From NCBI RefSeq assembly GCF_002093665.1, contig NZ_MRWE01000007.1, positions 1 through 64,000 on the forward strand: 64,000 nt of DNA, read 5' to 3'. A program made the position numbers and the translations under genes. This stretch comes from Rouxiella badensis (GTDB taxonomy: Bacteria; Pseudomonadota; Gammaproteobacteria; Enterobacterales; Enterobacteriaceae). How positions within the stretch are numbered: position 1 is the stretch's first letter; each line of letters opens with the position of its first letter. The notes beneath the pieces were generated by a model, which was not told the origin of the DNA, ran no database searches, and worked only from the letters and a program-made list of their open reading frames with translations. This document shows, one piece after another, positions 1 through 64,000 of the stretch.

Positions 1-38
1 CTATAATTTTAATAATTTTATCCAAGAGGGTAAAACTA

Positions 39-590
39 ATGAAAAGTTTTCATGGCAAAACAATAGTTCTACGTCCGGTAGAAATTAGTGATTACGAGTT
101 TATACATAGCCTACGCGTTGCGCCTAAGAGTACGAAATTTCTGAGTATTGTCGATGATGACCCCTTGCAACAAAAACGTTGGTTAGAGCAATATAAAAAG
201 CGTGAGGATGCAGGGGAAGAGTGTTATTTTCTCATTCAACGCGTCGATAATGCTCAGTCAGTGGGTTCTTTACGCGCTTATAATATTGATAATGAGAAGA
301 AAACCGCACAGTGCGGCAGTTGGATTCTTAATGAGAATAAAACGATGACATCGGCAGTAGAAAGTATTTTATTACTCTGTGAAGCCATGGATGAATTAGG
401 GATGAAAAAAGTGATTGTCGATGCACGTAAAGATCATGCAATGGCCCTTCGCTTTATAAAGAAAATATCCCAACGTTTTCATAGCGAAGATGCCACCAAC
501 TTTTATTACGAAATAGACATGCCGGTAATAATGACCGAGTTTTATAAAGATAATCATCATTATATTGAAAGGGATATCGCTCAGGCATGA
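39..590 (+). CDS. GNAT-family N-acetyltransferase (paralogue of the one in the polysaccharide operon)
   Basis: A 183-residue protein with a GNAT-like pattern: an N-terminal GKTIVLRPVE strand, a central VGSLRAY strand and a CGSWIL segment before a long helix. It aligns without gaps to the acetyltransferase at 23673-24230, and about two thirds of positions look identical by eye, including DDDPLQQK and WILNENKTMTSA. That relative sits between fdtA and fdtB, so N-acylation of an amino-sugar nucleotide is the inferred activity. The start has AAGAGGG about 9 bases upstream. The stop touches the convergent MFS gene directly. Its upstream context lies outside the window, so it may be the tail of another glycan cluster or an isolated copy. 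Confidence 0.82.
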   Translation: MKSFHGKTIVLRPVEISDYEFIHSLRVAPKSTKFLSIVDDDPLQQKRWLEQYKKREDAGEECYFLIQRVDNAQSVGSLRAYNIDNEKKTAQCGSWILNENKTMTSAVESILLLCEAMDELGMKKVIVDARKDHAMALRFIKKISQRFHSEDATNFYYEIDMPVIMTEFYKDNHHYIERDIAQA

Positions 591-2003
591 TTAATCCTTT
601 CTTTTCGGCAGGCGTATTGCACTGATGATAATTAAACTGTGCAGTACGCTTAAAAGGATGAACGCGGAGAGATAGGGACGTGAAGATGGGGTAATGTGCG
701 TCTGAAGGTCGATCTGCCACTGAAGAAATAGTGCGCAAAGTGTTGTCAATGTGGGTCCGCCTATTCGTTGTGAAATATTGAGCGTCGTGGTGGCCATCGG
801 CAAGACGTTGCTTTCTACTGACCTATAGGCTGCCGCCATAGAGGGAATCCCCGTGGCGCTGAGCCCTGCACCGCGAATGAACAGCGAACATGCCAGCACC
901 GGCACAGGAATTCCTTCTGCCGCCATCAGGATAAAAGGCAGGCATCCCAGCAGCGAGAGCAGTGCTCCTCCTGCCGACACGTAGCGAGTTCCAAAACGCT
1001 GTGTCAGCATCCCCATTAGCGGATTGGCGCACATCATCCCCAATCCCTGTGGCAACATCATCCACCCCATTTCGGTAGGTGAAAAACCGCCTAGACGCAT
1101 TAGAAAGAGCGGAATAAGCATTTGTCCCGAGAATATCACGCCGTTGGTTAGAAACTGTGTGATAGCGGCTACTGAGAAGGTTTTATTGCGGAATAACGCG
1201 ATGTCTATCAGCGCACGCTGCCGTTTTTTACGGGCATTAAACACAAATGCGGCTATCAGAAGCAGGGAAACGCTGAGGATTATCTGCCCTGAGGGCGTTG
1301 AAATTTGTCCGGCGGCGTAGAGAAACATCACCAATCCCGGTGAAAGCAGGGCAAGCCCGAGCCAGTCGAGCGGGCTTTTGATGGTCTCTTGAGGAGCGTT
1401 CGGCAGAAAGCGAAACGCTAACGCAATGGCGACGATCCCAATCGGGATATTGATCAGAAATAGCCAGCGCCACGAGGCGAAGTGCAAAATGCTCCCGGCA
1501 ACGACGGGGCCAAATACCGGTGCCAGCAGCACGGGCACGGAAATATATCCGACCACCCGCGCCAAATTTTTGCCTGCGGCTCGCGCTATCACTGTTTGTG
1601 CCATGGGCGCGAGCAGGCCGCCACTCATGCCTTGTAAAATACGAAAGCCGATCAGCGAATTTGCCGACCAGGCCAGCCCACAGAGCGCCGAGGTGAGGGT
1701 GAAGGCCATAAAACAGGCGATATACACTGACTTAGTCCCTAAACGACTCACCAGCCAGCCGTTGAGAGGCAACGCCAGCGTCAGCGCCAGGAGATAGCCA
1801 CTGATGACCCATTGAATCGTCGCCAGCGAAGCGTGCAGGTCGTGCGAAAGGCTGTCTAGCGAGACGTTGACCAGGGTAGAGTCGAGCTGAGACATAAAAG
1901 AGCCAAGCATCGTGACGCAGGCAATTTTCCACAGTGTGGCACTGACTTCTCCCGTTTCGGTAACGTATTCTGATTCATCGGTCTGTGGCTCAGGATTTGG
2001 CAT
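591..2003 (-). CDS. MFS multidrug exporter, DHA2 (14-TM) family
   Basis: A 470-residue membrane protein with about 14 hydrophobic segments. The first-loop motif GWLVSRLGTKSVY and the early LDSTLVNVSLDSL segment (residues about 41-53) are typical of the EmrB/QacA proton-driven drug exporters. It would sit in the inner membrane and export hydrophobic compounds in exchange for protons. ATG at 2003 follows an AGGGGG ribosome site. No EmrA-like periplasmic adaptor is adjacent, so it may act alone. Substrate cannot be read from sequence. It lies tail to tail with the upstream GNAT and 58 bp downstream of a second MFS gene on the same strand. Confidence 0.85.
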   Translation of the reverse strand: MPNPEPQTDESEYVTETGEVSATLWKIACVTMLGSFMSQLDSTLVNVSLDSLSHDLHASLATIQWVISGYLLALTLALPLNGWLVSRLGTKSVYIACFMAFTLTSALCGLAWSANSLIGFRILQGMSGGLLAPMAQTVIARAAGKNLARVVGYISVPVLLAPVFGPVVAGSILHFASWRWLFLINIPIGIVAIALAFRFLPNAPQETIKSPLDWLGLALLSPGLVMFLYAAGQISTPSGQIILSVSLLLIAAFVFNARKKRQRALIDIALFRNKTFSVAAITQFLTNGVIFSGQMLIPLFLMRLGGFSPTEMGWMMLPQGLGMMCANPLMGMLTQRFGTRYVSAGGALLSLLGCLPFILMAAEGIPVPVLACSLFIRGAGLSATGIPSMAAAYRSVESNVLPMATTTLNISQRIGGPTLTTLCALFLQWQIDLQTHITPSSRPYLSAFILLSVLHSLIIISAIRLPKRKD

Positions 2004-2061
2004 GTTACCCCCTGAAGCAACTATAGCATTGAACGCTCAAGGGGCCGGTAAAGCTGCGCCT

Positions 2062-3300
2062 TTAAAAATCGGTTTTTGTTACGCTGAAGGCCAATATCAG
2101 GCAGGTGAGGGTACTCAGCGTAAACAGCAGATGCGACGCCAGCAACAGACCGCCAGAATCGATTACCTTACCCAGTAGAATCGGCACCCAATTGCCGACG
2201 TAAGCAATCACATAAAACAGCGAGATTAAACGGGCATGGCTGGCCTTGGGGGAAATCCTGTTCAGCAGCGTCGCGCTGCCGACAAAAATAGCGCCATAGG
2301 CATAACCTCCAATAACGATGCCAACTGCCGCCAGCGCGAGGGAGTGCCAGGCAATGGCGGCGGAAAAAATAATCACCGACAACGCCTGCATCAGACAGCC
2401 AACAATCAGCGAGTGACGGGCGTTAATGCCGCGACTGAGGATCTGGCTTATGCCAGCGATACTCAGATAGGCTGCTATCACATAGCCAAATACGCCGCGG
2501 TTATGCAGTCCCAGCAGCCTCTCTGCAACATTGGGCCCGAGGGACAGCATGCTGGCGGCGACGCCCCAGCAGGTGAATAGCGCGAGGGCACACAAGACGA
2601 ATTTTGCTCCCGTCGCCTTGAGGCCTGACTTCAGGCTGGTATCCCCACCGTGCAGCGGTTCGGAAGAGAGGGGAGTCAAAGAAACTTTCTCGCTCAACGG
2701 CCAGTTCAACGAGACCCCCGCCATGGCAATGGCCACCAGACCCATGATTATCATGAACGGTAACGTAGTGGGATGAAATCCCGTTTGCAGGGCGATGCCA
2801 CTGAAAATAGGACCGAGCGCAAGACCCGTAGTAAAAGAGACGGTGGCAATTAATGCGGCTATTTTGCCAGAATCTTGGGGGCCGAAGCGCAGCAGGGCAA
2901 TATTAGCCGCCCCGGTTAATGCCCCGGTCCCTACGCCTGCCAGCAAACGGGCAAAAAACAGCAGCCAAAAGGTATCGGCCAGCGAAAACAGCAGCGCACC
3001 GCAGAACACAATCAGCAGGGCAGGCAGAATGACGCGCCGCAGATCGGTAATGCGTCCGGCCACATTGCCGATACCCAGCAGCGAGATAAGAACGCCCCCG
3101 GCGTAAGCGCCATAGATTATCGTCAGGCTGATCGCTTTCAGACCTAAATGTTGTTGATAGAGGGGATAAAGCGGCGTCGGTGCGCTGCTGTTGAGCAGTG
3201 CAGCCATCAGTGCCATCGAAAGAAACAGTAAAATGGCAAAATGTGATTTACCGGCAGACGGCCGGGAGGTGAGCTGTTCAACGTTAAGACTTGATGACAT
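2062..3300 (-). CDS. MFS transporter, 12-TM
   Basis: About 412 residues with 12 hydrophobic segments. It has a short hydrophilic N-terminus, the LYPLYQQHLGL segment after TM1, and a charged central loop around residues 200-225, as in DHA1-type major facilitator transporters. The start at 3300 (MSSSLNVEQ) is preferred over an in-frame start 36 bases upstream because AGGAG lies 6 bases before it. It is divergent from the LysR-type gene at 3491, a common regulator-exporter arrangement. A 12-bp perfect hairpin lies in its leader. Substrate unknown. Confidence 0.8.
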   Translation of the reverse strand: MSSSLNVEQLTSRPSAGKSHFAILLFLSMALMAALLNSSAPTPLYPLYQQHLGLKAISLTIIYGAYAGGVLISLLGIGNVAGRITDLRRVILPALLIVFCGALLFSLADTFWLLFFARLLAGVGTGALTGAANIALLRFGPQDSGKIAALIATVSFTTGLALGPIFSGIALQTGFHPTTLPFMIIMGLVAIAMAGVSLNWPLSEKVSLTPLSSEPLHGGDTSLKSGLKATGAKFVLCALALFTCWGVAASMLSLGPNVAERLLGLHNRGVFGYVIAAYLSIAGISQILSRGINARHSLIVGCLMQALSVIIFSAAIAWHSLALAAVGIVIGGYAYGAIFVGSATLLNRISPKASHARLISLFYVIAYVGNWVPILLGKVIDSGGLLLASHLLFTLSTLTCLILAFSVTKTDF

Positions 3301-3337
3301 GCGGTACTCCTGAGAACCCAATGGATGACCCGGCAAT

Positions 3338-3369
3338 CGCCCGCCATACGTGTCGATGTATGGCGGGCG
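3338..3369 (-). other. Strong hairpin in the leader of the MFS gene
   Basis: CGCCCGCCATAC (3338-3349) and its exact complement (3358-3369) form a 12-bp perfect stem with an 8-base loop. It starts 38 bases upstream of the MFS start codon. No T-run follows on either strand, so it is not a simple terminator. It could be an operator or an mRNA structure. Confidence 0.45.
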
Positions 3370-3490
3370 GATTCAGGGGATGCGCGCATCATAGCCTTGA
3401 GTAAAAAGAGAAAAAATCGACAAGAATGCATCACGGTGATTCAATATTGCATGCTTAACATAAACCCTCTTGGGAAACGGAAATTTCAAC

Positions 3491-4378
3491 ATGAATTGGG
3501 ATGATGCGCGTTTTTTCCTTGCGCTAGCGCGTTGTGGGACGTTACGTAAGGCTGCCGGTGAACTGAATGTCGATCAGGCGACCGTAGGCCGCAGAATAAC
3601 GGCGCTTGAGGACAGCTTAGGTTCCAAGCTTTTTGTTCGCACGCCTAAGGCCTTTTCACTCAGCGCGCTCGGCGAAGCGCTGCTGACCCACGTTATCGAG
3701 ATGGAAAACGCCGTCAGCGCGATAAACCGCAAGGCTATCCATGGTGACGAGAGTCCGTCCGGCAACGTGGTGATTACCACCACCGATACGTTGGCGGAGG
3801 CCTTTGTGATCCCAGCGATTAAAATGCTGCGTCAACAGTATCCGGAAATCACCGTTTCGCTGCTGACGGCGGTCAACGTCTATGATATATCCTATCGCAA
3901 TGCCGATCTGGCTATCCGCGGCGTTCGTCCTGAAGAGGATACGCTGGTGGTCAAGCGGCTCGCTACGATTGAAATGGGGCTTTATGCCACTCAAGACTAT
4001 CTCGACAGAAAAGGGATGCCGGTAAAAGGCACACAGCTACAGGGGCACGATCTGCTGATGTTTCCGCGCGATGCTGTACCTCGGCACTGGGCTAATTTTT
4101 GCGGAGAGAGTCTCACCAGTCCCAACGTCGTCATGCAGTCAAACTCACAGCTATTGCTGCGTTCGGCCACACTTCAGGGATTGGGGATTGGCCTGCTGTC
4201 TTCGTTTCTGGCCGACAAGAGTCCGCAGCTTATTCGTCTTTTTCCCGAGAGCAAGGACTGGGTCGATATCTGGCTGGTGCTGCATCCTGATTTACAGCGC
4301 GCGGCCAAAGTCAGGGCGGTGATTCACGTGTTGGAGCAGGTGTTTGAAGGGGTCAACCGACAAGAGCTTCTTCCCTGA
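3491..4378 (+). CDS. LysR-family transcriptional regulator
   Basis: 295 residues. The N-terminal winged helix-turn-helix starts at [20 protein letters not shown] and continues through [21 protein letters not shown]. The C-terminal half has the periplasmic-binding-protein-like effector fold. ATG 3491 is chosen over a TTG 21 bases earlier, because LysR proteins begin a few residues before the first helix. It is divergent from the MFS transporter at 2062-3300, which it probably controls. The intergenic region has ATCACGGTGAT (3430-3440), a possible dyad. The effector is not predictable. Confidence 0.85.
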
Positions 4379-4427
4379 GGCTACCTGTCGATTGTCGCAA
4401 CGCGGTTGTATGACTTAGTCCTCTGAC

Positions 4428-4949
4428 TCAGGCCAAAACCAGCCCGAGAACGGCACCGACTGCCAGCACCCACAGGGGATGGATTTTCTTGTTCATGGCT
4501 AAAGCGGTGCAGAGCAGGATGACGCCGCCAAGCGCAACGCTGGTGGCCGACGCCTCGGCAATCAACAGTCCGCTGGAAACCACCAGTCCGACGGTCACCG
4601 GCACGAGTCCGCTTTGTACGATTTGACGCCACGGCCTGTCTTTGTAACGCCTCCAGCCGCGCATCACCAACAGGGTGATGATTGACGACGGCCCAAATTT
4701 AGCGAGCGATGACACCAGCAGACCCGCCCATCCGGCAACCTGCCATCCGACCAGCGGCACAATCATCATGTTCGGGCCGGGAGCGGCCTGTGCAAGGGCG
4801 AACAGGGCGCTAAATTCCTGCGCGCTCATCCAGTGGTGGTTCTGCACCACCTCGCGCTGCATCTCGGGTAAAATGGTGTTTCCACCGCCGAAAGCCATCA
4901 CCGACAGCTGGGTAAACAGCAGCGCCAGCGTGATTAATACGCCGATCAT
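4428..4949 (-). CDS. chrA: Chromate transporter, second short-chain CHR subunit
   Basis: 173 residues, almost entirely hydrophobic, with one CHR domain: the opening FTQLSVMAFGGGNTILPEMQ and the later AQAAPGPNMM motif are family signatures. Full-length ChrA has two CHR domains; here they are encoded as two adjacent genes, the short-chain arrangement. The start overlaps the stop of the upstream half by four bases (ATGA), so they are translationally coupled and probably form a heterodimer exporting chromate. Actual chromate resistance is an inference from the family. Confidence 0.8.
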   Translation of the reverse strand: MIGVLITLALLFTQLSVMAFGGGNTILPEMQREVVQNHHWMSAQEFSALFALAQAAPGPNMMIVPLVGWQVAGWAGLLVSSLAKFGPSSIITLLVMRGWRRYKDRPWRQIVQSGLVPVTVGLVVSSGLLIAEASATSVALGGVILLCTALAMNKKIHPLWVLAVGAVLGLVLA

Positions 4950-5533
4950 TTCTGGCTTCTCCAGTAAAGCAGGATGCTAACCGGTGCCAGCACCAGCATC
5001 ACAAGCAGCATCGGCAGGCGTAAACCGGCAATAGCGAGAATACCGACGGCAACAATAGCCAGCGAGAGCCATTTTCCCTTCAGCGGCAGCAGCATCTTGA
5101 TGCCGGTCGAAAGCAGCAGTCCGGCCGCACCCGCCGCGAGCCCGGCAAACAGGTGCTCGACCACCGGGTCATTCTGATAGCGGGCATAAACCAGACCCAG
5201 GCCAACCACAATGGCCGTCGGCGCGCAGATAAGGCCCAAAATTGCCGCCAGCGCCCCGCGCAGTCCGCGAAACTCGTTGCCTAACGCTACCGACAGGTTG
5301 ATGATGTTGCCCCCCGGCAAAAACTGGCACAGGCCGAGCAACTCGGTAAATTCATTGCCGTCAAGCCAGCGTTTCTTCTCGACAATCATCCTGCGCGCCA
5401 TCGGCAAAACACCGCCGAAGCCGGTGAGTCCTAAAATAAAGAAGCCCATAAAGAGGTCACGGCAGCTGGGCGCAGACGCGTGGTAGTCGATAACCTGTTC
5501 GGTACTGGCATTGTTATTCACGGGTGCAGGCAT
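4946..5533 (-). CDS. chrA: Chromate transporter, first short-chain CHR subunit
   Basis: 195 residues from ATG 5533 (MPAPVNNNAST). Longer in-frame starts exist up to 5605 but would run into the divergent LysR promoter region. CHR-domain motifs are visible: LFMGFFILGLTGFGGVLP near residues 26-43 and GLCQFLPGGNIINLSVALG further on. The FGG and PGG motifs mirror those in the partner gene 4428-4949. It forms an operon with that gene and is divergent from the LysR regulator at 5649, the usual setting for regulated anion exporters. The last residues overlap the partner's start. Confidence 0.8.
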   Translation of the reverse strand: MPAPVNNNASTEQVIDYHASAPSCRDLFMGFFILGLTGFGGVLPMARRMIVEKKRWLDGNEFTELLGLCQFLPGGNIINLSVALGNEFRGLRGALAAILGLICAPTAIVVGLGLVYARYQNDPVVEHLFAGLAAGAAGLLLSTGIKMLLPLKGKWLSLAIVAVGILAIAGLRLPMLLVMLVLAPVSILLYWRSQK

Positions 5534-5648
5534 CAAAGGGCTCGGTAATAATAAAAGAGTTAATTGAGGTATGGTTTTTAAGTATGATGCCAGTTGAGAT
5601 ATCAATGTGTCTAATGCATTTGAAGACTATAAAGGATACCTAAAAGGT

Positions 5649-6560
5649 ATGGCGGCGATTGACTTAAAACGTCTACGGGCATTTGTCACCGTGGTGGAAG
5701 AGGGCAATATCACTCGCGCGGCGCAGCGTCTGTTTATCCAGCAGCCTCCCCTCACAAGGCTTTTGCAGAGCCTGGAGGAGGAGTTCGGGGTGAAGCTGTT
5801 GGCGCGCTATCCTCGCGGTGTTGAACCGACCGAGATAGGTCGAGTGCTGTTTCAGGAGGCCAAGGCGCTGCTGGAACGCGCCGAAAATCTCAGCGCGACG
5901 ATGCAGCGAGCCACCGAAGGTAAGCAGGGTAATATTCGGATCGGTTTTACCAGCTCGGCTGCGCTGCATGCCTTCGTGCCGACCGTGCTGCGGCGCTATC
6001 GCGAGGTTTATCCGCAGGTGACTGCGCAGCTTGAGGAGTCGGGGAGTACCGAGCTGTTACAGGCGCTGGTTAACCGTACGCTCGATGTGGCGTTCGTGCG
6101 CACGCCGGTGCTGGGCATGCCGGAGCTGAAAATTGAACGTATCTTGCAGGAACCGATGATGGTGGCGCTGCCGGTTGGGCATCCGCTGGCACAGATTGGC
6201 GATGGCGCGGTCGAGCTTAAGACGCTTATTAACGAAGGCTTCATTCTGTACCGACGTCCGGCCGGACAGGGATTGTATGACGCGATTCTTGCCGCCTGTT
6301 ATCGCGCGGGATTCAGCCCTCGCATTGTTCAGGAGGCGCCGCGACTGACCTCCTGTCTGAGTCTGGTGGGGGCGGGATTGGGGGTGTCGATCGTGCCTGC
6401 TTGTATGGTGCGACTCGGGGGTGAGGGCGTGGTCTACCTGCCACTTTCCGACGAGGCCAAACTGCATGCGCCGCTGTTTTTGGCGCAGCGCAAGGAGTCT
6501 TCGGCGATGATTGCGACATTCTGCGCGCTGGTTAAAAGCCAGCTTGATGAGATGAGTTAG
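5649..6560 (+). CDS. LysR-family regulator, divergent from the chromate transporter
   Basis: 303 residues from ATG 5649. A GTG 42 bases earlier is in frame but lacks a better ribosome site. The HTH reads VVEEGNITRAAQRLFIQQPP followed by LTRLLQSLEEEFGVKLLAR; the effector domain begins near GNIRIGFTSSAALH. The 115-bp space to the divergent chrA pair is the expected position of its operator, and regulation of chrA is the natural inference. The gene ends six bases before the convergent ArsR-type gene. Confidence 0.85.
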   Translation: MAAIDLKRLRAFVTVVEEGNITRAAQRLFIQQPPLTRLLQSLEEEFGVKLLARYPRGVEPTEIGRVLFQEAKALLERAENLSATMQRATEGKQGNIRIGFTSSAALHAFVPTVLRRYREVYPQVTAQLEESGSTELLQALVNRTLDVAFVRTPVLGMPELKIERILQEPMMVALPVGHPLAQIGDGAVELKTLINEGFILYRRPAGQGLYDAILAACYRAGFSPRIVQEAPRLTSCLSLVGAGLGVSIVPACMVRLGGEGVVYLPLSDEAKLHAPLFLAQRKESSAMIATFCALVKSQLDEMS

Positions 6561-6566
6561 GAGCGT

Positions 6567-6926
6567 TTATATTGCCGCGTCGTCGTTTCGTCGATGTCGG
6601 GCGGTGGATTCCAGCGTGATATTGTCGTTTTCAACCGCGTGCAGCAGCGAGTCCAGCAGGCCAGGGAATCGCGCATCTAAATCTTCTCTGCGCAACGACA
6701 GCAGATTGGCACGACCGTCAGGGCGCTGCCAGATAACCCCACTCTCACGTAGCACCCGCCAATGGTGAGTCAGCGTCGATTTCGATAACCCCTGTAGCAG
6801 CATGCCGCAGGGATATTCACCCCCGTCTGCCAGCTTTTGTATCACCGCAAGACGTAATGGATTGCCTAACGCAGTCAGGACATTTTCGAGGCGGATCTGC
6901 TCGCGTTCAGGGTGGTTGGCAATCAT
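6567..6926 (-). CDS. ArsR-family winged-helix regulator
   Basis: 119 residues: LGNPLRLAVIQKLADGGEYP then the recognition region LSKSTLTHHWRVLRESGVI (about residues 47-65), typical of ArsR/SmtB proteins. The metal-binding ELCVCD motif of arsenic sensors is not present (here YPCGML, only Cys40), so it is probably not a classical metal sensor. It is divergent from the second EF-G gene at 7187 with 260 bp between them, in which an imperfect dyad lies. The C-terminal tail after residue 100 is hydrophilic and variable. Confidence 0.8.
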   Translation of the reverse strand: MIANHPEREQIRLENVLTALGNPLRLAVIQKLADGGEYPCGMLLQGLSKSTLTHHWRVLRESGVIWQRPDGRANLLSLRREDLDARFPGLLDSLLHAVENDNITLESTARHRRNDDAAI

Positions 6927-7070
6927 ATCTTTCCTGTTCGATACTCATAGGGTCGGCGTAAAAGCCCGGATGGCACGAGGCTTTGCAAGGCGCGGATCAT
7001 AGCCCACAGCCGCTTGCCGATGCAATGTTCCTGCCAAAGAGCAGGACGATAGCACTGATAGTAAACAACG

Positions 7071-7094
7071 ATTGTTCGTATATACTCGTACAAT
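7071..7094. promoter_or_regulatory. Imperfect dyad between arsR-type gene and EF-G2
   Basis: The 24 bases from ATTGTTCGTA to CTCGTACAAT are symmetric at 18 of 24 positions. It lies 93 bases upstream of the EF-G2 start and is a candidate operator for the divergent ArsR-type regulator. Confidence 0.35.
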
Positions 7095-7186
7095 TGTAGT
7101 ATGCTTTCGCGGTACAGCAATCTATCAACGCCGACGGGAAATGGTTCCCGCCTGATTCATTAGCCATCCTCTACTAAGGACATTAT

Positions 7187-9292
7187 ATGGCTCGCAAAAC
7201 TCCTATCGAGCGCTACCGTAACATCGGTATCTCGGCACACATCGACGCCGGTAAAACGACCACCACCGAGCGCATCCTGTTCTACACCGGCATGAACCAT
7301 AAATTAGGTGAAGTGCACGACGGTGGAGCGACAACGGACTGGATGGAGCAGGAGCAAGAGCGTGGCATCACCATTACCTCGGCGGCGGTAACCTGTTTCT
7401 GGCGGGGGATGGACCACACGTTTGACGAGCATCGTATTAATATTATCGATACGCCCGGGCACGTCGATTTTACTATCGAAGTTGAACGCTCGATGCGCGT
7501 TCTCGACGGGGCGGTGATGGTCTATGACTCCGTCGGTGGCGTGCAGCCGCAGTCTGAAACGGTGTGGCGTCAGGCCAATAAATATAAGGTTCCGCGTCTG
7601 GCGTTCGTCAACAAGATGGACCGCCCCGGCGCTGACTTCTTCCGAGTGCGTCAGATGATGATTGACAGGCTGAAGGCGAACCCGGTGCCGATTGTTATTC
7701 CAATCGGCAGCGAAGAGCACTTCACCGGCGTGGTTGACCTGCGCAAGATGCGCGCGATCCTTTGGGATGACGCGACGCAGGGGATGACGTTCAGCTATGC
7801 CCCGATTCCCGCCGAGTTGCAGGCGAGCGCCGAGACATGGCGTGAGAAAATGGTTGAGGCCGCGGCAGAAGCCAGCGACGAGCTGATGACCCAATATCTT
7901 GAGCAGGGCGAGCTGAGCGAAGACCAAATCACCTTCGGGCTGCGCCAGCGTACGATTGCCGGTGAAATTCAGCCGATGCTCTGCGGCAGTGCGTTCAAGA
8001 ACAAGGGCGTACAGCGCATGCTCGACGCCGTCGTGGAGCTGATGCCTTCGCCGCTGGATATTCCTGCGGTAATCGGCACCGACGAAGACGGCAACGAGGT
8101 GCATCGTCACGCGGACGACGGCGAGAAGTTTTCCGCGCTGGCGTTCAAGCTGATGACCGACCCCTACGTCGGCCAACTGACCTTTGTGCGCGTCTATTCT
8201 GGCGTGCTGTCGAAGGGTGACAGTGTCTATAACCCGATTCGCGGCAGGAAAGAGCGTATCGGGCGTATCGTGCAGATGCATGCCAACGTGCGTCACGAGG
8301 TGGACGAAATCCGTGCGGGTGATATTGCCGCCTGCGTAGGGTTAAAAGAGGTGACGACCGGGGAAACTTTGTGCGATCCGAGTGAGATTATCACGCTGGT
8401 GCGCATGGAGTTCCCGGAGCCGGTGATTTCGCAGGCCATTGAACCCAAAACCAAGGCCGATCAGGAGAAGATGGGCATCGCGTTACAGCGCCTGGCATCA
8501 GAGGATCCGTCGTTCCGTATTCGCACCGATGAGGAGTCTGGGCAGACGATTATTTCCGGGATGGGCGAGCTGCATCTGGAGATTATCGTCGATCGCATGA
8601 AGCGCGAATTTGGCGTTGAAGCGAATATCGGCAAGCCGCAGGTGACGTATCGTGAGACCGTGCGTAAGAAAGCCGAAGACGTCGAAGGGAAGTTTGTGCG
8701 TCAGTCGGGCGGTAAAGGCCAGTATGGCCACGTCGTTTTCACGCTTGAGCCGCAGGAGTCGGGCAAAGGTTTTTCCTTTATCGATGCGACGAAGGGCGGC
8801 GTTGTCCCGCGTGAATTTATTCCTGCGGTGGAGAAAGGCGTGGTTGAGGCGCTCAACACGGGTATTTTGGCCGGTTATCCGGTGGTGGATGTCAAAGTGA
8901 CGCTGACCTTTGGGTCGTATCACGAGGTGGACTCATCGGAAATGGCGTTCAAGATGGCGGCTATCTTTGGGTTCAAAGAGGCGGCACGGTTAGCGAGTCC
9001 GGTTATCCTTGAGCCGATTATGCGAGTCGAAGTGGAAACACCGGAAGACTACGCGGGGAGTGTGATGGGTGACCTGTCTTCGCGGCGCGGGACGGTGCAG
9101 GGCATGGAGGAAATTCTGGGCGGCGGGGGCAAGCTGATTAAGGCCGAAGTCCCGCTGTCGGAGATGTTTGGTTACTCGACGGTGCTGCGGTCAATGTCTC
9201 AAGGGCGCGCGACTTACAGCATGGAGTTCCACCACTATGCTGAAGCGCCGCGTAACGTCGCCGATGAGATTATCTCGTCGCGTTCCAGGTGA
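7187..9292 (+). CDS. fusA2: Stand-alone second elongation factor G (EF-G paralogue)
   Basis: 701 residues, full EF-G length. GTPase motifs are intact: AHIDAGKT (17-24), RGITI (59-63), DTPGH (88-92), NKMD (142-145) and a GSAF motif near 263. The five-domain order is complete through the C-terminal [16 protein letters not shown]. It is clearly EF-G, which moves tRNA and mRNA through the ribosome, but differs from the E. coli str-operon protein throughout, for instance in the switch I region and the C-terminal ISSRSR tail. No rpsL, rpsG or tuf genes flank it. It has its own terminator and a divergent ArsR-type regulator, so it is a conditionally expressed paralogue or, less likely, a relocated housekeeping copy. 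Confidence 0.92.
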
Positions 9293-9310
9293 TTGAAAGT
9301 AATATAAAAA

Positions 9311-9335
9311 GCCAGCCTGAAAGGGCTGGCTTTTT
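9311..9335 (+). terminator. Rho-independent terminator of EF-G2
   Basis: GCCAGCC and GGCTGGC pair around TGAAAG, followed by five T and preceded by five A. It lies 18 bases after the EF-G2 stop. Confidence 0.88.
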
Positions 9336-9370
9336 AATAAAGGAGGCTCAGGAGTACTGTTTGCCAATCC

Positions 9371-9414
9371 AACCAGTGGGAGCGAACTCCCCCCTGGTTT
9401 GCCCTATCTTAGGG
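9371..9414 (+). other. Two tandem small hairpins
   Basis: AACCAG-T-GGGAG pairs with CTCCC-CC-CTGGTT around a CGAA tetraloop (9371-9399). CCCTA/TAGGG with a 3-base loop follows (9402-9414). It lies between the EF-G2 terminator and the TetR gene. It may be leader structure for the TetR mRNA or chance. Confidence 0.3.
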
Positions 9415-9576
9415 GTTCACAGGCCATGAAAGCCGCAATCTCTGTATTTCCTCGTTTGATATGTAACTCGCATACCTCACCGCCCGTTATTATAAAGTCA
9501 AAGGTTTAATATTTTTAATGGTAGGGGCTTCAAGGTACCTCTTGTATAGGAAATCATCATTCTCTATATTGAGCCG

Positions 9577-10206
9577 ATGAATGAAAATAAAATTTCCTCT
9601 CAAAAAAATATCATTTCAAGACAGCGCGGCAGACCGCGAGAATTTGACATGGATCAGGCATTGGACAAGGCGATAAAAGTCTTTTCCGAACGCGGATTTC
9701 ACGCCAGTTCAATCAGCGATTTAACCCAGGCAATGGAGCTGGCCTCCGGTAGCGTTTATAAGGCGTTTAAGGACAAGCGCGCGATCTTTATTGCCGCCTT
9801 CGATCGTTATAAAAGCGTGCGCAATGCCCAGCTAGACGCCAACATCTCGCAGGGGATAACCGGGCGAGAGCAACTGGAACATGCGCTGCGTTTTTACGCC
9901 AATTCGGCGCAGGGTGAACAGGGAATTCTCGGGTGCCTGGTCGTCAGCGGCACCACGGAGCTGTTAACGTTTGACGACGAGATTGCCCTCAAGCTGAAGC
10001 TCAGCCTCGCCGCGAGTGAAAATATGCTCAAGGCGCTGATTCTCCGGGGCAAAGAGGACGGTTCGATAGCCTCGACGGTTAATGAAGAAATTGTCGGCAC
10101 GGCCATTCTCTGTATGACGCAGGGAATGAGGGTGGTAGGCAAAACAGGCCGCAGCAGCCAAGAGATGCAGTCAGTGGTTGATGCCGCACTTAAGATGCTT
10201 GGCTGA
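9577..10206 (+). CDS. TetR/AcrR-family transcriptional regulator
   Basis: 209 residues. The N-terminal HTH region reads RGRPREFDMDQALDKAIKVF and then GFHASSISDLTQAMELASGSVYKAFKDKRAIF (about residues 16-75), a standard TetR DNA-binding domain. The ligand domain is C-terminal, with the ILGCLVVSGTTEL segment typical of the TetR_C_16-like groups. No divergent target gene adjoins it. The 240 bp upstream carry the EF-G2 terminator, small hairpins and a near-palindrome at CAAGGTACC (about 9531), a possible autoregulatory site. Confidence 0.85.
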   Translation: MNENKISSQKNIISRQRGRPREFDMDQALDKAIKVFSERGFHASSISDLTQAMELASGSVYKAFKDKRAIFIAAFDRYKSVRNAQLDANISQGITGREQLEHALRFYANSAQGEQGILGCLVVSGTTELLTFDDEIALKLKLSLAASENMLKALILRGKEDGSIASTVNEEIVGTAILCMTQGMRVVGKTGRSSQEMQSVVDAALKMLG

Positions 10207-10217
10207 GAGGCGGCTAT

Positions 10218-10266
10218 AAAACCCTCCTTGCTTGCTGCATTCCTTACGCAGGAAGCGGGGAGTTTT
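10218..10266. terminator. Imperfect bidirectional terminator-like hairpin
   Basis: AAAACCCTCC (10218) and GGGGAGTTTT (10257) pair with one mismatch and enclose a second paired segment, between the convergent TetR and GNAT genes. The flanking A and T runs would serve both strands. Confidence 0.4.
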
Positions 10267-10717
10267 AGCTCTGCTGATAAATTTCCGGCCGGTTTATCTG
10301 CCAGACAAAGTTATCGGTATTGGCCGGCATATAGCCCACCTTTTCATACAACCCGGCGGCCGTTGAGGTCACCAGCATAATGCGTCGCAGTTGCGTTAAG
10401 GTCGGGTGTTCAAGACAATAATTCATCATCCAGCGCGCGAGCCCCTGTCCCTGATGGTGCTCGATAATAAACACGTCGCAGAGATAACCAAAGGTGGCGA
10501 AGTCAGTCACCCGCCGTGTAAATCCGATCTGCTCACTGCCTTTATAGAGCCCAAAACACAGACTGTTGTCGATGGCTGCGTCAAGCCGTTCCCGGCTGAT
10601 GCCTTTGGCCCACGTCGAACGGCTCAGGAAAGCGTGAATGAATGTCCTGTCGAGGGGAGATTTATCGGTTGTTATGACGTATTCACCGCGACGCCATGCG
10701 GCTTGATCTTTTTTCAT
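10265..10717 (-). CDS. GNAT-family N-acetyltransferase
   Basis: 150 residues with a complete GNAT fold pattern: LDRTFIHAFLSRSTWAKGIS at the start, the FGYLCDVFIIEHHQGQGLARWMM block (residues about 75-97, the acetyl-CoA-binding Q/RxxGxG/A region) and AAGLYEKVGY near 125-135. It resembles the small stand-alone acetyltransferases widespread in enterics. The acceptor is not predictable. It is convergent with the TetR gene and 36 bases downstream of the GT9-like gene on the same strand, so the two could be co-transcribed. Confidence 0.8.
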   Translation of the reverse strand: MKKDQAAWRRGEYVITTDKSPLDRTFIHAFLSRSTWAKGISRERLDAAIDNSLCFGLYKGSEQIGFTRRVTDFATFGYLCDVFIIEHHQGQGLARWMMNYCLEHPTLTQLRRIMLVTSTAAGLYEKVGYMPANTDNFVWQINRPEIYQQS

Positions 10718-10753
10718 CCGTCTCCGCCTAAAGATTATCCCAAAAAAAAGACC

Positions 10754-11782
10754 TTACAGAAGGCGTAAATCATTAGCGAGCCTTTGATATGCCTTTTCGA
10801 CGGCGGCGATGTGCGCACTCTGTGAACTGGTATGCATCAATGCCAGCTCAGGGACGTCCACGACAAACGACGTACATAGCGGGTAATCCCGCACGCGGAA
10901 CTCCGGTAAGATCGAGGTAAAAAACGCAGTCGTGGGGATCTCAAAGCCTGCTGCGGCATGCACTGCCGCCGAATCGCAGGTCATTAATGCGGCTGCATGT
11001 TTAATCCAGCTTAAAAAATGAACAGTTTTGGTTGAGAATCTGCTAATATTCACGTAACGAGGATGAACGACATCCGCAAACCCGAGTATCGGGAGTGCAT
11101 ATTTCTGCCACAGCTGCTCAACCATGCCGACGTGCAGGTTCGCGGGAATGCTGCGAATAGGCGTGCTCGCAGTCGGGCAAAACAGCACATAACCGCCGCT
11201 GTGCCAGGGTGAAGCGATCGCGGGCAACTCGAGCTGTTGCAGCCAGTGGTTACGCTTAAGTAACGGCGATACCGCGTCAGGAGCGACACCCAACGCCTGA
11301 AGGAAGAAGTCAATCATCGGCAAGGTCGAGAAATCGGGCCAAAAAACATGATTGCCAATATCGATGCGTAGATCCTGCTCGGGGATTGCCTTTAGTGAAA
11401 CGGGAAGGGGCCGGCAGTGTGCGACCTTGCCTTCGGCTAAAGCATAGAGTTGCTCGACGTAATCGGGTGCCTTCGAGGGCCGATAAATTTTAACCTCGAG
11501 CGCAGGATTGAACGTTCGTAAGGCTTGAATCGCGGTGAGTCCAATGATGGAGTCGCCAAGAGCGACACCCATGCCATTGATGATGTGCAGAGTTTTTATC
11601 GTTGAATAGTCTGTTTCAATAGGCTGAGACGAGGCATTGGCTACGCCAATTTCTGGCGTCAAGGCAAAGTAGTCGCCGAGAATTTGGTCATCCTGCTCAA
11701 AATCGTAGGATGCGTGGATTAATCCATTGGCGTCGAGAAGACTGCCGCGATGGAAAAGAATGTCGTCGGGGCTGAGTTTCAT
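10754..11782 (-). CDS. GT9-like (heptosyltransferase-fold) protein
   Basis: 342 residues from ATG 11782; a GTG 18 bases upstream is also in frame. Two GT9 features are visible: a GVALGDSIIGLTAIQALR segment, resembling the GLGDSI motif at the start of the GT-B N-domain (about residues 70-87), and LMTCDSAAVHAAAGFEIPT (about 267-285), matching the sugar-nucleotide site TDTGxxHLAAA. The 70-residue N-terminal extension has no recognisable motif. It is probably a glycosyltransferase of the ADP-heptose transferase superfamily, though substrate and pathway are unknown. No lipopolysaccharide core genes adjoin it. Confidence 0.6.
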   Translation of the reverse strand: MKLSPDDILFHRGSLLDANGLIHASYDFEQDDQILGDYFALTPEIGVANASSQPIETDYSTIKTLHIINGMGVALGDSIIGLTAIQALRTFNPALEVKIYRPSKAPDYVEQLYALAEGKVAHCRPLPVSLKAIPEQDLRIDIGNHVFWPDFSTLPMIDFFLQALGVAPDAVSPLLKRNHWLQQLELPAIASPWHSGGYVLFCPTASTPIRSIPANLHVGMVEQLWQKYALPILGFADVVHPRYVNISRFSTKTVHFLSWIKHAAALMTCDSAAVHAAAGFEIPTTAFFTSILPEFRVRDYPLCTSFVVDVPELALMHTSSQSAHIAAVEKAYQRLANDLRLL

Positions 11783-11845
11783 AGCTATCCGTTGATTCAC
11801 ATTGCTTTAAAGTCGGTACTGGCCGCTTTTTTTACCTGTTATCGG

Positions 11846-11885
11846 CCCCTGAAAGGTCGGTTTTTTCCGCCAAAAGGGGTTTTTT
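11846..11885 (+). terminator. Terminator-like hairpin without an obvious upstream gene
   Basis: CCCC (11846-11849) and GGGG (11876-11879) enclose a second GG(T)CGG/CCGCC stem; six T follow. It reads on the plus strand although the adjacent upstream gene is on the minus strand. Confidence 0.35.
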
Positions 11886-11997
11886 CGTGCCTTATTAAAC
11901 GCCACTCGGCAGGTTATCTGTGGCATGATCGGGCAATAAATCAACAACATATTGATTCATATAGAAAAGGATAAACAAATCTACACAAAATAAATTA

Positions 11998-12026
11998 TTG
12001 AGAAGATACCCCAAAAGCCCTATATT
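11998..12026 (+). promoter_or_regulatory. Sigma-70-type promoter of dat-ddc
   Basis: TTGAGA (11998-12003), a 17-base spacer, then TATATT (12021-12026). It would give a leader of about 78 bases before the dat start. The rest of the 328-bp divergent region holds the terminator-like hairpin at 11846 and otherwise nothing recognised. Confidence 0.5.
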
Positions 12027-12110
12027 GGCCGCGATTTTTCACAGCGGTTAATTTTTCAATTCAATTTATTCAACTGCGGCGTTCCTGATAACCCGAGTTG
12101 TAGGAGAGAT

Positions 12111-13496
12111 ATGATGACGGATGAAGTCCGTATTGATACTTTAGGTGCAAATTCATTAAATGGAAACAATGAAACCTATTTGGCGAGACAAGCTGAATTT
12201 GAATCGAATGTTAGGAGTTATCCTCGCAAGCTGCCTTTGGCTATCGCCAAAGCGTTAGGCGTGTGGATCACCGACGTTGAGAATAATCAATATCTTGACT
12301 GCCTGGCTGGAGCGGGAACGTTGGCTCTGGGTCATAATCACCCTGACATACTGCAAAGCATCCAAAATGTCATTACTAGCGGCTTGCCGTTACATACGCT
12401 TGACTTGACGACGCCGTTGAAAGACAAGTTCTCGGCTTACCTGCTGTCTTTACTGCCTGGACAGGGTAAAGAGTACTGCCTGCAGTTCACCGGTCCATCC
12501 GGTGCTGATGCCGTTGAAGCTGCGCTGAAACTGGCTAAAAAGCATACTGGCCGTACTGGCGTGATTAGCTTCTCCGGTGGCTACCACGGTATGACCCATG
12601 GCGCACTGGCGGTAACAGGTAACCTGTCTCCGAAAGAAGCCGTCAATGGCATGATGCCAGAAGTGCAGTTTATGCCTTACCCACACCAGTACCGCTGCCC
12701 GCTGGGTATTGGCGGTGAAGCTGGCGTTAAGGCACTGACCTATTACTTCGAAAACCTGATCAACGACGTGGAAAGCGGTGTTCGTAAACCTGCGGCCGTG
12801 ATCCTGGAAGCCGTTCAGGGCGAGGGCGGTGTTAACCCTGCTCCTGTCGAATGGCTGCAGCGCATCCGTAAAGTGACTCGCGAACACGGCATTCTGCTGA
12901 TCATCGACGAAGTTCAGGCTGGCTTCTGCCGTACCGGTAAGCTGTTTGCCTTTGAACACGCAGGTATTGAGCCTGACATCATCGTTATGTCTAAAGCCGT
13001 GGGTGGCGGTCTGCCGCTGGCCGTTCTCGGTATCAAGAAAGAGTTCGATGCCTGGGAACCGGGTCACCACACCGGAACCTTCCGGGGTAACCAGCTTGCT
13101 ATGGCAACCGGCCTGACCACGCTGAAGTACATGAAAGAAAATAATCTGGCCGATAAAGTGGCTGCGCAGGGCGAATGGCTGAAAGGCCAGCTGGCCGAGC
13201 TGCAGAAACGTTATCCGGTTATCGGCAACATTCGCGGCCTGGGTCTGATGATCGGTATGGAAATCGTCAAGCCTAACGAAGCGCCGGATCACATGGGTAG
13301 CTACCCGGCCGATCCACAGCTGTCCGCACTGTTGCAGAAAAAATGTTTCGAAGCTGGGCTGATCCTTGAGCGTGGCGGTCGTGGCGGTTGCGTACTGCGC
13401 CTGCTGCCATCCCTGCTTATCAGCAATGAAGAACTGGGTATTTTCCTGGATAAATTCGAACAGGCTTTGTTGGCCGCTGGCATCAAACCTGTCTGA
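12111..13496 (+). CDS. dat: Diaminobutyrate--2-oxoglutarate aminotransferase
   Basis: 461 residues, class-III PLP aminotransferase. It makes L-2,4-diaminobutyrate from aspartate semialdehyde and an amino donor, the first step to 1,3-diaminopropane. The PLP lysine is K295 in [15 protein letters not shown]. The cofactor region [15 protein letters not shown] lies near 64-78, [15 protein letters not shown] near 126-140 and [13 protein letters not shown] near 264-276. TAGGAGAG precedes the start; ATG at 12111 or 12114 are equally possible. ddc follows after 18 bases, so the two form an operon. The match in order and motifs to the enterobacterial and Acinetobacter dat-ddc pairs is clear. Confidence 0.93.
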
Positions 13497-13514
13497 GTGG
13501 AGTGATTTACCCTA

Positions 13515-14987
13515 ATGTCCAAGTTAAACCCGATTCTGGCAGCTTCTGCGCAAAGTACTGAAGCCTACCAGCAGGCGATTGCCCAGAGTAGCGCGGCGGT
13601 TGTGCAGTGGCTGCAACAACCCGAGATGTATCAGGGTAAAACCGTTGCTGAGCTGCGTGAACGCATTACCCTGGATTTCAATCCACAGGGTCTGGGCAAC
13701 CAGGCGGCGATTGAACGTGCGATTGAGTTCTTCCTGAAAGACAGCCTGTCGGTGCATCACCCTCAGTGCGTCGCACATTTACATTGCCCAAGCCTGGTGG
13801 TAAGCCAGGCTGCGGAAGTGCTGATCAACGCCACTAACCAGAGTATGGACTCGTGGGACCAGAGCCCATCAGCAACCATCATTGAGATTAAGCTTATTGA
13901 ATGGCTGCGTTCTCAGGTAGGTTATCAGGCTGGCGACGCAGGTGTGTTCACCAGCGGCGGCACCCAAAGTAACCTGATGGGTCTGATGCTGGCCCGTGAC
14001 GCTTTCTTTGCGCGTCAGGGGCACTCGGTACAGCAGGACGGTCTGACCGGTGACCTGAAGAAGATCAAAGTCTTCTGTTCTGAAAATGCACACTTCTCTG
14101 TGCAGAAGAACATGGCATTGATGGGGCTGGGTTACCAGTCGGTGACTCTGGTGAAAACCGACCGCTTTGCGCGTATGGATCTCAACGATCTGCGTGAGAA
14201 AGTGGAACTGGCGAAAGCCAACGGCGAGCAGATTCTGGCTATCGTTGCCACGGCGGGTACTACCGATGCGGGCGCGATTGACCCACTGCGTGATATCGCT
14301 GCGCTGGCGGCAGAACACAACATCTGGGTGCACGTTGATGCGGCCTGGGGTGGTGCACTGCTGCTTTCTGAGAAATATCGCGACTATCTGGACGGCATTG
14401 AGCTGGTGGATTCCATTACTCTGGACTTCCACAAGCAGTTCTTCCAGACCATCAGCTGCGGTGCCTTCTTGCTCAAAGAAGCGCGCCACTATGAGCTGAT
14501 GCGCTACCAGGCGGCTTACCTGAACTCCGAGTTTGATGAAGCTCAGGGCGTGCCAAACCTGGTATCCAAATCGCTGCAGACTACCCGTCGTTTCGATGCA
14601 TTGAAACTGTGGATGGGTCTGGAAGCATTGGGTCAGAAGCAATACGCAGAGATTATCGACCATGGCGTGACCTTGGCTCAGCAGGTTGCACAGTATGTGA
14701 CCGAGCAGCCAGCGCTGGAGCTGGTGATGGAGCCTCAGCTGGCAAGCGTACTGTTCCGCTTCCGTCCTGAGCATCTGGCAGCAAGCAGCGATGCAGATAT
14801 TGCGTTGCTTAACCAGAAGATTGGCGATGCGTTGCTGGATTCTGGCCGCGCTAACGTGGGCGTCACTGAATCTGACGGCATCACCTGCCTGAAAATGACG
14901 TTGCTGAACCCAACCGTTACGCTGGAAGACATCAAAGTCCTGCTGGCGCTGGTTGAAAGCACCGCGCAGAAACTGCTGACGGCGTAA
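13515..14987 (+). CDS. ddc: L-2,4-diaminobutyrate decarboxylase
   Basis: 490 residues, a group II PLP decarboxylase related to glutamate and aromatic amino acid decarboxylases. It converts L-2,4-diaminobutyrate to 1,3-diaminopropane and CO2. The PLP lysine is K307 in TLDFHKQFFQ. Other family motifs are GVFTSGGTQSNLMGLMLAR (about 156-174), ENAHFSVQKNMALMGLGY (about 193-210) and VHVDAAWGGALLLS. It is co-transcribed with dat and followed by a perfect terminator. The product is a polyamine linked to surface motility and membrane functions in other bacteria; that role here is inference. Confidence 0.93.
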   Translation: MSKLNPILAASAQSTEAYQQAIAQSSAAVVQWLQQPEMYQGKTVAELRERITLDFNPQGLGNQAAIERAIEFFLKDSLSVHHPQCVAHLHCPSLVVSQAAEVLINATNQSMDSWDQSPSATIIEIKLIEWLRSQVGYQAGDAGVFTSGGTQSNLMGLMLARDAFFARQGHSVQQDGLTGDLKKIKVFCSENAHFSVQKNMALMGLGYQSVTLVKTDRFARMDLNDLREKVELAKANGEQILAIVATAGTTDAGAIDPLRDIAALAAEHNIWVHVDAAWGGALLLSEKYRDYLDGIELVDSITLDFHKQFFQTISCGAFLLKEARHYELMRYQAAYLNSEFDEAQGVPNLVSKSLQTTRRFDALKLWMGLEALGQKQYAEIIDHGVTLAQQVAQYVTEQPALELVMEPQLASVLFRFRPEHLAASSDADIALLNQKIGDALLDSGRANVGVTESDGITCLKMTLLNPTVTLEDIKVLLALVESTAQKLLTA

Positions 14988-15015
14988 TACGTCTCTACAG
15001 CGGTTAAACGCTCTG

Positions 15016-15050
15016 AAAAGCCGATAACATCTCGATGTTATCGGCTTTTT
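15016..15050 (+). terminator. Rho-independent terminator of dat-ddc
   Basis: A 15-bp perfect stem (AAAAGCCGATAACAT and its complement, 15016-15030 with 15035-15049) closes a CTCG tetraloop, ending in a T-run. It is 28 bases after the ddc stop. Confidence 0.92.
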
Positions 15051-15089
15051 TATTGCCTGAAATTCCCCCCACTTTATCTACACTCAATA

Positions 15090-15118
15090 TTGCCATCTCT
15101 CATTTATGCATATACTAT
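15090..15118 (+). promoter_or_regulatory. frmRA promoter
   Basis: TTGCCA (15090-15095), a 17-base spacer and TACTAT (15113-15118). The -10 element lies inside the FrmR operator, so bound repressor would block RNA polymerase. Confidence 0.55.
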
Positions 15119-15134
15119 ACCCCCCTATAGTATA
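15111..15134. promoter_or_regulatory. FrmR operator
   Basis: TATACTATA (15111-15119) and its complement (15126-15134) flank a run of six C. This is the A/T inverted repeat around a G/C core recognised by the CsoR/RcnR/FrmR family, here 13 bases before frmR. Confidence 0.75.
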
Positions 15135-15147
15135 AAGGATCCGATGA

Positions 15148-16597
<1,450 letters not shown>

Positions 16598-16609
16598 CCC
16601 TCTACGTCA

Positions 16610-16641
16610 CCCCGCTCTGCGCTGAGAGGCGCAGAGCGGGG
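16610..16641. terminator. Strong hairpin between convergent frmA and wzx
   Basis: A 13-bp perfect stem, CCCCGCTCTGCGC with its complement (16610-16622 and 16629-16641), closes a 6-base loop. No T-run on either strand, so it is a terminator by position and stability only. It would end both frmRA and the exopolysaccharide operon. Confidence 0.6.
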
Positions 16642-16652
16642 CATTATCAGGG

Positions 16653-18005
16653 TCAAGACAGGGTAGAAACAACCAACCGACTGCGTTTAAGCTCGCGGGA
16701 ATAGAGCACATAGCGGAGGGTGTGCAGCACTACCAGACTCAGCAGCATACGGAAGTTCCAGGCGATGGCCGCGCCGATAATCCCATAATGATGGGTCATC
16801 CACGGCAGATAAATCACGTACAGCGCAAGGTCGACAATCTCACACATCGCGATAATCCACGGCTTTCCACAGGCCTGGATCCACACGAAGGCCGGTTGAA
16901 CCAGACCGTGCACCAGATACCCCGCCAGAAACATCGAAAAGATGATCCACGAGTGTTCGGCGAATCCTGGATTAATCCACACCGACAGGAACCATTTCGA
17001 CAGGAAAATTCCGGCTACCGCAGGGATAACCAGTATCGCGAAAATCCCCAGCATGACTTTGTTGAAGTAGGCGTTAGCACTGCGAATATCGGTCGCAATC
17101 TTGGTGACCAGCATCGGAAACAGTACGCCACAAACGCTTACCGCGACGATGGCGATACGTGAAACCACATCGTAAGGCGTGGTGTAGTAGGCAAACACCG
17201 TGGCCCCGACGATAGACGCAACAAAGAAGCGGTCGATATAGAGCATAATCGGCGCAATGATGTTCCCCACCGACACCCAGCCGCCGTACCTGACCAGTTC
17301 GAGTGCGATAGCTTTGGTGGTCGGGACGCTCATCAGCGAGATCGGCGTTACCGTTTTAATTTCGCTGCGCATCATCAGGTAAAAGGCGACGGCCATAATG
17401 CAGCGTAAAATGCACAGTGAAAGGGTGATGTAGAACAGACTTGGGGTGAAGAATGAGATGATCATTGGAACCAGATACATCAGGATCGAAAAAGGGGCCT
17501 TGCCGATGCTTATCTTCTTGAAGGCGCCAAAGGCTTCCATTACGCCGACAAAAATGGTTTGTGCGATAACAAATGGCAGGCTAAACGCCACAATCTTCAT
17601 GCTACCGGCGATCTCTTCACGTATCTGCTGATTGGATACGTTAAAGAAATGCTCGGCTATCCAACGGCTCTCGACCCAGAACAGTACCGAAATCACCAAT
17701 AAAACGCAGGTGATCATTAACCAACCGGTTTTCACCACGGTCAGCATGGCCCGCTCATTTTTCTCATCGAGATATTTTCTCACCGAGTTGGTGACCGAGC
17801 GTGTAATACCAAAATCAAAGACGGTCATTGAGCCTATCAGCACAATGATGAGAGTCAGAACCCCAAAACGTTCCAGACCCGTGTGCTTCATGACTACCGG
17901 GATCATAACGATCGCAACCAGGACCGGCAGGGCATATCCCAGCAAATTCCAGGATATATTGCGGATAAATCCGCTGCTGAAGATCTTCGAGATGTATTGT
18001 TTCAT
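16653..18005 (-). CDS. wzx: Wzx-type polysaccharide flippase (MOP superfamily)
   Basis: 450 residues from ATG 18005; a TTG 36 bases upstream is in frame but less likely. The protein is nearly all membrane helices (about 12-14). It opens with FIRNISWNLLGYALPVLVAI and has LTLIIVLIGSMTVFDFGITRSVTNSVRKYL, features of oligosaccharide repeat-unit translocases. It would flip the undecaprenyl-diphosphate-linked repeat unit to the periplasm for polymerisation and export by Wzc/Wza. It is the last gene of the minus-strand operon, 150 bases downstream of wzc. Wzx and Wzy both have many helices; length and N-terminal pattern favour Wzx. Confidence 0.8.
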   Translation of the reverse strand: MKQYISKIFSSGFIRNISWNLLGYALPVLVAIVMIPVVMKHTGLERFGVLTLIIVLIGSMTVFDFGITRSVTNSVRKYLDEKNERAMLTVVKTGWLMITCVLLVISVLFWVESRWIAEHFFNVSNQQIREEIAGSMKIVAFSLPFVIAQTIFVGVMEAFGAFKKISIGKAPFSILMYLVPMIISFFTPSLFYITLSLCILRCIMAVAFYLMMRSEIKTVTPISLMSVPTTKAIALELVRYGGWVSVGNIIAPIMLYIDRFFVASIVGATVFAYYTTPYDVVSRIAIVAVSVCGVLFPMLVTKIATDIRSANAYFNKVMLGIFAILVIPAVAGIFLSKWFLSVWINPGFAEHSWIIFSMFLAGYLVHGLVQPAFVWIQACGKPWIIAMCEIVDLALYVIYLPWMTHHYGIIGAAIAWNFRMLLSLVVLHTLRYVLYSRELKRSRLVVSTLS

Positions 18006-18157
18006 GGTGAACGTTGGCCTGGTAGACAGGAAATTTAGCAATAAAAAATGCCAGTACCGAATACACCAGAGAACTTATAAGCCTTTTATCTCAAGGTTAT
18101 AAAGGGTGCATTCGGACTGGCACATGACTTGCCTGGCAGCCCGCTAGGCCTGCACGA

Positions 18158-20356
18158 TTAGTCTTTATCGATGTGGCGTTTGTACTCGTAAGTATAGAAT
18201 GCGTCGTAGCTGTAGTTCTGGCTATAGTAGTTCGCAGAGCGACGTACGATGGCGTTCAGGATACAGCCTTTAACGTTAACCCCACTCTGTTCCAGACGCT
18301 TGATACTGACCTCAACTTCCTTAACGGTGTTGAGTTCGAAGCGCGCAACCATCATGGTTGTACCGACAATCTGACCGATGATGCTGGCATCCGTTACGGA
18401 CAGCACCGGCGGGGTATCGATAACCACCAGATCATAGTTCTGGTTAGCCCATTCCAGTAAATCTTCAAAACGCTTGCTGGTCAGAAGTTCTGCTGGGTTA
18501 GGCGGCGTACGGCCACGGGTAATCACCTGCAGTTCCGGGATCTCGGTCTCATGAATGACTTCAGAAACCGTCTGCTGTCCGGCGAGTACGCTTGAAAGCC
18601 CTTTACGTGGGTTGAAGCCGAAGTATTCGTGTGCAGAACCGCGACGCATGTCGGCGTCAATCAGCAGCACCTTCTTACCGGTCAACGCGATAACGGCCGC
18701 AAGGTTAACGGAGATGAAGCTCTTACCTGCCTGAGGTACCGCACCGGTAATCATCAGGATATCGTTTTTCGCTTCAATCATCGCAAAGTGCAGGCTGGTA
18801 CGCAGGCTACGCAGCGATTCGACGGTAAGGTCGGCCGGGTCGGTGATAGCCAGGACTTCTCTGCTCTTCTTGGCCTTATTATTCTTGCTCAGATTACCCA
18901 GGATAGGGATGCTGGCCAGTCGGCTTTGATTGGAGGCAAAAGGAACGTTCGCGTAAACGGTAATGCCTTGCTCTTCAAGTTCCCGCGCACCTTCAATACC
19001 ACGGCGCATCATGATTTTCATCACGATGAAGGTCACTGCCAGCAGCAGACCCAGAATAGCGGCAAACGCTTCGATAAGGCTCAGTTTAGGGAAGACTGGC
19101 GCCACTTCAGAAGTTGCGTAGTCAACGATGCGTACATCACCCACAGTACTCGCTTTATTAATGCTCAACTCTTGCTGTTTACGTAACAGCTGCATGAAGA
19201 TTTCCTGTTCTGAATCCACGTTACGATTCAGGCGCAGAAGCTCTTGTTGCGTGTTAGGCAAACTACTGATTTTCTTGTTAAGTGCGGTTTTTTCGTCTTC
19301 CAGAATTTTACGTTTTTCAAGCAAGGCACGATAGGTCGGGTGCTCTGGCGTATAGAGCTGGGAGATTTCGGCCTCTTTAAACGTCAACTCATTCAGTGAG
19401 TTATCCAGGTTTACCATGGTGTCGAGTGCGGAACGAATCTCGAGGCTCATGTCCACAGAATCACTTTTCTGACGGAAAGCATTCAGTTTGTCTTCTGAAC
19501 GATCCAGCTCTTCATGAACTAAAGGCAGCTGCTGTTTCAGGAACTCCAGGCTGTTAGCCGCTTCCTGAGAATTACGTTGAACGTTTTGCAATACATAGTT
19601 GTTTGCGATGCTGTTCAGGACTTTCTGGTCACGCAGCGGGTTTTCACCCTTCAACGTCATTTCCAGCATACCAGTATCTACACCGGCATCGGCAACGGAC
19701 AAGCCCGCAACCAGTTTGTCATAAGCGTCGCGGATAGGCAGCTTACGGACGGTATAAACAGTATTATCTTTAGCCTGCAGGTTATCAACGGTGATAGAAA
19801 CACCATCAGCGGTCGCAGGTTGTCCGACGGTACCATTTACCAGAGGACGACCGTCAAAGCTGAGCTGAAAAGTTTTGGGACCGGTGACCGTGAATGTCAG
19901 CCACTGGCCTAGCATGGTATCGGGAACCTGTAGATGGCCAATTTCGAGCATATTGTGGGGTTGGTGGGTAAGGCGCGCCCAGCCTTTACCAAATAACGGG
20001 TAAAAATGTTCTTCCTGTTCGATGTCGAGATTCAATTCCTGAATAGTCTTGAACTGCACCAATTTAGATTTAATCATCTTAATTTGTGCGTCAGACTTGG
20101 GCTGTGAATCTGGTAAAAGCCTGGAAAGATCGTTGATTAACGCAGAACCTGCGTTTGTTTCAACCTGAACCATAGCGTCAGTGCTATAGATCGGTGTAGC
20201 GAAAAAGTAAAAAACTACGCCCAATAGCATCATCACCACAACGGTAATAATCACCAGCCTTCGGTCGTCTAGGATTGCGCCATATAAGCGACCCAGATCC
20301 AGGCTATTTGCGTTGGTTTCCATCTTGGCGAATCCTGCGTCTTTTTTTTCTGACAT
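18158..20356 (-). CDS. wzc: Wzc-type tyrosine autokinase / polysaccharide co-polymerase
   Basis: 732 residues from ATG 20356 (MSEKKDAGF); E. coli Wzc has 720. Order: TM1 near 34-56 (LVIITVVVMMLLGVVFYFFA), a periplasmic Wzz domain with coiled-coil segments, TM2 (LIEAFAAILGLLLAVTFIVM) and a cytoplasmic BY-kinase with Walker A GAVPQAGKSF (about 537-546) and Walker A' VLLIDADMRRG. The tail carries seven tyrosines in NYYSQNYSYDAFYTYEY, the autophosphorylation cluster. It controls chain length and export with Wza. It is separated from wza by the whole operon, and no Wzb phosphatase is present nearby. Confidence 0.93.
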   Translation of the reverse strand: MSEKKDAGFAKMETNANSLDLGRLYGAILDDRRLVIITVVVMMLLGVVFYFFATPIYSTDAMVQVETNAGSALINDLSRLLPDSQPKSDAQIKMIKSKLVQFKTIQELNLDIEQEEHFYPLFGKGWARLTHQPHNMLEIGHLQVPDTMLGQWLTFTVTGPKTFQLSFDGRPLVNGTVGQPATADGVSITVDNLQAKDNTVYTVRKLPIRDAYDKLVAGLSVADAGVDTGMLEMTLKGENPLRDQKVLNSIANNYVLQNVQRNSQEAANSLEFLKQQLPLVHEELDRSEDKLNAFRQKSDSVDMSLEIRSALDTMVNLDNSLNELTFKEAEISQLYTPEHPTYRALLEKRKILEDEKTALNKKISSLPNTQQELLRLNRNVDSEQEIFMQLLRKQQELSINKASTVGDVRIVDYATSEVAPVFPKLSLIEAFAAILGLLLAVTFIVMKIMMRRGIEGARELEEQGITVYANVPFASNQSRLASIPILGNLSKNNKAKKSREVLAITDPADLTVESLRSLRTSLHFAMIEAKNDILMITGAVPQAGKSFISVNLAAVIALTGKKVLLIDADMRRGSAHEYFGFNPRKGLSSVLAGQQTVSEVIHETEIPELQVITRGRTPPNPAELLTSKRFEDLLEWANQNYDLVVIDTPPVLSVTDASIIGQIVGTTMMVARFELNTVKEVEVSIKRLEQSGVNVKGCILNAIVRRSANYYSQNYSYDAFYTYEYKRHIDKD

Positions 20357-20576
20357 TATTAATCCCGCACTAATAAATGTGGTTATGGAATTTTGCTTAA
20401 TCGAATTTCGGTCTGAACAAACAATAACGATTACAGAGTGAGCCATACAGACATTTATCTTCTGGTTTGTCTGTGTGCTTTAAGGGTGAATTTCGATATT
20501 TTAGTTCCTTTTTTGTTCAGAGTTGCCCTGCCTGATTCAAATCTGCTTCCTACATATTCGTAAACCAACTTCACTT

Positions 20577-22325
20577 TTAGACGCGTAATATGTTGGCGAC
20601 AAACTGCATTTGATCAGTCGCTTCCTGCCTGACCTGAAAATCATAGCCCGATACACGCCAGGCAAAAGCGCCTTGGTTCCAAAACACCGCCTGAGCGACC
20701 ATCGGTGTCTTTTCTGCGGGATCAGCGGTTAGGCTAATTAAAAACTCACCGGCAACGCCAAGAAAGTTTGTCTTGATATAAACCTTATAAAGATTGAGCT
20801 CCTGAAGGTACCTGTCTAAAGGAGACTCCTGCAGCGTAAATAATGTCGTGAATTCCGATGAGGAACGCCCGATGACCTGCGCCGTCCCTATTCCTTCATA
20901 CAGATGAGCCTGCATGTAGAGCTTTTTTTGGAAATTGACGAAATCTGCAGTGAAATTAGCTACGGGTTCTTCACTCAGTGCACGGTTATATAGAGACAGC
21001 GCCGTTCCTGAATTGGCAATACCCATGCCTCGCAAACCGTCGGTCGTTCCTGAGAAACCGTTTTGAGCGGTAATAAACGATGTAAATAACATCGAACCAT
21101 AAATACCACTACAGTAACCTAGCAAAGCCTGAATCTTAGCGAAAGGCTCACCTTCAAAATCATGCAAAATATCCACATAATTCGTCCCTGAAGGATTATC
21201 GCCGCATCGCTGAACCTGCAATATTTTACGTTTTATTGACGATTTGCCCGAAACGGTCAGTGTTTGACCTTTCGAGAAACTGCTGGTTGTCCCCTGAGAA
21301 ATCGAAACATCTTTCGATTCCATCAGCATTAACCATGCTTCCCCCTGAGTCTGGTAAGCCATCAGGATTTCACTTCTGGTGATACCATTACTGACAATTT
21401 TGCCACGAGACAGGCCTTCAAGGCTGTCAACTTGCACGATGGATAAATAACGTCCGTTGTAGTCATGGTCGCCGGTAAGCTGAGAGTATTGAGATCCCCC
21501 TCGCAGGAGAATGCCTCCGTAGCGATTGTTGGCAACAAACTTGACGTTTATCTTCCATGATTCCGAGATAGGTGTCGTGCCTTTGGTGCCACGCGTGATA
21601 TGTACGCCTAGCCAGTTTTCAGTCCAAAAGTCGCCGGTAATCTGCAGGGCGCCGTTTGGCCAGGTGTGTTCGCCGTTTGAGATGACGCGTATACAGTTTC
21701 TTGCATCACCAATGTGTAGTTGGCACAAAGCAAAACCATTGTCTTTAGCCCGGATCCCGTCTGCCTTGCCTGCGCCATTGAGCATATTGATACGCAGATT
21801 CAGGCCGGTAATGTTACCGTCAGTATCGCCGATGAAAATCATCGGTAAGGCATCCCACAATGTGGTGTTTTCCTGCCAGTTTTTATTGGCTACCAGGTGG
21901 GAAATACTAATGTTTAGACCTCGGTTACCGAGATACTCAACGATAATGGGCTTACTTATGTTGTAGGTGCCGGTGCCATAAACGTCGTGGATATCGTTCT
22001 TAATCGCGTACTTCAGCGCGGCGTTAATCGCCGTACTCCAGTCTCCGCGGGCGCTATCCGCATCGGCAAAATCTTCAATAGTGACAAAGTTATTGAGTTT
22101 CGCACCCACCGTATTTCGGCCATACGGATGTTTAAGGGCGTAACCGGTAATTCCTGCGCCGTCTAGCGACTTTAAATTTTCAACTGCAGCTGCAATTGAC
22201 TCGCTGCCTTGTACTGCCTGAGCATGCTGGAGAGGTTCTGCCGCATTGGCACGACTTCCGCCGAGCCAGCCGACGGCTGCCGAGGGAACAAGCCAGCGAA
22301 ACAAACTTCTTCGGGAAATTGTCAT
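20577..22325 (-). CDS. Tat-exported right-handed beta-helix protein of the polysaccharide operon (WcaM/AmsF-like)
   Basis: 582 residues. The N-terminus has a twin-arginine signal (SRRSLF at residues 4-9, hydrophobic core, cleavage after ANA at about 28). The mature part begins with a segment like phage tailspikes and pectate-lyase folds: VTIEDFADADSARGDWSTAI, then GTGTYNISKPI. Repeats such as GNITGLNLRIN and RYGGILLRGGSQYSQL suggest beta-helix coils. E. coli WcaM (colanic acid) and Erwinia AmsF (amylovoran) hold the same place: a Tat or Sec-exported beta-helix protein inside an exopolysaccharide operon. Likely periplasmic, binding, trimming or modifying the polymer. Catalytic residues cannot be assigned. 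The gene lies between fdtB and wzc. Confidence 0.7.
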   Translation of the reverse strand: MTISRRSLFRWLVPSAAVGWLGGSRANAAEPLQHAQAVQGSESIAAAVENLKSLDGAGITGYALKHPYGRNTVGAKLNNFVTIEDFADADSARGDWSTAINAALKYAIKNDIHDVYGTGTYNISKPIIVEYLGNRGLNISISHLVANKNWQENTTLWDALPMIFIGDTDGNITGLNLRINMLNGAGKADGIRAKDNGFALCQLHIGDARNCIRVISNGEHTWPNGALQITGDFWTENWLGVHITRGTKGTTPISESWKINVKFVANNRYGGILLRGGSQYSQLTGDHDYNGRYLSIVQVDSLEGLSRGKIVSNGITRSEILMAYQTQGEAWLMLMESKDVSISQGTTSSFSKGQTLTVSGKSSIKRKILQVQRCGDNPSGTNYVDILHDFEGEPFAKIQALLGYCSGIYGSMLFTSFITAQNGFSGTTDGLRGMGIANSGTALSLYNRALSEEPVANFTADFVNFQKKLYMQAHLYEGIGTAQVIGRSSSEFTTLFTLQESPLDRYLQELNLYKVYIKTNFLGVAGEFLISLTADPAEKTPMVAQAVFWNQGAFAWRVSGYDFQVRQEATDQMQFVANILRV

Positions 22326-22568
22326 GATCTCGTGTCACTTCTGGTTAGGGCCAGAGACTGTCCGGCTGTTCCCCACTGCACCAAGTGTGCGCAACGGAAT
22401 GAATAAAGGGCGGCTTATAAAGAGCAGCTATATAGAGAGGTATAGACTGAACTTTGCAGAAGAGTACCCGATATTTTCTGCTGTGAAATAGATGAACAAT
22501 TTTGAAACGTTGCCCAGGGCAAATTATTAACTTCGGCCAGTGAAATGGCCGAGTTCTTATAAGGGAAA

Positions 22569-23672
22569 CTACGCGCGGAACTTATTGCAAACTTCGATGA
22601 TGTGCTCTACATCGCTGTTAGAAAGCGATGGATCGGCAGGCAGACTTAAAATCTGATCATGAATCGCTTCATTAAGCGGGAAACTTAAATGATTCATTTC
22701 CTTGTAAGCTTCCTGCAAATAAGGAGGTTTAGGATAATGAATGATTGTCTCCACGCCGTTTTGCTCGAGGTAATGCTTTAATGCATCACGATGTGCGCTG
22801 CGAACTACGAACAGGTGCCAGGTATGCTGTTCGCGATTAGCGACTTTTGGCAAGGTAATGATCGGGTTATTTATCCCGGCGAGATAGCGCTCAGCAATAC
22901 GCCTGCGGTTCTCGACTTCAGGCCAGAAATACTTCAATTTAACGCTCAGAAGGGCGGCCTGCATTTCACTTAGTCGGCTATTAACACCCTGATAAATATT
23001 ATAATAACGCTCTTTAGAACCATAATTACGAAGTGCTCTCAGGGTTGCCTCAAGTTCTTCATCGTTGGTCGTTGCAGCACCAGAATCACCCAGCGCGCCG
23101 AGATTTTTGCTCGGATAGAAGCTGAACGCCGAGGCGTCGCCCCAATAGCCTGCACGATGTCCATCAAGGGTAGCACCGTGAGACTGAGAACAGTCTTCGA
23201 GCACCAAAAGGTTAAACTCACGCGCGATTTCCATGATTTCTGGCATCGGGGAGAGGTAGCCATAGAGGTGTACTGGCATAATCACTCGGGTATTTGGGGT
23301 AATCGCTTCACGAATTTTGCTGACGTCGATGTTATAGCTATCGGCGTCCGGCTCTACAAACACCGGCTTTAAATTGTTTTCTGTTATCGCTAATACGCAG
23401 GCGATATAGGCATTGGCCTGAATGATGACTTCATCACCGTCTTTGATTTTACCCAGCAGTTTCCAGGCGCGAAGCACAAGCACAAGTGCATCGAGTCCGG
23501 ACGCTAATCCGATACACGTTCTCACCCCACAAAATTCCGCAAATTCCTGCTCAAACTTGCGGACTTCAGGCCCGAGAATGTAATACCCGGAATCAATCAC
23601 GCGTGCGCTTGCTGCTTTAAGATCTTCCGCATAGGGTGTATTGATTTTCTTGAGATTGAGAAAGTTGATCAT
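22569..23672 (-). CDS. fdtB: dTDP-3-oxo-6-deoxyhexose aminotransferase (FdtB/QdtB type)
   Basis: 367 residues, a DegT/DnrJ/EryC1 PLP enzyme. The PLP lysine is K189 in [15 protein letters not shown], with D160 in [12 protein letters not shown] and the phosphate site near GLASGLDAL (55-63). It would aminate C3 of the dTDP-3-oxo-6-deoxyhexose made by the fdtA product. The start directly abuts the stop of the upstream acetyltransferase gene. Whether the sugar is Fuc3N or Qui3N depends on the isomerase stereochemistry, which cannot be read here. Confidence 0.85.
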
Positions 23673-24230
23673 TTACGCATCCTTTTCTGGAGCATCTGGC
23701 AAAATAAAGTGTTCATTTTCTTTGTAGAAAGTCGCCAACATTACCGGGACATCGATTTCGTAAAAATGATTCGTCTCATCCTCGCCGTGATAGCGATGCG
23801 ATATCTTCTTGATGAAGCGTAAGGCGGGGGCGTTGTCTTTACGTGCATCGACAACTAACACACCAATCCCTATATCATTCATAGATTCCAGCATCAGCAA
23901 AATACTTTCGATTGCTGAGGTCATGGTTTTATTTTCATTGAGAATCCAGCTGCCGCAGTGGGCAATACTTTTCTCACGATCGACGCCGTAAGCACGCAAA
24001 GAACCTACGGGCTGCTGATTATCGATACGTTGAATGATGAAATAATATTCTTCACCTGCGGCTTCGCGTTTTTTGTAGTTTTCGAGCCACACTTTTTGCT
24101 GCAACGGGTCATCATCAACCGGTGTCAAAAATTGAGTACTTTTTGGGGCAACACGCAGGCTGTGAACAAATTCATAGTCGCTGGTTTCAACGGGGCGAAG
24201 CAGTATGGTTTTGCCATATTTATTCTTCAT
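23673..24230 (-). CDS. GNAT N-acetyltransferase for a dTDP-3-amino-3,6-dideoxyhexose (inferred)
   Basis: 185 residues from ATG 24230 (MKNKYGKTILLRPVE), overlapping the end of fdtA by 11 bases; longer starts inside fdtA are possible. Same family as the protein at 39-590, with conserved HSLRVAPKST, VDDDPLQQK, CGSWILNENKTMTSA and ALRFIKKIS. Its place between the isomerase and the aminotransferase argues that it N-acylates the 3-amino sugar nucleotide. The known FdtC and QdtC acyltransferases are left-handed hexapeptide-repeat proteins; none of those repeats is seen here, so this would be a non-homologous replacement. Confidence 0.75.
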   Translation of the reverse strand: MKNKYGKTILLRPVETSDYEFVHSLRVAPKSTQFLTPVDDDPLQQKVWLENYKKREAAGEEYYFIIQRIDNQQPVGSLRAYGVDREKSIAHCGSWILNENKTMTSAIESILLMLESMNDIGIGVLVVDARKDNAPALRFIKKISHRYHGEDETNHFYEIDVPVMLATFYKENEHFILPDAPEKDA

Positions 24231-24675
24231 ACTTGGCCTTTGCCTCTTCGATGAATACATCGTAATCGTGAATGTAATCGCCTTTGTCATACTTTTCGCT
24301 TGAGAGCACCACTAATGCACAGTCTTTACTAAAGTCATGCATTTCTACCCACACCATGTCATTGACCAACAGGCCTTTAGAGGGACTGTCCAGCCAGTGA
24401 TCGCTGATTTTCATCCCGTCATTCAGGCGAACGCGCAGTTTACCGACCAGACAAATAAGGAACATTTTGTCACGACGGTGGGCGTGAAAGCCGCGATTTT
24501 GATTGGTATTGGTATTGAAGATGTAGAAAAGCCTTTTGATTTCAAAAGGAACTTGATTCATGGATTCCACGCTGACTAGGCAACCACGCTCGTCAGTGAA
24601 AGTCACCAGGTCAATCACCGAGTGTTGTGGCGGCTGTGAGGAGTCTGTTTCATCAGTGTGTGTAAATAAATTCAT
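24220..24675 (-). CDS. fdtA: dTDP-4-oxo-6-deoxy-D-glucose 3,4-ketoisomerase (FdtA/QdtA type)
   Basis: 151 residues from ATG 24675, with an AGAGGC site upstream; a 21-residue longer reading has no supporting site. Small cupin: IDLVTFTDERGCLVSVESMN, then the catalytic RGFHAHR (61-67, H64 and H66), FLICLVGKLRVRLNDG and LLVNDMVWVEMHDFS. It moves the keto group of dTDP-4-oxo-6-deoxyglucose (the RmlB product) from C4 to C3, branching from the rhamnose pathway encoded in the same operon. A candidate internal promoter lies upstream. Confidence 0.88.
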   Translation of the reverse strand: MNLFTHTDETDSSQPPQHSVIDLVTFTDERGCLVSVESMNQVPFEIKRLFYIFNTNTNQNRGFHAHRRDKMFLICLVGKLRVRLNDGMKISDHWLDSPSKGLLVNDMVWVEMHDFSKDCALVVLSSEKYDKGDYIHDYDVFIEEAKAKYEE

Positions 24676-25077
24676 AATAATGCCTCTAACCTTATGATTA
24701 GTTATGATTTGGGGCTTTGGAGAAACCGTATAAGCCAATTTTTATGTCGATTATCAAAAAATGACATTTTTAATCTGATTCGCACATCGAACCCGATATG
24801 ACAGACATCCATGGTGGAAATAATGTGCGATCGGTACATTTTCTCGCCTAATGGTTGAAATGCAAGGGCGGATCGCACATGTATTTTAAAGCGTCTTATT
24901 GAAGTTTTATTATTATAGTCGCGTAAGAGTGATTAGGGTTTAACATCGCATTATTATGCGTATTTTTATTCCCGCCCCTTATCGCGAAGGATTCCATTTC
25001 GCTATTAAGGCTGCATGAAATCCAACATTGAATACTGTCAAAAATTACGGCTTTTTCTGAAAAACATTAGCACCCAA
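24676..25077. other. 402-bp gene-free gap inside the polysaccharide operon, with a repeated octamer
   Basis: No gene is visible. TCGCACAT occurs at 24780-24787 and 24873-24880 and inverted at 24823-24830. The last two extend to a 10-bp inverted repeat, ATGTGCGATC (24823-24832) with GATCGCACAT (24871-24880). A candidate promoter for fdtA lies at 24728-24757. The rest is AT-rich and unassigned. Confidence 0.5.
24728..24757 (-). promoter_or_regulatory. Possible internal promoter before fdtA
   Basis: On the minus strand TTGATA (24757-24752), an 18-base spacer and TTATAC (24733-24728). It lies in the 402-bp gap of the operon, about 55 bases before the fdtA start. Confidence 0.35.
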
Positions 25078-26478
25078 TTATTTTTTTATCGCATTCCAAC
25101 TGATATACGCTTTATTAAAGAGCGACATGCGTAGGAATATTCGCAGAAAAAGTTTTTTTTCGTTACGATAAAGATATTTCATCACTTCAGGACTGATAGG
25201 GACAAACACCTTATTTCGTACTACCAGACTTTGGGTATCTCCACCCCAAGGTACTAAAGTTTCCATATCAAAAGAAGATTTCTCATTTTGATACAGACAG
25301 GCTAGATACCTTTTTTTCACTGCTTCATAACCATTTACGGCAACTATCTCCTCGACAACCCCATCGTCTTGATAGTGGTCAATCGTGTCAATCACATCAC
25401 CCACGCTTGGTCTTTTAAGCTTATCGGCCGGCGAATAACCTTGTACCCGTGACATTAGTCCAATCCCTCGTTTACCGGCAAGAATCTGTTCGGCAAAAGC
25501 GGTTCCTCCCGGGAAAGGGTAGCTATCAACGTAGAAATCAGCCTCCCGTGTCAGAGAGATAAACTGATCGTACGGCAGGTAACGCAGTAGCCTCAGCCGC
25601 TTTCCGTAACGCAGCTTGAGAGGCCACCACCAAAAGTTTGTTAACATCGACACGCCAACAATCGTGAAGGTGGTTTGTGGCCATTTATCCAATATTTTAG
25701 CTATTAGCGGATTGATATTTTCTCCGCGAAAGGGCTTGAATTTCATCGCTGCCCCTGAACTAAAGAAACTTGGGTTAGCGCTGACTTCACTCGAGGTAGT
25801 CGCCTTTTCTGGGCGAATATCTGACACGGGAATACCTAAAAATGAGGTTTGCCCGGCGATAGTCTTAAGCTTGTCCAGACGAGCACCGTAGCTGCTGAGT
25901 TGGAAATAATAATTCGCTACAGCACTGCCAAAGGTGAAAGCGTGGTCGGCATGGTTTACAAAGTAAACATTGAGCTCCCGAACCTGCTGTATCAACCCGC
26001 AGGCCACCACCGTTGCGATATCGTCAGCATGGATATGCAACACGATACGTTTATAGTCCTTGCAGAAGGAATGAATCTGCTTGACGGTTTCAATAAGGTC
26101 GTTTGCTTCGATCGAATGGACGGCAGTAAATATCTTTTTGCAACGCTCCAGTGCTTTTTCATCACTGTAGCGCGTAATCAGTAAATCTGGCGGTATCTCA
26201 TGCATTCCGGCCAGCTTTTCCATTAATCGCGTATGACCGCCAATAATATAAGCTTCAGTAATGATATGTAGACAATCTTTATTGGGGACTGACTCCGAGG
26301 ATAAGGATAATGATTCCTTGGCGCGATTTATCAGTACCTTCTCCATTTCAGGGTCATCATATCGACCAATATCCATGGTATGGAGAAGGGAACCGTAGAC
26401 TTTTGCTGCCTGCATACTGATATTGAAGTCTAACGTGTTTAATACTTTTTCCCTAAGAGGATTGATAAACGTCTTCAT
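25078..26478 (-). CDS. Putative glycosyltransferase, GT-B fold
   Basis: 466 residues, no membrane segment. A GT4-like donor-side start HIITEAYIIGGHTRLMEKLA (about 71-90), a VNHADHAFTFG motif (about 174-184) and a C-terminal SYPFPGGTAFAEQILAGKRG block resembling the nucleotide-sugar site of GT4 and OGT-like transferases (the HADH and PGGT pattern is seen in the SPINDLY-like C-terminal domain). It would add one sugar of the repeat unit. It sits between a GT2 gene and the fdtA group. Donor sugar unknown. The N-terminal 65 residues have no motif I recognise. Confidence 0.65.
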   Translation of the reverse strand: MKTFINPLREKVLNTLDFNISMQAAKVYGSLLHTMDIGRYDDPEMEKVLINRAKESLSLSSESVPNKDCLHIITEAYIIGGHTRLMEKLAGMHEIPPDLLITRYSDEKALERCKKIFTAVHSIEANDLIETVKQIHSFCKDYKRIVLHIHADDIATVVACGLIQQVRELNVYFVNHADHAFTFGSAVANYYFQLSSYGARLDKLKTIAGQTSFLGIPVSDIRPEKATTSSEVSANPSFFSSGAAMKFKPFRGENINPLIAKILDKWPQTTFTIVGVSMLTNFWWWPLKLRYGKRLRLLRYLPYDQFISLTREADFYVDSYPFPGGTAFAEQILAGKRGIGLMSRVQGYSPADKLKRPSVGDVIDTIDHYQDDGVVEEIVAVNGYEAVKKRYLACLYQNEKSSFDMETLVPWGGDTQSLVVRNKVFVPISPEVMKYLYRNEKKLFLRIFLRMSLFNKAYISWNAIKK

Positions 26479-26521
26479 GATTATTTATGACCTTCACGTT
26501 GGGAAATAACCTACGGTAGAA

Positions 26522-27472
26522 TTACAAACCCAGTACATAAAAAATAAAGAAAAATACATTACGTACTGAACCTGATTTACGAATACCGTGGCTACTAAAC
26601 AATTTGAAGCGAGAGAAAATCCCTTTTTCGAAAGATTCAATATAAGCAGTGAGCAGTGCTTTGTCGGCAGATTTGAGGACCTGACCATAATCATCGAGAA
26701 AAAGCTGGGCCTGAGCTCGGGTTTTCTGCACCGAGATACGCGTTTGCTCCATTTTTTTCTTCATTGATGCGCCGAACAGCATGTCACCCAGTGAGGCTGA
26801 TTTAGCACCTACCTGATTGTTACCATGCTGACGGTAAAGAATAAGCGAATTATCCAGGAAACTAATGCGGCCAGTAGAAGAAGCCAGCAGGGCAATATAC
26901 CAGTCGTGCATGATGGACTCGCTGATGCGGCTGTTCTGAGTCTCAATCAGAAGCTCGCGGTTAAGGGCCATCACGCAGCCTGTGACAGAGTTACTGACGA
27001 TCAGCGCGGCAAAGTCAGGATTACGATTCAAATTCTGATACGTAAACATTGAAATATGCACGGGTGACAGATTTTTGTCAGCCACGCAAAGGTCTGAATG
27101 CAGGAGTATCGGGCCGCTTTGCTGTTGTTCAAGTTCGATAAATCTGTCGATGAACAAGCGCATTTTATTTGGCAGCCACAGGTCGTCCTGGTCGCTGAAG
27201 AACGTATAGTCCGCGTCGGTATTGGCAATCAAATAATTGAAGTTTTCCCGAGGCCCACCTTTTTTACCGTTATCGAGCAACTCTATCCGTGGATCCTGCT
27301 GGTTAAAACGTTGGATAATCGCCGAGGTATTATCAGAAGAATTATCATCCGAAACCAGAATGTGGCAGTCGTACTCTGGTAAATGTTCGAAATTTAACAA
27401 AATGGACTGAATCTGCTCTGTTACGTATTTCTCACCGTTATACGTAGCCAGGATAACGTTTATTTTTCTCAT
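26522..27472 (-). CDS. Glycosyltransferase family 2
   Basis: 316 residues, GT-A fold. It begins MRKINVILATYNGEKYVTEQ with the nucleotide site LVSDDNSSDNTS (39-50) and the metal site FFSDQDDLW (91-99), followed by the HDWYIALLAS acceptor-side motif. No clear transmembrane helices except a hydrophobic end (FFFIFYVLGL). This pattern is common in rhamnosyltransferases of O-antigen and exopolysaccharide clusters. It lies just downstream of rmlD, consistent with a dTDP-L-rhamnose donor. That donor is inference. Confidence 0.85.
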   Translation of the reverse strand: MRKINVILATYNGEKYVTEQIQSILLNFEHLPEYDCHILVSDDNSSDNTSAIIQRFNQQDPRIELLDNGKKGGPRENFNYLIANTDADYTFFSDQDDLWLPNKMRLFIDRFIELEQQQSGPILLHSDLCVADKNLSPVHISMFTYQNLNRNPDFAALIVSNSVTGCVMALNRELLIETQNSRISESIMHDWYIALLASSTGRISFLDNSLILYRQHGNNQVGAKSASLGDMLFGASMKKKMEQTRISVQKTRAQAQLFLDDYGQVLKSADKALLTAYIESFEKGIFSRFKLFSSHGIRKSGSVRNVFFFIFYVLGL

Positions 27473-27553
27473 AGCGTCTCAGCGTTCAGGATCTTTTTAA
27501 GCTTACCCATCGCTAACCTTAAATGAGTAAGCTTTAAGACTTTGGTGTTTAAA

Positions 27554-28408
27554 TCAAAACTTGCGAATTATTTCAGTAAGCGCGGCTTCCCAATTTGACA
27601 GCTGTACGCCCAAAGACTTTATCTTTTCGCCGGCAAGGACAGAATAGGCCGGACGTCGTGCAGGCGTTGGGTATTGATCAGTTGTCACTGCGTTAAGCGT
27701 CGGTTTCTTCTCGATTCGCCCCTGAGAAACGGCAACATCAAAGATCTTATCCGCAAATTCAAACCACGAAACTTCACGATCGCCGCCAAAATGGTAAATG
27801 CCCCCTTGGGCGTTGCTTTGAAGAAGCTCAATGATTGCAGTTGCCAGGTCGCCTGCATAGGTCGGACAGCCACGTTGGTCGCTTACAATGCCTAGTTCGT
27901 CACGTTTTTCGGCAAGATTGACCATCGTTTTCACGAAGTTACTGCCGTATTCGCTGAACACCCAGGCGGTACGAATAATCGCCGCTTCAGGTAAAATGGC
28001 CTGAACAGCGTTTTCGCCGTCAAGTTTGGTCTTACCATACACGCCAAGAGGATTCGTTGTATCCGTTTCACGATAAGGTTGGGTGCCCTTACCGTCGAAT
28101 ACATAATCGGTAGAGACATGGATCAGTTTAGCCCCGACGCTACGCGCGGCGTGAGCCAGGTTTTCAGGACCCAGCGTGTTTACACGAGCAGCGGATTCAG
28201 GTTCACTCTCTGCTTTATCAACGGCGGTGTAGGCACCCGCGTTGACGATGGCATCGGGTTTCCATGAAAGTACGGCTTCTTCAACCTGAGATTTGTTGCC
28301 GATATCCAGTTCGGCAGATCCCAGAGCGCGCACCTGCCAGCCCTCCGGGAGCCTGTCCTGAAAACAACGTCCTAACTGTCCGTTGGCACCCGTCAGTAAA
28401 ATTTTCAT
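27554..28408 (-). CDS. rmlD: dTDP-4-dehydrorhamnose reductase
   Basis: 284 residues, extended SDR. NADPH site GANGQLGRC (8-16), STDYVFDGKG near 103-112 and the catalytic YGKTKLDGE with the Y-x-x-x-K motif. It completes dTDP-L-rhamnose synthesis by reducing the C4 keto group. The start overlaps the stop of rmlC by four bases, so rmlC-rmlD are coupled. Length and motifs match the enterobacterial RmlD family without gaps. Confidence 0.95.
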   Translation of the reverse strand: MKILLTGANGQLGRCFQDRLPEGWQVRALGSAELDIGNKSQVEEAVLSWKPDAIVNAGAYTAVDKAESEPESAARVNTLGPENLAHAARSVGAKLIHVSTDYVFDGKGTQPYRETDTTNPLGVYGKTKLDGENAVQAILPEAAIIRTAWVFSEYGSNFVKTMVNLAEKRDELGIVSDQRGCPTYAGDLATAIIELLQSNAQGGIYHFGGDREVSWFEFADKIFDVAVSQGRIEKKPTLNAVTTDQYPTPARRPAYSVLAGEKIKSLGVQLSNWEAALTEIIRKF

Positions 28409-28941
28409 TTAACCAGTTCTCGCAGTGTTTTGCCGCGTTTGTCTTTGTCTGACAGCAGTGGGTTATCGATTGGCCATTCAATGCCGACGTCCGGATCGTT
28501 CCATATCAGACAGGCTTCAAGCTCTGGCGCATAATAATTGGTGCATTTATATTCAAAATCAGCAACATCAGACAGCACCACAAAGCCGTGTGCTAAACCC
28601 GGTGGTACCCAAAATTGGGTCTTGTTCTCTTCGGAAAGCAGTACGCCGTACCACTTGCCGTAGGAAGCAGACTCAGGGCGAATGTCGACAGCCACGTCAT
28701 AGACTTCACCACGAACTACGCGCACCAGTTTGCCTTGAGGATTAGCAGTCTGAAAATGCATGCCGCGCAAGACGCCCTTGCTAGAACGTGAATGGTTGTC
28801 CTGAACAAACTCCAGATCGATGTTCAACATTTGCTGGTAACGTTTTTTCTCAAATGTCTCAAGAAAGAAACCACGACTGTCGCCGAACACCTTAGGTTGA
28901 ATAATTTTGACGCCTACAAGCGGAGTATCAATGATTTCCAT
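28405..28941 (-). CDS. rmlC: dTDP-4-dehydrorhamnose 3,5-epimerase
   Basis: 178 residues from ATG 28941 (MEIIDTPLVGVKII). Cupin fold. The catalytic region SSKGVLRGMHFQTANPQGKL holds the conserved H of LRGMHFQ, and QFWVPPGLAHGFVVLSD is the second conserved block. It epimerises C3 and C5 of the RmlB product. The start is one base past the rmlA stop, giving tight coupling. The order rmlB-A-C-D is the one seen in many O-antigen and capsule clusters outside the E. coli rmlBDAC arrangement. Confidence 0.95.
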   Translation of the reverse strand: MEIIDTPLVGVKIIQPKVFGDSRGFFLETFEKKRYQQMLNIDLEFVQDNHSRSSKGVLRGMHFQTANPQGKLVRVVRGEVYDVAVDIRPESASYGKWYGVLLSEENKTQFWVPPGLAHGFVVLSDVADFEYKCTNYYAPELEACLIWNDPDVGIEWPIDNPLLSDKDKRGKTLRELVK

Positions 28942-28942
28942 G

Positions 28943-29818
28943 TTAGATGTCCTTAAATTCAATCAGCTGGGTCAGATATTTTCCATAGCCGGTTTTTGCT
29001 AGAATTTTCGCCTGTTGTGCAACTTGTTCATGCGAAATCCAGCCTTTACGGAAGGCAATCTCTTCAAGACAGGCCACTTTAAAGCCCTGGCGTTTCTCAA
29101 TGGTATGAATAAATTGAGAAGCTTCGAGCAGGCTGTCGTGTGTTCCTGTATCTAACCAAGCAAAACCGCGACCCAATTGTTCAACTTTCAGGTTACCAGC
29201 TTTCAGGTACATCTCGTTCAGCGTGGTGATTTCAAGCTCACCTCGGTGCGAAGGCTTGATTTGCTTTGCCATTTCAACAACGTGATGATCGTAGAAATAA
29301 AGACCGGTTACCGCCCAATTTGAACGAGGCTCAGTCGGCTTTTCTTCAATGGAAATAGCGCGATTCTTTTCGTCAAACTCTACGACGCCAAAACGCTCTG
29401 GATCCATTACCTGATAGCCAAAGACGGTAGCGCCATCAATATTGCTCACCGCGTGCTCAAGTTTACGACCGAAGCTTTCACCGAAGAAAATGTTATCACC
29501 AAGGACCAGTGCACAGCTTTCACCGGCAATAAAATCCTCGCCGATAATAAATGCCTGGGCTAAACCATCCGGGCTTGGCTGAATAGCATATTGCAGTGAA
29601 ATACCAAATTGGGAACCGTCACCCAAAAGACGAAGAAATGCATCATTATCTTCGGGTGTGGTAATAATAAGAATGTCTTTAATACCAGCCAACATCAAAA
29701 CAGAGATCGGATAATAGATCATCGGTTTATCATAAATAGGGAGCAACTGCTTCGATACACCGCGGGTAAGGGGATATAAACGCGTTCCTGAGCCGCCAGC
29801 CAGAATGATACCTTTCAT
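28943..29818 (-). CDS. rmlA: Glucose-1-phosphate thymidylyltransferase
   Basis: 291 residues, nucleotidyltransferase. [18 protein letters not shown] (3-20) is the signature, with [16 protein letters not shown] (26-41) following and the [10 protein letters not shown] motif near 105-114. It makes dTDP-glucose, the shared precursor for rhamnose and for the 3-amino sugar here. It lies between rmlB and rmlC, 19 bases after the rmlB stop. Confidence 0.96.
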
Positions 29819-29837
29819 GATTCTGTCACCTTAAAAT

Positions 29838-30899
29838 TTATTTAGAAAGACCAAGACGCTCAGTCCAAGTACCCGCTTTAATAGTATTTACCCACTCGAA
29901 GTTATTCAGATACCATTGCACTGTCTTACGAATACCACTTTCGAAGGTCTCTTCCGGTTTCCAACCTAATTCACGGTCAATTTTTCCGGCATCGATGGCG
30001 TAACGCTTGTCGTGTCCAGGGCGGTCGGCAACCCAGGTAATCAAATCACGATAGTGTTTAATTCCTTCAGGTTTCTCTGGCACCAGTTCTTCAAGTAAAT
30101 CGCAAATAGTATTAACTACCTCAATATTCTGGCGCTCATTATGGCCACCGATATTGTAGGTTTCGCCGACTTCACCTTCAGTCACAACCTTGTGCAGTGC
30201 ACGGGCGTGATCTTCAACATACAACCAGTCACGAATCTGATCGCCTTTGCCATAGACCGGCAGAGGTTTACCCGCCAGGGCATTCAGGATGATCAACGGA
30301 ATCAGTTTCTCAGGGAAATGATAAGGGCCATAGTTGTTAGAACAGTTCGTCACCAGGGTAGGCAGGCCGTAGGTGCGTTTCCATGCTCTCACCAAATGGT
30401 CACTGGCGGCCTTGGACGCAGAATAAGGGCTACTAGGGGAATAGGGGGTTTCTTCGGTGAATAGGTCGTCCACGCCGTGTAAATCACCATACACTTCGTC
30501 GGTGGAAATATGGTGGAAGCGGAAGGCGGCCTTGGCTTCTTCAGTAAGAGATAACCAGTATTCACGCGCGGCTTCAAGCAGGGTATAGGTACCCACTACG
30601 TTGGTTTGAATGAATGCGCCAGGACCATCAATAGAACGGTCAACGTGGCTTTCTGCCGCGAGATGCATCACCGCGTCAGGTTTGAATTCAATGAATACTT
30701 TTTTCAACGCTACTGCGTCGCAAATGTCTACCTGGGCAAAGCTATAGCGCGAATCATTGCTTACTGGAGCCAGTGAAGCCAGATTACCCGCATAACTAAG
30801 GTTATCGATAACCAGCACTTCATCATTGGTGTGCTGAATAATGTGTCTAACGACGGCCGAACCAATAAAGCCGGCACCACCTGTTACGATAATTTTCAT
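29838..30899 (-). CDS. rmlB: dTDP-glucose 4,6-dehydratase
   Basis: 353 residues, extended SDR. NAD site [14 protein letters not shown] (6-19), [12 protein letters not shown] with the catalytic T-D-E triad, and [15 protein letters not shown] with Y-x-x-x-K. The product dTDP-4-oxo-6-deoxyglucose feeds RmlC/RmlD (rhamnose) and FdtA (3-amino sugar). It is 40 bases downstream of the preceding GT2 gene and starts the sugar-nucleotide block. Confidence 0.96.
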
Positions 30900-30939
30900 T
30901 GTATCCTCAACAAATAAGGTAGAAGCAACGGAGGAGTTG

Positions 30940-31848
30940 TTATTTCCAATAGCGTTTGTGCATACTCAATGCGCGGTTCCATCCGAATGGCAGGGTTTTG
31001 TAATTCTTCCCCAACTTATATCCGGCTATTTTCATTGCATTATTTATACATGCACGTGGGATATACATAACTCCGTGTTTGAGCAAAAAGCGCAGCTCAG
31101 AAAAAATAAATTTTTTACCTTCACCACCTGCACCGCCAAAATTTTGATGAATCCACCGTTCTTTACCGTGGAAAACACCAATATCAAAGTAACGCTTAAA
31201 TTCTTCAAGAGAAGTGTAATTATGAGAGTGACGAACCTGAGCTTCAGCCACATAGGCCACTTTATATCCTGCTAATACCGCCTTCCCGGCGAAATACATA
31301 TCTTCACTGAGAATAGTATTAGAGGGGAATCCTCCTAACTCTTTAAATGTTGATATTCTATAGGCAGCAAATGAATTAGAAATGAAAACTGTTTTCAGGC
31401 CGACGCGGGCTGCGTCTGCCTGAGTATAAACATAGTTTTGAGCGGTATAGTTAAAACTGCGTGCATGCTGAGAGATAGGGGTCGCGTCAACATGAGGTAA
31501 CTGGCGTCCATAGGCACAGGCAACTTTGGGATCTTCAAAGGCTGCAACCAGTTTTTGCAGGCTCCCCTCTTCCGGTATCGCATCCTGCGTTAGGAATATC
31601 ACTATGTCACAGTCGGCGGGAGCGCAGTCTACTGCAAGATTTCGCGTCCCACCGTGATTAAACTCTTGAGAACTTATCCCAATGACATTGAACCCGGCCT
31701 GTTCCGCTAAAGCAGCCGTACCGTCACGGCTGCCAGAATCGATAACCTGAACATAAAGATCTTCAGGTGCATACTTCTTAATGTTAGCTATCGACTCTTC
31801 CCATATTTTTCCACCGTTGTAAGTGGGTATAGCCAAGAAGTATTTCAT
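30940..31848 (-). CDS. Glycosyltransferase family 2, rhamnosyltransferase-like
   Basis: 302 residues. Of two adjacent ATGs, the second (31848) has AGGA at better spacing. [20 protein letters not shown], then [12 protein letters not shown] (35-46), [11 protein letters not shown] (62-72) and [12 protein letters not shown] (83-94). The F-N-H-G-G-T-R motif is typical of the WbbL/RfbF-type rhamnosyltransferases, which fits the adjacent rml genes. The C-terminal third, [19 protein letters not shown], is amphipathic, for membrane association. It is the second gene of the operon, after wza. Confidence 0.85.
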
Positions 31849-31937
31849 CATCTTTTCCTGGTTTAGCCAGAGATGAATAATTGCCCCCACGCAATAATTA
31901 CGTCATCGCTGACATATTGACGCGTGGGGACTCAGTC

Positions 31938-33083
31938 TTAATTCCAGTCACGGATATATTTTACTGTTTCAGTCAGGTTATTAACGCCGGTGATCGTTGG
32001 TACGATCTGGCTGATAACGCGGTTCCAGCGCACGATAGGCGCTGCAGTGACATAAACAATGTCGTAAGGCTGTAACTGGAAGTTGCTGCTAAGAACCATC
32101 GCCGACGCATCTTTTGCATTCAGCTGATAGATGTCGGCAATTTTTCCTTTATCTTGACCTGTTCCGTTGTGAATACCACGGATGACAAAGACACCGGAAG
32201 CATCAGCCATATCCTGAGCAATACCGTTAGCATTACCCAAGGCCTCGGCCAGGGTCATACCACTGCGGTCCATTTTAAGCGTGCTTTGCTGGCCAACTTC
32301 ACCCATGACGAAGACTTTGAGATCGTCATTGCGTGGCACGTAAAGAATATCGCCAGGGTAGAGCAGACGGTTTTGAGTCATGTCACCGTTTTGCATCAGC
32401 GCCTGGAGGGAAATACGTTCATCGTGGCCGTTATGAGTCAGCACCACATTGCGCCAGTCGGCATTGGCGGTCAAACCGCCGGCGGCGTTGATAGCATCGA
32501 CAACGGTCAACGGAATATTGGTAATTGACTGCTGACCTGACGTTGTCACTTCACCTGTTATATAGGCTCTCTGTGAGCGGAACGAGGCTACGCTAACGTC
32601 AACCTGTGGGCTTTCTACGAAAGCAGACAGACGTTTAGCAATCATGGTACGAACTTGATCAAGCGTGAGACCTGCAACGTGAACCTGGCCAATATAAGGA
32701 TAGAAAATATTACCGTCTGCACCGACCCAGTTACCCGTGTCACTGGCGCTACGGTATTGGCCTGCTGGCGTGGTTAATTCTGGGTGATCATAAATAGTTA
32801 TCATCAACACGTCACCGATCCCGATGTGGTACTGATAACTTTTTAAAAGAGTTGTTAATTGTGGATTAGGACGTGCAATTGCGGCAGGGGGCTGCATCTT
32901 ATTGACCAGATAGGGGGTCATTGGATAGATGTTGACCAGCTTGTCCAGGTCGTAATCGCTGTCTGGGACCTCGACGACATTTTTACTCCCGGTAATTAAG
33001 CCTTGCCCTGGTATAACTGTACAGCCGCCCAAAATACCCACAGCAAAGAATAGCGCAGAAAGTTTAAAAAGATTTTTGTGCAT
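31938..33083 (-). CDS. wza: Wza-type outer-membrane polysaccharide export lipoprotein
   Basis: 381 residues from ATG 33083; E. coli Wza has 379. A lipoprotein signal ends in LGGC with the lipidated cysteine at 21. Order: the poly-export domain ([20 protein letters not shown], then [21 protein letters not shown]), SLBB domains ([37 protein letters not shown]) and the C-terminal amphipathic helix near [18 protein letters not shown] that forms the outer-membrane pore. An in-frame extension of 32 residues upstream lacks any signal and is rejected. It is the first gene of the operon, about 170 bases after the ops element. Confidence 0.95.
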
Positions 33084-33251
33084 AGGTTCCAGACCATCTC
33101 GTTTTTTAAGAGTTACTGTCTTTATCATCATCATCATCTTCGACGTTAAAGAGATAACAGACCCAGGCGGGGAATGCATCCTGCTTGCCGGAAAAGGTGT
33201 GTGAAATCTCGCATTACTTCTGAAGTGTTCAAGTGTTAACCGGGAAAGAGT

Positions 33252-33287
33252 ACGCTACCGCCCTTGGCTCGTAGCTACCAATACACT
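33252..33287 (-). promoter_or_regulatory. JUMPstart element with ops (RfaH recruitment)
   Basis: On the minus strand GGCGGTAGCGT (33262-33252) is an exact ops core. It is preceded by GGTAGCTACGAGCCAAG and AGTGTATT, which align with the E. coli JUMPstart consensus (GGTAGCTGTTAAGCCAGG upstream of ops). It is about 170 bases before wza. RfaH bound here would allow transcription through the 16.5-kb operon. Confidence 0.9.
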
Positions 33288-33887
33288 AAAAAAATAAGCA
33301 TATAATCTTGGTCCGCACTTCAGAGTACAGACAATAACAGCCCTTGCTCTCCAAATAAATTAGCTTCGCTAAATTATTTCGACAGCTTAGGAGGCTCTGC
33401 GCTGTCGTTTATATTATTATTCCGCCTTGCACTTGATGTTTTTACATCTATGGGCTACGCACAATCCTGTTGACCTAAACTGTCGCGAGGGCTTGACTCA
33501 CAGGGGTTTAGTTGTCAGTTTTTCTCACTTTCTCTGCTGAAATGAACTTCGTGGACAAATTCGCTTGAGCAAAACAAGGTTAACAAAACCATTCAAACTA
33601 TCTTCTGGAGAACCTGTTTTTCAGATAATGCCTATTATCTTCAGAGCCAACATTACAAAATAAAGTAGAGATTAAGACTGATTTTTTTATGCGCTTTTCC
33701 CGTTTTATCCGCATCAATGATTTAAATAAAGAGCATTATAAAAATCGCTTTAGCGGAGGTTTGGGTCAGAGTCGCATTGTTATTTGGCTTACAGCCTCCC
33801 AAAAGATTAAGGCTCGTTACGTTTTCATCAGGTCCGGTGAGGCAAGATCCTAGCTGTTATAGCGTATCTGGCGGTTAACAAGGGGCA

Positions 33888-33893
33888 ATTATA
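33888..33893 (-). promoter_or_regulatory. Candidate -10 element of the polysaccharide operon
   Basis: TATAAT on the minus strand, with no good -35 hexamer 16-18 bases upstream (ACAATG at 17), as expected of an activator-dependent promoter. The RcsAB-like palindrome is centred about 49 bases upstream. The leader to wza would be roughly 800 bases. Confidence 0.45.
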
Positions 33894-33932
33894 TCCTGTT
33901 GCTTTTTTTGCATTGTTTAAAAAAAACGCATC

Positions 33933-33946
33933 TAGGATTAATCCTA
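33933..33946. promoter_or_regulatory. Candidate RcsAB box
   Basis: TAGGATTAATCCTA, a perfect 14-bp palindrome matching the RcsAB consensus TAAGAATATTCCTA at 11 of 14 positions. It lies about 850 bases upstream of wza, on the far side of the JUMPstart element and just before a TATAAT, as in colanic-acid type operons. Confidence 0.6.
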
Positions 33947-34517
33947 TGCTAGCATCATAGCAATTTGAAACAAGAGCGGCCAGAGCAAATTTTGGCGAAA
34001 CGTCATATTTTTCAAGGTTTATTGCTTGCATTTTTTTGACGCTCTGCGTTTGAAACAACGATAAGTATATATAATACGATTGTTCCAGATTCGCAACACC
34101 TTAGTGAGTTCCTGACAGAGGTTTTTTTAATAATCTTGTCAAAAGTTTGTATAAAACTTGCCGTTCTATAACAGTTTCTTATGGTAGAAGAGGGGCCTGC
34201 GCGGCTTGGTGGGGCACAATAATTACCTGAAGTAACTATAAGGTCTGTTTTTACCGCCAAATTTATAGACAATCGGTCAAAAATTAATTCTGACGTTACT
34301 CTTTTTGAACAGCTGCTTTTAATTTATACGCAATTTGACTTTGTTTAAGCCTGATACCTTTTCGCCTCCTTGGGAAATAGTAGGGATAAAATACAAAAAG
34401 CGTTTTCTTTGGCGAGTCAAAACTTGAAAACGTTAAGATATGTGACGAGGCGTAAATAGAGGCATTATTCCCCACCTCTCGTTATATGCTCGGATTGTTA
34501 AAATAATATTTCGGTGG

Positions 34518-35456
34518 TTAATTTCGCGGCCGTCGTGTGCCACTGAGTTCTGGCATTACTGTGCGAATTAATTCCAGAAACTTTAGAAGTCGAGCGGGAT
34601 AATAGCTGGCGTAAGGATAAACCAGGTACACGGGTAAGGGTTTAGCGTGCCAATCGGGCAAAATATGTACCAGGGTTCCGTCAACGATATTTTCGCTCAC
34701 AACCCAAGCGGATACTATTGCTGCCCCCAGCCCGGTTTCTGCCGCCTTACGCGCGGCATACAAACTGTCGGTGCTTAATTTGGGTTTAATCTCAAAGCTG
34801 GCGCTTCTCCCACTTTCCCCATGACTTAACGTCACTTCGTTACGGTAAAAGGTACTTACCGCTATCCAGGGCAATCGGGCAAGACTGTCTATTTGCTTGA
34901 TAGGAGAGTAACCCGCGAGAAGCGACGGTGAGGCAACGACGATTCTCGGCACCTCGGCGAGCAAGACCGCGACCATCGAGGGATCGGTTATCTCCCCAAC
35001 TTGAATCATGCAGTCGATGTGTTCGGCGATAAAGTCAGGGGTACGGTCATTCAGCATCCAGTCAACGGACATATTGCCGTAGCGCTGCAGATATTCAGTC
35101 AACGGGGCGATCAGCTGGTCTTGTCCGAAGGCGTGCGGTGCACGGACGCGCAAAATGCCCTCTGGTTCTTCGCCATCGCCTCGGAGGTCGTCCTCGAGTG
35201 CACTCCACTGCTCAATGAGCAACTTGGCATGGCGATAACAGCGTTGTCCGTCATCGGTCAATTTCATCGCATGCGTGGTGCGCAGTATCAGTTTTGCCCC
35301 AAGCATACGCTCCAGCGCCTGCAACCGCCTGCTGACGGTGGGTTGGCTGGTTTGCATTTGTTGTGCAGCCGCCGAGAGGCTGCCGCTTTCCACGATACGT
35401 ATAAAGGTACGCATCAGGTCTATGCGGTCGATACCGCCTGAGGAAGTTTTGCTCAT
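34518..35456 (-). CDS. LysR-family transcriptional regulator
   Basis: 312 residues. The HTH spans DLMRTFIRIVESGSLSAAAQ and QMQTSQPTVSRRLQALERML (about 13-55). The effector domain carries LRVRAPHAFGQDQLIAPL and the C-terminal LPWIAVSTFY and GLGAAIVSAWVV segments of the CrgA/YafC-like group. It is divergent from the MFS exporter at 35618, its likely target. ATAC-N7-GTAT (35455-35469) has the T-N11-A LysR-box form but overlaps its start codon, and so is uncertain. Confidence 0.85.
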   Translation of the reverse strand: MSKTSSGGIDRIDLMRTFIRIVESGSLSAAAQQMQTSQPTVSRRLQALERMLGAKLILRTTHAMKLTDDGQRCYRHAKLLIEQWSALEDDLRGDGEEPEGILRVRAPHAFGQDQLIAPLTEYLQRYGNMSVDWMLNDRTPDFIAEHIDCMIQVGEITDPSMVAVLLAEVPRIVVASPSLLAGYSPIKQIDSLARLPWIAVSTFYRNEVTLSHGESGRSASFEIKPKLSTDSLYAARKAAETGLGAAIVSAWVVSENIVDGTLVHILPDWHAKPLPVYLVYPYASYYPARLLKFLELIRTVMPELSGTRRPRN

Positions 35457-35617
35457 ACGTATTATGTATAACAGTTTTACCTTTTAGATGACTACCACTT
35501 ATTGGTGACATACATAAAAATGCACACATCGGATAGCAGCCAGAGCGACCACGCACAGTATCGCCAGTCAGCGATACTTAACCTTTCGGCAAAAAGAAAG
35601 TCACCGGGGATACCACT

Positions 35618-36829
35618 ATGTCAGAATTAGAAACAACACAGAATATTGCACCCGTGGAAGAGCCCGCGCTTCCCGGTAAAATGGTGTTTACGCTCGCCGC
35701 AGGCACCGGGCTGAGCGTTGCCTCTATTTATTACAGTCAGCCTATGCTCGGTATTATCGGGCCTTCTCTTGGCGCAAACCTCACGCAAACGGGGCTTATT
35801 CCCACGCTCACTCAAATTGGTTATGCGTTAGGAATTTTGTTTCTTATCCCGTTGGGTGACCGTTTTGACCGCCGCACGATTATCTTGCTGAAAAGTGTGT
35901 TACTGACGTTGTCACTGCTGCTGTGTGGTTTCGCGCCCGGAATTCACGGCGTGCTCCTCACCAGTCTATTAATCGGTGCAACGGCGACCCTGGCGCAGGA
36001 TATCGTTCCCGCCTCGGCGGCGCTTTCCCCGGCGGCACAGCGGGGTAAGACGGTGGGCACCGTAATGACCGGTCTGCTGGTCGGGATCCTGCTTTCTCGC
36101 GTGGTCAGCGGCGTCGTGGCCGAGTACTTCGGCTGGCGTGCGATGTATCAGTTGGCGGCGGTGAGCGTGGCGCTGGTGGGACTGGCGCTGTGGCGGGTGT
36201 TGCCACGATTTACGCCCGGCACTGAGCTGAGTTATCCGCAGCTGCTGCTCTCCATGCGTCACCTCTGGCTGCACTACAAAACGCTACGCCGCGCTGCGCT
36301 GTCGCAGGGCCTACTGTCGGTGGCCTTCAGCGCTTTCTGGTCAACGCTGGCGATTATGCTGAACGAGACCTACCATTTGGGCAGCGGCGTGGCAGGGGCG
36401 TTTGGCCTCGCGGGTGCCGCAGGCGCACTTGCCGCACCCTTGGCGGGTAAACTGGCTGACAAGCAAGGGCCTGCCCTGGTGACGCAGATAGGTTCGGCGC
36501 TGGTGATGGTGTCATTTGCCGCCATGTTCCTGCTGCCGTTGCTGTCGCCGCATGCGCAGATAGCGCTGATTGTTCTGAGCGCAATTGGATTTGATTTGGG
36601 CGTGCAGGCTACGCTGGTGTCACATCAGTCCTTGGTATATGGCCTGGATCCTGCGGCCCGTGGACGCCTGAATGCACTGCTGTTTACGGTGGTGTTCATC
36701 GGCATGGCCGTCGGATCGGCACTCGGTAGCAAAGCCCTGGAGCTAGGGGGATGGCAGGGCGTTATCGCGCTTGCGACCCTCGCCGGTGCGGGAAGCCTGA
36801 TCGTGCGAATTATGAGCCGAAAAATCTAA
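35618..36829 (+). CDS. MFS transporter, DHA1 family
   Basis: 403 residues, 12 hydrophobic segments. SIYYSQPMLGIIGPSLGANLTQTGLIPTL is typical of the YnfM/AraJ-like exporters. The motif A region after TM2 is IPLGDRFDRRTIIL, and there is a GVVAEYFGWRAMY motif after TM5. CACCGGGGATACCACT precedes the ATG; a Shine-Dalgarno GGGG is present. It is divergent from the LysR gene. Substrate unknown. Confidence 0.85.
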   Translation: MSELETTQNIAPVEEPALPGKMVFTLAAGTGLSVASIYYSQPMLGIIGPSLGANLTQTGLIPTLTQIGYALGILFLIPLGDRFDRRTIILLKSVLLTLSLLLCGFAPGIHGVLLTSLLIGATATLAQDIVPASAALSPAAQRGKTVGTVMTGLLVGILLSRVVSGVVAEYFGWRAMYQLAAVSVALVGLALWRVLPRFTPGTELSYPQLLLSMRHLWLHYKTLRRAALSQGLLSVAFSAFWSTLAIMLNETYHLGSGVAGAFGLAGAAGALAAPLAGKLADKQGPALVTQIGSALVMVSFAAMFLLPLLSPHAQIALIVLSAIGFDLGVQATLVSHQSLVYGLDPAARGRLNALLFTVVFIGMAVGSALGSKALELGGWQGVIALATLAGAGSLIVRIMSRKI

Positions 36830-36972
36830 ACTTTCGCCGTCTCGCACGATAAAGCAGCAGTGTTTCTCATAACAGCACAGGGAGATCATCTGCCCACTGG
36901 TTCAAATTGCTTTAAAAGTGTAGCCTGTGGGCAAGGTGCTAACACCACGGTGTTTAAGAAGAGGAAAAGACA

Positions 36973-37518
36973 ATGACTATTGAATACGCAATCGTAGCGG
37001 GCGGCTGTTTCTGGTGTACGGAAGCTGTGTTTAAAGATGTGATCGGCGTTGAGACCGTTGAAAGCGGCTATATTGGCGGCACGACGGAGAACCCGACCTA
37101 CGAACAAGTATGTACTGGCGAAACCGGCCATGCTGAAGCAATCCGCATCGGTTTTAACCCAGACCAGCTGAAATACGGCGATTTGCTGGACATCAGCTTT
37201 GCGACTCACGACCCTACCCAGCTCAACCGTCAGGGTAACGACATCGGCACCCAGTATCGTTCAGCTATTTTCCCGCTGAACGACGAGCAGAAAGCCGAAG
37301 CCGAAGCGGCTATCGCCCGTGCGCAGGAAAGCAATACCGATCCGGTGGTGACTGTAATCGAGCCGATCGCGCCTTGGTATCCAGCAGAGAACTATCACCA
37401 GGATTACTGGGATGGTGCAGGCCAGCGCAACGGTTACTGCATGGCGGTTATCCCGCCTAAGCTGCAAAAGCTGCGTAAAAGCTTTGCTAACCGCACTAAG
37501 TCCCTGCAAGACAAGTAA
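36973..37518 (+). CDS. msrA: Peptide-methionine (S)-S-oxide reductase MsrA
   Basis: 181 residues. [11 protein letters not shown] (10-20) holds the catalytic Cys12, then a [26 protein letters not shown] stretch and [21 protein letters not shown], all MsrA hallmarks. It reduces methionine-S-sulfoxide using thioredoxin. The length is that of the short MsrA form (no N-terminal extension as in the 212-residue E. coli MsrA). AGAGGAAAAG precedes the start. It is a single-gene unit with its own terminator. Confidence 0.95.
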
Positions 37519-37538
37519 GCCTTAAGGCTGCTGCCAAG

Positions 37539-37570
37539 ACAGCGCAAACTCAGACAGTTTGCGCTGTTTT
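37539..37570. terminator. Terminator of msrA (convergent region)
   Basis: ACAGCGCAAACT with its complement (37539-37550, 37556-37567) makes a 12-bp stem, loop CAGAC, followed by four T. It also faces the end of the SDR gene at 37596. Confidence 0.88.
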
Positions 37571-37595
37571 ATTCTCTGATACCGCGACTTCGGAC

Positions 37596-38327
37596 CTATC
37601 CTCCCAGACTTAACCCACCGTCACACACGATATTCTGCCCGGTAATAAAGGTATTTCTCACCAAAAAAGCAATCGCTTCGGCGACGTCCTGTGCGCTGCC
37701 GACTCTCCGAACAGGGGTCTTTTGAGCATATTCAGCAAACAGGCCGCTCTTCTGGTGGTCATCCAAAAAGTCCCACCAGGGGGTATCAATCACTCCCGGA
37801 GACACCGCATTGACTCTTCGTGGGCAGATTTCGGCCGCCAGCGTTGGAACCCATCCGGCAATCGCTGCATTGGCTGCACCTATCCCACTGGTACCCGGCA
37901 TCGCCGTCAGAGCCGTGATGGCGCTTAGGAAGGTGATACTGCCGGTGGCGCTTAAAGTGGGCAGCGCTGCCTGTGCACAGTTGAAATGTGGAAAAACCTT
38001 TTCTTCAAATCCCTGACGCACTTCATCAACGCTGAGGCTGGCGAAGGCGCCCACGCCCTTACCGCTGCCCAGCGCCAGAATCAAGTGATCGAGCGGCCCT
38101 AGGTCGGCAAAAACGTCGGGGAGTTGAGAATGAGCCGTGGCATCGACAACAACCGTATCCAGCGGGTAAGGCGCATCGCGTTGAGCCCGATACAGTTTTT
38201 CGGCATCGCGCCCTGCGATAGTGACACGGTAGCCCTGCATCGCCAGTAAATTTGCCGTTGCCAGACCAATACCTGATGAACCGCCAATAACCAAAACATG
38301 TTGCGTCGTCATAATAAAATTATCCAT
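37596..38327 (-). CDS. SDR-fold protein with degenerate catalytic motif
   Basis: 243 residues (238 from a second ATG at 38312, which is about equally likely). The Rossmann nucleotide motif GGSSGIGLA and LILALGSGKG are recognisable, and the serine of ITFLSAITALTA is present. The usual Y-x-x-x-K is replaced: the aligned segment reads SGIGAANAAIAGW, so both Tyr and Lys are missing (I and N there). The C-terminal NTFITGQNIVCDGGLSL is standard. It may bind NAD(P) without SDR catalysis, or act by another mechanism. It is divergent from the XRE-type regulator at 38470. Confidence 0.8.
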   Translation of the reverse strand: MDNFIMTTQHVLVIGGSSGIGLATANLLAMQGYRVTIAGRDAEKLYRAQRDAPYPLDTVVVDATAHSQLPDVFADLGPLDHLILALGSGKGVGAFASLSVDEVRQGFEEKVFPHFNCAQAALPTLSATGSITFLSAITALTAMPGTSGIGAANAAIAGWVPTLAAEICPRRVNAVSPGVIDTPWWDFLDDHQKSGLFAEYAQKTPVRRVGSAQDVAEAIAFLVRNTFITGQNIVCDGGLSLGG

Positions 38328-38469
38328 AGTGATGAGAGTAAAAGGACTCGTGCCGAAAGGCGTTATCCAATCGGCGCCCGCAGCGCTATCCTTGCGTGTT
38401 TAAAGAACCCTAAACAGTCTTCGGTTTATCATGGTATTCGCGACTACCTGTCTGCATAAGGAGAAGGTC

Positions 38470-39333
38470 ATGAGCGCAAGAAATTTCAGGGAGTTGGGCA
38501 ATTTTCTTCGCGCTCGCCGCGAATCGCTGCTGCCGCAGGACGTCGGCCTGCCCTTGGGGGAACGACGGCGCACGCCTGGCTTGCGCCGTGAAGAGGTTGC
38601 ACAGTTGGCAAAAGTTGGCACGGCCTGGTACACCTGGCTTGAACAGGGGCGTGAAGTGAAGGCTTCAGCAGGCGTACTCCTGACTCTGGCCGATGCGCTG
38701 CGTATGACGGAGACCGAGTGTGCCCATCTGTTTGCGTTGAGCGGCAGGATGATGCCCCAGCGCTTGCCTGTGAACGAGCCACCGCTTGAGGCGGCGCTCC
38801 AGCGGATGCTTGATGATCTGAGCTTTCAGCCCGCGTACATTACGAATAAACGTTGGGATATTGTCGGCTGGAATAATGCGGCCTGTGCAGTTTTTGGCGA
38901 TTATTCCCTGCTTGAGGGCGATGACCGAAATCTGCTGTCGATGCTGTTTGCCAATCAGGCACACCGGGAGTTATTGGTGGACTGGGCTGAGATAGCCCCC
39001 GCCGCGCTGGCAATTTTTCGCGCCGAAACGGCACACTGCGTCAACGAGGCGCATTTTGCGACGCTTATCGACAGATTGAATGTGAAAAGCGAGACCTTTA
39101 GGCAGCTGTGGGCGCGGCAAGAGGTATTGTCACAGCTGACCAACATCAAGCGTATTCATCACCCCATTGCCGATGCGATGTCGTTTGAATACCACAGTTT
39201 TCTCCTGTCCGACGGGTCCGCTCGCAGACTCACGGTCTATTCGCCCCAGGAAGTCAGTCGAGACAAACTGCAGGCGTTATTGCCGGTGCAGCGGCTCAAC
39301 AATATCATGCGCCTCGAGAAGGAACATAAATGA
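38470..39333 (+). CDS. XRE-type regulator with MmyB-like ligand domain
   Basis: 287 residues from ATG 38470, which has an AAGGAGAAGG site; a start 39 bases upstream is in frame but not supported. The HTH is LGNFLRARRESLLP, then RRTPGLRREEVAQLAKVGTAWYTWLEQGR. The C-terminal half matches the MmyB-like regulator ligand-binding domain (RWDIVGWNNAACAVFGDY). This family often regulates the adjacent divergent SDR. Its stop overlaps the start of the AraC gene by four bases. Confidence 0.82.
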   Translation: MSARNFRELGNFLRARRESLLPQDVGLPLGERRRTPGLRREEVAQLAKVGTAWYTWLEQGREVKASAGVLLTLADALRMTETECAHLFALSGRMMPQRLPVNEPPLEAALQRMLDDLSFQPAYITNKRWDIVGWNNAACAVFGDYSLLEGDDRNLLSMLFANQAHRELLVDWAEIAPAALAIFRAETAHCVNEAHFATLIDRLNVKSETFRQLWARQEVLSQLTNIKRIHHPIADAMSFEYHSFLLSDGSARRLTVYSPQEVSRDKLQALLPVQRLNNIMRLEKEHK

Positions 39334-40163
39334 ACAACGACTGGATAGACGTGCGTCATTCGCCCGAGTACCAGATTGAAACTATTCATGCGCATTTTGA
39401 GGGGCACGCCTACGACGCACACTGGCATGACAGTTATCTGGTTGGCGTCACGCAGCAGGGCACACAGCAGTTTCACTGCCGACGTAATAAAATCACCAGC
39501 ACGCCCGGTGACATCTTTTTGCTCGAACCTGGCGAGATACATGACGGTGACGCTCCAATAGAGGGCGGATTCACTTACCAGACCTTTTATCTCAGCCCCG
39601 AATGGCTCGACCGTGAAATTCGTCACCTGTTTCACGACACGCCGAGCAGCTATGAACTTTCATTTGCGAAAACATTAAACAGCGACCCCCGACTGGCGCA
39701 GGCCATCGCACAGACTTTTCAACTGCTGCATTTTGGCGAATTCAGAATTGTGCAACAAAGTGCGCTCGATAATCTGTTAGCGCATTTGGCTCCGCATATC
39801 CATTGGCGTGCCGAGGCGTCAGCGGCGCACCTTGCTTTGGGCTGCGCTCATCTGGCCCGTGAATATATGCATGCGCATTTGAATGAGGACCTGTCGCTGC
39901 AGGAGCTGGCCGCTGCAACAGGCACTGATCGATTCACGCTGACGCGCGCCTTTAAGCAGGCCTTTGGTATAGCGCCGCATGCTTATCTGGTGCAGTTGAG
40001 ACTGGCCGAGGCGCGCATCAGACTGTCGCAGGGCGAAAAACCTGTCCAGGTTGCCGCAGAGCTTGGTTTTGCTGACCAGAGCCATCTGGGGCGCTGGTTC
40101 CGCCGCGCCTATCGCCTGTCTCCGGCGCAATATCGGCAAATCTGCACAAATCTTCCAGACTAG
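39330..40163 (+). CDS. AraC-family transcriptional regulator
   Basis: 277 residues. The N-terminal cupin (HAYDAHWHDSYLVGV, then FLLEPGEIHDGDA, about 28-75) would bind a ligand. The C-terminal AraC DNA-binding domain has two HTH motifs (LQELAAATGTDRFTLTRAFK and VQVAAELGFADQSHLGRWFR, about 190-265). Its ATGA overlap with the XRE gene suggests co-transcription. A DUF2000 gene follows, a recurring neighbour of this AraC group. Target and ligand unknown. Confidence 0.87.
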   Translation: MNNDWIDVRHSPEYQIETIHAHFEGHAYDAHWHDSYLVGVTQQGTQQFHCRRNKITSTPGDIFLLEPGEIHDGDAPIEGGFTYQTFYLSPEWLDREIRHLFHDTPSSYELSFAKTLNSDPRLAQAIAQTFQLLHFGEFRIVQQSALDNLLAHLAPHIHWRAEASAAHLALGCAHLAREYMHAHLNEDLSLQELAAATGTDRFTLTRAFKQAFGIAPHAYLVQLRLAEARIRLSQGEKPVQVAAELGFADQSHLGRWFRRAYRLSPAQYRQICTNLPD

Positions 40164-40217
40164 CGATACGCTATCATTGACAATCGGTTTTTATTCGTTA
40201 AATGGAGTAAAACCGTA

Positions 40218-40667
40218 ATGTCAGTCTCCTCTATCACGACTTCCCCGCTAAGTGAACCGACTCAGCCTGAACGTCTGGTGATCGTCCTGAATGAAAGTCT
40301 TCCGGCAGGAAAAGCCGCTAATGCGGCGGCGGTGCTAGCAATGACGCTAGGCCAGCGTCATCCTGAATTAATCGGTTCACCTCTCGAAATTGCAGACGGA
40401 AAAACCTATCCCGGACTCACGCCGTTGGGCATCAGTGTGCTGAGCGGAAGTGACGAAGATCTCAAATCGGTGTTAGTCAATGGCACGTCGCATGGCTGCG
40501 ATATAACCGTTTTTCCCCTTGAAGGTCAACAAACTACGCACTACGAGGCCTTCCTTGAGGCGGTCGCTTTGCAGACAGAAGGGAGTCTTCAACTGCTGGG
40601 AATTGCCCTCGCCGGAGAGAAAAAATCGGTACGAAAAGTGGTCGGCAAGCTCAAGCTTTTTGCCTGA
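40218..40667 (+). CDS. DUF2000-family protein
   Basis: 149 residues, soluble. ERLVIVLNESLPAGKAANAAAVLAMTLGQ is the DUF2000 N-terminal pattern; the fold is like peptidyl-tRNA hydrolase II, but no experimental function is known for the family. The N-terminal 17 residues are Ser/Thr-rich and variable. It is 55 bases downstream of the AraC gene and may be co-transcribed or regulated by it. A terminator follows directly. Confidence 0.75.
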   Translation: MSVSSITTSPLSEPTQPERLVIVLNESLPAGKAANAAAVLAMTLGQRHPELIGSPLEIADGKTYPGLTPLGISVLSGSDEDLKSVLVNGTSHGCDITVFPLEGQQTTHYEAFLEAVALQTEGSLQLLGIALAGEKKSVRKVVGKLKLFA

Positions 40668-40687
40668 AATTTGAGATTGATCACGAG

Positions 40688-40713
40688 CATCCCCAAGAGT
40701 GTTGGGGATGTTT
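40688..40713 (+). terminator. Terminator after the DUF2000 gene
   Basis: CATCCCCAA with its complement (40688-40696, 40702-40710), loop GAGTG, followed by TTT. The T-run is short. The rest of the region up to ansP (40714-40969) shows no gene and no convincing promoter hexamers. Confidence 0.65.
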
Positions 40714-40969
40714 CGGTCAATATATCGACTATATGGCAAAATATCGTACTGATAAGCGCATTTATAACGATTTAAAATGAGGTTTTTTTTGCCTCAATCC
40801 AAGAGAATAGGGTAGCATCTTCCGCCGTCGCCGAATTTAACCCCTCGTTAACCTCGGTTGGTCAAGAATAATACAGTGGCGATAAGCCACGACAGGCGTC
40901 AGCAATTGCAATCGTTTGCTCATGTTGAAGGCCGAGCGTGAAAGAATTCTTTTGGAGAACAGGTAAGAA

Positions 40970-42439
40970 ATGAAACGACATAAAAAAACTGCGGAAGAAC
41001 AACACGCAGCCAAAAGGCGTTGGCTGGATTCTCATGAGGATGGTTATCACAAGAGTATGGGCAATCGTCAGGTGCAGATGATTGCTATCGGTGGCTCTAT
41101 CGGTACCGGTCTGTTTTTAGGCGCCGGTGCGCGTCTGCAAATGGCGGGTCCGGCGCTGGCGCTGGTCTATCTGGTTTGCGGTATCTTCTCATTCTTCATT
41201 CTGCGCGCATTGGGCGAACTGGTCCTGCACCGTCCAACCAGCGGCAGCTTTGTTTCCTACGCCCGTGAATTCCTTGGCGAAAAAGCCTCCTACGTGGCGG
41301 GCTGGATGTATTTCCTCAACTGGGCGATGACCGGTATCGTGGATATCACGGCGGTTGCGCTATATATGCACTACTGGGGCACCTTCAGCGACGTTCCACA
41401 GTGGATGTTTGCGCTCGGTGCACTGGCCATCGTCGCCACCATGAACATGATTGGCGTGAAGTGGTTTGCCGAAATGGAGTTCTGGTTTGCGCTGATTAAA
41501 GTGGCAGCCATCGCTATCTTCCTGATGGTGGGGGTGGTCTTCCTCGGCAGCGGCAAAGAGCTGGCGGGTCAACCTACCGGCTTACATCTGATTACCGACA
41601 ACGGCGGTATCTTCCCACACGGGCTGCTGCCAGCGTTGGTGCTAGTCCAGGGGGTAGTCTTTGCCTTTGCGGCTATCGAACTGGTCGGTACTGCTGCGGG
41701 CGAAACCAAAGAGCCTGAGAAAATCCTGCCTAAGGCTATCAACAGCGTTATCTGGCGTATTGCACTGTTCTACGTCGGTTCTGTGGTGCTGCTGGTGCTG
41801 TTGTTGCCATGGAACGCCTATCAGGCCGGTCAGAGCCCGTTCGTGACCTTCTTCAGCAAACTGGGTGTCCCTTACATCGGTACCATCATGAACATCGTGG
41901 TGCTGTCTGCGGCACTGTCGAGCCTGAATTCAGGCCTGTACTCGACCGGGCGTATTCTACGTTCGCTGTCGATGGGCGGTTCTGCGCCTAAGTTCATGTC
42001 AAAAATGAGCAAGCAACAGGTTCCTTACGCCGGTATTCTGGTCACTGTTGCAATATACATCGTGGGTGTGGTGCTGAACTACTACGTGCCCTCACAGGTG
42101 TTTGAAATCGTTCTGAACATCGCATCGCTGGGTATTCTGAGCTCATGGGGCTTCATCGTGGTTTGTCAGATGAAACTGCGTAAGGCTATCAGAGAAGGCA
42201 AGGCGAAGGACGTTTCGTTCAAGATGCCAGGTGCACCGTTCACCTCATGGCTGACGCTCCTGTTCCTGTTCAGCGTGCTGGTGCTGATGGCCTTCGACTA
42301 TCCGAACGGGACTTATACCGTGGCGACTATTCCTGCACTGGTGATTCTGCTGGTACTGGGTTGGTTCGGTCTGCGTAAACGCGCAGCGGAAGTGAAAGAG
42401 CTTGAGAAAGAACACGCAGAGACGTTTGAAGCGAAGTAA
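40970..42439 (+). CDS. ansP: L-asparagine permease
   Basis: 489 residues, APC amino acid permease with 12 helices. It follows E. coli AnsP closely throughout, e.g. AAKRRWLDSHEDGYHKSMGNRQVQ before TM1, the TM1 motif AIGGSIGTGLFLGAGARLQ and GVKWFAEMEFWFALIKV. It imports asparagine with protons. TTGGAGAAC precedes the start. The C-terminus (EKEHAETFEAK) is shorter than in E. coli. It is a monocistronic unit with its own terminator. Confidence 0.95.
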   Translation: MKRHKKTAEEQHAAKRRWLDSHEDGYHKSMGNRQVQMIAIGGSIGTGLFLGAGARLQMAGPALALVYLVCGIFSFFILRALGELVLHRPTSGSFVSYAREFLGEKASYVAGWMYFLNWAMTGIVDITAVALYMHYWGTFSDVPQWMFALGALAIVATMNMIGVKWFAEMEFWFALIKVAAIAIFLMVGVVFLGSGKELAGQPTGLHLITDNGGIFPHGLLPALVLVQGVVFAFAAIELVGTAAGETKEPEKILPKAINSVIWRIALFYVGSVVLLVLLLPWNAYQAGQSPFVTFFSKLGVPYIGTIMNIVVLSAALSSLNSGLYSTGRILRSLSMGGSAPKFMSKMSKQQVPYAGILVTVAIYIVGVVLNYYVPSQVFEIVLNIASLGILSSWGFIVVCQMKLRKAIREGKAKDVSFKMPGAPFTSWLTLLFLFSVLVLMAFDYPNGTYTVATIPALVILLVLGWFGLRKRAAEVKELEKEHAETFEAK

Positions 42440-42458
42440 TCGACGATTCTGTATGAAG

Positions 42459-42494
42459 AAAAACGGCCCCCTGCGTGCAGGAGGCCGTTTTTTT
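42459..42494. terminator. Bidirectional terminator between ansP and the FAH gene
   Basis: AAAAACGGCC pairs with GGCCGTTTTT (42459-42468, 42483-42492) and encloses a second stem CCTGC/GCAGG. A- and T-runs on both sides serve both convergent genes. Confidence 0.85.
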
Positions 42495-43191
42495 ATGGCT
42501 TGGCGCTCAGCGTGAAGCTGAACTCACCGATGCCTTCAATGCCCCCCGAGACCACATCGCCCGGCTGGACAGCACCGACACCCGATGGCGTACCGGTAAA
42601 AATCACGTCGCCCGGCTGGAGCTCTACCGACTGCGACAAATAGCTGATAACGTCGGCAACCTGCCAGATTTGGTCGCCCAAGTCACCTGTCTGACGCGTC
42701 TCGCCATTCACCGCCAGCCAGATTTTTCCGCTGGCCGGATGGCCAATTTTACTGACAGGCAGCAGCGCATTTGCCGGAGCCGAATGATCAAAACCTTTGG
42801 CGAAATCCCATGGACGACCCATTTTCTTGGCCGTAGCCTGCAGGTCACGACGCGTCAAATCTACCCCCACCGTATAACCCCAAACGTGGCTCAGCGCCTC
42901 TTCAGGTGAAATATTCTTCCCGCCTTTACTCAGTGCAACGACCAGTTCAACTTCATGGTGCAGGTCTGAGGTCAAAGGAGGATAGGGTACTTCACCCTGA
43001 GCGGGCACGACGGCATCGGCCGGTTTCGAGAAAAAGAACGGCGGTTCGCGGTCCGGATCGTGACCCATTTCACGCGCGTGCTCCGAGTAATTGCGGCCTA
43101 CGCAGTAAACGCGACGTAATGGGAAACGAGCATCTTGTCCTTCTATTGCCAGTGAAGCGGCTTCCGGTACGGGGATAACAAATTCAGTCAT
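42493..43191 (-). CDS. Fumarylacetoacetate hydrolase-family protein
   Basis: 232 residues from ATG 43191; a GTG two codons earlier exists. The FAH fold shows in [15 protein letters not shown], the metal-site motif [24 protein letters not shown] and [19 protein letters not shown]. Family members are fumarylpyruvate, acylpyruvate or oxaloacetate hydrolases/decarboxylases; the substrate cannot be fixed here, though size and FSKPADA match the acylpyruvase group. There are no catabolic genes next to it to help. It is convergent with ansP. Confidence 0.85.
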
Positions 43192-43344
43192 TTTCACTCT
43201 GCCATGGTTTAGTGTTTTGACCAGCGGTCATAACAGGGAGGATAAAAGTAGATGTTAAAAAACTGTAGTAATAAGTTTATCCAATGTAACCAGTGTCTCC
43301 GCCGCTTGCAACGAGGGCAGTTGTAAGGACTCATTAATCAAGGA

Positions 43345-44136
43345 TTAACGATAACGCGGGGCCGCATGACTCTGTAAAAACTCCGGCAGTAATGCCTTGC
43401 GTGCACCGTCCAGTGCCAGCCATTTATTATCATCCTGCAGCGGAGGGATGGTGACGGCTTCTTTCTGGTCAAAGCCTGCCAATGCCGCATCGACCAGTTC
43501 TCCAACCTCCATCACGCCCGGAACTTCATCAATATTTTTGCCGCCTTTCTCCCAGATATCGGTGCGCGTTGCTGCGGGTAGCACGGCCTGGAAATAGACC
43601 CCGCGATCGGCAAGCTCAACCTGAAGCGACTGGGTGAAGGTGAGAACGAACGCTTTGCTCGCCGCATACACCGGGCCGCTGATTTCAGGCGCCAGCGCCA
43701 GCACAGAGGCAATATTGATAATCGCGCCGTTTTTGTGAGTCTGTAGTCCGTCGAGCGCCACGCGGGAAAGGCGTGCCAGTGAGGTCACGTTCAAACGGAT
43801 AAGCTCATCGATGGCGTCAGCATCGGCATCGGTAAATTTACCCGGCAGGACCGATCCCGCGTTATTTACAAGCAGTGAGATAGCCGGGGTATCGCGGATA
43901 AGCTGTTCAACGCTTGCCAGGCTGGTGGCACGGGTAAGATCGGCGGGGAAAACGCGCACGTTGACGCCGGTTTTGCCGCTGAGCTGGGCGGCCAGGTTTT
44001 CCATTTTGGCGGCGTCGCGGGCGACCAGAATAAGATCATACCCGCGATGAGCCAGTCGATCGGCATAGGTTGCGCCGATACCGGTGGATGCGCCAGTGAT
44101 AAGCGCTAAAGGTTTAGACTGTGTTGTCTGAGTCAT
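43345..44136 (-). CDS. SDR-family oxidoreductase
   Basis: 263 residues, classical SDR. TGASTGIGATYADRLAHRG (14-32), the NNAGS segment and YAASKAFVLTFTQSL with Y-x-x-x-K are all intact. It is divergent from an HxlR regulator with 130 bp between, in which two 17-bp palindromes lie, so it is probably the HxlR target. Such HxlR-SDR pairs respond to quinones or aldehydes in other bacteria; substrate unknown here. Confidence 0.85.
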   Translation of the reverse strand: MTQTTQSKPLALITGASTGIGATYADRLAHRGYDLILVARDAAKMENLAAQLSGKTGVNVRVFPADLTRATSLASVEQLIRDTPAISLLVNNAGSVLPGKFTDADADAIDELIRLNVTSLARLSRVALDGLQTHKNGAIINIASVLALAPEISGPVYAASKAFVLTFTQSLQVELADRGVYFQAVLPAATRTDIWEKGGKNIDEVPGVMEVGELVDAALAGFDQKEAVTIPPLQDDNKWLALDGARKALLPEFLQSHAAPRYR

Positions 44137-44183
44137 GGTGTGTTTCCTCTGTTCTCGTCATTGCCAGGTTGAATGAATCATGG

Positions 44184-44237
44184 GGTTTCATTATTAAACC
44201 AGATGATTTTTAGCACCGGAGGTTTTATAATGCAACC
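44184..44237. promoter_or_regulatory. Two tandem palindromes, candidate HxlR operators
   Basis: GGTTTCATTATTAAACC (44184-44200) and GGTTTTATAATGCAACC (44221-44237): the same imperfect palindrome twice, 37 bp start to start, between the divergent SDR and HxlR genes. Confidence 0.55.
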
Positions 44238-44266
44238 AGATTAGGTTTCGCAGCACGGAGTGATAA

Positions 44267-44719
44267 ATGAAACGCACCAGTTTTAACGACAGTGTGTGCC
44301 CGATCGCGCGTTCGCTTGACCTGATAGGCGACTGGTGGACTCTGCTTATCGTGCGAGATGCGCTGGGGGGCATTAAACGCTTCAGTGAGTTTCAGCGTAG
44401 TCTGGGGGCGGCTAAAAATATCCTCAGTTCGCGGCTGAAAACGCTGGTTGCGGAGGGCATTCTCGAGATTGGACCGGCGTCTGACGGCTCCGCCTATCAG
44501 GAGTATGTTTTAACGCAAAAAGGTAAGGAGCTGTATCCGATCCTGATAGCGTTGGGACAGTGGGGAAATCAGTATCTGTTTGCTGAAGACGAGGCCTGTA
44601 GCCGTGCGGTAGACAGGTTGAATTTGCAGCCTATCGAGCCGATAAGGTTGCACGCGAAGGATGGCAGGGTGCTAGGCGCGGAAGACATTCAGGTGATCCC
44701 CGGCAATAGCGGTGAGTAA
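44267..44719 (+). CDS. HxlR-family winged-helix regulator
   Basis: 150 residues. The HxlR pattern VCPIARSLDLIGDWWTLLIVRDALGGIKRFSEF starts at residue 10; Cys11 is the conserved N-terminal cysteine that in HypR/YodB-type members senses electrophiles or disulfide stress. The recognition helix is near ILSSRLKTLVAEGIL. The C-terminal 50 residues extend beyond the usual 110-residue HxlR core. It is divergent from the SDR at 43345-44136; autoregulation and SDR control are likely. Confidence 0.87.
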   Translation: MKRTSFNDSVCPIARSLDLIGDWWTLLIVRDALGGIKRFSEFQRSLGAAKNILSSRLKTLVAEGILEIGPASDGSAYQEYVLTQKGKELYPILIALGQWGNQYLFAEDEACSRAVDRLNLQPIEPIRLHAKDGRVLGAEDIQVIPGNSGE

Positions 44720-44759
44720 AAACTGATTCAGCGTTCAATGCTAAAATCAGGTTTTACTC
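44714..44759. terminator. Terminator-like inverted repeat between HxlR and MocR genes
   Basis: GAGTAAAAACTGATT (44714-44728) and AATCAGGTTTTACTC (44745-44759) pair except one position, with a 16-base loop. It begins inside the last codons of the HxlR gene. Confidence 0.55.
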
Positions 44760-44794
44760 AGTTCTTACTCAGAGTGGAGCAGCGCGAAAGTGTG

Positions 44795-46213
44795 CTAACC
44801 GTTTTCCATCATTTGATGAATCACCTCGCCGACGCGTTTGATAGCCGGTTCGTGGATCTTCTCATCGAGCTGAGAATAGTTTAGCCGCAGGCAGTTACGG
44901 TATTTCCCTGAGGCAGAAAATATCGAGCCGACGGAAATTTGAATCTTCTCAGGTTCCAACAGACGGTTAAGCTTCTGTGTATCAATCTTCTCATCCAGTT
45001 CGACCCACAGTAAAAATCCGCCCTGCGGACGGCTGACGCGCACGCCTTCTGGGAAATAACGAATCACCCAGTCGGTCATGACACAGAGGTTTTGCTGATA
45101 CTGTTGGCGAATACGGCGCAAATGAGTTTGGTAATACCCTTCCTTGATAAAATCGGCAATGGCCAGCTGCGGATGGGTGGCGCTTGCGCCGGTACCGATG
45201 TATTTCATGTGCAGTGCGCGATCGCGGTAACGGCCTGGGGCAATCCAGCCCATGCGCAGACCGGGGGCCAAAGTTTTAGAAAATGAGCTGCACAGCAGGA
45301 CGCGGCCGTCATCGTCGAATGAGTAGATTGTCGCGGGGCGCGGATACTGATAGGCCAGATCGCCATAAACGTCGTCTTCAATAATGGCGATGTCATAACA
45401 CTGTGCGAGCCGCAGCAGCGCCTTTTTGCGCTCATCGGGCATGTTGTAACCCAATGGATTATTGCAGTTTGGCGTAAGCTGGATGGCCTTGATGGGCCAC
45501 TGTTCGAGCGCCATTTCCAGCGCCTCAATGCTGATACCCGTGACCGGATCGGTCGGGATCTCCAGCGCCTTCATGCCAAAACCTTTCAGGGTCTGCATCG
45601 CGCCGTGGAAGCTCGGGGAATCTACCGCCACGATGTCGCCAAACTCACAAACGGAACGAATGGCAATCGACAGCGCCTCGTGACAGCCGGTGGTAATCAC
45701 CAGATTCTCGGCGTCGATACTGCTGCCGCTGTCGATCATCAAGCGTGCAATCTGATCGCGTAGCTCTTTCGAACCGTCGATTAAATCATAATAAAGCGCG
45801 CTCAGGTCGGTACGTTGTGCGACCTTAACCAAGGCACGGCTGAGGGGTCTTAGGCTGGGCAGGGTCAGGTCAGGTGTGCCGCCGCCAAGCGCTATCATAC
45901 CGGGGATAACGCGGCTGGTAATTTGGGCCAGCACCTGATCCCACTGAGAGATATCGACGGGGCGTTGCGGCGTGCGGCATACGGCCGGCAGCCCCGGCAG
46001 GCGTTTACTGGCCGAGACAAAGTAGCCGGACTTTGGGCGCGCCTCAACCAGAAGCCGGTCCTCAAGCATCCTATAGGCCTGTTGCACGGTGCTGACGCTG
46101 ACGCCGTGCTCGTTGCTTAACATGCGGACCGAAGGCAGACGCTGGCCCGAAGGATAGAGTCCCTGTTCGATGCGCTCACCCAAAACGTTGGCTAAATGCT
46201 CATAGCGATTCAT
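44795..46213 (-). CDS. MocR/GntR-type regulator with aminotransferase domain (YdcR-like)
   Basis: 472 residues. An N-terminal GntR winged helix (NRYEHLANVLGERIEQGLYP to YRMLEDRLLVEARPKSGYFV, 1-66) is joined to a class I aminotransferase fold. The PLP lysine is K313 in CSSFSKTLAPGLRMGW. The length and layout are like E. coli YdcR and the GabR/PdxR regulators, where PLP or an external aldimine controls DNA binding. It is divergent from the DUF1127 gene; several CTGTA repeats lie in the space between. Target not evident. Confidence 0.87.
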   Translation of the reverse strand: MNRYEHLANVLGERIEQGLYPSGQRLPSVRMLSNEHGVSVSTVQQAYRMLEDRLLVEARPKSGYFVSASKRLPGLPAVCRTPQRPVDISQWDQVLAQITSRVIPGMIALGGGTPDLTLPSLRPLSRALVKVAQRTDLSALYYDLIDGSKELRDQIARLMIDSGSSIDAENLVITTGCHEALSIAIRSVCEFGDIVAVDSPSFHGAMQTLKGFGMKALEIPTDPVTGISIEALEMALEQWPIKAIQLTPNCNNPLGYNMPDERKKALLRLAQCYDIAIIEDDVYGDLAYQYPRPATIYSFDDDGRVLLCSSFSKTLAPGLRMGWIAPGRYRDRALHMKYIGTGASATHPQLAIADFIKEGYYQTHLRRIRQQYQQNLCVMTDWVIRYFPEGVRVSRPQGGFLLWVELDEKIDTQKLNRLLEPEKIQISVGSIFSASGKYRNCLRLNYSQLDEKIHEPAIKRVGEVIHQMMENG

Positions 46214-46365
46214 ATTGTCACCCGATAGCAGTACAGATAGGCATAATTTACGCCCAAATCTGTCTTTAAGGCGAGAACTGTATGCTGAAAATAATTAAAA
46301 ACTGAATCTGTATTGTTTTCTGCCGTTAATACATTCTGTGTGTAAGGGTTAACAGGAGGGCAAAG

Positions 46366-46683
46366 ATGAAAAGAATCAGTGATAGCGATCAATTTACCAC
46401 CAACGCGAGTGCTATTCAGCAAACGGCAGCCGACGCGTCTAAGCATGACGTTAGCGCGCAGTTAAGTGATAAATATCTTGATAACGGTGAATTAAAGCTC
46501 GGTTGGTGGAGAACATTTTTCACATCCTATGCAAACTGGCGTGAGCGCCGTCATACGATGAAAATACTGCGTGGACTCAGCAGCTGCCAGTTGAAAGATA
46601 TTGGTCTGTCATGCGGTGACGTTGATAAACTGTATGGCAACCGCAATGAGGATCGCAAGATTTGGCCAAATTGGCCTAAATAG
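46366..46683 (+). CDS. DUF1127 (YjiS-like) protein with long N-terminal extension
   Basis: 105 residues. The DUF1127 block WRERRHTMKILRGLSSCQLKDIGLSCGDV (about 58-86) is clear; this is an arginine-rich motif of roughly 45 residues. Small DUF1127 proteins in alphaproteobacteria affect RNA turnover and phosphate or carbon regulation, but enteric YjiS function is poorly known. The 50-residue extension before the domain is hydrophilic and unassigned. An AGGAGG site 5 bases from the ATG is near-perfect. It is divergent from the MocR gene. Confidence 0.8.
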   Translation: MKRISDSDQFTTNASAIQQTAADASKHDVSAQLSDKYLDNGELKLGWWRTFFTSYANWRERRHTMKILRGLSSCQLKDIGLSCGDVDKLYGNRNEDRKIWPNWPK

Positions 46684-46723
46684 GGGGGAGGATTGACCGA
46701 TCGTTCCATGGGTTCAAGAATTG

Positions 46724-46843
46724 GATCTTTAGGTCAAAATTTTTGGTTTCGAGTCTTAAAGGTCAAAGTCTTTTAGGTCAAATGTATGCGCCGCCCAGTA
46801 AGCGAAGCGCATGCTTTTGATCTTAGAGACCTTAAAAGACTTT
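46724..46843. repeat. Cluster of AGGTCAAA repeats and a long imperfect hairpin
   Basis: Three direct copies of a TCTT-N-AGGTCAAA unit start near 46724, 46752 and 46767. AAAGTCTTTTAGGTC (46765-46779) pairs with GACCTTAAAAGACTTT (46828-46843), and inside it ATGCGC (46786-46791) pairs with GCGCAT (46807-46812). It lies in the 214-bp gap after the DUF1127 gene. No coding potential. It is not an ERIC or REP match as far as I can tell. Confidence 0.5.
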
Positions 46844-46897
46844 GCAATAAACTCCCTCAAGCGCATTGGGTAGCCACCCAAACTCCCCACCGCTTAG

Positions 46898-47686
46898 TCA
46901 AGCCACCAGCACCTTTACGCCGACTGCCTCAAATGCAGCCTTGGATTCGGCGCTAATCCCGCTGTCGGTTATCAGATAATGAATCTTCGACCACTCGCAC
47001 GGCAGCGCAAACATCGACACTTTATCAATCTTGCTTGAATCAGCGACCACGTAAACCACGTTGGCCGACTGAATCATCGCGCTTTTTACTTTGATATCCG
47101 TCTCGCTAGGGAAGCTGAGGCCCGCGCGCGGTGAGATACAGGCCGTTGCCAGAAACAGCTTCTCGGCCAATACGTTCTCAAAAAAACTGGCCGCTTTTTC
47201 TCCCGAGGTCGAAAGAGTCGGAAACTTGAAAGTACCGCCGGTCAGCAAAATGTTAACGCCGGGCTCACCGCCGAGCTGTAGGGCGATATTCACCCCGGTA
47301 GTAATGACCGACAGACGTTTAATATGCCCAAGATGGTTGGCAATCGACGTGGTGGTGGTACCGGAATCGAGAATAATGGTGTCACCTGACTCGATAAAAC
47401 TGGCCGCCAGCTGTCCGATGGCGTCTTTTTCCCGCATCTGTGTCTGACGCTCGAGCAGCAGGGCGTGAGTATTTTGTTTGCCGTCCATTAGCGTCGCACC
47501 ACCGTGATAACGCTGAATAAATCCCTGTTTCTGCAGCACCCGCAGATCGGTTCGGATAGTCGCCTCGGTCAAGTTAAAGGCGTCAGTGAGCATTTTCACT
47601 GTGACGGTGCCATCTTCCCTGATCATTTCTAATATCTTGTCGCGACGATGCTGCATATCCGCCAATTGTTCGCTTTTGCTTTTCAA
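46898..47686 (-). CDS. DeoR-family repressor of the adjacent sugar operon
   Basis: 262 residues beginning at an unusual TTG: AAGGAG lies 8 bases upstream of it, while the first ATG (codon 11) has no such site. The N-terminal HTH runs RRDKILEMIREDGTVTVKML to TEATIRTDLRVLQKQGFIQRYHGGA (14-65). The C-terminal sugar-phosphate sensor domain has ILDSGTTTTSIANHL and LTGGTFKFPTLS. It is divergent from the transketolase-led operon with 410 bp between, and palindromes with TTTTCA/TGAAAA half-sites lie both in that space and across its own start. The inducer is expected to be a phosphorylated sugar of the pathway. Confidence 0.87.
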   Translation of the reverse strand: MKSKSEQLADMQHRRDKILEMIREDGTVTVKMLTDAFNLTEATIRTDLRVLQKQGFIQRYHGGATLMDGKQNTHALLLERQTQMREKDAIGQLAASFIESGDTIILDSGTTTTSIANHLGHIKRLSVITTGVNIALQLGGEPGVNILLTGGTFKFPTLSTSGEKAASFFENVLAEKLFLATACISPRAGLSFPSETDIKVKSAMIQSANVVYVVADSSKIDKVSMFALPCEWSKIHYLITDSGISAESKAAFEAVGVKVLVA

Positions 47687-47692
47687 TTGAAA
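47680..47692. promoter_or_regulatory. Second candidate DeoR-type operator, across the repressor start
   Basis: TTTTCAATTGAAA shares half-sites with the larger palindrome at 47826 and covers the TTG start codon. It would give direct autoregulation. Confidence 0.35.
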
Positions 47693-47825
47693 TACTCCTT
47701 ATCCGTTCACTGGCACCATTTTAGCGGCATAGGGCCGTTAAAACCTGCTTTAAAGCCAAATTATCGCGACATGATGAAAATAGTAACGTTGCAGCAGATC
47801 TAAAGCGAGGAGCAAAAAAACCTTT

Positions 47826-47849
47826 TTTGATTTTCATATGAAAATCAAA
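47826..47849. promoter_or_regulatory. 24-bp perfect palindrome, candidate DeoR operator
   Basis: TTTGATTTTCAT (47826-47837) followed directly by its exact complement. It is 140 bases upstream of the repressor start and 248 bases before the transketolase start. The rest of the 410-bp divergent region is AT-rich; TTGATC with TAAAAC (about 47970) is only a weak promoter candidate. Confidence 0.6.
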
Positions 47850-48096
47850 TCAGTGTTTTTGGTCATTATTCCTCGTATTACATAGTGTTATCATTTTTAA
47901 GAACAAGTCTTATTTATGTATATTTCTAATATTTAAGGATTTTAATAAAAAACCTGTTTTTGTATGAAACTTGATCAACCGCGCATTTTTCCCTAAAACG
48001 ATAATTTATAGTTTTATTCGAAAATGAGTTGCGCCGTTAGCGACACTGTTCATGGGGGCAGTAGAAAGTGAACGGCAAGGTCAAGACGAGGTAAAG

Positions 48097-48918
48097 ATGG
48101 ACGCTCAGGAAATGAAAACGTTTCAGGAAATAAAAACTGTCGCCCGGCAGGCACGCCGTTACGTTTTGCAAATGAATCACCACGCAGGCAAAGGCCACAC
48201 CGGGGCCGATCTTTCTGAAATCGATATCATCTGCACCCTCTACATGGCAGTGATGGACCGCGCACAGGCGAGTCCCGACAGGGATCGCTTCATTCTTTCC
48301 AAAGGTCACGGCGCAGGCGGCCTGTATTGCAGTGCGGCGGCGATGGGACTGTTAGACCCGAACGTGCTCGACCAGTTTATGGGGGACGATACGCTGCTGG
48401 CGGGTCATCCGGTGCACCAAAAGCTTCCGGACCTGGTCGAGATTAATTCTGGCGGTCTTGGCCATGGCCTGCCGATTGCCGTTGGGCTGGCGCTCGGCAA
48501 TAAAATCAGCGGTCGCGCATATCGCCGTGCGTACGTGTTGCTAGGCGACGGTGAACTCGCCGAAGGCTCCAACTGGGAGGCCGCGATGTCTGCCAGCAAG
48601 TTTAAGCTCGACAATCTTATTGCCATTGTCGACCGCAATCGCCTGCAGCTCGCGGGCAAAACCGAGGACATCATGCCACTGGAGCCGCTGGCCGATAAGT
48701 GGCGCGCCTTCGGTTTTGAGGTGCTCGAGTGTGACGGGCATGACCCGGCGTCTATTCATGCCGCCGTCACCCAGCCGATGCAGGGCAAACCCCGCGTCAT
48801 TTTGGCCAATACCGAGAAAGGCCACGGCATTTCGTTTATGGCCAACGTACCCGCCTGGCACCACGCCGTGCCTAACGATCAACAGCTGGCCGAAGGGTTG
48901 GCAGAGCTGGAGGAGTGA
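48097..48918 (+). CDS. Transketolase, N-terminal (ThDP pyrophosphate) subunit
   Basis: 273 residues from ATG 48097, with ACGAGG 6 bases upstream; an ATG 45 bases earlier is in frame but lacks a site. ThDP features: HHAGKGHTGADLSEIDI (28-44), the GDG motif at 150-152 with N181 in IVDRNRLQ, and the SKGHGAGGLYCSAA block (68-81). It is half of a transketolase; the other half follows directly. Together they would transfer a C2 unit from a ketose phosphate. Split transketolases are typical of specialised routes such as apulose-4-phosphate cleavage (AptA/AptB) rather than the housekeeping pentose phosphate pathway. Confidence 0.9.
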   Translation: MDAQEMKTFQEIKTVARQARRYVLQMNHHAGKGHTGADLSEIDIICTLYMAVMDRAQASPDRDRFILSKGHGAGGLYCSAAAMGLLDPNVLDQFMGDDTLLAGHPVHQKLPDLVEINSGGLGHGLPIAVGLALGNKISGRAYRRAYVLLGDGELAEGSNWEAAMSASKFKLDNLIAIVDRNRLQLAGKTEDIMPLEPLADKWRAFGFEVLECDGHDPASIHAAVTQPMQGKPRVILANTEKGHGISFMANVPAWHHAVPNDQQLAEGLAELEE

Positions 48919-48920
48919 TC

Positions 48921-49868
48921 ATGCAAGACTTGCGCGACGCCGTCGTTTCGACGCTGATAGAACAACAGGAGCAGGGCGCCAACCTTAGCGTGATGGTGGC
49001 CGACTCGACCTCAACTTCAAAAATTTCGCCGTTCGAAAAGGCTTATCCGGACCGGGTGATAAACGTCGGCATAGCCGAGCAGAACATGGTCGGCATGGCC
49101 GCGGGTGTCGCACTGAGCGGCCACGTGGTGTTTACCGCTAACGCCGCACCTTTCCTGTTTGCCCGTTCGAATGAGCAAATGAAAAACGACGTCTGTTATT
49201 CAGAAACCAACGTGAAAATGCTTGGCCTCAATGCCGGGTTTGCCTATGGCCCACTGGGTGCAACGCACCACTGTACCAACGATATCGCCATCGCCCGTAC
49301 CTTGGGCAATCTGCAGGTCTTCGCCCCCGCGGACGCCAGTCAGGCGCAGGCCATTGTTCGCCATGCCATCAAACATAAAGGCCCGGTCTACATTCGCATG
49401 GACAGCGACAAGCTTCCGGTGTTGCACGACGAGGATTATCGCTTTATTCCGGGTCAGCCGGACGTACTCGCCGAGGGCGACGACGTGGTGGTGTTCACGC
49501 TTGGCACGCTGGCGCATGAGGCACTTGCCGCACGCGAACAGGGCTGCAATCCGACGGTGGTGTCGCTGCCGTCGCTGTGGCCGCTCGACGAGCTGGCGGT
49601 GGTCGAGCTGATTAAATCGCATAAAAAGGTGATCACCATGGAAGAACACGCATTGAGCGGTGGTCTGGGCACCATCATCGGTGAGTTAATCCTTAAATAC
49701 CGTTTGAGTCAGCCGCTGCAAGCGTTCGGCATTCCGGCCTACGAGTTCACCCACAGCAGCAGTCGTACCGCACTGCGCCGTCAATTTTCTATCGATACAT
49801 CCGGTCTGGTTGCCGCACTGAAGGGGCCAGCGATTGCCGCTGCACGGGAGGCTGCGAATGAGCACTAA
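48921..49868 (+). CDS. Transketolase, C-terminal (pyrimidine-binding) subunit
   Basis: 315 residues from ATG 48921, with GGAGGAG 6 bases upstream; a GTG at 48915 overlapping the previous stop is the alternative. The catalytic glutamate is E53 in RVINVGIAEQNMVGMAAGVA, and ANAAPFLFARSNEQMKNDV follows. The C-terminal domain has VTMEEHALSGGLGTIIGE-type sequence (ITMEEHALSGGLGTIIGE). It pairs with the N-terminal subunit encoded just upstream. Its last 11 bases overlap the start of the SDR gene, so the three are translationally linked. Confidence 0.9.
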   Translation: MQDLRDAVVSTLIEQQEQGANLSVMVADSTSTSKISPFEKAYPDRVINVGIAEQNMVGMAAGVALSGHVVFTANAAPFLFARSNEQMKNDVCYSETNVKMLGLNAGFAYGPLGATHHCTNDIAIARTLGNLQVFAPADASQAQAIVRHAIKHKGPVYIRMDSDKLPVLHDEDYRFIPGQPDVLAEGDDVVVFTLGTLAHEALAAREQGCNPTVVSLPSLWPLDELAVVELIKSHKKVITMEEHALSGGLGTIIGELILKYRLSQPLQAFGIPAYEFTHSSSRTALRRQFSIDTSGLVAALKGPAIAAAREAANEH

Positions 49869-50658
49869 TCAATACGACGTCAACCTGCGCTACGGCGTGG
49901 ACACCCACCTGTCGCTAGAGGGAAAAGTCGTGGTGGTCACGGGGGGATTCGGCGGTATCGCGATGGCAAGCAACCGTATGATGCTGGAGAAGGGCGCGCA
50001 TCTGGCGCTGCTCTATCCACAATTCGAAAGCGCTCTGAAACAGCAGATAGTGGATGAGCTGGGAGAACGTCAGGTTAGCTATTTCGAGTGTGACGTCACT
50101 TGTCCCTCTCAGGTCGTCGACGTGTTTCGCCAGGTCGAACAGCAGTGTGGGCAGATTGATATTTTGGTCAACTGCGCAGGCTACGTACATCTCGAACCGG
50201 CGGTAGAAACCTCCTTTGAACAGTGGCAGAAAAATCTGGCCGTTAACCTGACCGGACCGTTCCTCTGCTCACAGGCGGCGGCGCGCAGCATGATAGCACG
50301 CGGTAGAGGTGGGAAAATCATTAACATTGCCTCGCAGGCGGCCTCGATTGCTATCGATAACCACTGCGCCTACACCTCTGCCAAGGCCGGGTTACTCGGT
50401 ATGACCAAGGTCATGGCCAAAGAGTGGGCACCGCACCGTATTAATGTGAATACGCTCTCCCCAACCGTGGTGCTGACGCCGATGGGCGAGAAGGCCTGGC
50501 GCGGCGAAAAAGGCGAAGAGATGAAAAAACTCATCCCCCTTGGACGCTTCGCTTATACCGACGAAATCGCCGCCGCTATTCTGTTTTTCTCGAGCAACGG
50601 CAGCGACATGATTACCGGCGCGGACCTGATGATCGACGGTGGTTTCACCATCTGGTAA
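49858..50658 (+). CDS. SDR-family dehydrogenase (first of two in the operon)
   Basis: 266 residues from ATG 49858 with GGGAGG upstream. The nucleotide motif is VTGGFGGIAMASNRMML (28-44), slightly unusual because the last Gly of TGxxxGIG is Ala. NCAGYVHLEP, IINIASQAASIAIDNHCAYTSAKAGLLG with the intact Y-x-x-x-K, and the C-terminal GADLMIDGGFTIW are present. It probably oxidises a polyol or reduces a keto-sugar with NAD(P). The 17-residue N-terminal extension before the Rossmann start is seen in gluconate 5-dehydrogenase-like SDRs. Confidence 0.85.
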   Translation: MSTNQYDVNLRYGVDTHLSLEGKVVVVTGGFGGIAMASNRMMLEKGAHLALLYPQFESALKQQIVDELGERQVSYFECDVTCPSQVVDVFRQVEQQCGQIDILVNCAGYVHLEPAVETSFEQWQKNLAVNLTGPFLCSQAAARSMIARGRGGKIINIASQAASIAIDNHCAYTSAKAGLLGMTKVMAKEWAPHRINVNTLSPTVVLTPMGEKAWRGEKGEEMKKLIPLGRFAYTDEIAAAILFFSSNGSDMITGADLMIDGGFTIW

Positions 50659-50755
50659 GCCCGGCTTGCAGTAAGACTCTAAAAAACGGCGTTAACCCTA
50701 CAAAATAAACGCCCAAAAGCTCTATAAAAAACAATAACATTGAGAGAACTTCACC

Positions 50756-51688
50756 ATGAAAAAACACCTTGCCCTGTTAACCGTTCTTGCCAGTCTCGTC
50801 GTTCCTCCCGCCTTCGCCGTAGAAAAAGGCACCCTCGCTATCCTGGTTAACTCTCTGGATAACCCGTATTACTCCGCCGAGGCGAAAGGCGCCGAAGCCA
50901 AGGCCGAATCGTTGGGATACAAAACGCTGGTGCTTTCGCACGGCGAGGACGTTAAACGGCAGGGTGAGCTGATAAGCCTGGTTATTGGTCGCAAGGTTCA
51001 GGGCATTATTCTGGACAACGCCGACTCTCAGGCAAGCGTTGCCGCCGTGAAGCAGGCCAGAGATGCCGGTGTGCCGGTGGTGCTTATCAACCGTGAGATC
51101 CCGGTCGACGGCGTGGCGTTGGCGCAAATTTCCCACAACAACTTCCAGGCTGGCTCTGACGTCGCCAATGAATTTGTTGAAAAAATGGGTGAGAAAGGCA
51201 CCTATGCCGAACTGACCTGTAATCTTGCGGACAACAACTGCGTGACCCGTTCCAAGTCGTTCCACAACGTTATCGATCAATACCCTGATATGAAAATGAT
51301 CGCCCGTCAGGACGCCAAAGGCACGCTGATTGACGGTAAGCGCATTATGGACAGCATCCTGCAGGCGCATCCAGACATCAAAGGCGTGATAACCGGCAAC
51401 GGTCCGGTAGCGCTGGGTGTTATTGCGGCCCTCAAGGCGGCGAACCGTAGCGATGTTACCGTCGTCGGCATTGACGGCAGCAACGACGAGCGCGACGCGG
51501 TGAAATCGGGTGCACTGTACGCCACCGTGATGCTTCAGGCGCAGGCGATTGCCTCTCAGGGCGTGGAAATTCTTGACCAATATATCCAGAAAGGCAGCTA
51601 CAGCGGTAAAGAACGTATTCTGTTCCGCGGCATTCTCATCAAGAAAGACAACGCCGACAAGGTCAACAACTTCAATTATCAGAAGTAA
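50756..51688 (+). CDS. Periplasmic sugar-binding protein of a ribose-type ABC transporter
   Basis: 310 residues. A Sec signal with cleavage after AFA (21). The mature start GTLAILVNSLDNPYYSAEAKGAEAKA is the RbsB pattern, and IDGSNDERDAVKSGAL near 240-255 is the hinge region. It delivers a small sugar or polyol to the transporter encoded downstream. Ligand residues cannot be assigned by eye; CNLADNNC near 158-165 is unlike RbsB. A GC-rich hairpin follows, which commonly raises the level of binding protein over membrane components. Confidence 0.88.
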   Translation: MKKHLALLTVLASLVVPPAFAVEKGTLAILVNSLDNPYYSAEAKGAEAKAESLGYKTLVLSHGEDVKRQGELISLVIGRKVQGIILDNADSQASVAAVKQARDAGVPVVLINREIPVDGVALAQISHNNFQAGSDVANEFVEKMGEKGTYAELTCNLADNNCVTRSKSFHNVIDQYPDMKMIARQDAKGTLIDGKRIMDSILQAHPDIKGVITGNGPVALGVIAALKAANRSDVTVVGIDGSNDERDAVKSGALYATVMLQAQAIASQGVEILDQYIQKGSYSGKERILFRGILIKKDNADKVNNFNYQK

Positions 51689-51715
51689 AGATTGGCGCGC
51701 ATAGAGCAGATACAG

Positions 51716-51733
51716 GCCCCGCCTGGGCGGGGC
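51716..51733 (+). other. Intercistronic hairpin after the binding-protein gene
   Basis: GCCCCGC and GCGGGGC pair around CTGG. It is a strong stem without a T-run, in the 61-bp gap before the lipoprotein gene. It probably protects the upstream mRNA or attenuates partly. Confidence 0.5.
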
Positions 51734-51749
51734 TTAAAGGAGAAGCGTA

Positions 51750-52382
51750 ATGTCTAGTCGCTTGATGTGGATACTCATGGCAACGCTGCTGCTTTGCAGT
51801 TGCCGAATAGTTTCCGAAAAAAAGCTGGCGGAACTGAAGAATCCCCCGAACCCTCACCTGGCACAGGCGGCGATGCTGTTTGACCAACAAATTGCCCCGC
51901 AGATAGTCAGCTCTGCCAAGCCGCTTGCTACTTTACTCGGCCAGATAGAGGGGGCGAAAGACTTTGATACCGCTTGCCAGCAGCTTGGTTATCGCAGTCA
52001 GGACGAGAATCCCTGCGTATTCAACACCACCGTGAGTGGCACCGTCAGTGAGGTCAATACTGAATCACGCAACGGCCAGATTGTGCTGAAGAGCGATGAC
52101 CCGAAAGTAGGGGAAGTGAAAGTGCAGATTGGCCCAACGTTTCGCGGTACCGAGCTGCGCGACAGTTATCGTGGCCTGAGCTACAGCGACTTCAACGATC
52201 AGAATATGTTCGGTGATTTCGGTAAAGCCATCAATCAGCGGGCCATTGCCTCGCTCGGCAAACCGTCGTTTAAGGTCGGCGATAAACTGACGATATATGG
52301 CGTATTTAGCGCCTTTGATACCCCGCAGCCACCCATTCTGCTGACACCTGCGAAAATCACGGCTGACAAGGCCACGCAGTAA
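51750..52382 (+). CDS. DUF2291 lipoprotein partner of the ABC transporter
   Basis: 210 residues. A lipobox ending LCSC, with Cys18 as the lipidated residue. It matches DUF2291, found almost only beside ribose-type ABC transporters for polyols and pentoses in proteobacteria, where it lies between the binding protein and the ATPase as here. The C-terminal domain VGDKLTIYGVFSAFD is beta-rich. Its role is not established; it could help deliver substrate or stabilise the transporter. AAAGGAGAAG precedes the start. ABC ATPase follows after 9 bases. Confidence 0.75.
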   Translation: MSSRLMWILMATLLLCSCRIVSEKKLAELKNPPNPHLAQAAMLFDQQIAPQIVSSAKPLATLLGQIEGAKDFDTACQQLGYRSQDENPCVFNTTVSGTVSEVNTESRNGQIVLKSDDPKVGEVKVQIGPTFRGTELRDSYRGLSYSDFNDQNMFGDFGKAINQRAIASLGKPSFKVGDKLTIYGVFSAFDTPQPPILLTPAKITADKATQ

Positions 52383-52391
52383 GGAGTCGCG

Positions 52392-53960
52392 ATGTTTGAA
52401 CAACGCAGTAGCAGCGCACAGCCGGAGCCTTTCGCCAACCCTCTGCTTCAGGGGGGACCGGTGATTATCGAAACCCAGGGCGTTTCGCGCGTCTATCCCG
52501 GCGTAACGGCGCTCGATAACGTCAATTACCGCGTCTATCGCAACAAGGTCAACGTGCTTATCGGGGAAAACGGTGCCGGTAAATCGACGATGATGAAGAT
52601 GCTGGCCGGCGTTGAAGTACCGTCCAGCGGCGAAATCCTGCTCGACGGTGAACCGGTGTCGCTCAGCTCGACCCATCAGGCGGAAAAGCACGGGATCAGC
52701 ATCATTTTTCAGGAACTGAATCTGTTTCCGAATATGACGGTGATGGACAACATTTTTATCGGTAACGAATTTTTCCAGCGCGGCAGAATCAACGTCGATT
52801 ATCAGTACCAGCTGGCGAAGTCCTTGCTGGAGCGCCTGGAGCTGGACGTTGATCCGCTGACGCCGCTGGAAGAGCTGGCAATCGGCCATCAGCAGCTGGT
52901 GGAGATAGCCCGCGCGCTGTCGAAGGATACGCGGGTGTTGATCATGGACGAACCCACTTCGGCGCTGAGTCAGTCCGAGGTCAAGGTTCTATTCAACGTT
53001 ATTGAGCAGCTCAAGCGACGCGGTGTCACCATCATCTATATCTCGCACCGGCTGGAAGAGCTGATGGAAATTGGTGACCACATTACCGTCTTCCGCGACG
53101 GCAAGTTTGTCGCCGAGCAGGAGGTCAGTCAGGTCAGTATTCCCTGGATAATTTCCAGCATGGTCGGTGAAAAAGAAAAGCAGTTTGACTATCGCTGCGC
53201 CGAAAAAGGTAGCGCGGTGTTGCAGGCCAACGGTCTGACGCTGCTGCATCAAAACGGCGGTTATTCACTCAATGACGTTAGCCTGACGCTACATCAGGGC
53301 GAGGTGGTGGGTGTTTACGGACTTTTAGGGGCCGGGCGGACCGAGCTGTTCAAGACCCTGATTGGCCTGCTGAAACAGGACGCGGGCGAGATCTGGCTGA
53401 AGGGGAAACGCATGGAGCACAGCCCGTTTGCCTATCGGCTCAAGCACGGCATGGCGCTGGTACCCGAAGACCGTCAGGCGGAAGGGCTTATTCAGCTGCT
53501 GTCGATAAAAATCAACATGACGCTTTCCAGCCTGTGCAGCAAAAGTTTCCTAAAAATGCTGTTACCGATCCGCGATGTGCCCGAAGACGCGGCGGTAAAA
53601 GAGATGATTGCCAAGCTGTCCATCAAGGTGAGTGACGCCTGTCTGCCGGTTACCTCGATGAGCGGCGGTAACCAGCAAAAGGTGGTGATCGCCAAGGCAC
53701 TCATGACCCATCCGCAGGTGGTGTTTCTCGACGAGCCAACGCGCGGCATCGACGTCGGCGCGAAAACCGACGTTTATCATCTGATTGGCGCGATGGCGCA
53801 GCAGGGACTGGCGGTGATGTTCTCGTCATCAGAACTGGATGAAGTGATGCAGTTGGCGGACCGGGTAATTGTCATGGCGGACGGCAAAATTACTGCCGAC
53901 CTGCGGCGTGCCGACGTGGACAGAGAAAAGCTGATCCGCGCGTCGACACCACACGATTAA
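52392..53960 (+). CDS. Sugar ABC transporter ATPase (RbsA-type, two ATPase domains)
   Basis: 522 residues. Domain 1 Walker A GENGAGKST (58-66), with VLIMDEPTSALSQ as its Walker B. Domain 2 has a degenerate P-loop GLLGAGRTELF, but a full SGGNQQKV signature and VFLDEPTRGIDVG. This asymmetry is usual for RbsA/XylG/AraG. It powers import with the permease directly downstream. The N-terminal 25 residues before VIIETQGVSRVYPGV are an extension with no motif. AAGGAG precedes the start. Confidence 0.93.
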   Translation: MFEQRSSSAQPEPFANPLLQGGPVIIETQGVSRVYPGVTALDNVNYRVYRNKVNVLIGENGAGKSTMMKMLAGVEVPSSGEILLDGEPVSLSSTHQAEKHGISIIFQELNLFPNMTVMDNIFIGNEFFQRGRINVDYQYQLAKSLLERLELDVDPLTPLEELAIGHQQLVEIARALSKDTRVLIMDEPTSALSQSEVKVLFNVIEQLKRRGVTIIYISHRLEELMEIGDHITVFRDGKFVAEQEVSQVSIPWIISSMVGEKEKQFDYRCAEKGSAVLQANGLTLLHQNGGYSLNDVSLTLHQGEVVGVYGLLGAGRTELFKTLIGLLKQDAGEIWLKGKRMEHSPFAYRLKHGMALVPEDRQAEGLIQLLSIKINMTLSSLCSKSFLKMLLPIRDVPEDAAVKEMIAKLSIKVSDACLPVTSMSGGNQQKVVIAKALMTHPQVVFLDEPTRGIDVGAKTDVYHLIGAMAQQGLAVMFSSSELDEVMQLADRVIVMADGKITADLRRADVDREKLIRASTPHD

Positions 53961-53975
53961 GATTAAGGAACGGCT

Positions 53976-55049
53976 ATGCAAAGTCAAAAGTATCTCATTT
54001 ACATGTACTTACTCAAGGCGCGCACCTTTATCGCGTTATTGATTGTGGTCGCTTTCTTTAGCGCGATGGTGCCCAACTTTATTACGCCGTCCAACCTGCT
54101 GATCATGACCCAGCACGTCGCTATCACCGGCCTGCTGGCGGTCGGTATGACGCTGGTCATCTTAACCGGAGGGATCGACCTCTCGGTGGGGGCCGTGGCG
54201 GGTATTTGCGGCATGATTGGCGGAGCGTTGCTGTCGTTTGGCATCCCGCTTTGGGGCGACAACCTGCTGTTTCTTAACGTGATTGAGGTCAGTGTCGTGG
54301 TCGCTGTCGCCGGAGTAGTGATAGGAACGCTTAACGGGCTGGTGATCACCAAACTTGGCGTCGCGCCCTTCATCTGCACCCTGGGGATGATGTACGTGGC
54401 GCGCGGTGCGGCACTGCTGACTACCGACGGCAAAACCTTTCCCAATCTGAACGGGGTCGAAGCTTTGGGTAACACCGGTTTTGCGACGCTCGGTTCAGGC
54501 ACCTTTCTCGGTATCTATAATCCTATCTGGCTGATGGTCGCTGTGGTACTGCTCGGTATTTATATCACCAAGAAGACGCCGCTCGGTCGTTATATCTATG
54601 CCATCGGCGGCAACGAATCGGCTGCCAGGCTGGCGGGCGTGCCGATAGCCAAGGTCAAAATCTTTGTCTATGCCTTTTCCGGGTTCTGTGCGGCGCTGGT
54701 CGGGCTGGTGGTGGCGTCGCAGCTGCAAACCGCGCACCCGATGACCGGCAATATGTTCGAGATGGACGCCATCGGGGCCACGGTACTCGGCGGAACCGCG
54801 CTGGCCGGTGGCCGTGGCCGAGTGTTTGGTTCAATTATCGGTGCCTTTGTTATCGTGTTCCTGGCCGATGGGTTGGTGATGCTTGGCGTCAGCGAGTTCT
54901 GGCAGATGGTGATTAAAGGTCTGGTTATCGTGACCGCTGTGGTTATCGACCAGTTCCAGCAGCGTCTGCAAAGTAAGGTCACGCTGATGCGCCGTCACGA
55001 AAAAAAGCAGCAGGCAACGTCTCCGCTGTCTGAGGTGAGCCATGGTTGA
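53976..55049 (+). CDS. Sugar ABC transporter permease (RbsC-type)
   Basis: 357 residues, about 8-10 hydrophobic segments. The RbsC signature TGLLAVGMTLVILTGGIDLSVGAVAG is near residues 48-73, and TVLGGTALAGGRGRVFGSIIGA near 268-290. It pairs with the ATPase 15 bases upstream. The C-terminal tail (RRHEKKQQATSPLSEVSHG) is charged and extends past the family norm. Its stop overlaps the start of the kinase gene by 8 bases. Confidence 0.92.
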   Translation: MQSQKYLIYMYLLKARTFIALLIVVAFFSAMVPNFITPSNLLIMTQHVAITGLLAVGMTLVILTGGIDLSVGAVAGICGMIGGALLSFGIPLWGDNLLFLNVIEVSVVVAVAGVVIGTLNGLVITKLGVAPFICTLGMMYVARGAALLTTDGKTFPNLNGVEALGNTGFATLGSGTFLGIYNPIWLMVAVVLLGIYITKKTPLGRYIYAIGGNESAARLAGVPIAKVKIFVYAFSGFCAALVGLVVASQLQTAHPMTGNMFEMDAIGATVLGGTALAGGRGRVFGSIIGAFVIVFLADGLVMLGVSEFWQMVIKGLVIVTAVVIDQFQQRLQSKVTLMRRHEKKQQATSPLSEVSHG

Positions 55050-56574
55050 GGTAAAGACCCGACACAGGGACGTCATTGTGGCGATCGATGAAGGCACAAG
55101 CAATGCCAAGGCGGTCGCTATCGACGGCGGAGGGCGAGTGGTCGCCCAGTCTTCGCGGCCCTTGCAGGTACAAACGCCGCAGGCGGGATGGGTCGAACAA
55201 GATGGCGAGGTATTGGTCGAAGCTTCACTCACCGTGCTGCGCGAAGTCATCGACAGCGTGGGCATGCAGCGTATTGCGGCACTGGCGATAAGCAATCAGC
55301 GCGAGACGGCCATCGGCTGGTATCGCGCCAGCGGCAAACCGGTCGCGCCGGCACTGACCTGGCAATGTTCGCGCAGCGCGGCGTTTTGCGAGCAACTGCG
55401 CCGTGACCATCAGGAACCGGTCATTCGTGATATTACCGGCCTGCCGGTTGCCCCCCTGTTTTCCGCCTCCAAGATGCGATGGCTGCTCGACAGCCTGCCG
55501 GACGGCGCAGCGCGCGCGGCCTCCGGCGAGATTTGCCTCGGTACGATAGATGCCTGGCTGCTGTGGAATCTGACCGGCGGCGAGGCGTTTCGCTGCGATA
55601 CCTCAAATGCCGCCCGCACCCAGCTGTTAAATCTCCAGCACGGTGACTGGGATCCGCAGATGCTGAAGCTGTTTGGTGTTCCGCGCGAGGCGTTGCCGCA
55701 GATTTGTCCCTCCAGCGGTTTCTTCGGCGAGACGCGCGGTCTAGACGGGATCCCCGACGGACTGCCGATTCTTGCGATGGTCGGCGACTCTCACGCTGCA
55801 CTCTATGGCCACGGGCTCGGCGAGTTCGGCGGCGTGAAGGCCACCTACGGTACGGGATCTTCGGTCATGGCGCCTATTCCTCAGCCGCAGAGCAGCATCA
55901 CGCAGCTCGCGACCACCGTGGCCTGGCACGATGGCCAAAGAGCCGTTTATGGGCTGGAGGGCAATATCCCGCACACCGGTGATGCGGTGGCGTGGATGGC
56001 GCAAATCACCGGCCTGACCGACGGTAAGGGCGAAACCCTGAGCCGGGCGTTGACCGAGCTACCGGCCAGCGTCGAATCCACACTGGGCGTCTATTTTGTT
56101 CCTGCACTGACCGGCGCGGGGGCTCCCTGGTGGGACGGACAGGCGCGGGGCGTGATAAGCGGGCTGAGCCGAGGCGTGGGGCGTTCGCATCTTATCCGTG
56201 CTTCACTCGAGGCCATCGCCTATCAAATCGCCGACGTCATCGACGCCATGCGCCAGCATCCCGACTTCCACCTTAGTTCTCTGCGGGTGGACGGGGGGCC
56301 GACGCGTAATCCCTGGCTGATGCAGTTTCAGGCTGACCTTTTGGGCTGTGAGGTGTTGCGCAGCAATACGCCGGAACTCTCTGCGCTCGGCGCGGGTCTT
56401 CTTTCCCGCAGGGCGCTTGAGGGGCTGGACGACGTCAGGCTAAGGGCACTGCTGCCACAGCATGACGTCTTTAAGCCCAACGCTGAACGGCATCACATTT
56501 TGCAGCAGCACTGGCAGGGCTGGAAAGCCGCAGTGGCCAGCATGCTGGAGCAGTCCGCTAAGCATTCACAATAA
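55042..56574 (+). CDS. FGGY-family carbohydrate kinase
   Basis: 510 residues. The phosphate motif is VAIDEGTSNAKAVAID (13-28), followed by SNQRETAIGW near 87-96 and the ATP-domain motifs YGTGSSVMA and VDGGPTRNPWLMQFQADLLG (about 413-432). It belongs to the glycerol kinase-like branch rather than the xylulokinase or ribulokinase branch by its NQRETAIGW and GGPTRN pattern, but substrate is unknown. In this operon it should phosphorylate the ketose made by an SDR for the transketolase to cleave. Overlap with the permease gene implies coupling. Confidence 0.9.
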   Translation: MVEVKTRHRDVIVAIDEGTSNAKAVAIDGGGRVVAQSSRPLQVQTPQAGWVEQDGEVLVEASLTVLREVIDSVGMQRIAALAISNQRETAIGWYRASGKPVAPALTWQCSRSAAFCEQLRRDHQEPVIRDITGLPVAPLFSASKMRWLLDSLPDGAARAASGEICLGTIDAWLLWNLTGGEAFRCDTSNAARTQLLNLQHGDWDPQMLKLFGVPREALPQICPSSGFFGETRGLDGIPDGLPILAMVGDSHAALYGHGLGEFGGVKATYGTGSSVMAPIPQPQSSITQLATTVAWHDGQRAVYGLEGNIPHTGDAVAWMAQITGLTDGKGETLSRALTELPASVESTLGVYFVPALTGAGAPWWDGQARGVISGLSRGVGRSHLIRASLEAIAYQIADVIDAMRQHPDFHLSSLRVDGGPTRNPWLMQFQADLLGCEVLRSNTPELSALGAGLLSRRALEGLDDVRLRALLPQHDVFKPNAERHHILQQHWQGWKAAVASMLEQSAKHSQ

Positions 56575-56586
56575 GGAAACGCGAAG

Positions 56587-57384
56587 ATGAACAGAGACTT
56601 TAGTGGCAAGACGGTGGTGATAACCGGCGCATGCCGCGGCATTGGGGCCGGAATTGCCGAACGCTTTGCCCGTGATGGAGCCAATCTGGTGATGGTGTCG
56701 AACGCGGAACGGGTGTTTGAAACCGCCGAGACGCTGCGTCAGCAGTATGGCGTCGATATTCTTCCCTTACAGATTGACGTCACCAACGAACAGCAGGTGC
56801 AACAGCTCTATCAGCAGGCGCTGGAAAAATTTGGCACCGTCGATGTGTCTATCCAGAATGCCGGGGTGATCACTATCGATCGTTTCGACCGCATGCCAAA
56901 ACAGGACTTCGAGCGGGTGCTGGCCGTCAACACCACTGGCGTCTGGCTGTGCTGCCGCGAGGCCGCGAAAATCATGGTCAAACAGCGTGCGGGGAGTCTG
57001 ATCAACACCTCGTCGGGCCAGGGGCGTCAGGGCTTTATTTATACGCCACACTATGCGGCCAGCAAGATGGGCGTCATCGGCATTACCCAGAGTCTGGCGC
57101 TTGAACTCGCTCCTTATAACATCACCGTCAATGCATTTTGTCCCGGCATTATCGAAAGCGAGATGTGGGATTACAACGACCGCGTGTGGGGCGAAATCCT
57201 CAGTAGCGACGAGAAGCGTTACGCCAAGGGGGAATTAATGGCCGAGTGGGTGCAAGGTATTCCGCTAAAACGCGCCGGCCAGCCGCAGGACGTCGCCGGG
57301 CTGGTGGCGTTTTTGGCCTCTGACGACGCCCGCTATCTGACCGGACAGACTATCAACATCGACGGCGGGCTGATTATGTCGTGA
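56587..57384 (+). CDS. SDR-family dehydrogenase (second of two in the operon)
   Basis: 265 residues, classical SDR. TGACRGIGAGIAERFARDG (11-29), IQNAGVITIDRF, LINTSSGQGRQGFIYTPHYAASKMG with intact Ser and Y-x-x-x-K, and ARYLTGQTINIDGGLIMS at the end. It resembles sorbitol/galactitol or meso-butanediol-type dehydrogenases, consistent with oxidation of a polyol to a ketose. It is the last gene of the operon, 12 bases after the kinase, and ends 6 bases before a convergent PLP enzyme. No terminator is visible in that gap. Confidence 0.87.
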   Translation: MNRDFSGKTVVITGACRGIGAGIAERFARDGANLVMVSNAERVFETAETLRQQYGVDILPLQIDVTNEQQVQQLYQQALEKFGTVDVSIQNAGVITIDRFDRMPKQDFERVLAVNTTGVWLCCREAAKIMVKQRAGSLINTSSGQGRQGFIYTPHYAASKMGVIGITQSLALELAPYNITVNAFCPGIIESEMWDYNDRVWGEILSSDEKRYAKGELMAEWVQGIPLKRAGQPQDVAGLVAFLASDDARYLTGQTINIDGGLIMS

Positions 57385-57390
57385 GGCAGC

Positions 57391-58629
57391 TCAGAAGAAG
57401 GTGCTGATATCGCCGACGCAGCGATATTCATCGTCGATAAGCGGCAGATAGCGCCACTTGTCGAAGGCGGTGCAGGGGTGAGAAATACCGCATCCTACCC
57501 AGTCACCGACCGCCAACAGCAGATCGGCGGGCAGGCTAAGATAGGCGTGCTGATCGTTGACGGCGGTTATGGTGCTCTGCGCCGCCGTGCGAGGATGCGA
57601 ACCGTCACGGTCGCGGAAAAAGTGCGGCACTGGCAGGTCCTGATCGAAAGGCACGTCGCGGCGGCCAAAATCGAGAATAGCCAGACCCGGCTCCGGGCGC
57701 GACAGTACGCGGCCCCAGATTTCCAACGTCGCTTGAAAGGTGAATTCAGCGTTTGGTTGGGCAAAAGGGGCAAGGCGCGAATAAAGCCCGTCGTCGTGTG
57801 CCATGTAGGCACCTGAGCGGATGAGCGTCACGGTCGGGCGGCTAAGTTTTACCGCTGCAAACATTTCGACCACGATATCAAAGAAGGTGCCACCTCCGGC
57901 GCTTAACAACACTTCTCCCGGCGCAAAAAGCGCTTCGGCATCGATAGCGCGGGCGGCGCTGACCATGGTTTGGCAATAGTCTCTCACTGCGGCTAGCGAT
58001 TCCTCGCTGCGATCGCCGGCAATCGCGCCCTCATAGCCGGCGACACCGGCAAGCTCAAGATAGGGGCTTTGCTTAACGGCGTGGGCAATCGCTACCGCCT
58101 CGACCATGCTGCGACAGCCAGTGCGGCCGCCCGGCACCGAGACCTCCACCAATACCGACAGGCAGGTGCCCACCTCGCTCAACGCCGCATCAAGCAACGC
58201 GACGCCCGCTAAAGAGTCGACATAGCAGAGAAACTCGGTGGCGGGATTTTCGCGTTGGTACTCGGCTATCCAGCGAATACCGGCAGGGTCGACCAGCTCG
58301 TTGGCTAAAAACACGTTTTTAATGCCAAAGGTGCGAAGGGCGCGGACCTGTGCGGGGGTCGCTGCGCAAATCCCCCAGGCTCCGGCGTCCACGGCGGACT
58401 GTAGAATCAGCGGAGACATCGAGGTTTTACCGTGTGCGGCATGACGGACGCCGTGCAGACGGCAGTATTGCGCCATGCTGGCCAGATTATGCTGCATCGC
58501 GCTTTGCTTCATGACCATCAGCGGTGAAAACACCTGCGAGGAGGAGAGCACGTCGGTACCGAGTGGCAGGGGAGTGGTTCCCTGACCCGCCACCGATTTG
58601 TACAACGGCGGCAATGAAAGCTGGTTCAT
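57391..58629 (-). CDS. DSD1-type PLP/zinc D-amino acid lyase
   Basis: 412 residues from ATG 58629, immediately after the ATPase stop. Fold-type III (alanine racemase-like) N-domain: RHAAHGKTSMSPLI with PLP lysine K68, then VLVEVSVPGGRTGC, and a C-terminal beta domain with GISHPCTAFDKWR. The metal pair is H384 and C386. Eukaryotic D-serine dehydratase has His and Cys there, while D-threonine aldolase has His and Asp, so the lyase type is D-serine dehydratase-like. Such an enzyme makes 2-aminoacrylate, which RidA (encoded upstream) deaminates. Substrate D-serine or a related hydroxy D-amino acid is inferred. Confidence 0.78.
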   Translation of the reverse strand: MNQLSLPPLYKSVAGQGTTPLPLGTDVLSSSQVFSPLMVMKQSAMQHNLASMAQYCRLHGVRHAAHGKTSMSPLILQSAVDAGAWGICAATPAQVRALRTFGIKNVFLANELVDPAGIRWIAEYQRENPATEFLCYVDSLAGVALLDAALSEVGTCLSVLVEVSVPGGRTGCRSMVEAVAIAHAVKQSPYLELAGVAGYEGAIAGDRSEESLAAVRDYCQTMVSAARAIDAEALFAPGEVLLSAGGGTFFDIVVEMFAAVKLSRPTVTLIRSGAYMAHDDGLYSRLAPFAQPNAEFTFQATLEIWGRVLSRPEPGLAILDFGRRDVPFDQDLPVPHFFRDRDGSHPRTAAQSTITAVNDQHAYLSLPADLLLAVGDWVGCGISHPCTAFDKWRYLPLIDDEYRCVGDISTFF

Positions 58630-58630
58630 A

Positions 58631-59371
58631 TTAATGTTCCAACACGCGCGACAGGAACTGCTGGGTGCGCGGATTCTGTGGGTTAACGAAAATTTGCTCC
58701 GGTGAGCCCTGTTCGGCAATCACCCCCTTGTCCATAAACACCACGCGGTCAGCGGTTTTACGCGCGAATCCCATCTCGTGCGTGACCACGACCATGGTCA
58801 TGCCTTCGCGGGCGAGGCCGCGCATCACTTCGGTCACCTCACCGACCAGTTCCGGGTCGAGGGCCGACGTCGCCTCATCGAAGAACATAATTTTCGGTTC
58901 GACCGCCAGCGCACGTGCAATCGCCACGCGCTGCTGCTGGCCGCCGGAAAGCTGTGAGGGATAATGCCCGGCGCGGTCTGCGAGCCCTACGCGTTCCAGC
59001 GCCTCCATGCCACGCCTGTTGGCTTCGGAAACCGACATTTTTCTTGCCTTGATAAGCGCCAGGGTGACGTTACCGAGCGCGGTTTTATGCGGAAACAGGT
59101 TGAACTGTTGAAACACCATGCCGACGTGGCCGCGTATCTCTTTGGCGCGCTTTGCATCGTGCAGCGGGACTTCATTAACCCACACCTCGCCACCGTCGGC
59201 GATTTCTAGCCCGCTCATGATGCGTAGCACGGTACTTTTTCCTGAACCCGAGGCCCCAATCAGCACCAGAACTTCACCCGGTTTAACGTCGAGGCTGATC
59301 GCTTTCAAAACCTGCGTACTGCCGAAGGATTTGGTGATGCCATTGAGGGTTATGACAGCGTTATTGGTCAT
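58631..59371 (-). CDS. Polar amino acid ABC transporter ATPase
   Basis: 246 residues, GlnQ/HisP family. Walker [10 protein letters not shown] near 39-47, Q-loop [15 protein letters not shown], signature [16 protein letters not shown] and Walker [20 protein letters not shown], all intact. It energises uptake with two permease genes upstream. The start overlaps the permease stop by four bases, and the stop is one base from the DSD1-type gene start, so all are coupled. Confidence 0.94.
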
Positions 59372-60015
59372 GACAGCTGACTCCTGGTGTGATTATGGTG
59401 TTGAACCCAGCGTGAAAGCGGGTAGCAAATAGCGAAATAAAGGGCGGCCACCAGACAGTAAATCACCACCGGCTGACCGATACGGTCGACGATCGCCTGA
59501 CCTTGATGCATCAGTTCTGACATGCCAATCATGCTGACTATCGAGGTGTCTTTGATTAATGACAGATATTGTCCGACCAGCGGCGGCAGCACTATCCTGC
59601 GCGTCTGCGGCAAAATGACAGAGAAAAATGCCTGCCGTTTGTCCAGCCCGAGGATCTGCGAGACTTCCCACTGACCTTGAGGGACGGCTTCGATACCGGC
59701 GCGAAATACTTCGGAAATGTATGCGCCCTGATAAATGCTCAGTCCGAGGATCCCGGCGGCAAACAAATTGATTTCATAGCCGAAATAGGCCACGCCAAAA
59801 TAGATAAACATTAAGGTAATCAGCACTGGCGTGCCGCGAAACAGCTCGGTATAGACTCGGGCAATCTGTGCGCCCACAGGAATATTGCTGGTGCGTAATA
59901 CCGCTGCAAGCAGGCCGAGCAGCGTACTGCCGGCTATCGAGGCAATCGACAGTAGCAGGGTGACGACCAGCCCTTTTAACAACAGCGGCAGGCTGGAAAG
60001 AATTAAATCGCTCAT
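59368..60015 (-). CDS. Polar amino acid ABC transporter permease
   Basis: 215 residues, HisMQ-type, 4-5 helices. The [19 protein letters not shown] region and the EAA loop ([23 protein letters not shown], about 96-118) are clear. It forms a heterodimer with the permease at 60012-60776. Overlap of four bases on both sides marks a tightly coupled operon. Confidence 0.92.
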
Positions 60016-60776
60016 AGCAGACCTCCGCGTTGCAGATTATTTGCGGGTAAAGACTTTCCACGTATTACGTTCAGACGCCGCTTTACTCGGGACCCAACGG
60101 GCTTTTTTACCGAGCTCACCAGCGGTGGATTAAACATCCGACGTCCCAATAGGTTGCCTATCCAGGAAAAGACGTTACTGAACAGCAGATAAATGACCAA
60201 CGTGATGCTGAAGGTTTGGATATAAAGCAGAGTACGAGAGTTAATCACTGTCGCTACCCCGGTTAACTCCGGCAGGGCAATGGCCGAGAGCAGTGAGGTG
60301 CCGAGTAAAAGCTGAATAAGATTATTAATAATCGCCGGGTAGACCGCGCGAGCGGCCTGCGGCATGACGATATTGATAAATACCTGTAGACGGCTGATAC
60401 CCAAGATTGACGCAGCCTCCAGTTGTCCCTTAGGAATGGACTGCATCCCGGCGCGAAAGACTTCGGCCAGATAGGCACCGACGTTAATGCCGAGCGCAAT
60501 CACCCCTGCCGTGTAGGCATTAAGCACGATACCCAGCGACGGCAGGCCAAAAAACACGATAAAGATTTGCAGCAGAACCGGCGTATTTCTGATGACTTCG
60601 ATATAGCAGCCGCTAATAAGACGAAGCACAGACCAGCGTGACTCTTTCGCCAACGCCGCCAGCAGGCCCAATGCCATCGCCAACGCAAAGGCCAGCAGGG
60701 TAACTTGCAGTGTGACCCAGGCCGCCTCGACGAAGGTGCCGAAATAGCGGGAGAGGGTTATCCATGGGTAGCTCAT
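60012..60776 (-). CDS. Polar amino acid ABC transporter permease
   Basis: 254 residues, HisMQ-type. Three early helices (TLLAFALAMALGLLAAL, VIRNTPVLLQIFIVFFGLPS) and the EAA loop LAEVFRAGMQSIPKGQLEAASILGI (about 104-128). The C-terminal 45 residues (RRMFNPPLVSSVKKPVGSRV and onward) are basic and longer than usual. It partners the 215-residue permease downstream. It starts 23 bases after the binding-protein stop. Confidence 0.92.
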   Translation of the reverse strand: MSYPWITLSRYFGTFVEAAWVTLQVTLLAFALAMALGLLAALAKESRWSVLRLISGCYIEVIRNTPVLLQIFIVFFGLPSLGIVLNAYTAGVIALGINVGAYLAEVFRAGMQSIPKGQLEAASILGISRLQVFINIVMPQAARAVYPAIINNLIQLLLGTSLLSAIALPELTGVATVINSRTLLYIQTFSITLVIYLLFSNVFSWIGNLLGRRMFNPPLVSSVKKPVGSRVKRRLNVIRGKSLPANNLQRGGLL

Positions 60777-60799
60777 TCTCTATCTCCGTCTGGGGGCAA

Positions 60800-61639
60800 T
60801 TAGTACTGTGGGTTCAACGGATAGTGCGGCAGGGTGCCAAACCATTTTTGGTACAGCTGAGCATTTTTCTTCGAGGCGTTAATTTCAAACAGGAACTCGT
60901 TCAGGTAGTTAAGCCATACCTGATCGCCGGCCTTCACGCCGAAGGCGTTATATTCCAGCGGTACCAGTGCTTCGTCGGTCACCATCAGCGTCGGGTCGAG
61001 CTTGGCCTGATAAGCCAGGAAGTTGTTATCCTCGATCATCGCATCGGCCTGACCCTGTTTCACCGCCAGAATGGCCGCCTGCGAAGAGTCATATTCCTGA
61101 ATATTGACCTTGATATTCATCGCGCGAACTTCGTCGCCGTTGGTGGAGCCTTTCACCGTTGCAATGGTTTTGCCACCCATATCCTGCACGGATTTTATGC
61201 CGCTGCTTTTCTTGACCAACAGGGCTTCGCTGGCGACGACGTAAGGCTGAGTAAAGCCTATTTCCTTCGCGCGTTCGAGGTTGCGGGTAAAGTTACAGAA
61301 CACCACATCAACTTTGTCGGTTTGCAGGTTTGGAATTCGGTTGGCGCTGGTGGTGTTGACCATCTCAAGCTTGACGCCCATGTCATTGGCGAGCTCCTTC
61401 GCCAGGTCGACGTCGTAACCATCCGGGTTGCCTGCTTTGTCATAGAAACCAAACGGCGCAAAGCTCAGGCAATCGCCAACCCGAAGCGTACCGCGTTGCA
61501 AAACGGTTTGCAGGGTGGAGGTTGGGGCAGCGCCTGCTTTTGAATCTTTGGATTCGGTCGGTGTGCAGCCCATTAAGGCGAATAAACTCACGGCGCTAAA
61601 AAGACAGGCGGCTTGCTTCTTATATTTTATGTGATTCAT
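60800..61639 (-). CDS. Amino acid-binding lipoprotein of the ABC transporter
   Basis: 279 residues from ATG 61639; an upstream in-frame start would disrupt the signal. The lipobox LMGC places the lipidated cysteine at 25. The SBP_bac_3 fold: TLRVGDCLSFAPFGFYDKAGNPDGYDVDLAKEL, then FCNFTRNLERAKEIGFTQPYVVA. Lipidation is unusual for a Gram-negative binding protein, which is normally free in the periplasm. Ligand unknown; a D-amino acid or hydroxy amino acid fits the adjacent DSD1 and RidA genes. Confidence 0.9.
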   Translation of the reverse strand: MNHIKYKKQAACLFSAVSLFALMGCTPTESKDSKAGAAPTSTLQTVLQRGTLRVGDCLSFAPFGFYDKAGNPDGYDVDLAKELANDMGVKLEMVNTTSANRIPNLQTDKVDVVFCNFTRNLERAKEIGFTQPYVVASEALLVKKSSGIKSVQDMGGKTIATVKGSTNGDEVRAMNIKVNIQEYDSSQAAILAVKQGQADAMIEDNNFLAYQAKLDPTLMVTDEALVPLEYNAFGVKAGDQVWLNYLNEFLFEINASKKNAQLYQKWFGTLPHYPLNPQY

Positions 61640-61745
61640 CTTGTTACCCTCGGTGTAATAAAAATCGACATGCTGTGATGTGAGTTTAAATATCAATAAC
61701 GCTGATGTTATCCGCGATTAATTGCGCTGGCGTTTAGCTGGGTTA

Positions 61746-62138
61746 TTATTTTCGGTCGGCCCGGAAACACTTCATATCAACCTCGACTTTACAGTCGACC
61801 ACTAAATCCTGAACGCTACAGATGCGGGCGGGAGGATGCCCGTCAAACACTTCGCTAAAAACTTTGTTAAAAGAACTGAAGTATCTGGCGTCGGTTAACA
61901 CTGCGGTCACGTGGACTACGTCCTTCACCTCATACCCGGCTTCGCGCATAATTTGCAGGCAGTTATCGAACGCCAGCCGTGTCTGCTCGACGATGCCGCC
62001 CTCAACGACTTCGCCTTCTTTCATCGGGGTCTGGCCAGAGATATAAAGCCAGCCGTCGGCTTCAACCGCTCGGGCAAAGGGCAGTCGCTGCCCCCCTGTG
62101 CCTACGCCACCTTCGGTGCCATAGCGTTTAATTGACAT
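61746..62138 (-). CDS. RidA-family imine/enamine deaminase
   Basis: 130 residues from ATG 62138, with GGAGAA upstream. The conserved Arg105 (PPARICSVQ) that activates the carboxylate in RidA is present, as are VVHVTAVLTD and the FARAVEADGWLYISGQTP segment. RidA hydrolyses 2-aminoacrylate and similar imines to 2-keto acids, which fits a D-serine dehydratase-type neighbour. Its sequence is a divergent member rather than housekeeping RidA/YjgF. It is the first gene of the minus-strand cluster, 106 bases before the transporter genes. Confidence 0.88.
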   Translation of the reverse strand: MSIKRYGTEGGVGTGGQRLPFARAVEADGWLYISGQTPMKEGEVVEGGIVEQTRLAFDNCLQIMREAGYEVKDVVHVTAVLTDARYFSSFNKVFSEVFDGHPPARICSVQDLVVDCKVEVDMKCFRADRK

Positions 62139-62192
62139 GCATTTCTCCAAAAATTGCGATAAGCGCGCAATTTAATAATCAAAAAATTGGGT

Positions 62193-62240
62193 TATCAGGG
62201 TTGGGTTGCTGTCTGATATATCAGACTTAAGTCTGTGATA
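62193..62240. promoter_or_regulatory. Candidate IclR operators
   Basis: GTCTGATATATCAGAC (62211-62226) is a 16-bp perfect palindrome, overlapped by CAGACTTAAGTCTG (62222-62235). Half-sites TATCAG/CTGATA also occur at 62193 and 62231-62240 (with one extra base). They sit between divergent ridA and iclR-type genes, 75-100 bases from the ridA start. The remaining 300 bases before the regulator are AT-rich with no gene or clear promoter. Confidence 0.6.
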
Positions 62241-62542
62241 CCGGATGTTTTTAGATTTGCATAAAGAATATCGATTTGCAATATAGCGCCACGGCTTTAT
62301 AAGTTAATTAATGCGAAAAATAGATAACCCGTTGTTGTGGGGATTTTTTTAAATAACTATTTTGTGATCGCTATCGATATTTCACCCTTTGGGCTATTTT
62401 ATTTTTCGCCCTAAATAAGGGCCTCCGTTTGGTGCGGTCATATTATTTGTGATTAATGGGATTCGCTTCACGGCTCGATTAAATACTGTGTATGATGTGC
62501 TTCAGCGTGATAAAGCCAGGGTAGATGAATAAGGGAGTAAAT

Positions 62543-63295
62543 ATGCCGGTAGAAAACGCACCCCGCGCAAGGGGCGTGGACCGCGTAATTGATATCTTTC
62601 GTCAATTACATCAGGCGCGTCAGCCCATGACGATGCGTGAACTGATAGACGCCACGGGCGCGCCGCGGTCGAGCATTTATGAGTTGGTCAGCATCTTGAC
62701 TGAGGCCGGATGGCTTGAGTCCAACGCAGAAGGGAACATTTTTTTCGGTCGTGAAATGCACTATTACGGTGCGGACTACATGGCCCACAACGATCTCATC
62801 CGTCGCTCCCATCAGTTAATGGTGGAGCTGGTGGCTAAACACGGCGAAACCGTACAGCTGTGTATGCTCGAGGGCAATAAGTACCAGGTGGTGCTTTCAG
62901 AAAGCAACGCACAGCCGTTCAAGATAAGCTCCGACATCGGCGTGAAGGTGCCCATTCCCTGGACTGCATCGGGCAGACTGCTGCTGGGTGACTGGTCTGC
63001 CGAGGATATTTTGGCGCTGATCCCGGACGAAGACTTCGTGCTTGCCAACGGGCGAACCATCGACAAACAGGAGTTTCTTGACGACATTCACCGGGCAGGC
63101 GCACAGGGTTACTACCTGACAGAAGGCCTGTCCGACAGCTTCACCTGCTGCATGGCGGCTCCTATCCGCACGCGCACCGGCCACGCGGTGGCGGCATTTT
63201 GTTTCATGGTGAGTCGCGATACGCCAATGGAGAGAAGGCAGATGCTGTTACAGGAGCTGATCGTCTCAGCACAGCGGCTTTCCGAGCTTTCGTAA
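62543..63295 (+). CDS. IclR-family transcriptional regulator
   Basis: 250 residues from ATG 62543, with AAGGGAG upstream; an ATG 18 bases earlier is less well placed. The winged HTH: GVDRVIDIFRQLHQARQPMT, then IDATGAPRSSIYELVSILTEAGWLE (about 10-65). The effector domain includes GETVQLCMLEGNKYQVVLSE and IPWTASGRLLLGDWSAEDI. It is divergent from the RidA/ABC/DSD1 cluster, with palindromes between, so it almost certainly controls that cluster. The inducer is unknown. Confidence 0.88.
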   Translation: MPVENAPRARGVDRVIDIFRQLHQARQPMTMRELIDATGAPRSSIYELVSILTEAGWLESNAEGNIFFGREMHYYGADYMAHNDLIRRSHQLMVELVAKHGETVQLCMLEGNKYQVVLSESNAQPFKISSDIGVKVPIPWTASGRLLLGDWSAEDILALIPDEDFVLANGRTIDKQEFLDDIHRAGAQGYYLTEGLSDSFTCCMAAPIRTRTGHAVAAFCFMVSRDTPMERRQMLLQELIVSAQRLSELS

Positions 63296-63340
63296 GAGGG
63301 CTGAGGGGTCAAAAATCAAGGGCAAGAGCATGTTACAGAA

Positions 63341-63370
63341 CCAGCAGGGCGCATTTTTGCGCCCTGCTGG
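63341..63370. terminator. Strong hairpin between the IclR gene and yqhD
   Basis: CCAGCAGGGCGCA with its complement (63341-63353, 63358-63370), loop TTTT. It is between convergent genes. There is no T-run after the stem on either strand, so assignment as a terminator rests on stability and place. Confidence 0.65.
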
Positions 63371-63379
63371 CGTTGAGCA

Positions 63380-64000
63380 TCAGTAGCTCAGCGTGAGGAT
63401 CTCCTTAGCGCGCGCCAGGTCGATGTCCTGACGTTCCCCCATAGGCAACATATTGAAACGCTCGAGGTTATCGAGAATTTCGTCGATCGCGGTTTTTGGC
63501 TGACCATAGGCGCTAAGCTGCGTTTTCAGGCCCATCAACTCGAAGAACTCACGCGTTTTAGCGATGGCGGCGTCGATGCGGGCATCGTCGTCACCCGTCT
63601 GAATATTCCATACGCGTTCTGCATACTGCAACAGCTTCTGTTTTTTGCTCTCGCGCTGCACCTGCAACAACCCCGGCAAGAGAATTGCCAGCGTTTGCGC
63701 ATGGTCGATACCGTAAAGTGCGGTCAGCTGGTGGCCGATACGGTGTGTCGCCCAGTCCTGAGGCACGCCGACGGCAATCAGCCCGTTCAATGCCAGCGTG
63801 GCGGACCAGGTGATCGCCGAGCGAACGTCATAATTCTGCGGATCTGTCAGCGCCTTCGGCCCTTCCTCAATCAGCGTTAGCAGCAGACCTTCGGCGAAGC
63901 GGTCCTGTACTTTGCCGTAAACCGGATACGTCAGATACTGTTCGATGACATGAATGAACGCATCCACGACGCCGTTGGCAACCTGTGTGACCGGCAGGGT
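63380..64000 (-). CDS. yqhD: NADPH-dependent aldehyde/alcohol dehydrogenase YqhD (C-terminal part)
   Basis: The 3' part of a group III iron-containing alcohol dehydrogenase running off the window end; the reading frame continues to base 64000. The visible 207 residues follow E. coli YqhD: VANGVVDAFIHVIEQYLTYP at the edge, then QDRFAEGLLLTLIEEGPKAL, GVPQDWATHRIGHQLTALYG with metal-binding histidines, and DHAQTLAILLP. It reduces short aldehydes formed from lipid peroxidation using NADPH. The true start lies outside this window. Confidence 0.93.
   Translation of the reverse strand, partial: TLPVTQVANGVVDAFIHVIEQYLTYPVYGKVQDRFAEGLLLTLIEEGPKALTDPQNYDVRSAITWSATLALNGLIAVGVPQDWATHRIGHQLTALYGIDHAQTLAILLPGLLQVQRESKKQKLLQYAERVWNIQTGDDDARIDAAIAKTREFFELMGLKTQLSAYGQPKTAIDEILDNLERFNMLPMGERQDIDLARAKEILTLSY

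Follow-up and report, generated by a model that had tools for sequence, protein, structure and literature searches.

In fungal xylose use, a reductase and a dehydrogenase are known to act in place of an isomerase. For D-apiose, an isomerase-type cluster of apsI, aplK, aptA and aptB was reportedly described by Carter et al. 2018. Reduction of D-apiose is entered in KEGG as R03577, which we take to be EC 1.1.1.114 with Aerobacter as the source. A passage of PMC1686944 gives this listed reaction as D-apiose + NADH -> D-apiitol; as far as we searched the literature, no gene has been named for it. According to passages of Royer et al. 2026 (PMC13001218), a D-apiose cluster occurs in E. coli ST131/ST14 and E. 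fergusonii, and its carriers grow on D-apiose while K-12 does not. The authors note that apsI is missing there and propose two oxidoreductases as a replacement for the isomerase ApsI, so that this idea has already been put forward for E. coli. The word apiitol is absent from the text, and DeoR, Erwinia, Serratia and Pantoea do not appear in its passages on this cluster (PMC13001218).

Here we describe an operon in a 64,000-nucleotide stretch of Rouxiella badensis (contig NZ_MRWE01000007.1), hereafter the window. Judged from sequence comparison, it most probably encodes the apulose route for D-apiose in a form that is under DeoR control and has no isomerase. Gene content, the clades of kinase and transketolase, the pattern of isomerase versus SDR pair, and the cofactor signatures were read from sequence, and from there we infer the substrates, the order of the two SDRs and repression by the DeoR protein. 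The features are collected in Table 1.

Table 1. Genes of the operon and candidate operators in its intergenic region (window positions).
Feature	Coordinates	Strand	Remarks
DeoR-family repressor	46898..47686	-	TTG start; divergent from rest of operon; open frame
Perfect palindrome TTTTCATATGAAAA, candidate operator	47831..47844	.	Aligned in several layout-I intergenic regions
Operator-like TTTTGTATGAAA	47958..47969	+	Motif TTTTNNNYGAAA
Operator-like TTTTATTCGAAAAT	48012..48025	+	Scan with motif TTTTNNNYGAAA
Transketolase N-terminal half TKa (AptA-like)	48097..48918	+	PF00456; start set by conservation; tree
Transketolase C-terminal half TKb (AptB-like)	48921..49868	+	PF02779 + PF02780; tree
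SDR1, proposed to act on apiitol; polyol dehydrogenase of the GolD/DthD family	49858..50658	+	NF005309 match
Periplasmic sugar-binding protein SBP (CUT2)	50756..51688	+	51% identity to 4ry0; Foldseek; pocket comparison
DUF2291 lipoprotein	51750..52382	+	PF10054, E 4.4e-39
Sugar ABC ATPase, two ATP-binding domains	52392..53960	+	Family search
ABC permease	53976..55049	+	Family search
FGGY kinase, proposed apulose kinase	55042..56574	+	Below glycerol kinase cut-offs; grouped with transketolase-linked kinases
SDR2, proposed apiose reductase using NADPH; marks the two-dehydrogenase version	56587..57384	+	Neighbourhood counts and cofactor signature

An earlier note on this DNA had listed these genes with their order, positions and strands, all of which held as open frames; frames and family searches likewise confirmed its divergent DeoR gene, DUF2291 ABC transporter and FGGY kinase, and its split transketolase proved to be two separate frames with the families given in Table 1. 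The note had also seen overlaps at several joints. After starts were corrected from conservation and the ribosome-binding site (TKa 48097, TKb ATG 48921, SDR1 ATG 49858), the overlaps of TKb with SDR1 (49858-49868) and of permease with kinase (55042-55049) remained, whereas TKa and TKb are separated by a 2-base gap. No isomerase or aldolase gene lies within the operon, and a search of the source genome (E <= 1e-30) for relatives of the 'fucose isomerase' that sister clusters carry (layout III, below) found none, in agreement with the earlier view that dehydrogenases stand in the place of the isomerase. The transporter missed the curated cut-offs of RbsB (143 of 337 bits), RbsA (491 of 745) and RbsC (281 of 398).

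To sample related loci, genome contigs were scanned with the kinase, which contributed 80 loci of 210 confirmed relatives, plus 4 annotated loci, for a total of 84. Layouts were assigned by matching the frames of each locus to the window's proteins. Layout I (15/84 loci) is that of the window, with DeoR followed by TKa TKb SDR1 SBP DUF2291 ATPase permease kinase SDR2. These 15 other loci belong to Erwinia, Pantoea, Serratia and one unclassified enterobacterium, and two of them (L014, L015) come from one genome. Since the order recurs in these loci and in two genomes of the window's genus (G004, and G005, apparently the same strain as L018), it is beyond chance. Likewise, the transketolase is naturally split rather than broken, because TKa and TKb are separate frames in 15/15 layout-I loci. 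Layout II (24/84) has a SorC regulator, kinase, transporter, SDR2, a different second SDR (SDR1') and a divergent transketolase. Layout III (24/84) consists of transporter, SorC, TKa TKb, a PF02952 isomerase and kinase; we infer that its PF02952 protein is ApsI. The remainder comprised six distant isomerase loci, 14 others and one without a kinase.

Median identities show layout II to be a mosaic. It resembles layout III in TKa (80%), TKb (76%), kinase (74%) and SorC (73%), and layout I in SBP (86%), ATPase (80%), permease (84%) and SDR2 (84%). Layout I departs from layout II in TKa (48%), TKb (45%) and SDR1 versus SDR1' (33%), such that its transketolase halves and SDR1 form a type of their own. 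Rouxiella aceris SAP-1 (L059) carries layout III, and genome G001 of the window's genus has transketolase halves identical to those of this strain. One genus thus holds two versions of the pathway, with the isomerase in that species and with the SDRs in the window.

Isomerase and SDR pair replace each other at the level of loci. Among 66 loci with a kinase more than 60% identical, 39 had the SDR pair, 24 the isomerase, three neither (one of them cut by a contig end) and none both; for the 55 loci with at least 6 kb on each side, the corresponding counts were 35, 18, 2 and 0. Relatives of SDR2, counted at E <= 1e-75, occurred in 9/394 genomes of the order and 18/398 of the phylum, or 22 different genomes. 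All 22 sites were examined: kinase and split transketolase adjoin SDR2 in 19/22 of these Pseudomonadota genomes, and a second SDR adjoins it in 21/22, the exception (L118) stopping at a contig end. The three genomes lacking an adjacent kinase and transketolase form genus g29, which has both elsewhere.

Strict exclusion at the genome level was considered and dropped. Of the SDR2 genomes, 2/22 (G113, G282) also carry the isomerase, at 76 and 84% identity; the matches in G174 and G405 reached no more than 28-29%. Conversely, 1/23 searched isomerase genomes has an SDR2 gene interrupted by an internal stop (L040; the 24th, plasmid record L093, was left out). Two observations count against an isomerase-free apulose route. 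In genus g29, both the isomerase and the SDR pair are present in 2/3 genomes, where neither kinase nor transketolase adjoins the pair. Furthermore, two loci with kinase and transketolase and no adjacent isomerase (L054, L055) were predicted to have SDR2 elsewhere in their genomes, yet it was absent in 2/2, as was the isomerase.

Trees of the kinase and transketolase, both quick searches with long-branch warnings, connect the operon to D-apiose clusters. Twenty-eight transketolase-linked kinase rows stood apart from 4 GlpK rows (SH-aLRT 100), and monophyly of the layout-I kinases was unsupported (SH-aLRT 37). With the transketolase halves concatenated (43 rows), layouts I, II and III fell into one 29-row clade (SH-aLRT 100) that also took in some gammaproteobacterial rows. 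The rows of rhizobia, of L119 and of the distant isomerase loci lay outside it, as did five further split transketolases. The FGGY kinase missed the curated glycerol kinase cut-offs (468 of 590 and 452 of 498 bits) and by these scores is glycerol-kinase-like, yet lies outside the GlpK rows. It groups with the kinases of apiosidase-linked clusters, and this clade is the ground on which we propose it as an apulose kinase. A PF13204 apiosidase (E 2.7e-92) adjoins the isomerase in L131, and within loci of ~10 kb each side such a gene adjoins 4/24 layout-III, 0/15 layout-I and 0/24 layout-II loci; the window holds none. An operon for a tetritol or linear pentitol (threitol, arabitol, xylitol), which would suit the GolD/DthD membership of SDR1 (307 bits against an NF005309 cut-off of 286), is very improbable given this grouping and a kinase far under the xylulokinase cut-off (193 of 380 bits), and such compounds look unlikely as substrates.

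The earlier note had called the pathway unassigned and had named a tight grouping of kinase and transketolase with a known pathway as the outcome that would speak against it. The phylogeny gave that outcome, and the E. coli relative is tied to growth on D-apiose, so the label no longer applies; the note's link to D-apiose catabolism (AptA/AptB) is upheld by the same clades. Separately, loss of the housekeeping transketolase from the source genome, where no intact tkt was seen, was rejected. In G005 and G008, contigs end in pieces of tkt, and two equal-score copies occur in G001, G002 and G004, which points to collapsed near-identical repeats.

In the proposed apulose route, the ABC transporter would import D-apiose, or possibly D-apiitol. 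One SDR (best guess SDR2, with NADPH) would reduce D-apiose to D-apiitol, and the other (best guess SDR1, with NAD+) would oxidise the secondary alcohol of apiitol to give apulose. The FGGY kinase would convert apulose to apulose 4-phosphate, from which the split transketolase would transfer C1-C2 to glyceraldehyde 3-phosphate, yielding xylulose 5-phosphate and DHAP. DHAP is the expected co-product because C3 is a tertiary carbon. Rhizobial plasmids have the same gene set, in several cases with tpiA (triosephosphate isomerase), which fits the proposed formation of DHAP.

Cofactor signatures bear on the roles of the two SDRs. In classical SDRs, Arg or Lys in the Gly motif usually goes with NADP(H) and Asp at the end of beta-2 with NAD(H). 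SDR2 has Arg or Lys before the second Gly in 61/61 rows and Asp at position 38 in 2/61, whereas SDR1' (Klebsiella-type, E. coli) has Asp at the beta-2 end in 39/39 rows (one row being a duplicate). By this rule, SDR2 looks NADP(H)-type and SDR1' NAD-type; the use of NADH in KEGG R03577 speaks against the former as the reductase of our proposal. The window's type of SDR1 has a Gly motif ending in GIA and a beta-2 ending in Tyr-Pro (YP) in 16/16 rows, thereby matching neither signature, which also counts against the proposed route. Its N-S-Y-K is kept in 16/16 rows, and every SDR1 and SDR2 row retains the catalytic Ser, Tyr and Lys. A further adverse point is that SDR1 and SDR1' share only about 32-33% identity and match different NCBIfam models; the window's SDR1 is not an ortholog of the second SDR in the E. 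coli two-oxidoreductase cluster.

Alternatively, a single SDR with bound nicotinamide might isomerise apiose to apulose, with the other SDR acting on a side substrate. Filling of the partner slot in 21/22 genomes and the differing cofactor signatures within Klebsiella-type pairs make this improbable. In its favour, SDR2 hardly changes from layout I to layout II (median 84%), and its partner is swapped (median 33%).

The AlphaFold model of the binding protein (pLDDT 89.7) had as best Foldseek match 4ry0, R. etli RHE_PF00037 (E 1e-38, 51%), whose title names a ribose transporter protein and no ligand. By title, 5ibq, whose ligand we take to be apiose, was not among the Foldseek matches listed. 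At positions aligned with those that we take to contact the ring sugar in ribose-binding proteins, layouts I and II have N32 L34 Y38 Y39 N112 K188 G189 G216 I239 L260 in common, as against P32 H34 F38 F39 D112 N188 W189 D216 F239 Q260 in layout III and R. etli. In the distant isomerase loci, residues 34 and 239 are variable. The window's protein therefore differs from the isomerase-type/R. etli pocket class at about ten positions, which weighs against our reading and implies that the form or compound taken up may differ. Layouts I and II may import apiitol itself or another form.

This pocket also raises the alternative that the true substrate is D-apiitol, or L-apiitol, given that apulose is achiral. 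One SDR would then be enough, with the second serving apiose that enters otherwise. The changes in layouts I/II at these aromatic and polar contact positions, F38/F39 to Y, W189 to G, F239 to I, D112 to N and Q260 to L, are consistent with such a substrate, as is the transporter of the SDR pair in g29, set apart from the isomerase route of the same genome. However, the SDR pair is kept together in 21/22 genomes, and growth on D-apiose, by whatever route of entry, is described for E. coli, whose pocket is of the same class (PMC13001218). We consider apiitol as the true substrate unlikely, but with a real share of the probability.

Regulation by the DeoR protein can be addressed from the intergenic region. 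The protein is 80-92% identical in the 15 layout-I loci, and its best NCBIfam model, AgaR, scored 199 bits, under the cut-off of 260. Between deoR and TKa, motif TTTTNNNYGAAA matched 19 times in the 15 layout-I stretches, with at least one match in 14/15, compared with 21 matches in the other 309,947 bases of these loci (0.068 per kb), an enrichment inflated by AT-rich intergenic DNA. In the window alone, five matches against 2.06 expected are a weak excess. The operon is presumably repressed by its DeoR protein.

Taken together, we tentatively advance a fuller scheme, to which we give somewhat less than an even chance: SDR2 would be an NADPH D-apiose reductase and SDR1 an NAD+ apiitol dehydrogenase, together bypassing the isomerase across Pseudomonadota, where transporters, regulators and second SDRs would be interchangeable, and layouts I/II may import apiitol. 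Were this true, it would show how many enterobacteria and rhizobia use the plant cell-wall sugar D-apiose without an isomerase. SDR2 would be a marker gene for such clusters, apiitol a predicted free intermediate, and the apiose reduction of KEGG R03577 would gain sequences and a direct test. Relative to previous work, what appears new from these comparisons is a second version, under DeoR control, whose SDR1 is not orthologous and whose transketolase has diverged, together with the putative NADP(H)-type and NAD-type signatures of SDR2 and SDR1', the linkage of SDR2 to kinase and split transketolase in 19/22 genomes and a distinct binding pocket.

The closest relative among described systems is the E. 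coli cluster, which in SE15 (ECSF_RS02670-02715) is layout II gene by gene and a SorC-type sister of the window operon. With its SDR2 ortholog, kinase, split transketolase and DUF2291 ABC transporter, the window belongs to this two-oxidoreductase type. The two have the same functions, both being isomerase-free with two oxidoreductases, and are alike (L091) in SBP (75%), ATPase (74%), permease (80%), kinase (66%) and SDR2 (85%). They differ in regulator (SorC rather than DeoR), gene order, transketolase halves (about 46-47%) and second SDR (about 33%). The isomerase-type cluster (layout III) shares the split transketolase, the FGGY kinase, by clade, and a DUF2291-type CUT2 transporter with the window, but has an isomerase instead of the SDR pair and the other pocket class. 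The R. etli RHE_PF00037 transporter (4ry0, 5ibq), the nearest solved binding protein at 51%, stands with a RuBisCO-like route (L092) and also has the other pocket. Among GolD/DthD polyol dehydrogenases, SDR1 scores above the family cut-off and is set apart by its GIA and YP endings. Finally, the proposed SDR pair would be the same solution as the fungal xylose reductase and dehydrogenase, two redox steps replacing an isomerase.

In genus g29, three loci (L121, L123 and L124) carried a DeoR-SDR1-transporter-SDR2 module without kinase or transketolase, and these enzymes were encoded away from the module. The genome of L040, which has an isomerase cluster, also contained a relative of SDR2 (L133, 72% identity) with an internal stop, perhaps a decayed SDR version. 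Three rhizobial SDR-pair clusters (L104, L105 and L106) included tpiA, and ribB (3,4-dihydroxy-2-butanone-4-phosphate synthase) adjoined them.

No intact tktA/tktB was found across the whole assembly of G000, the window's own genome. Each of three other genomes of the genus (G001, G002 and G004) had two tkt copies with equal bit score, and the missing genes in G000 are probably collapsed near-identical copies. Separately, a K. pneumoniae record with a plasmid label (L090) held the usual fepA-entD region together with an apiose-type cluster.

The genes at 57391-60776, adjoining the window operon, lie outside it; one frame among them resembles proteins of the alanine-racemase/D-threonine-aldolase type. 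For the apiosidase sets beside isomerase-type clusters, we propose a second apiose entry, via apiosides.

Genes adjoining the operon and isomerase or layout III clusters (layout III: SorC type with PF02952 isomerase)
Feature	Location	Strand
Frame and amino-acid-type ABC transporter, adjoining operon	window 57391-60776	-
Apiosidase (PF13204), MFS_2 transporter and ROK-type regulator, adjoining isomerase or layout III cluster	L131:9341-15007	
Apiosidase (PF13204), MFS_2 transporter and ROK-type regulator, adjoining isomerase or layout III cluster	L038:1524-5310
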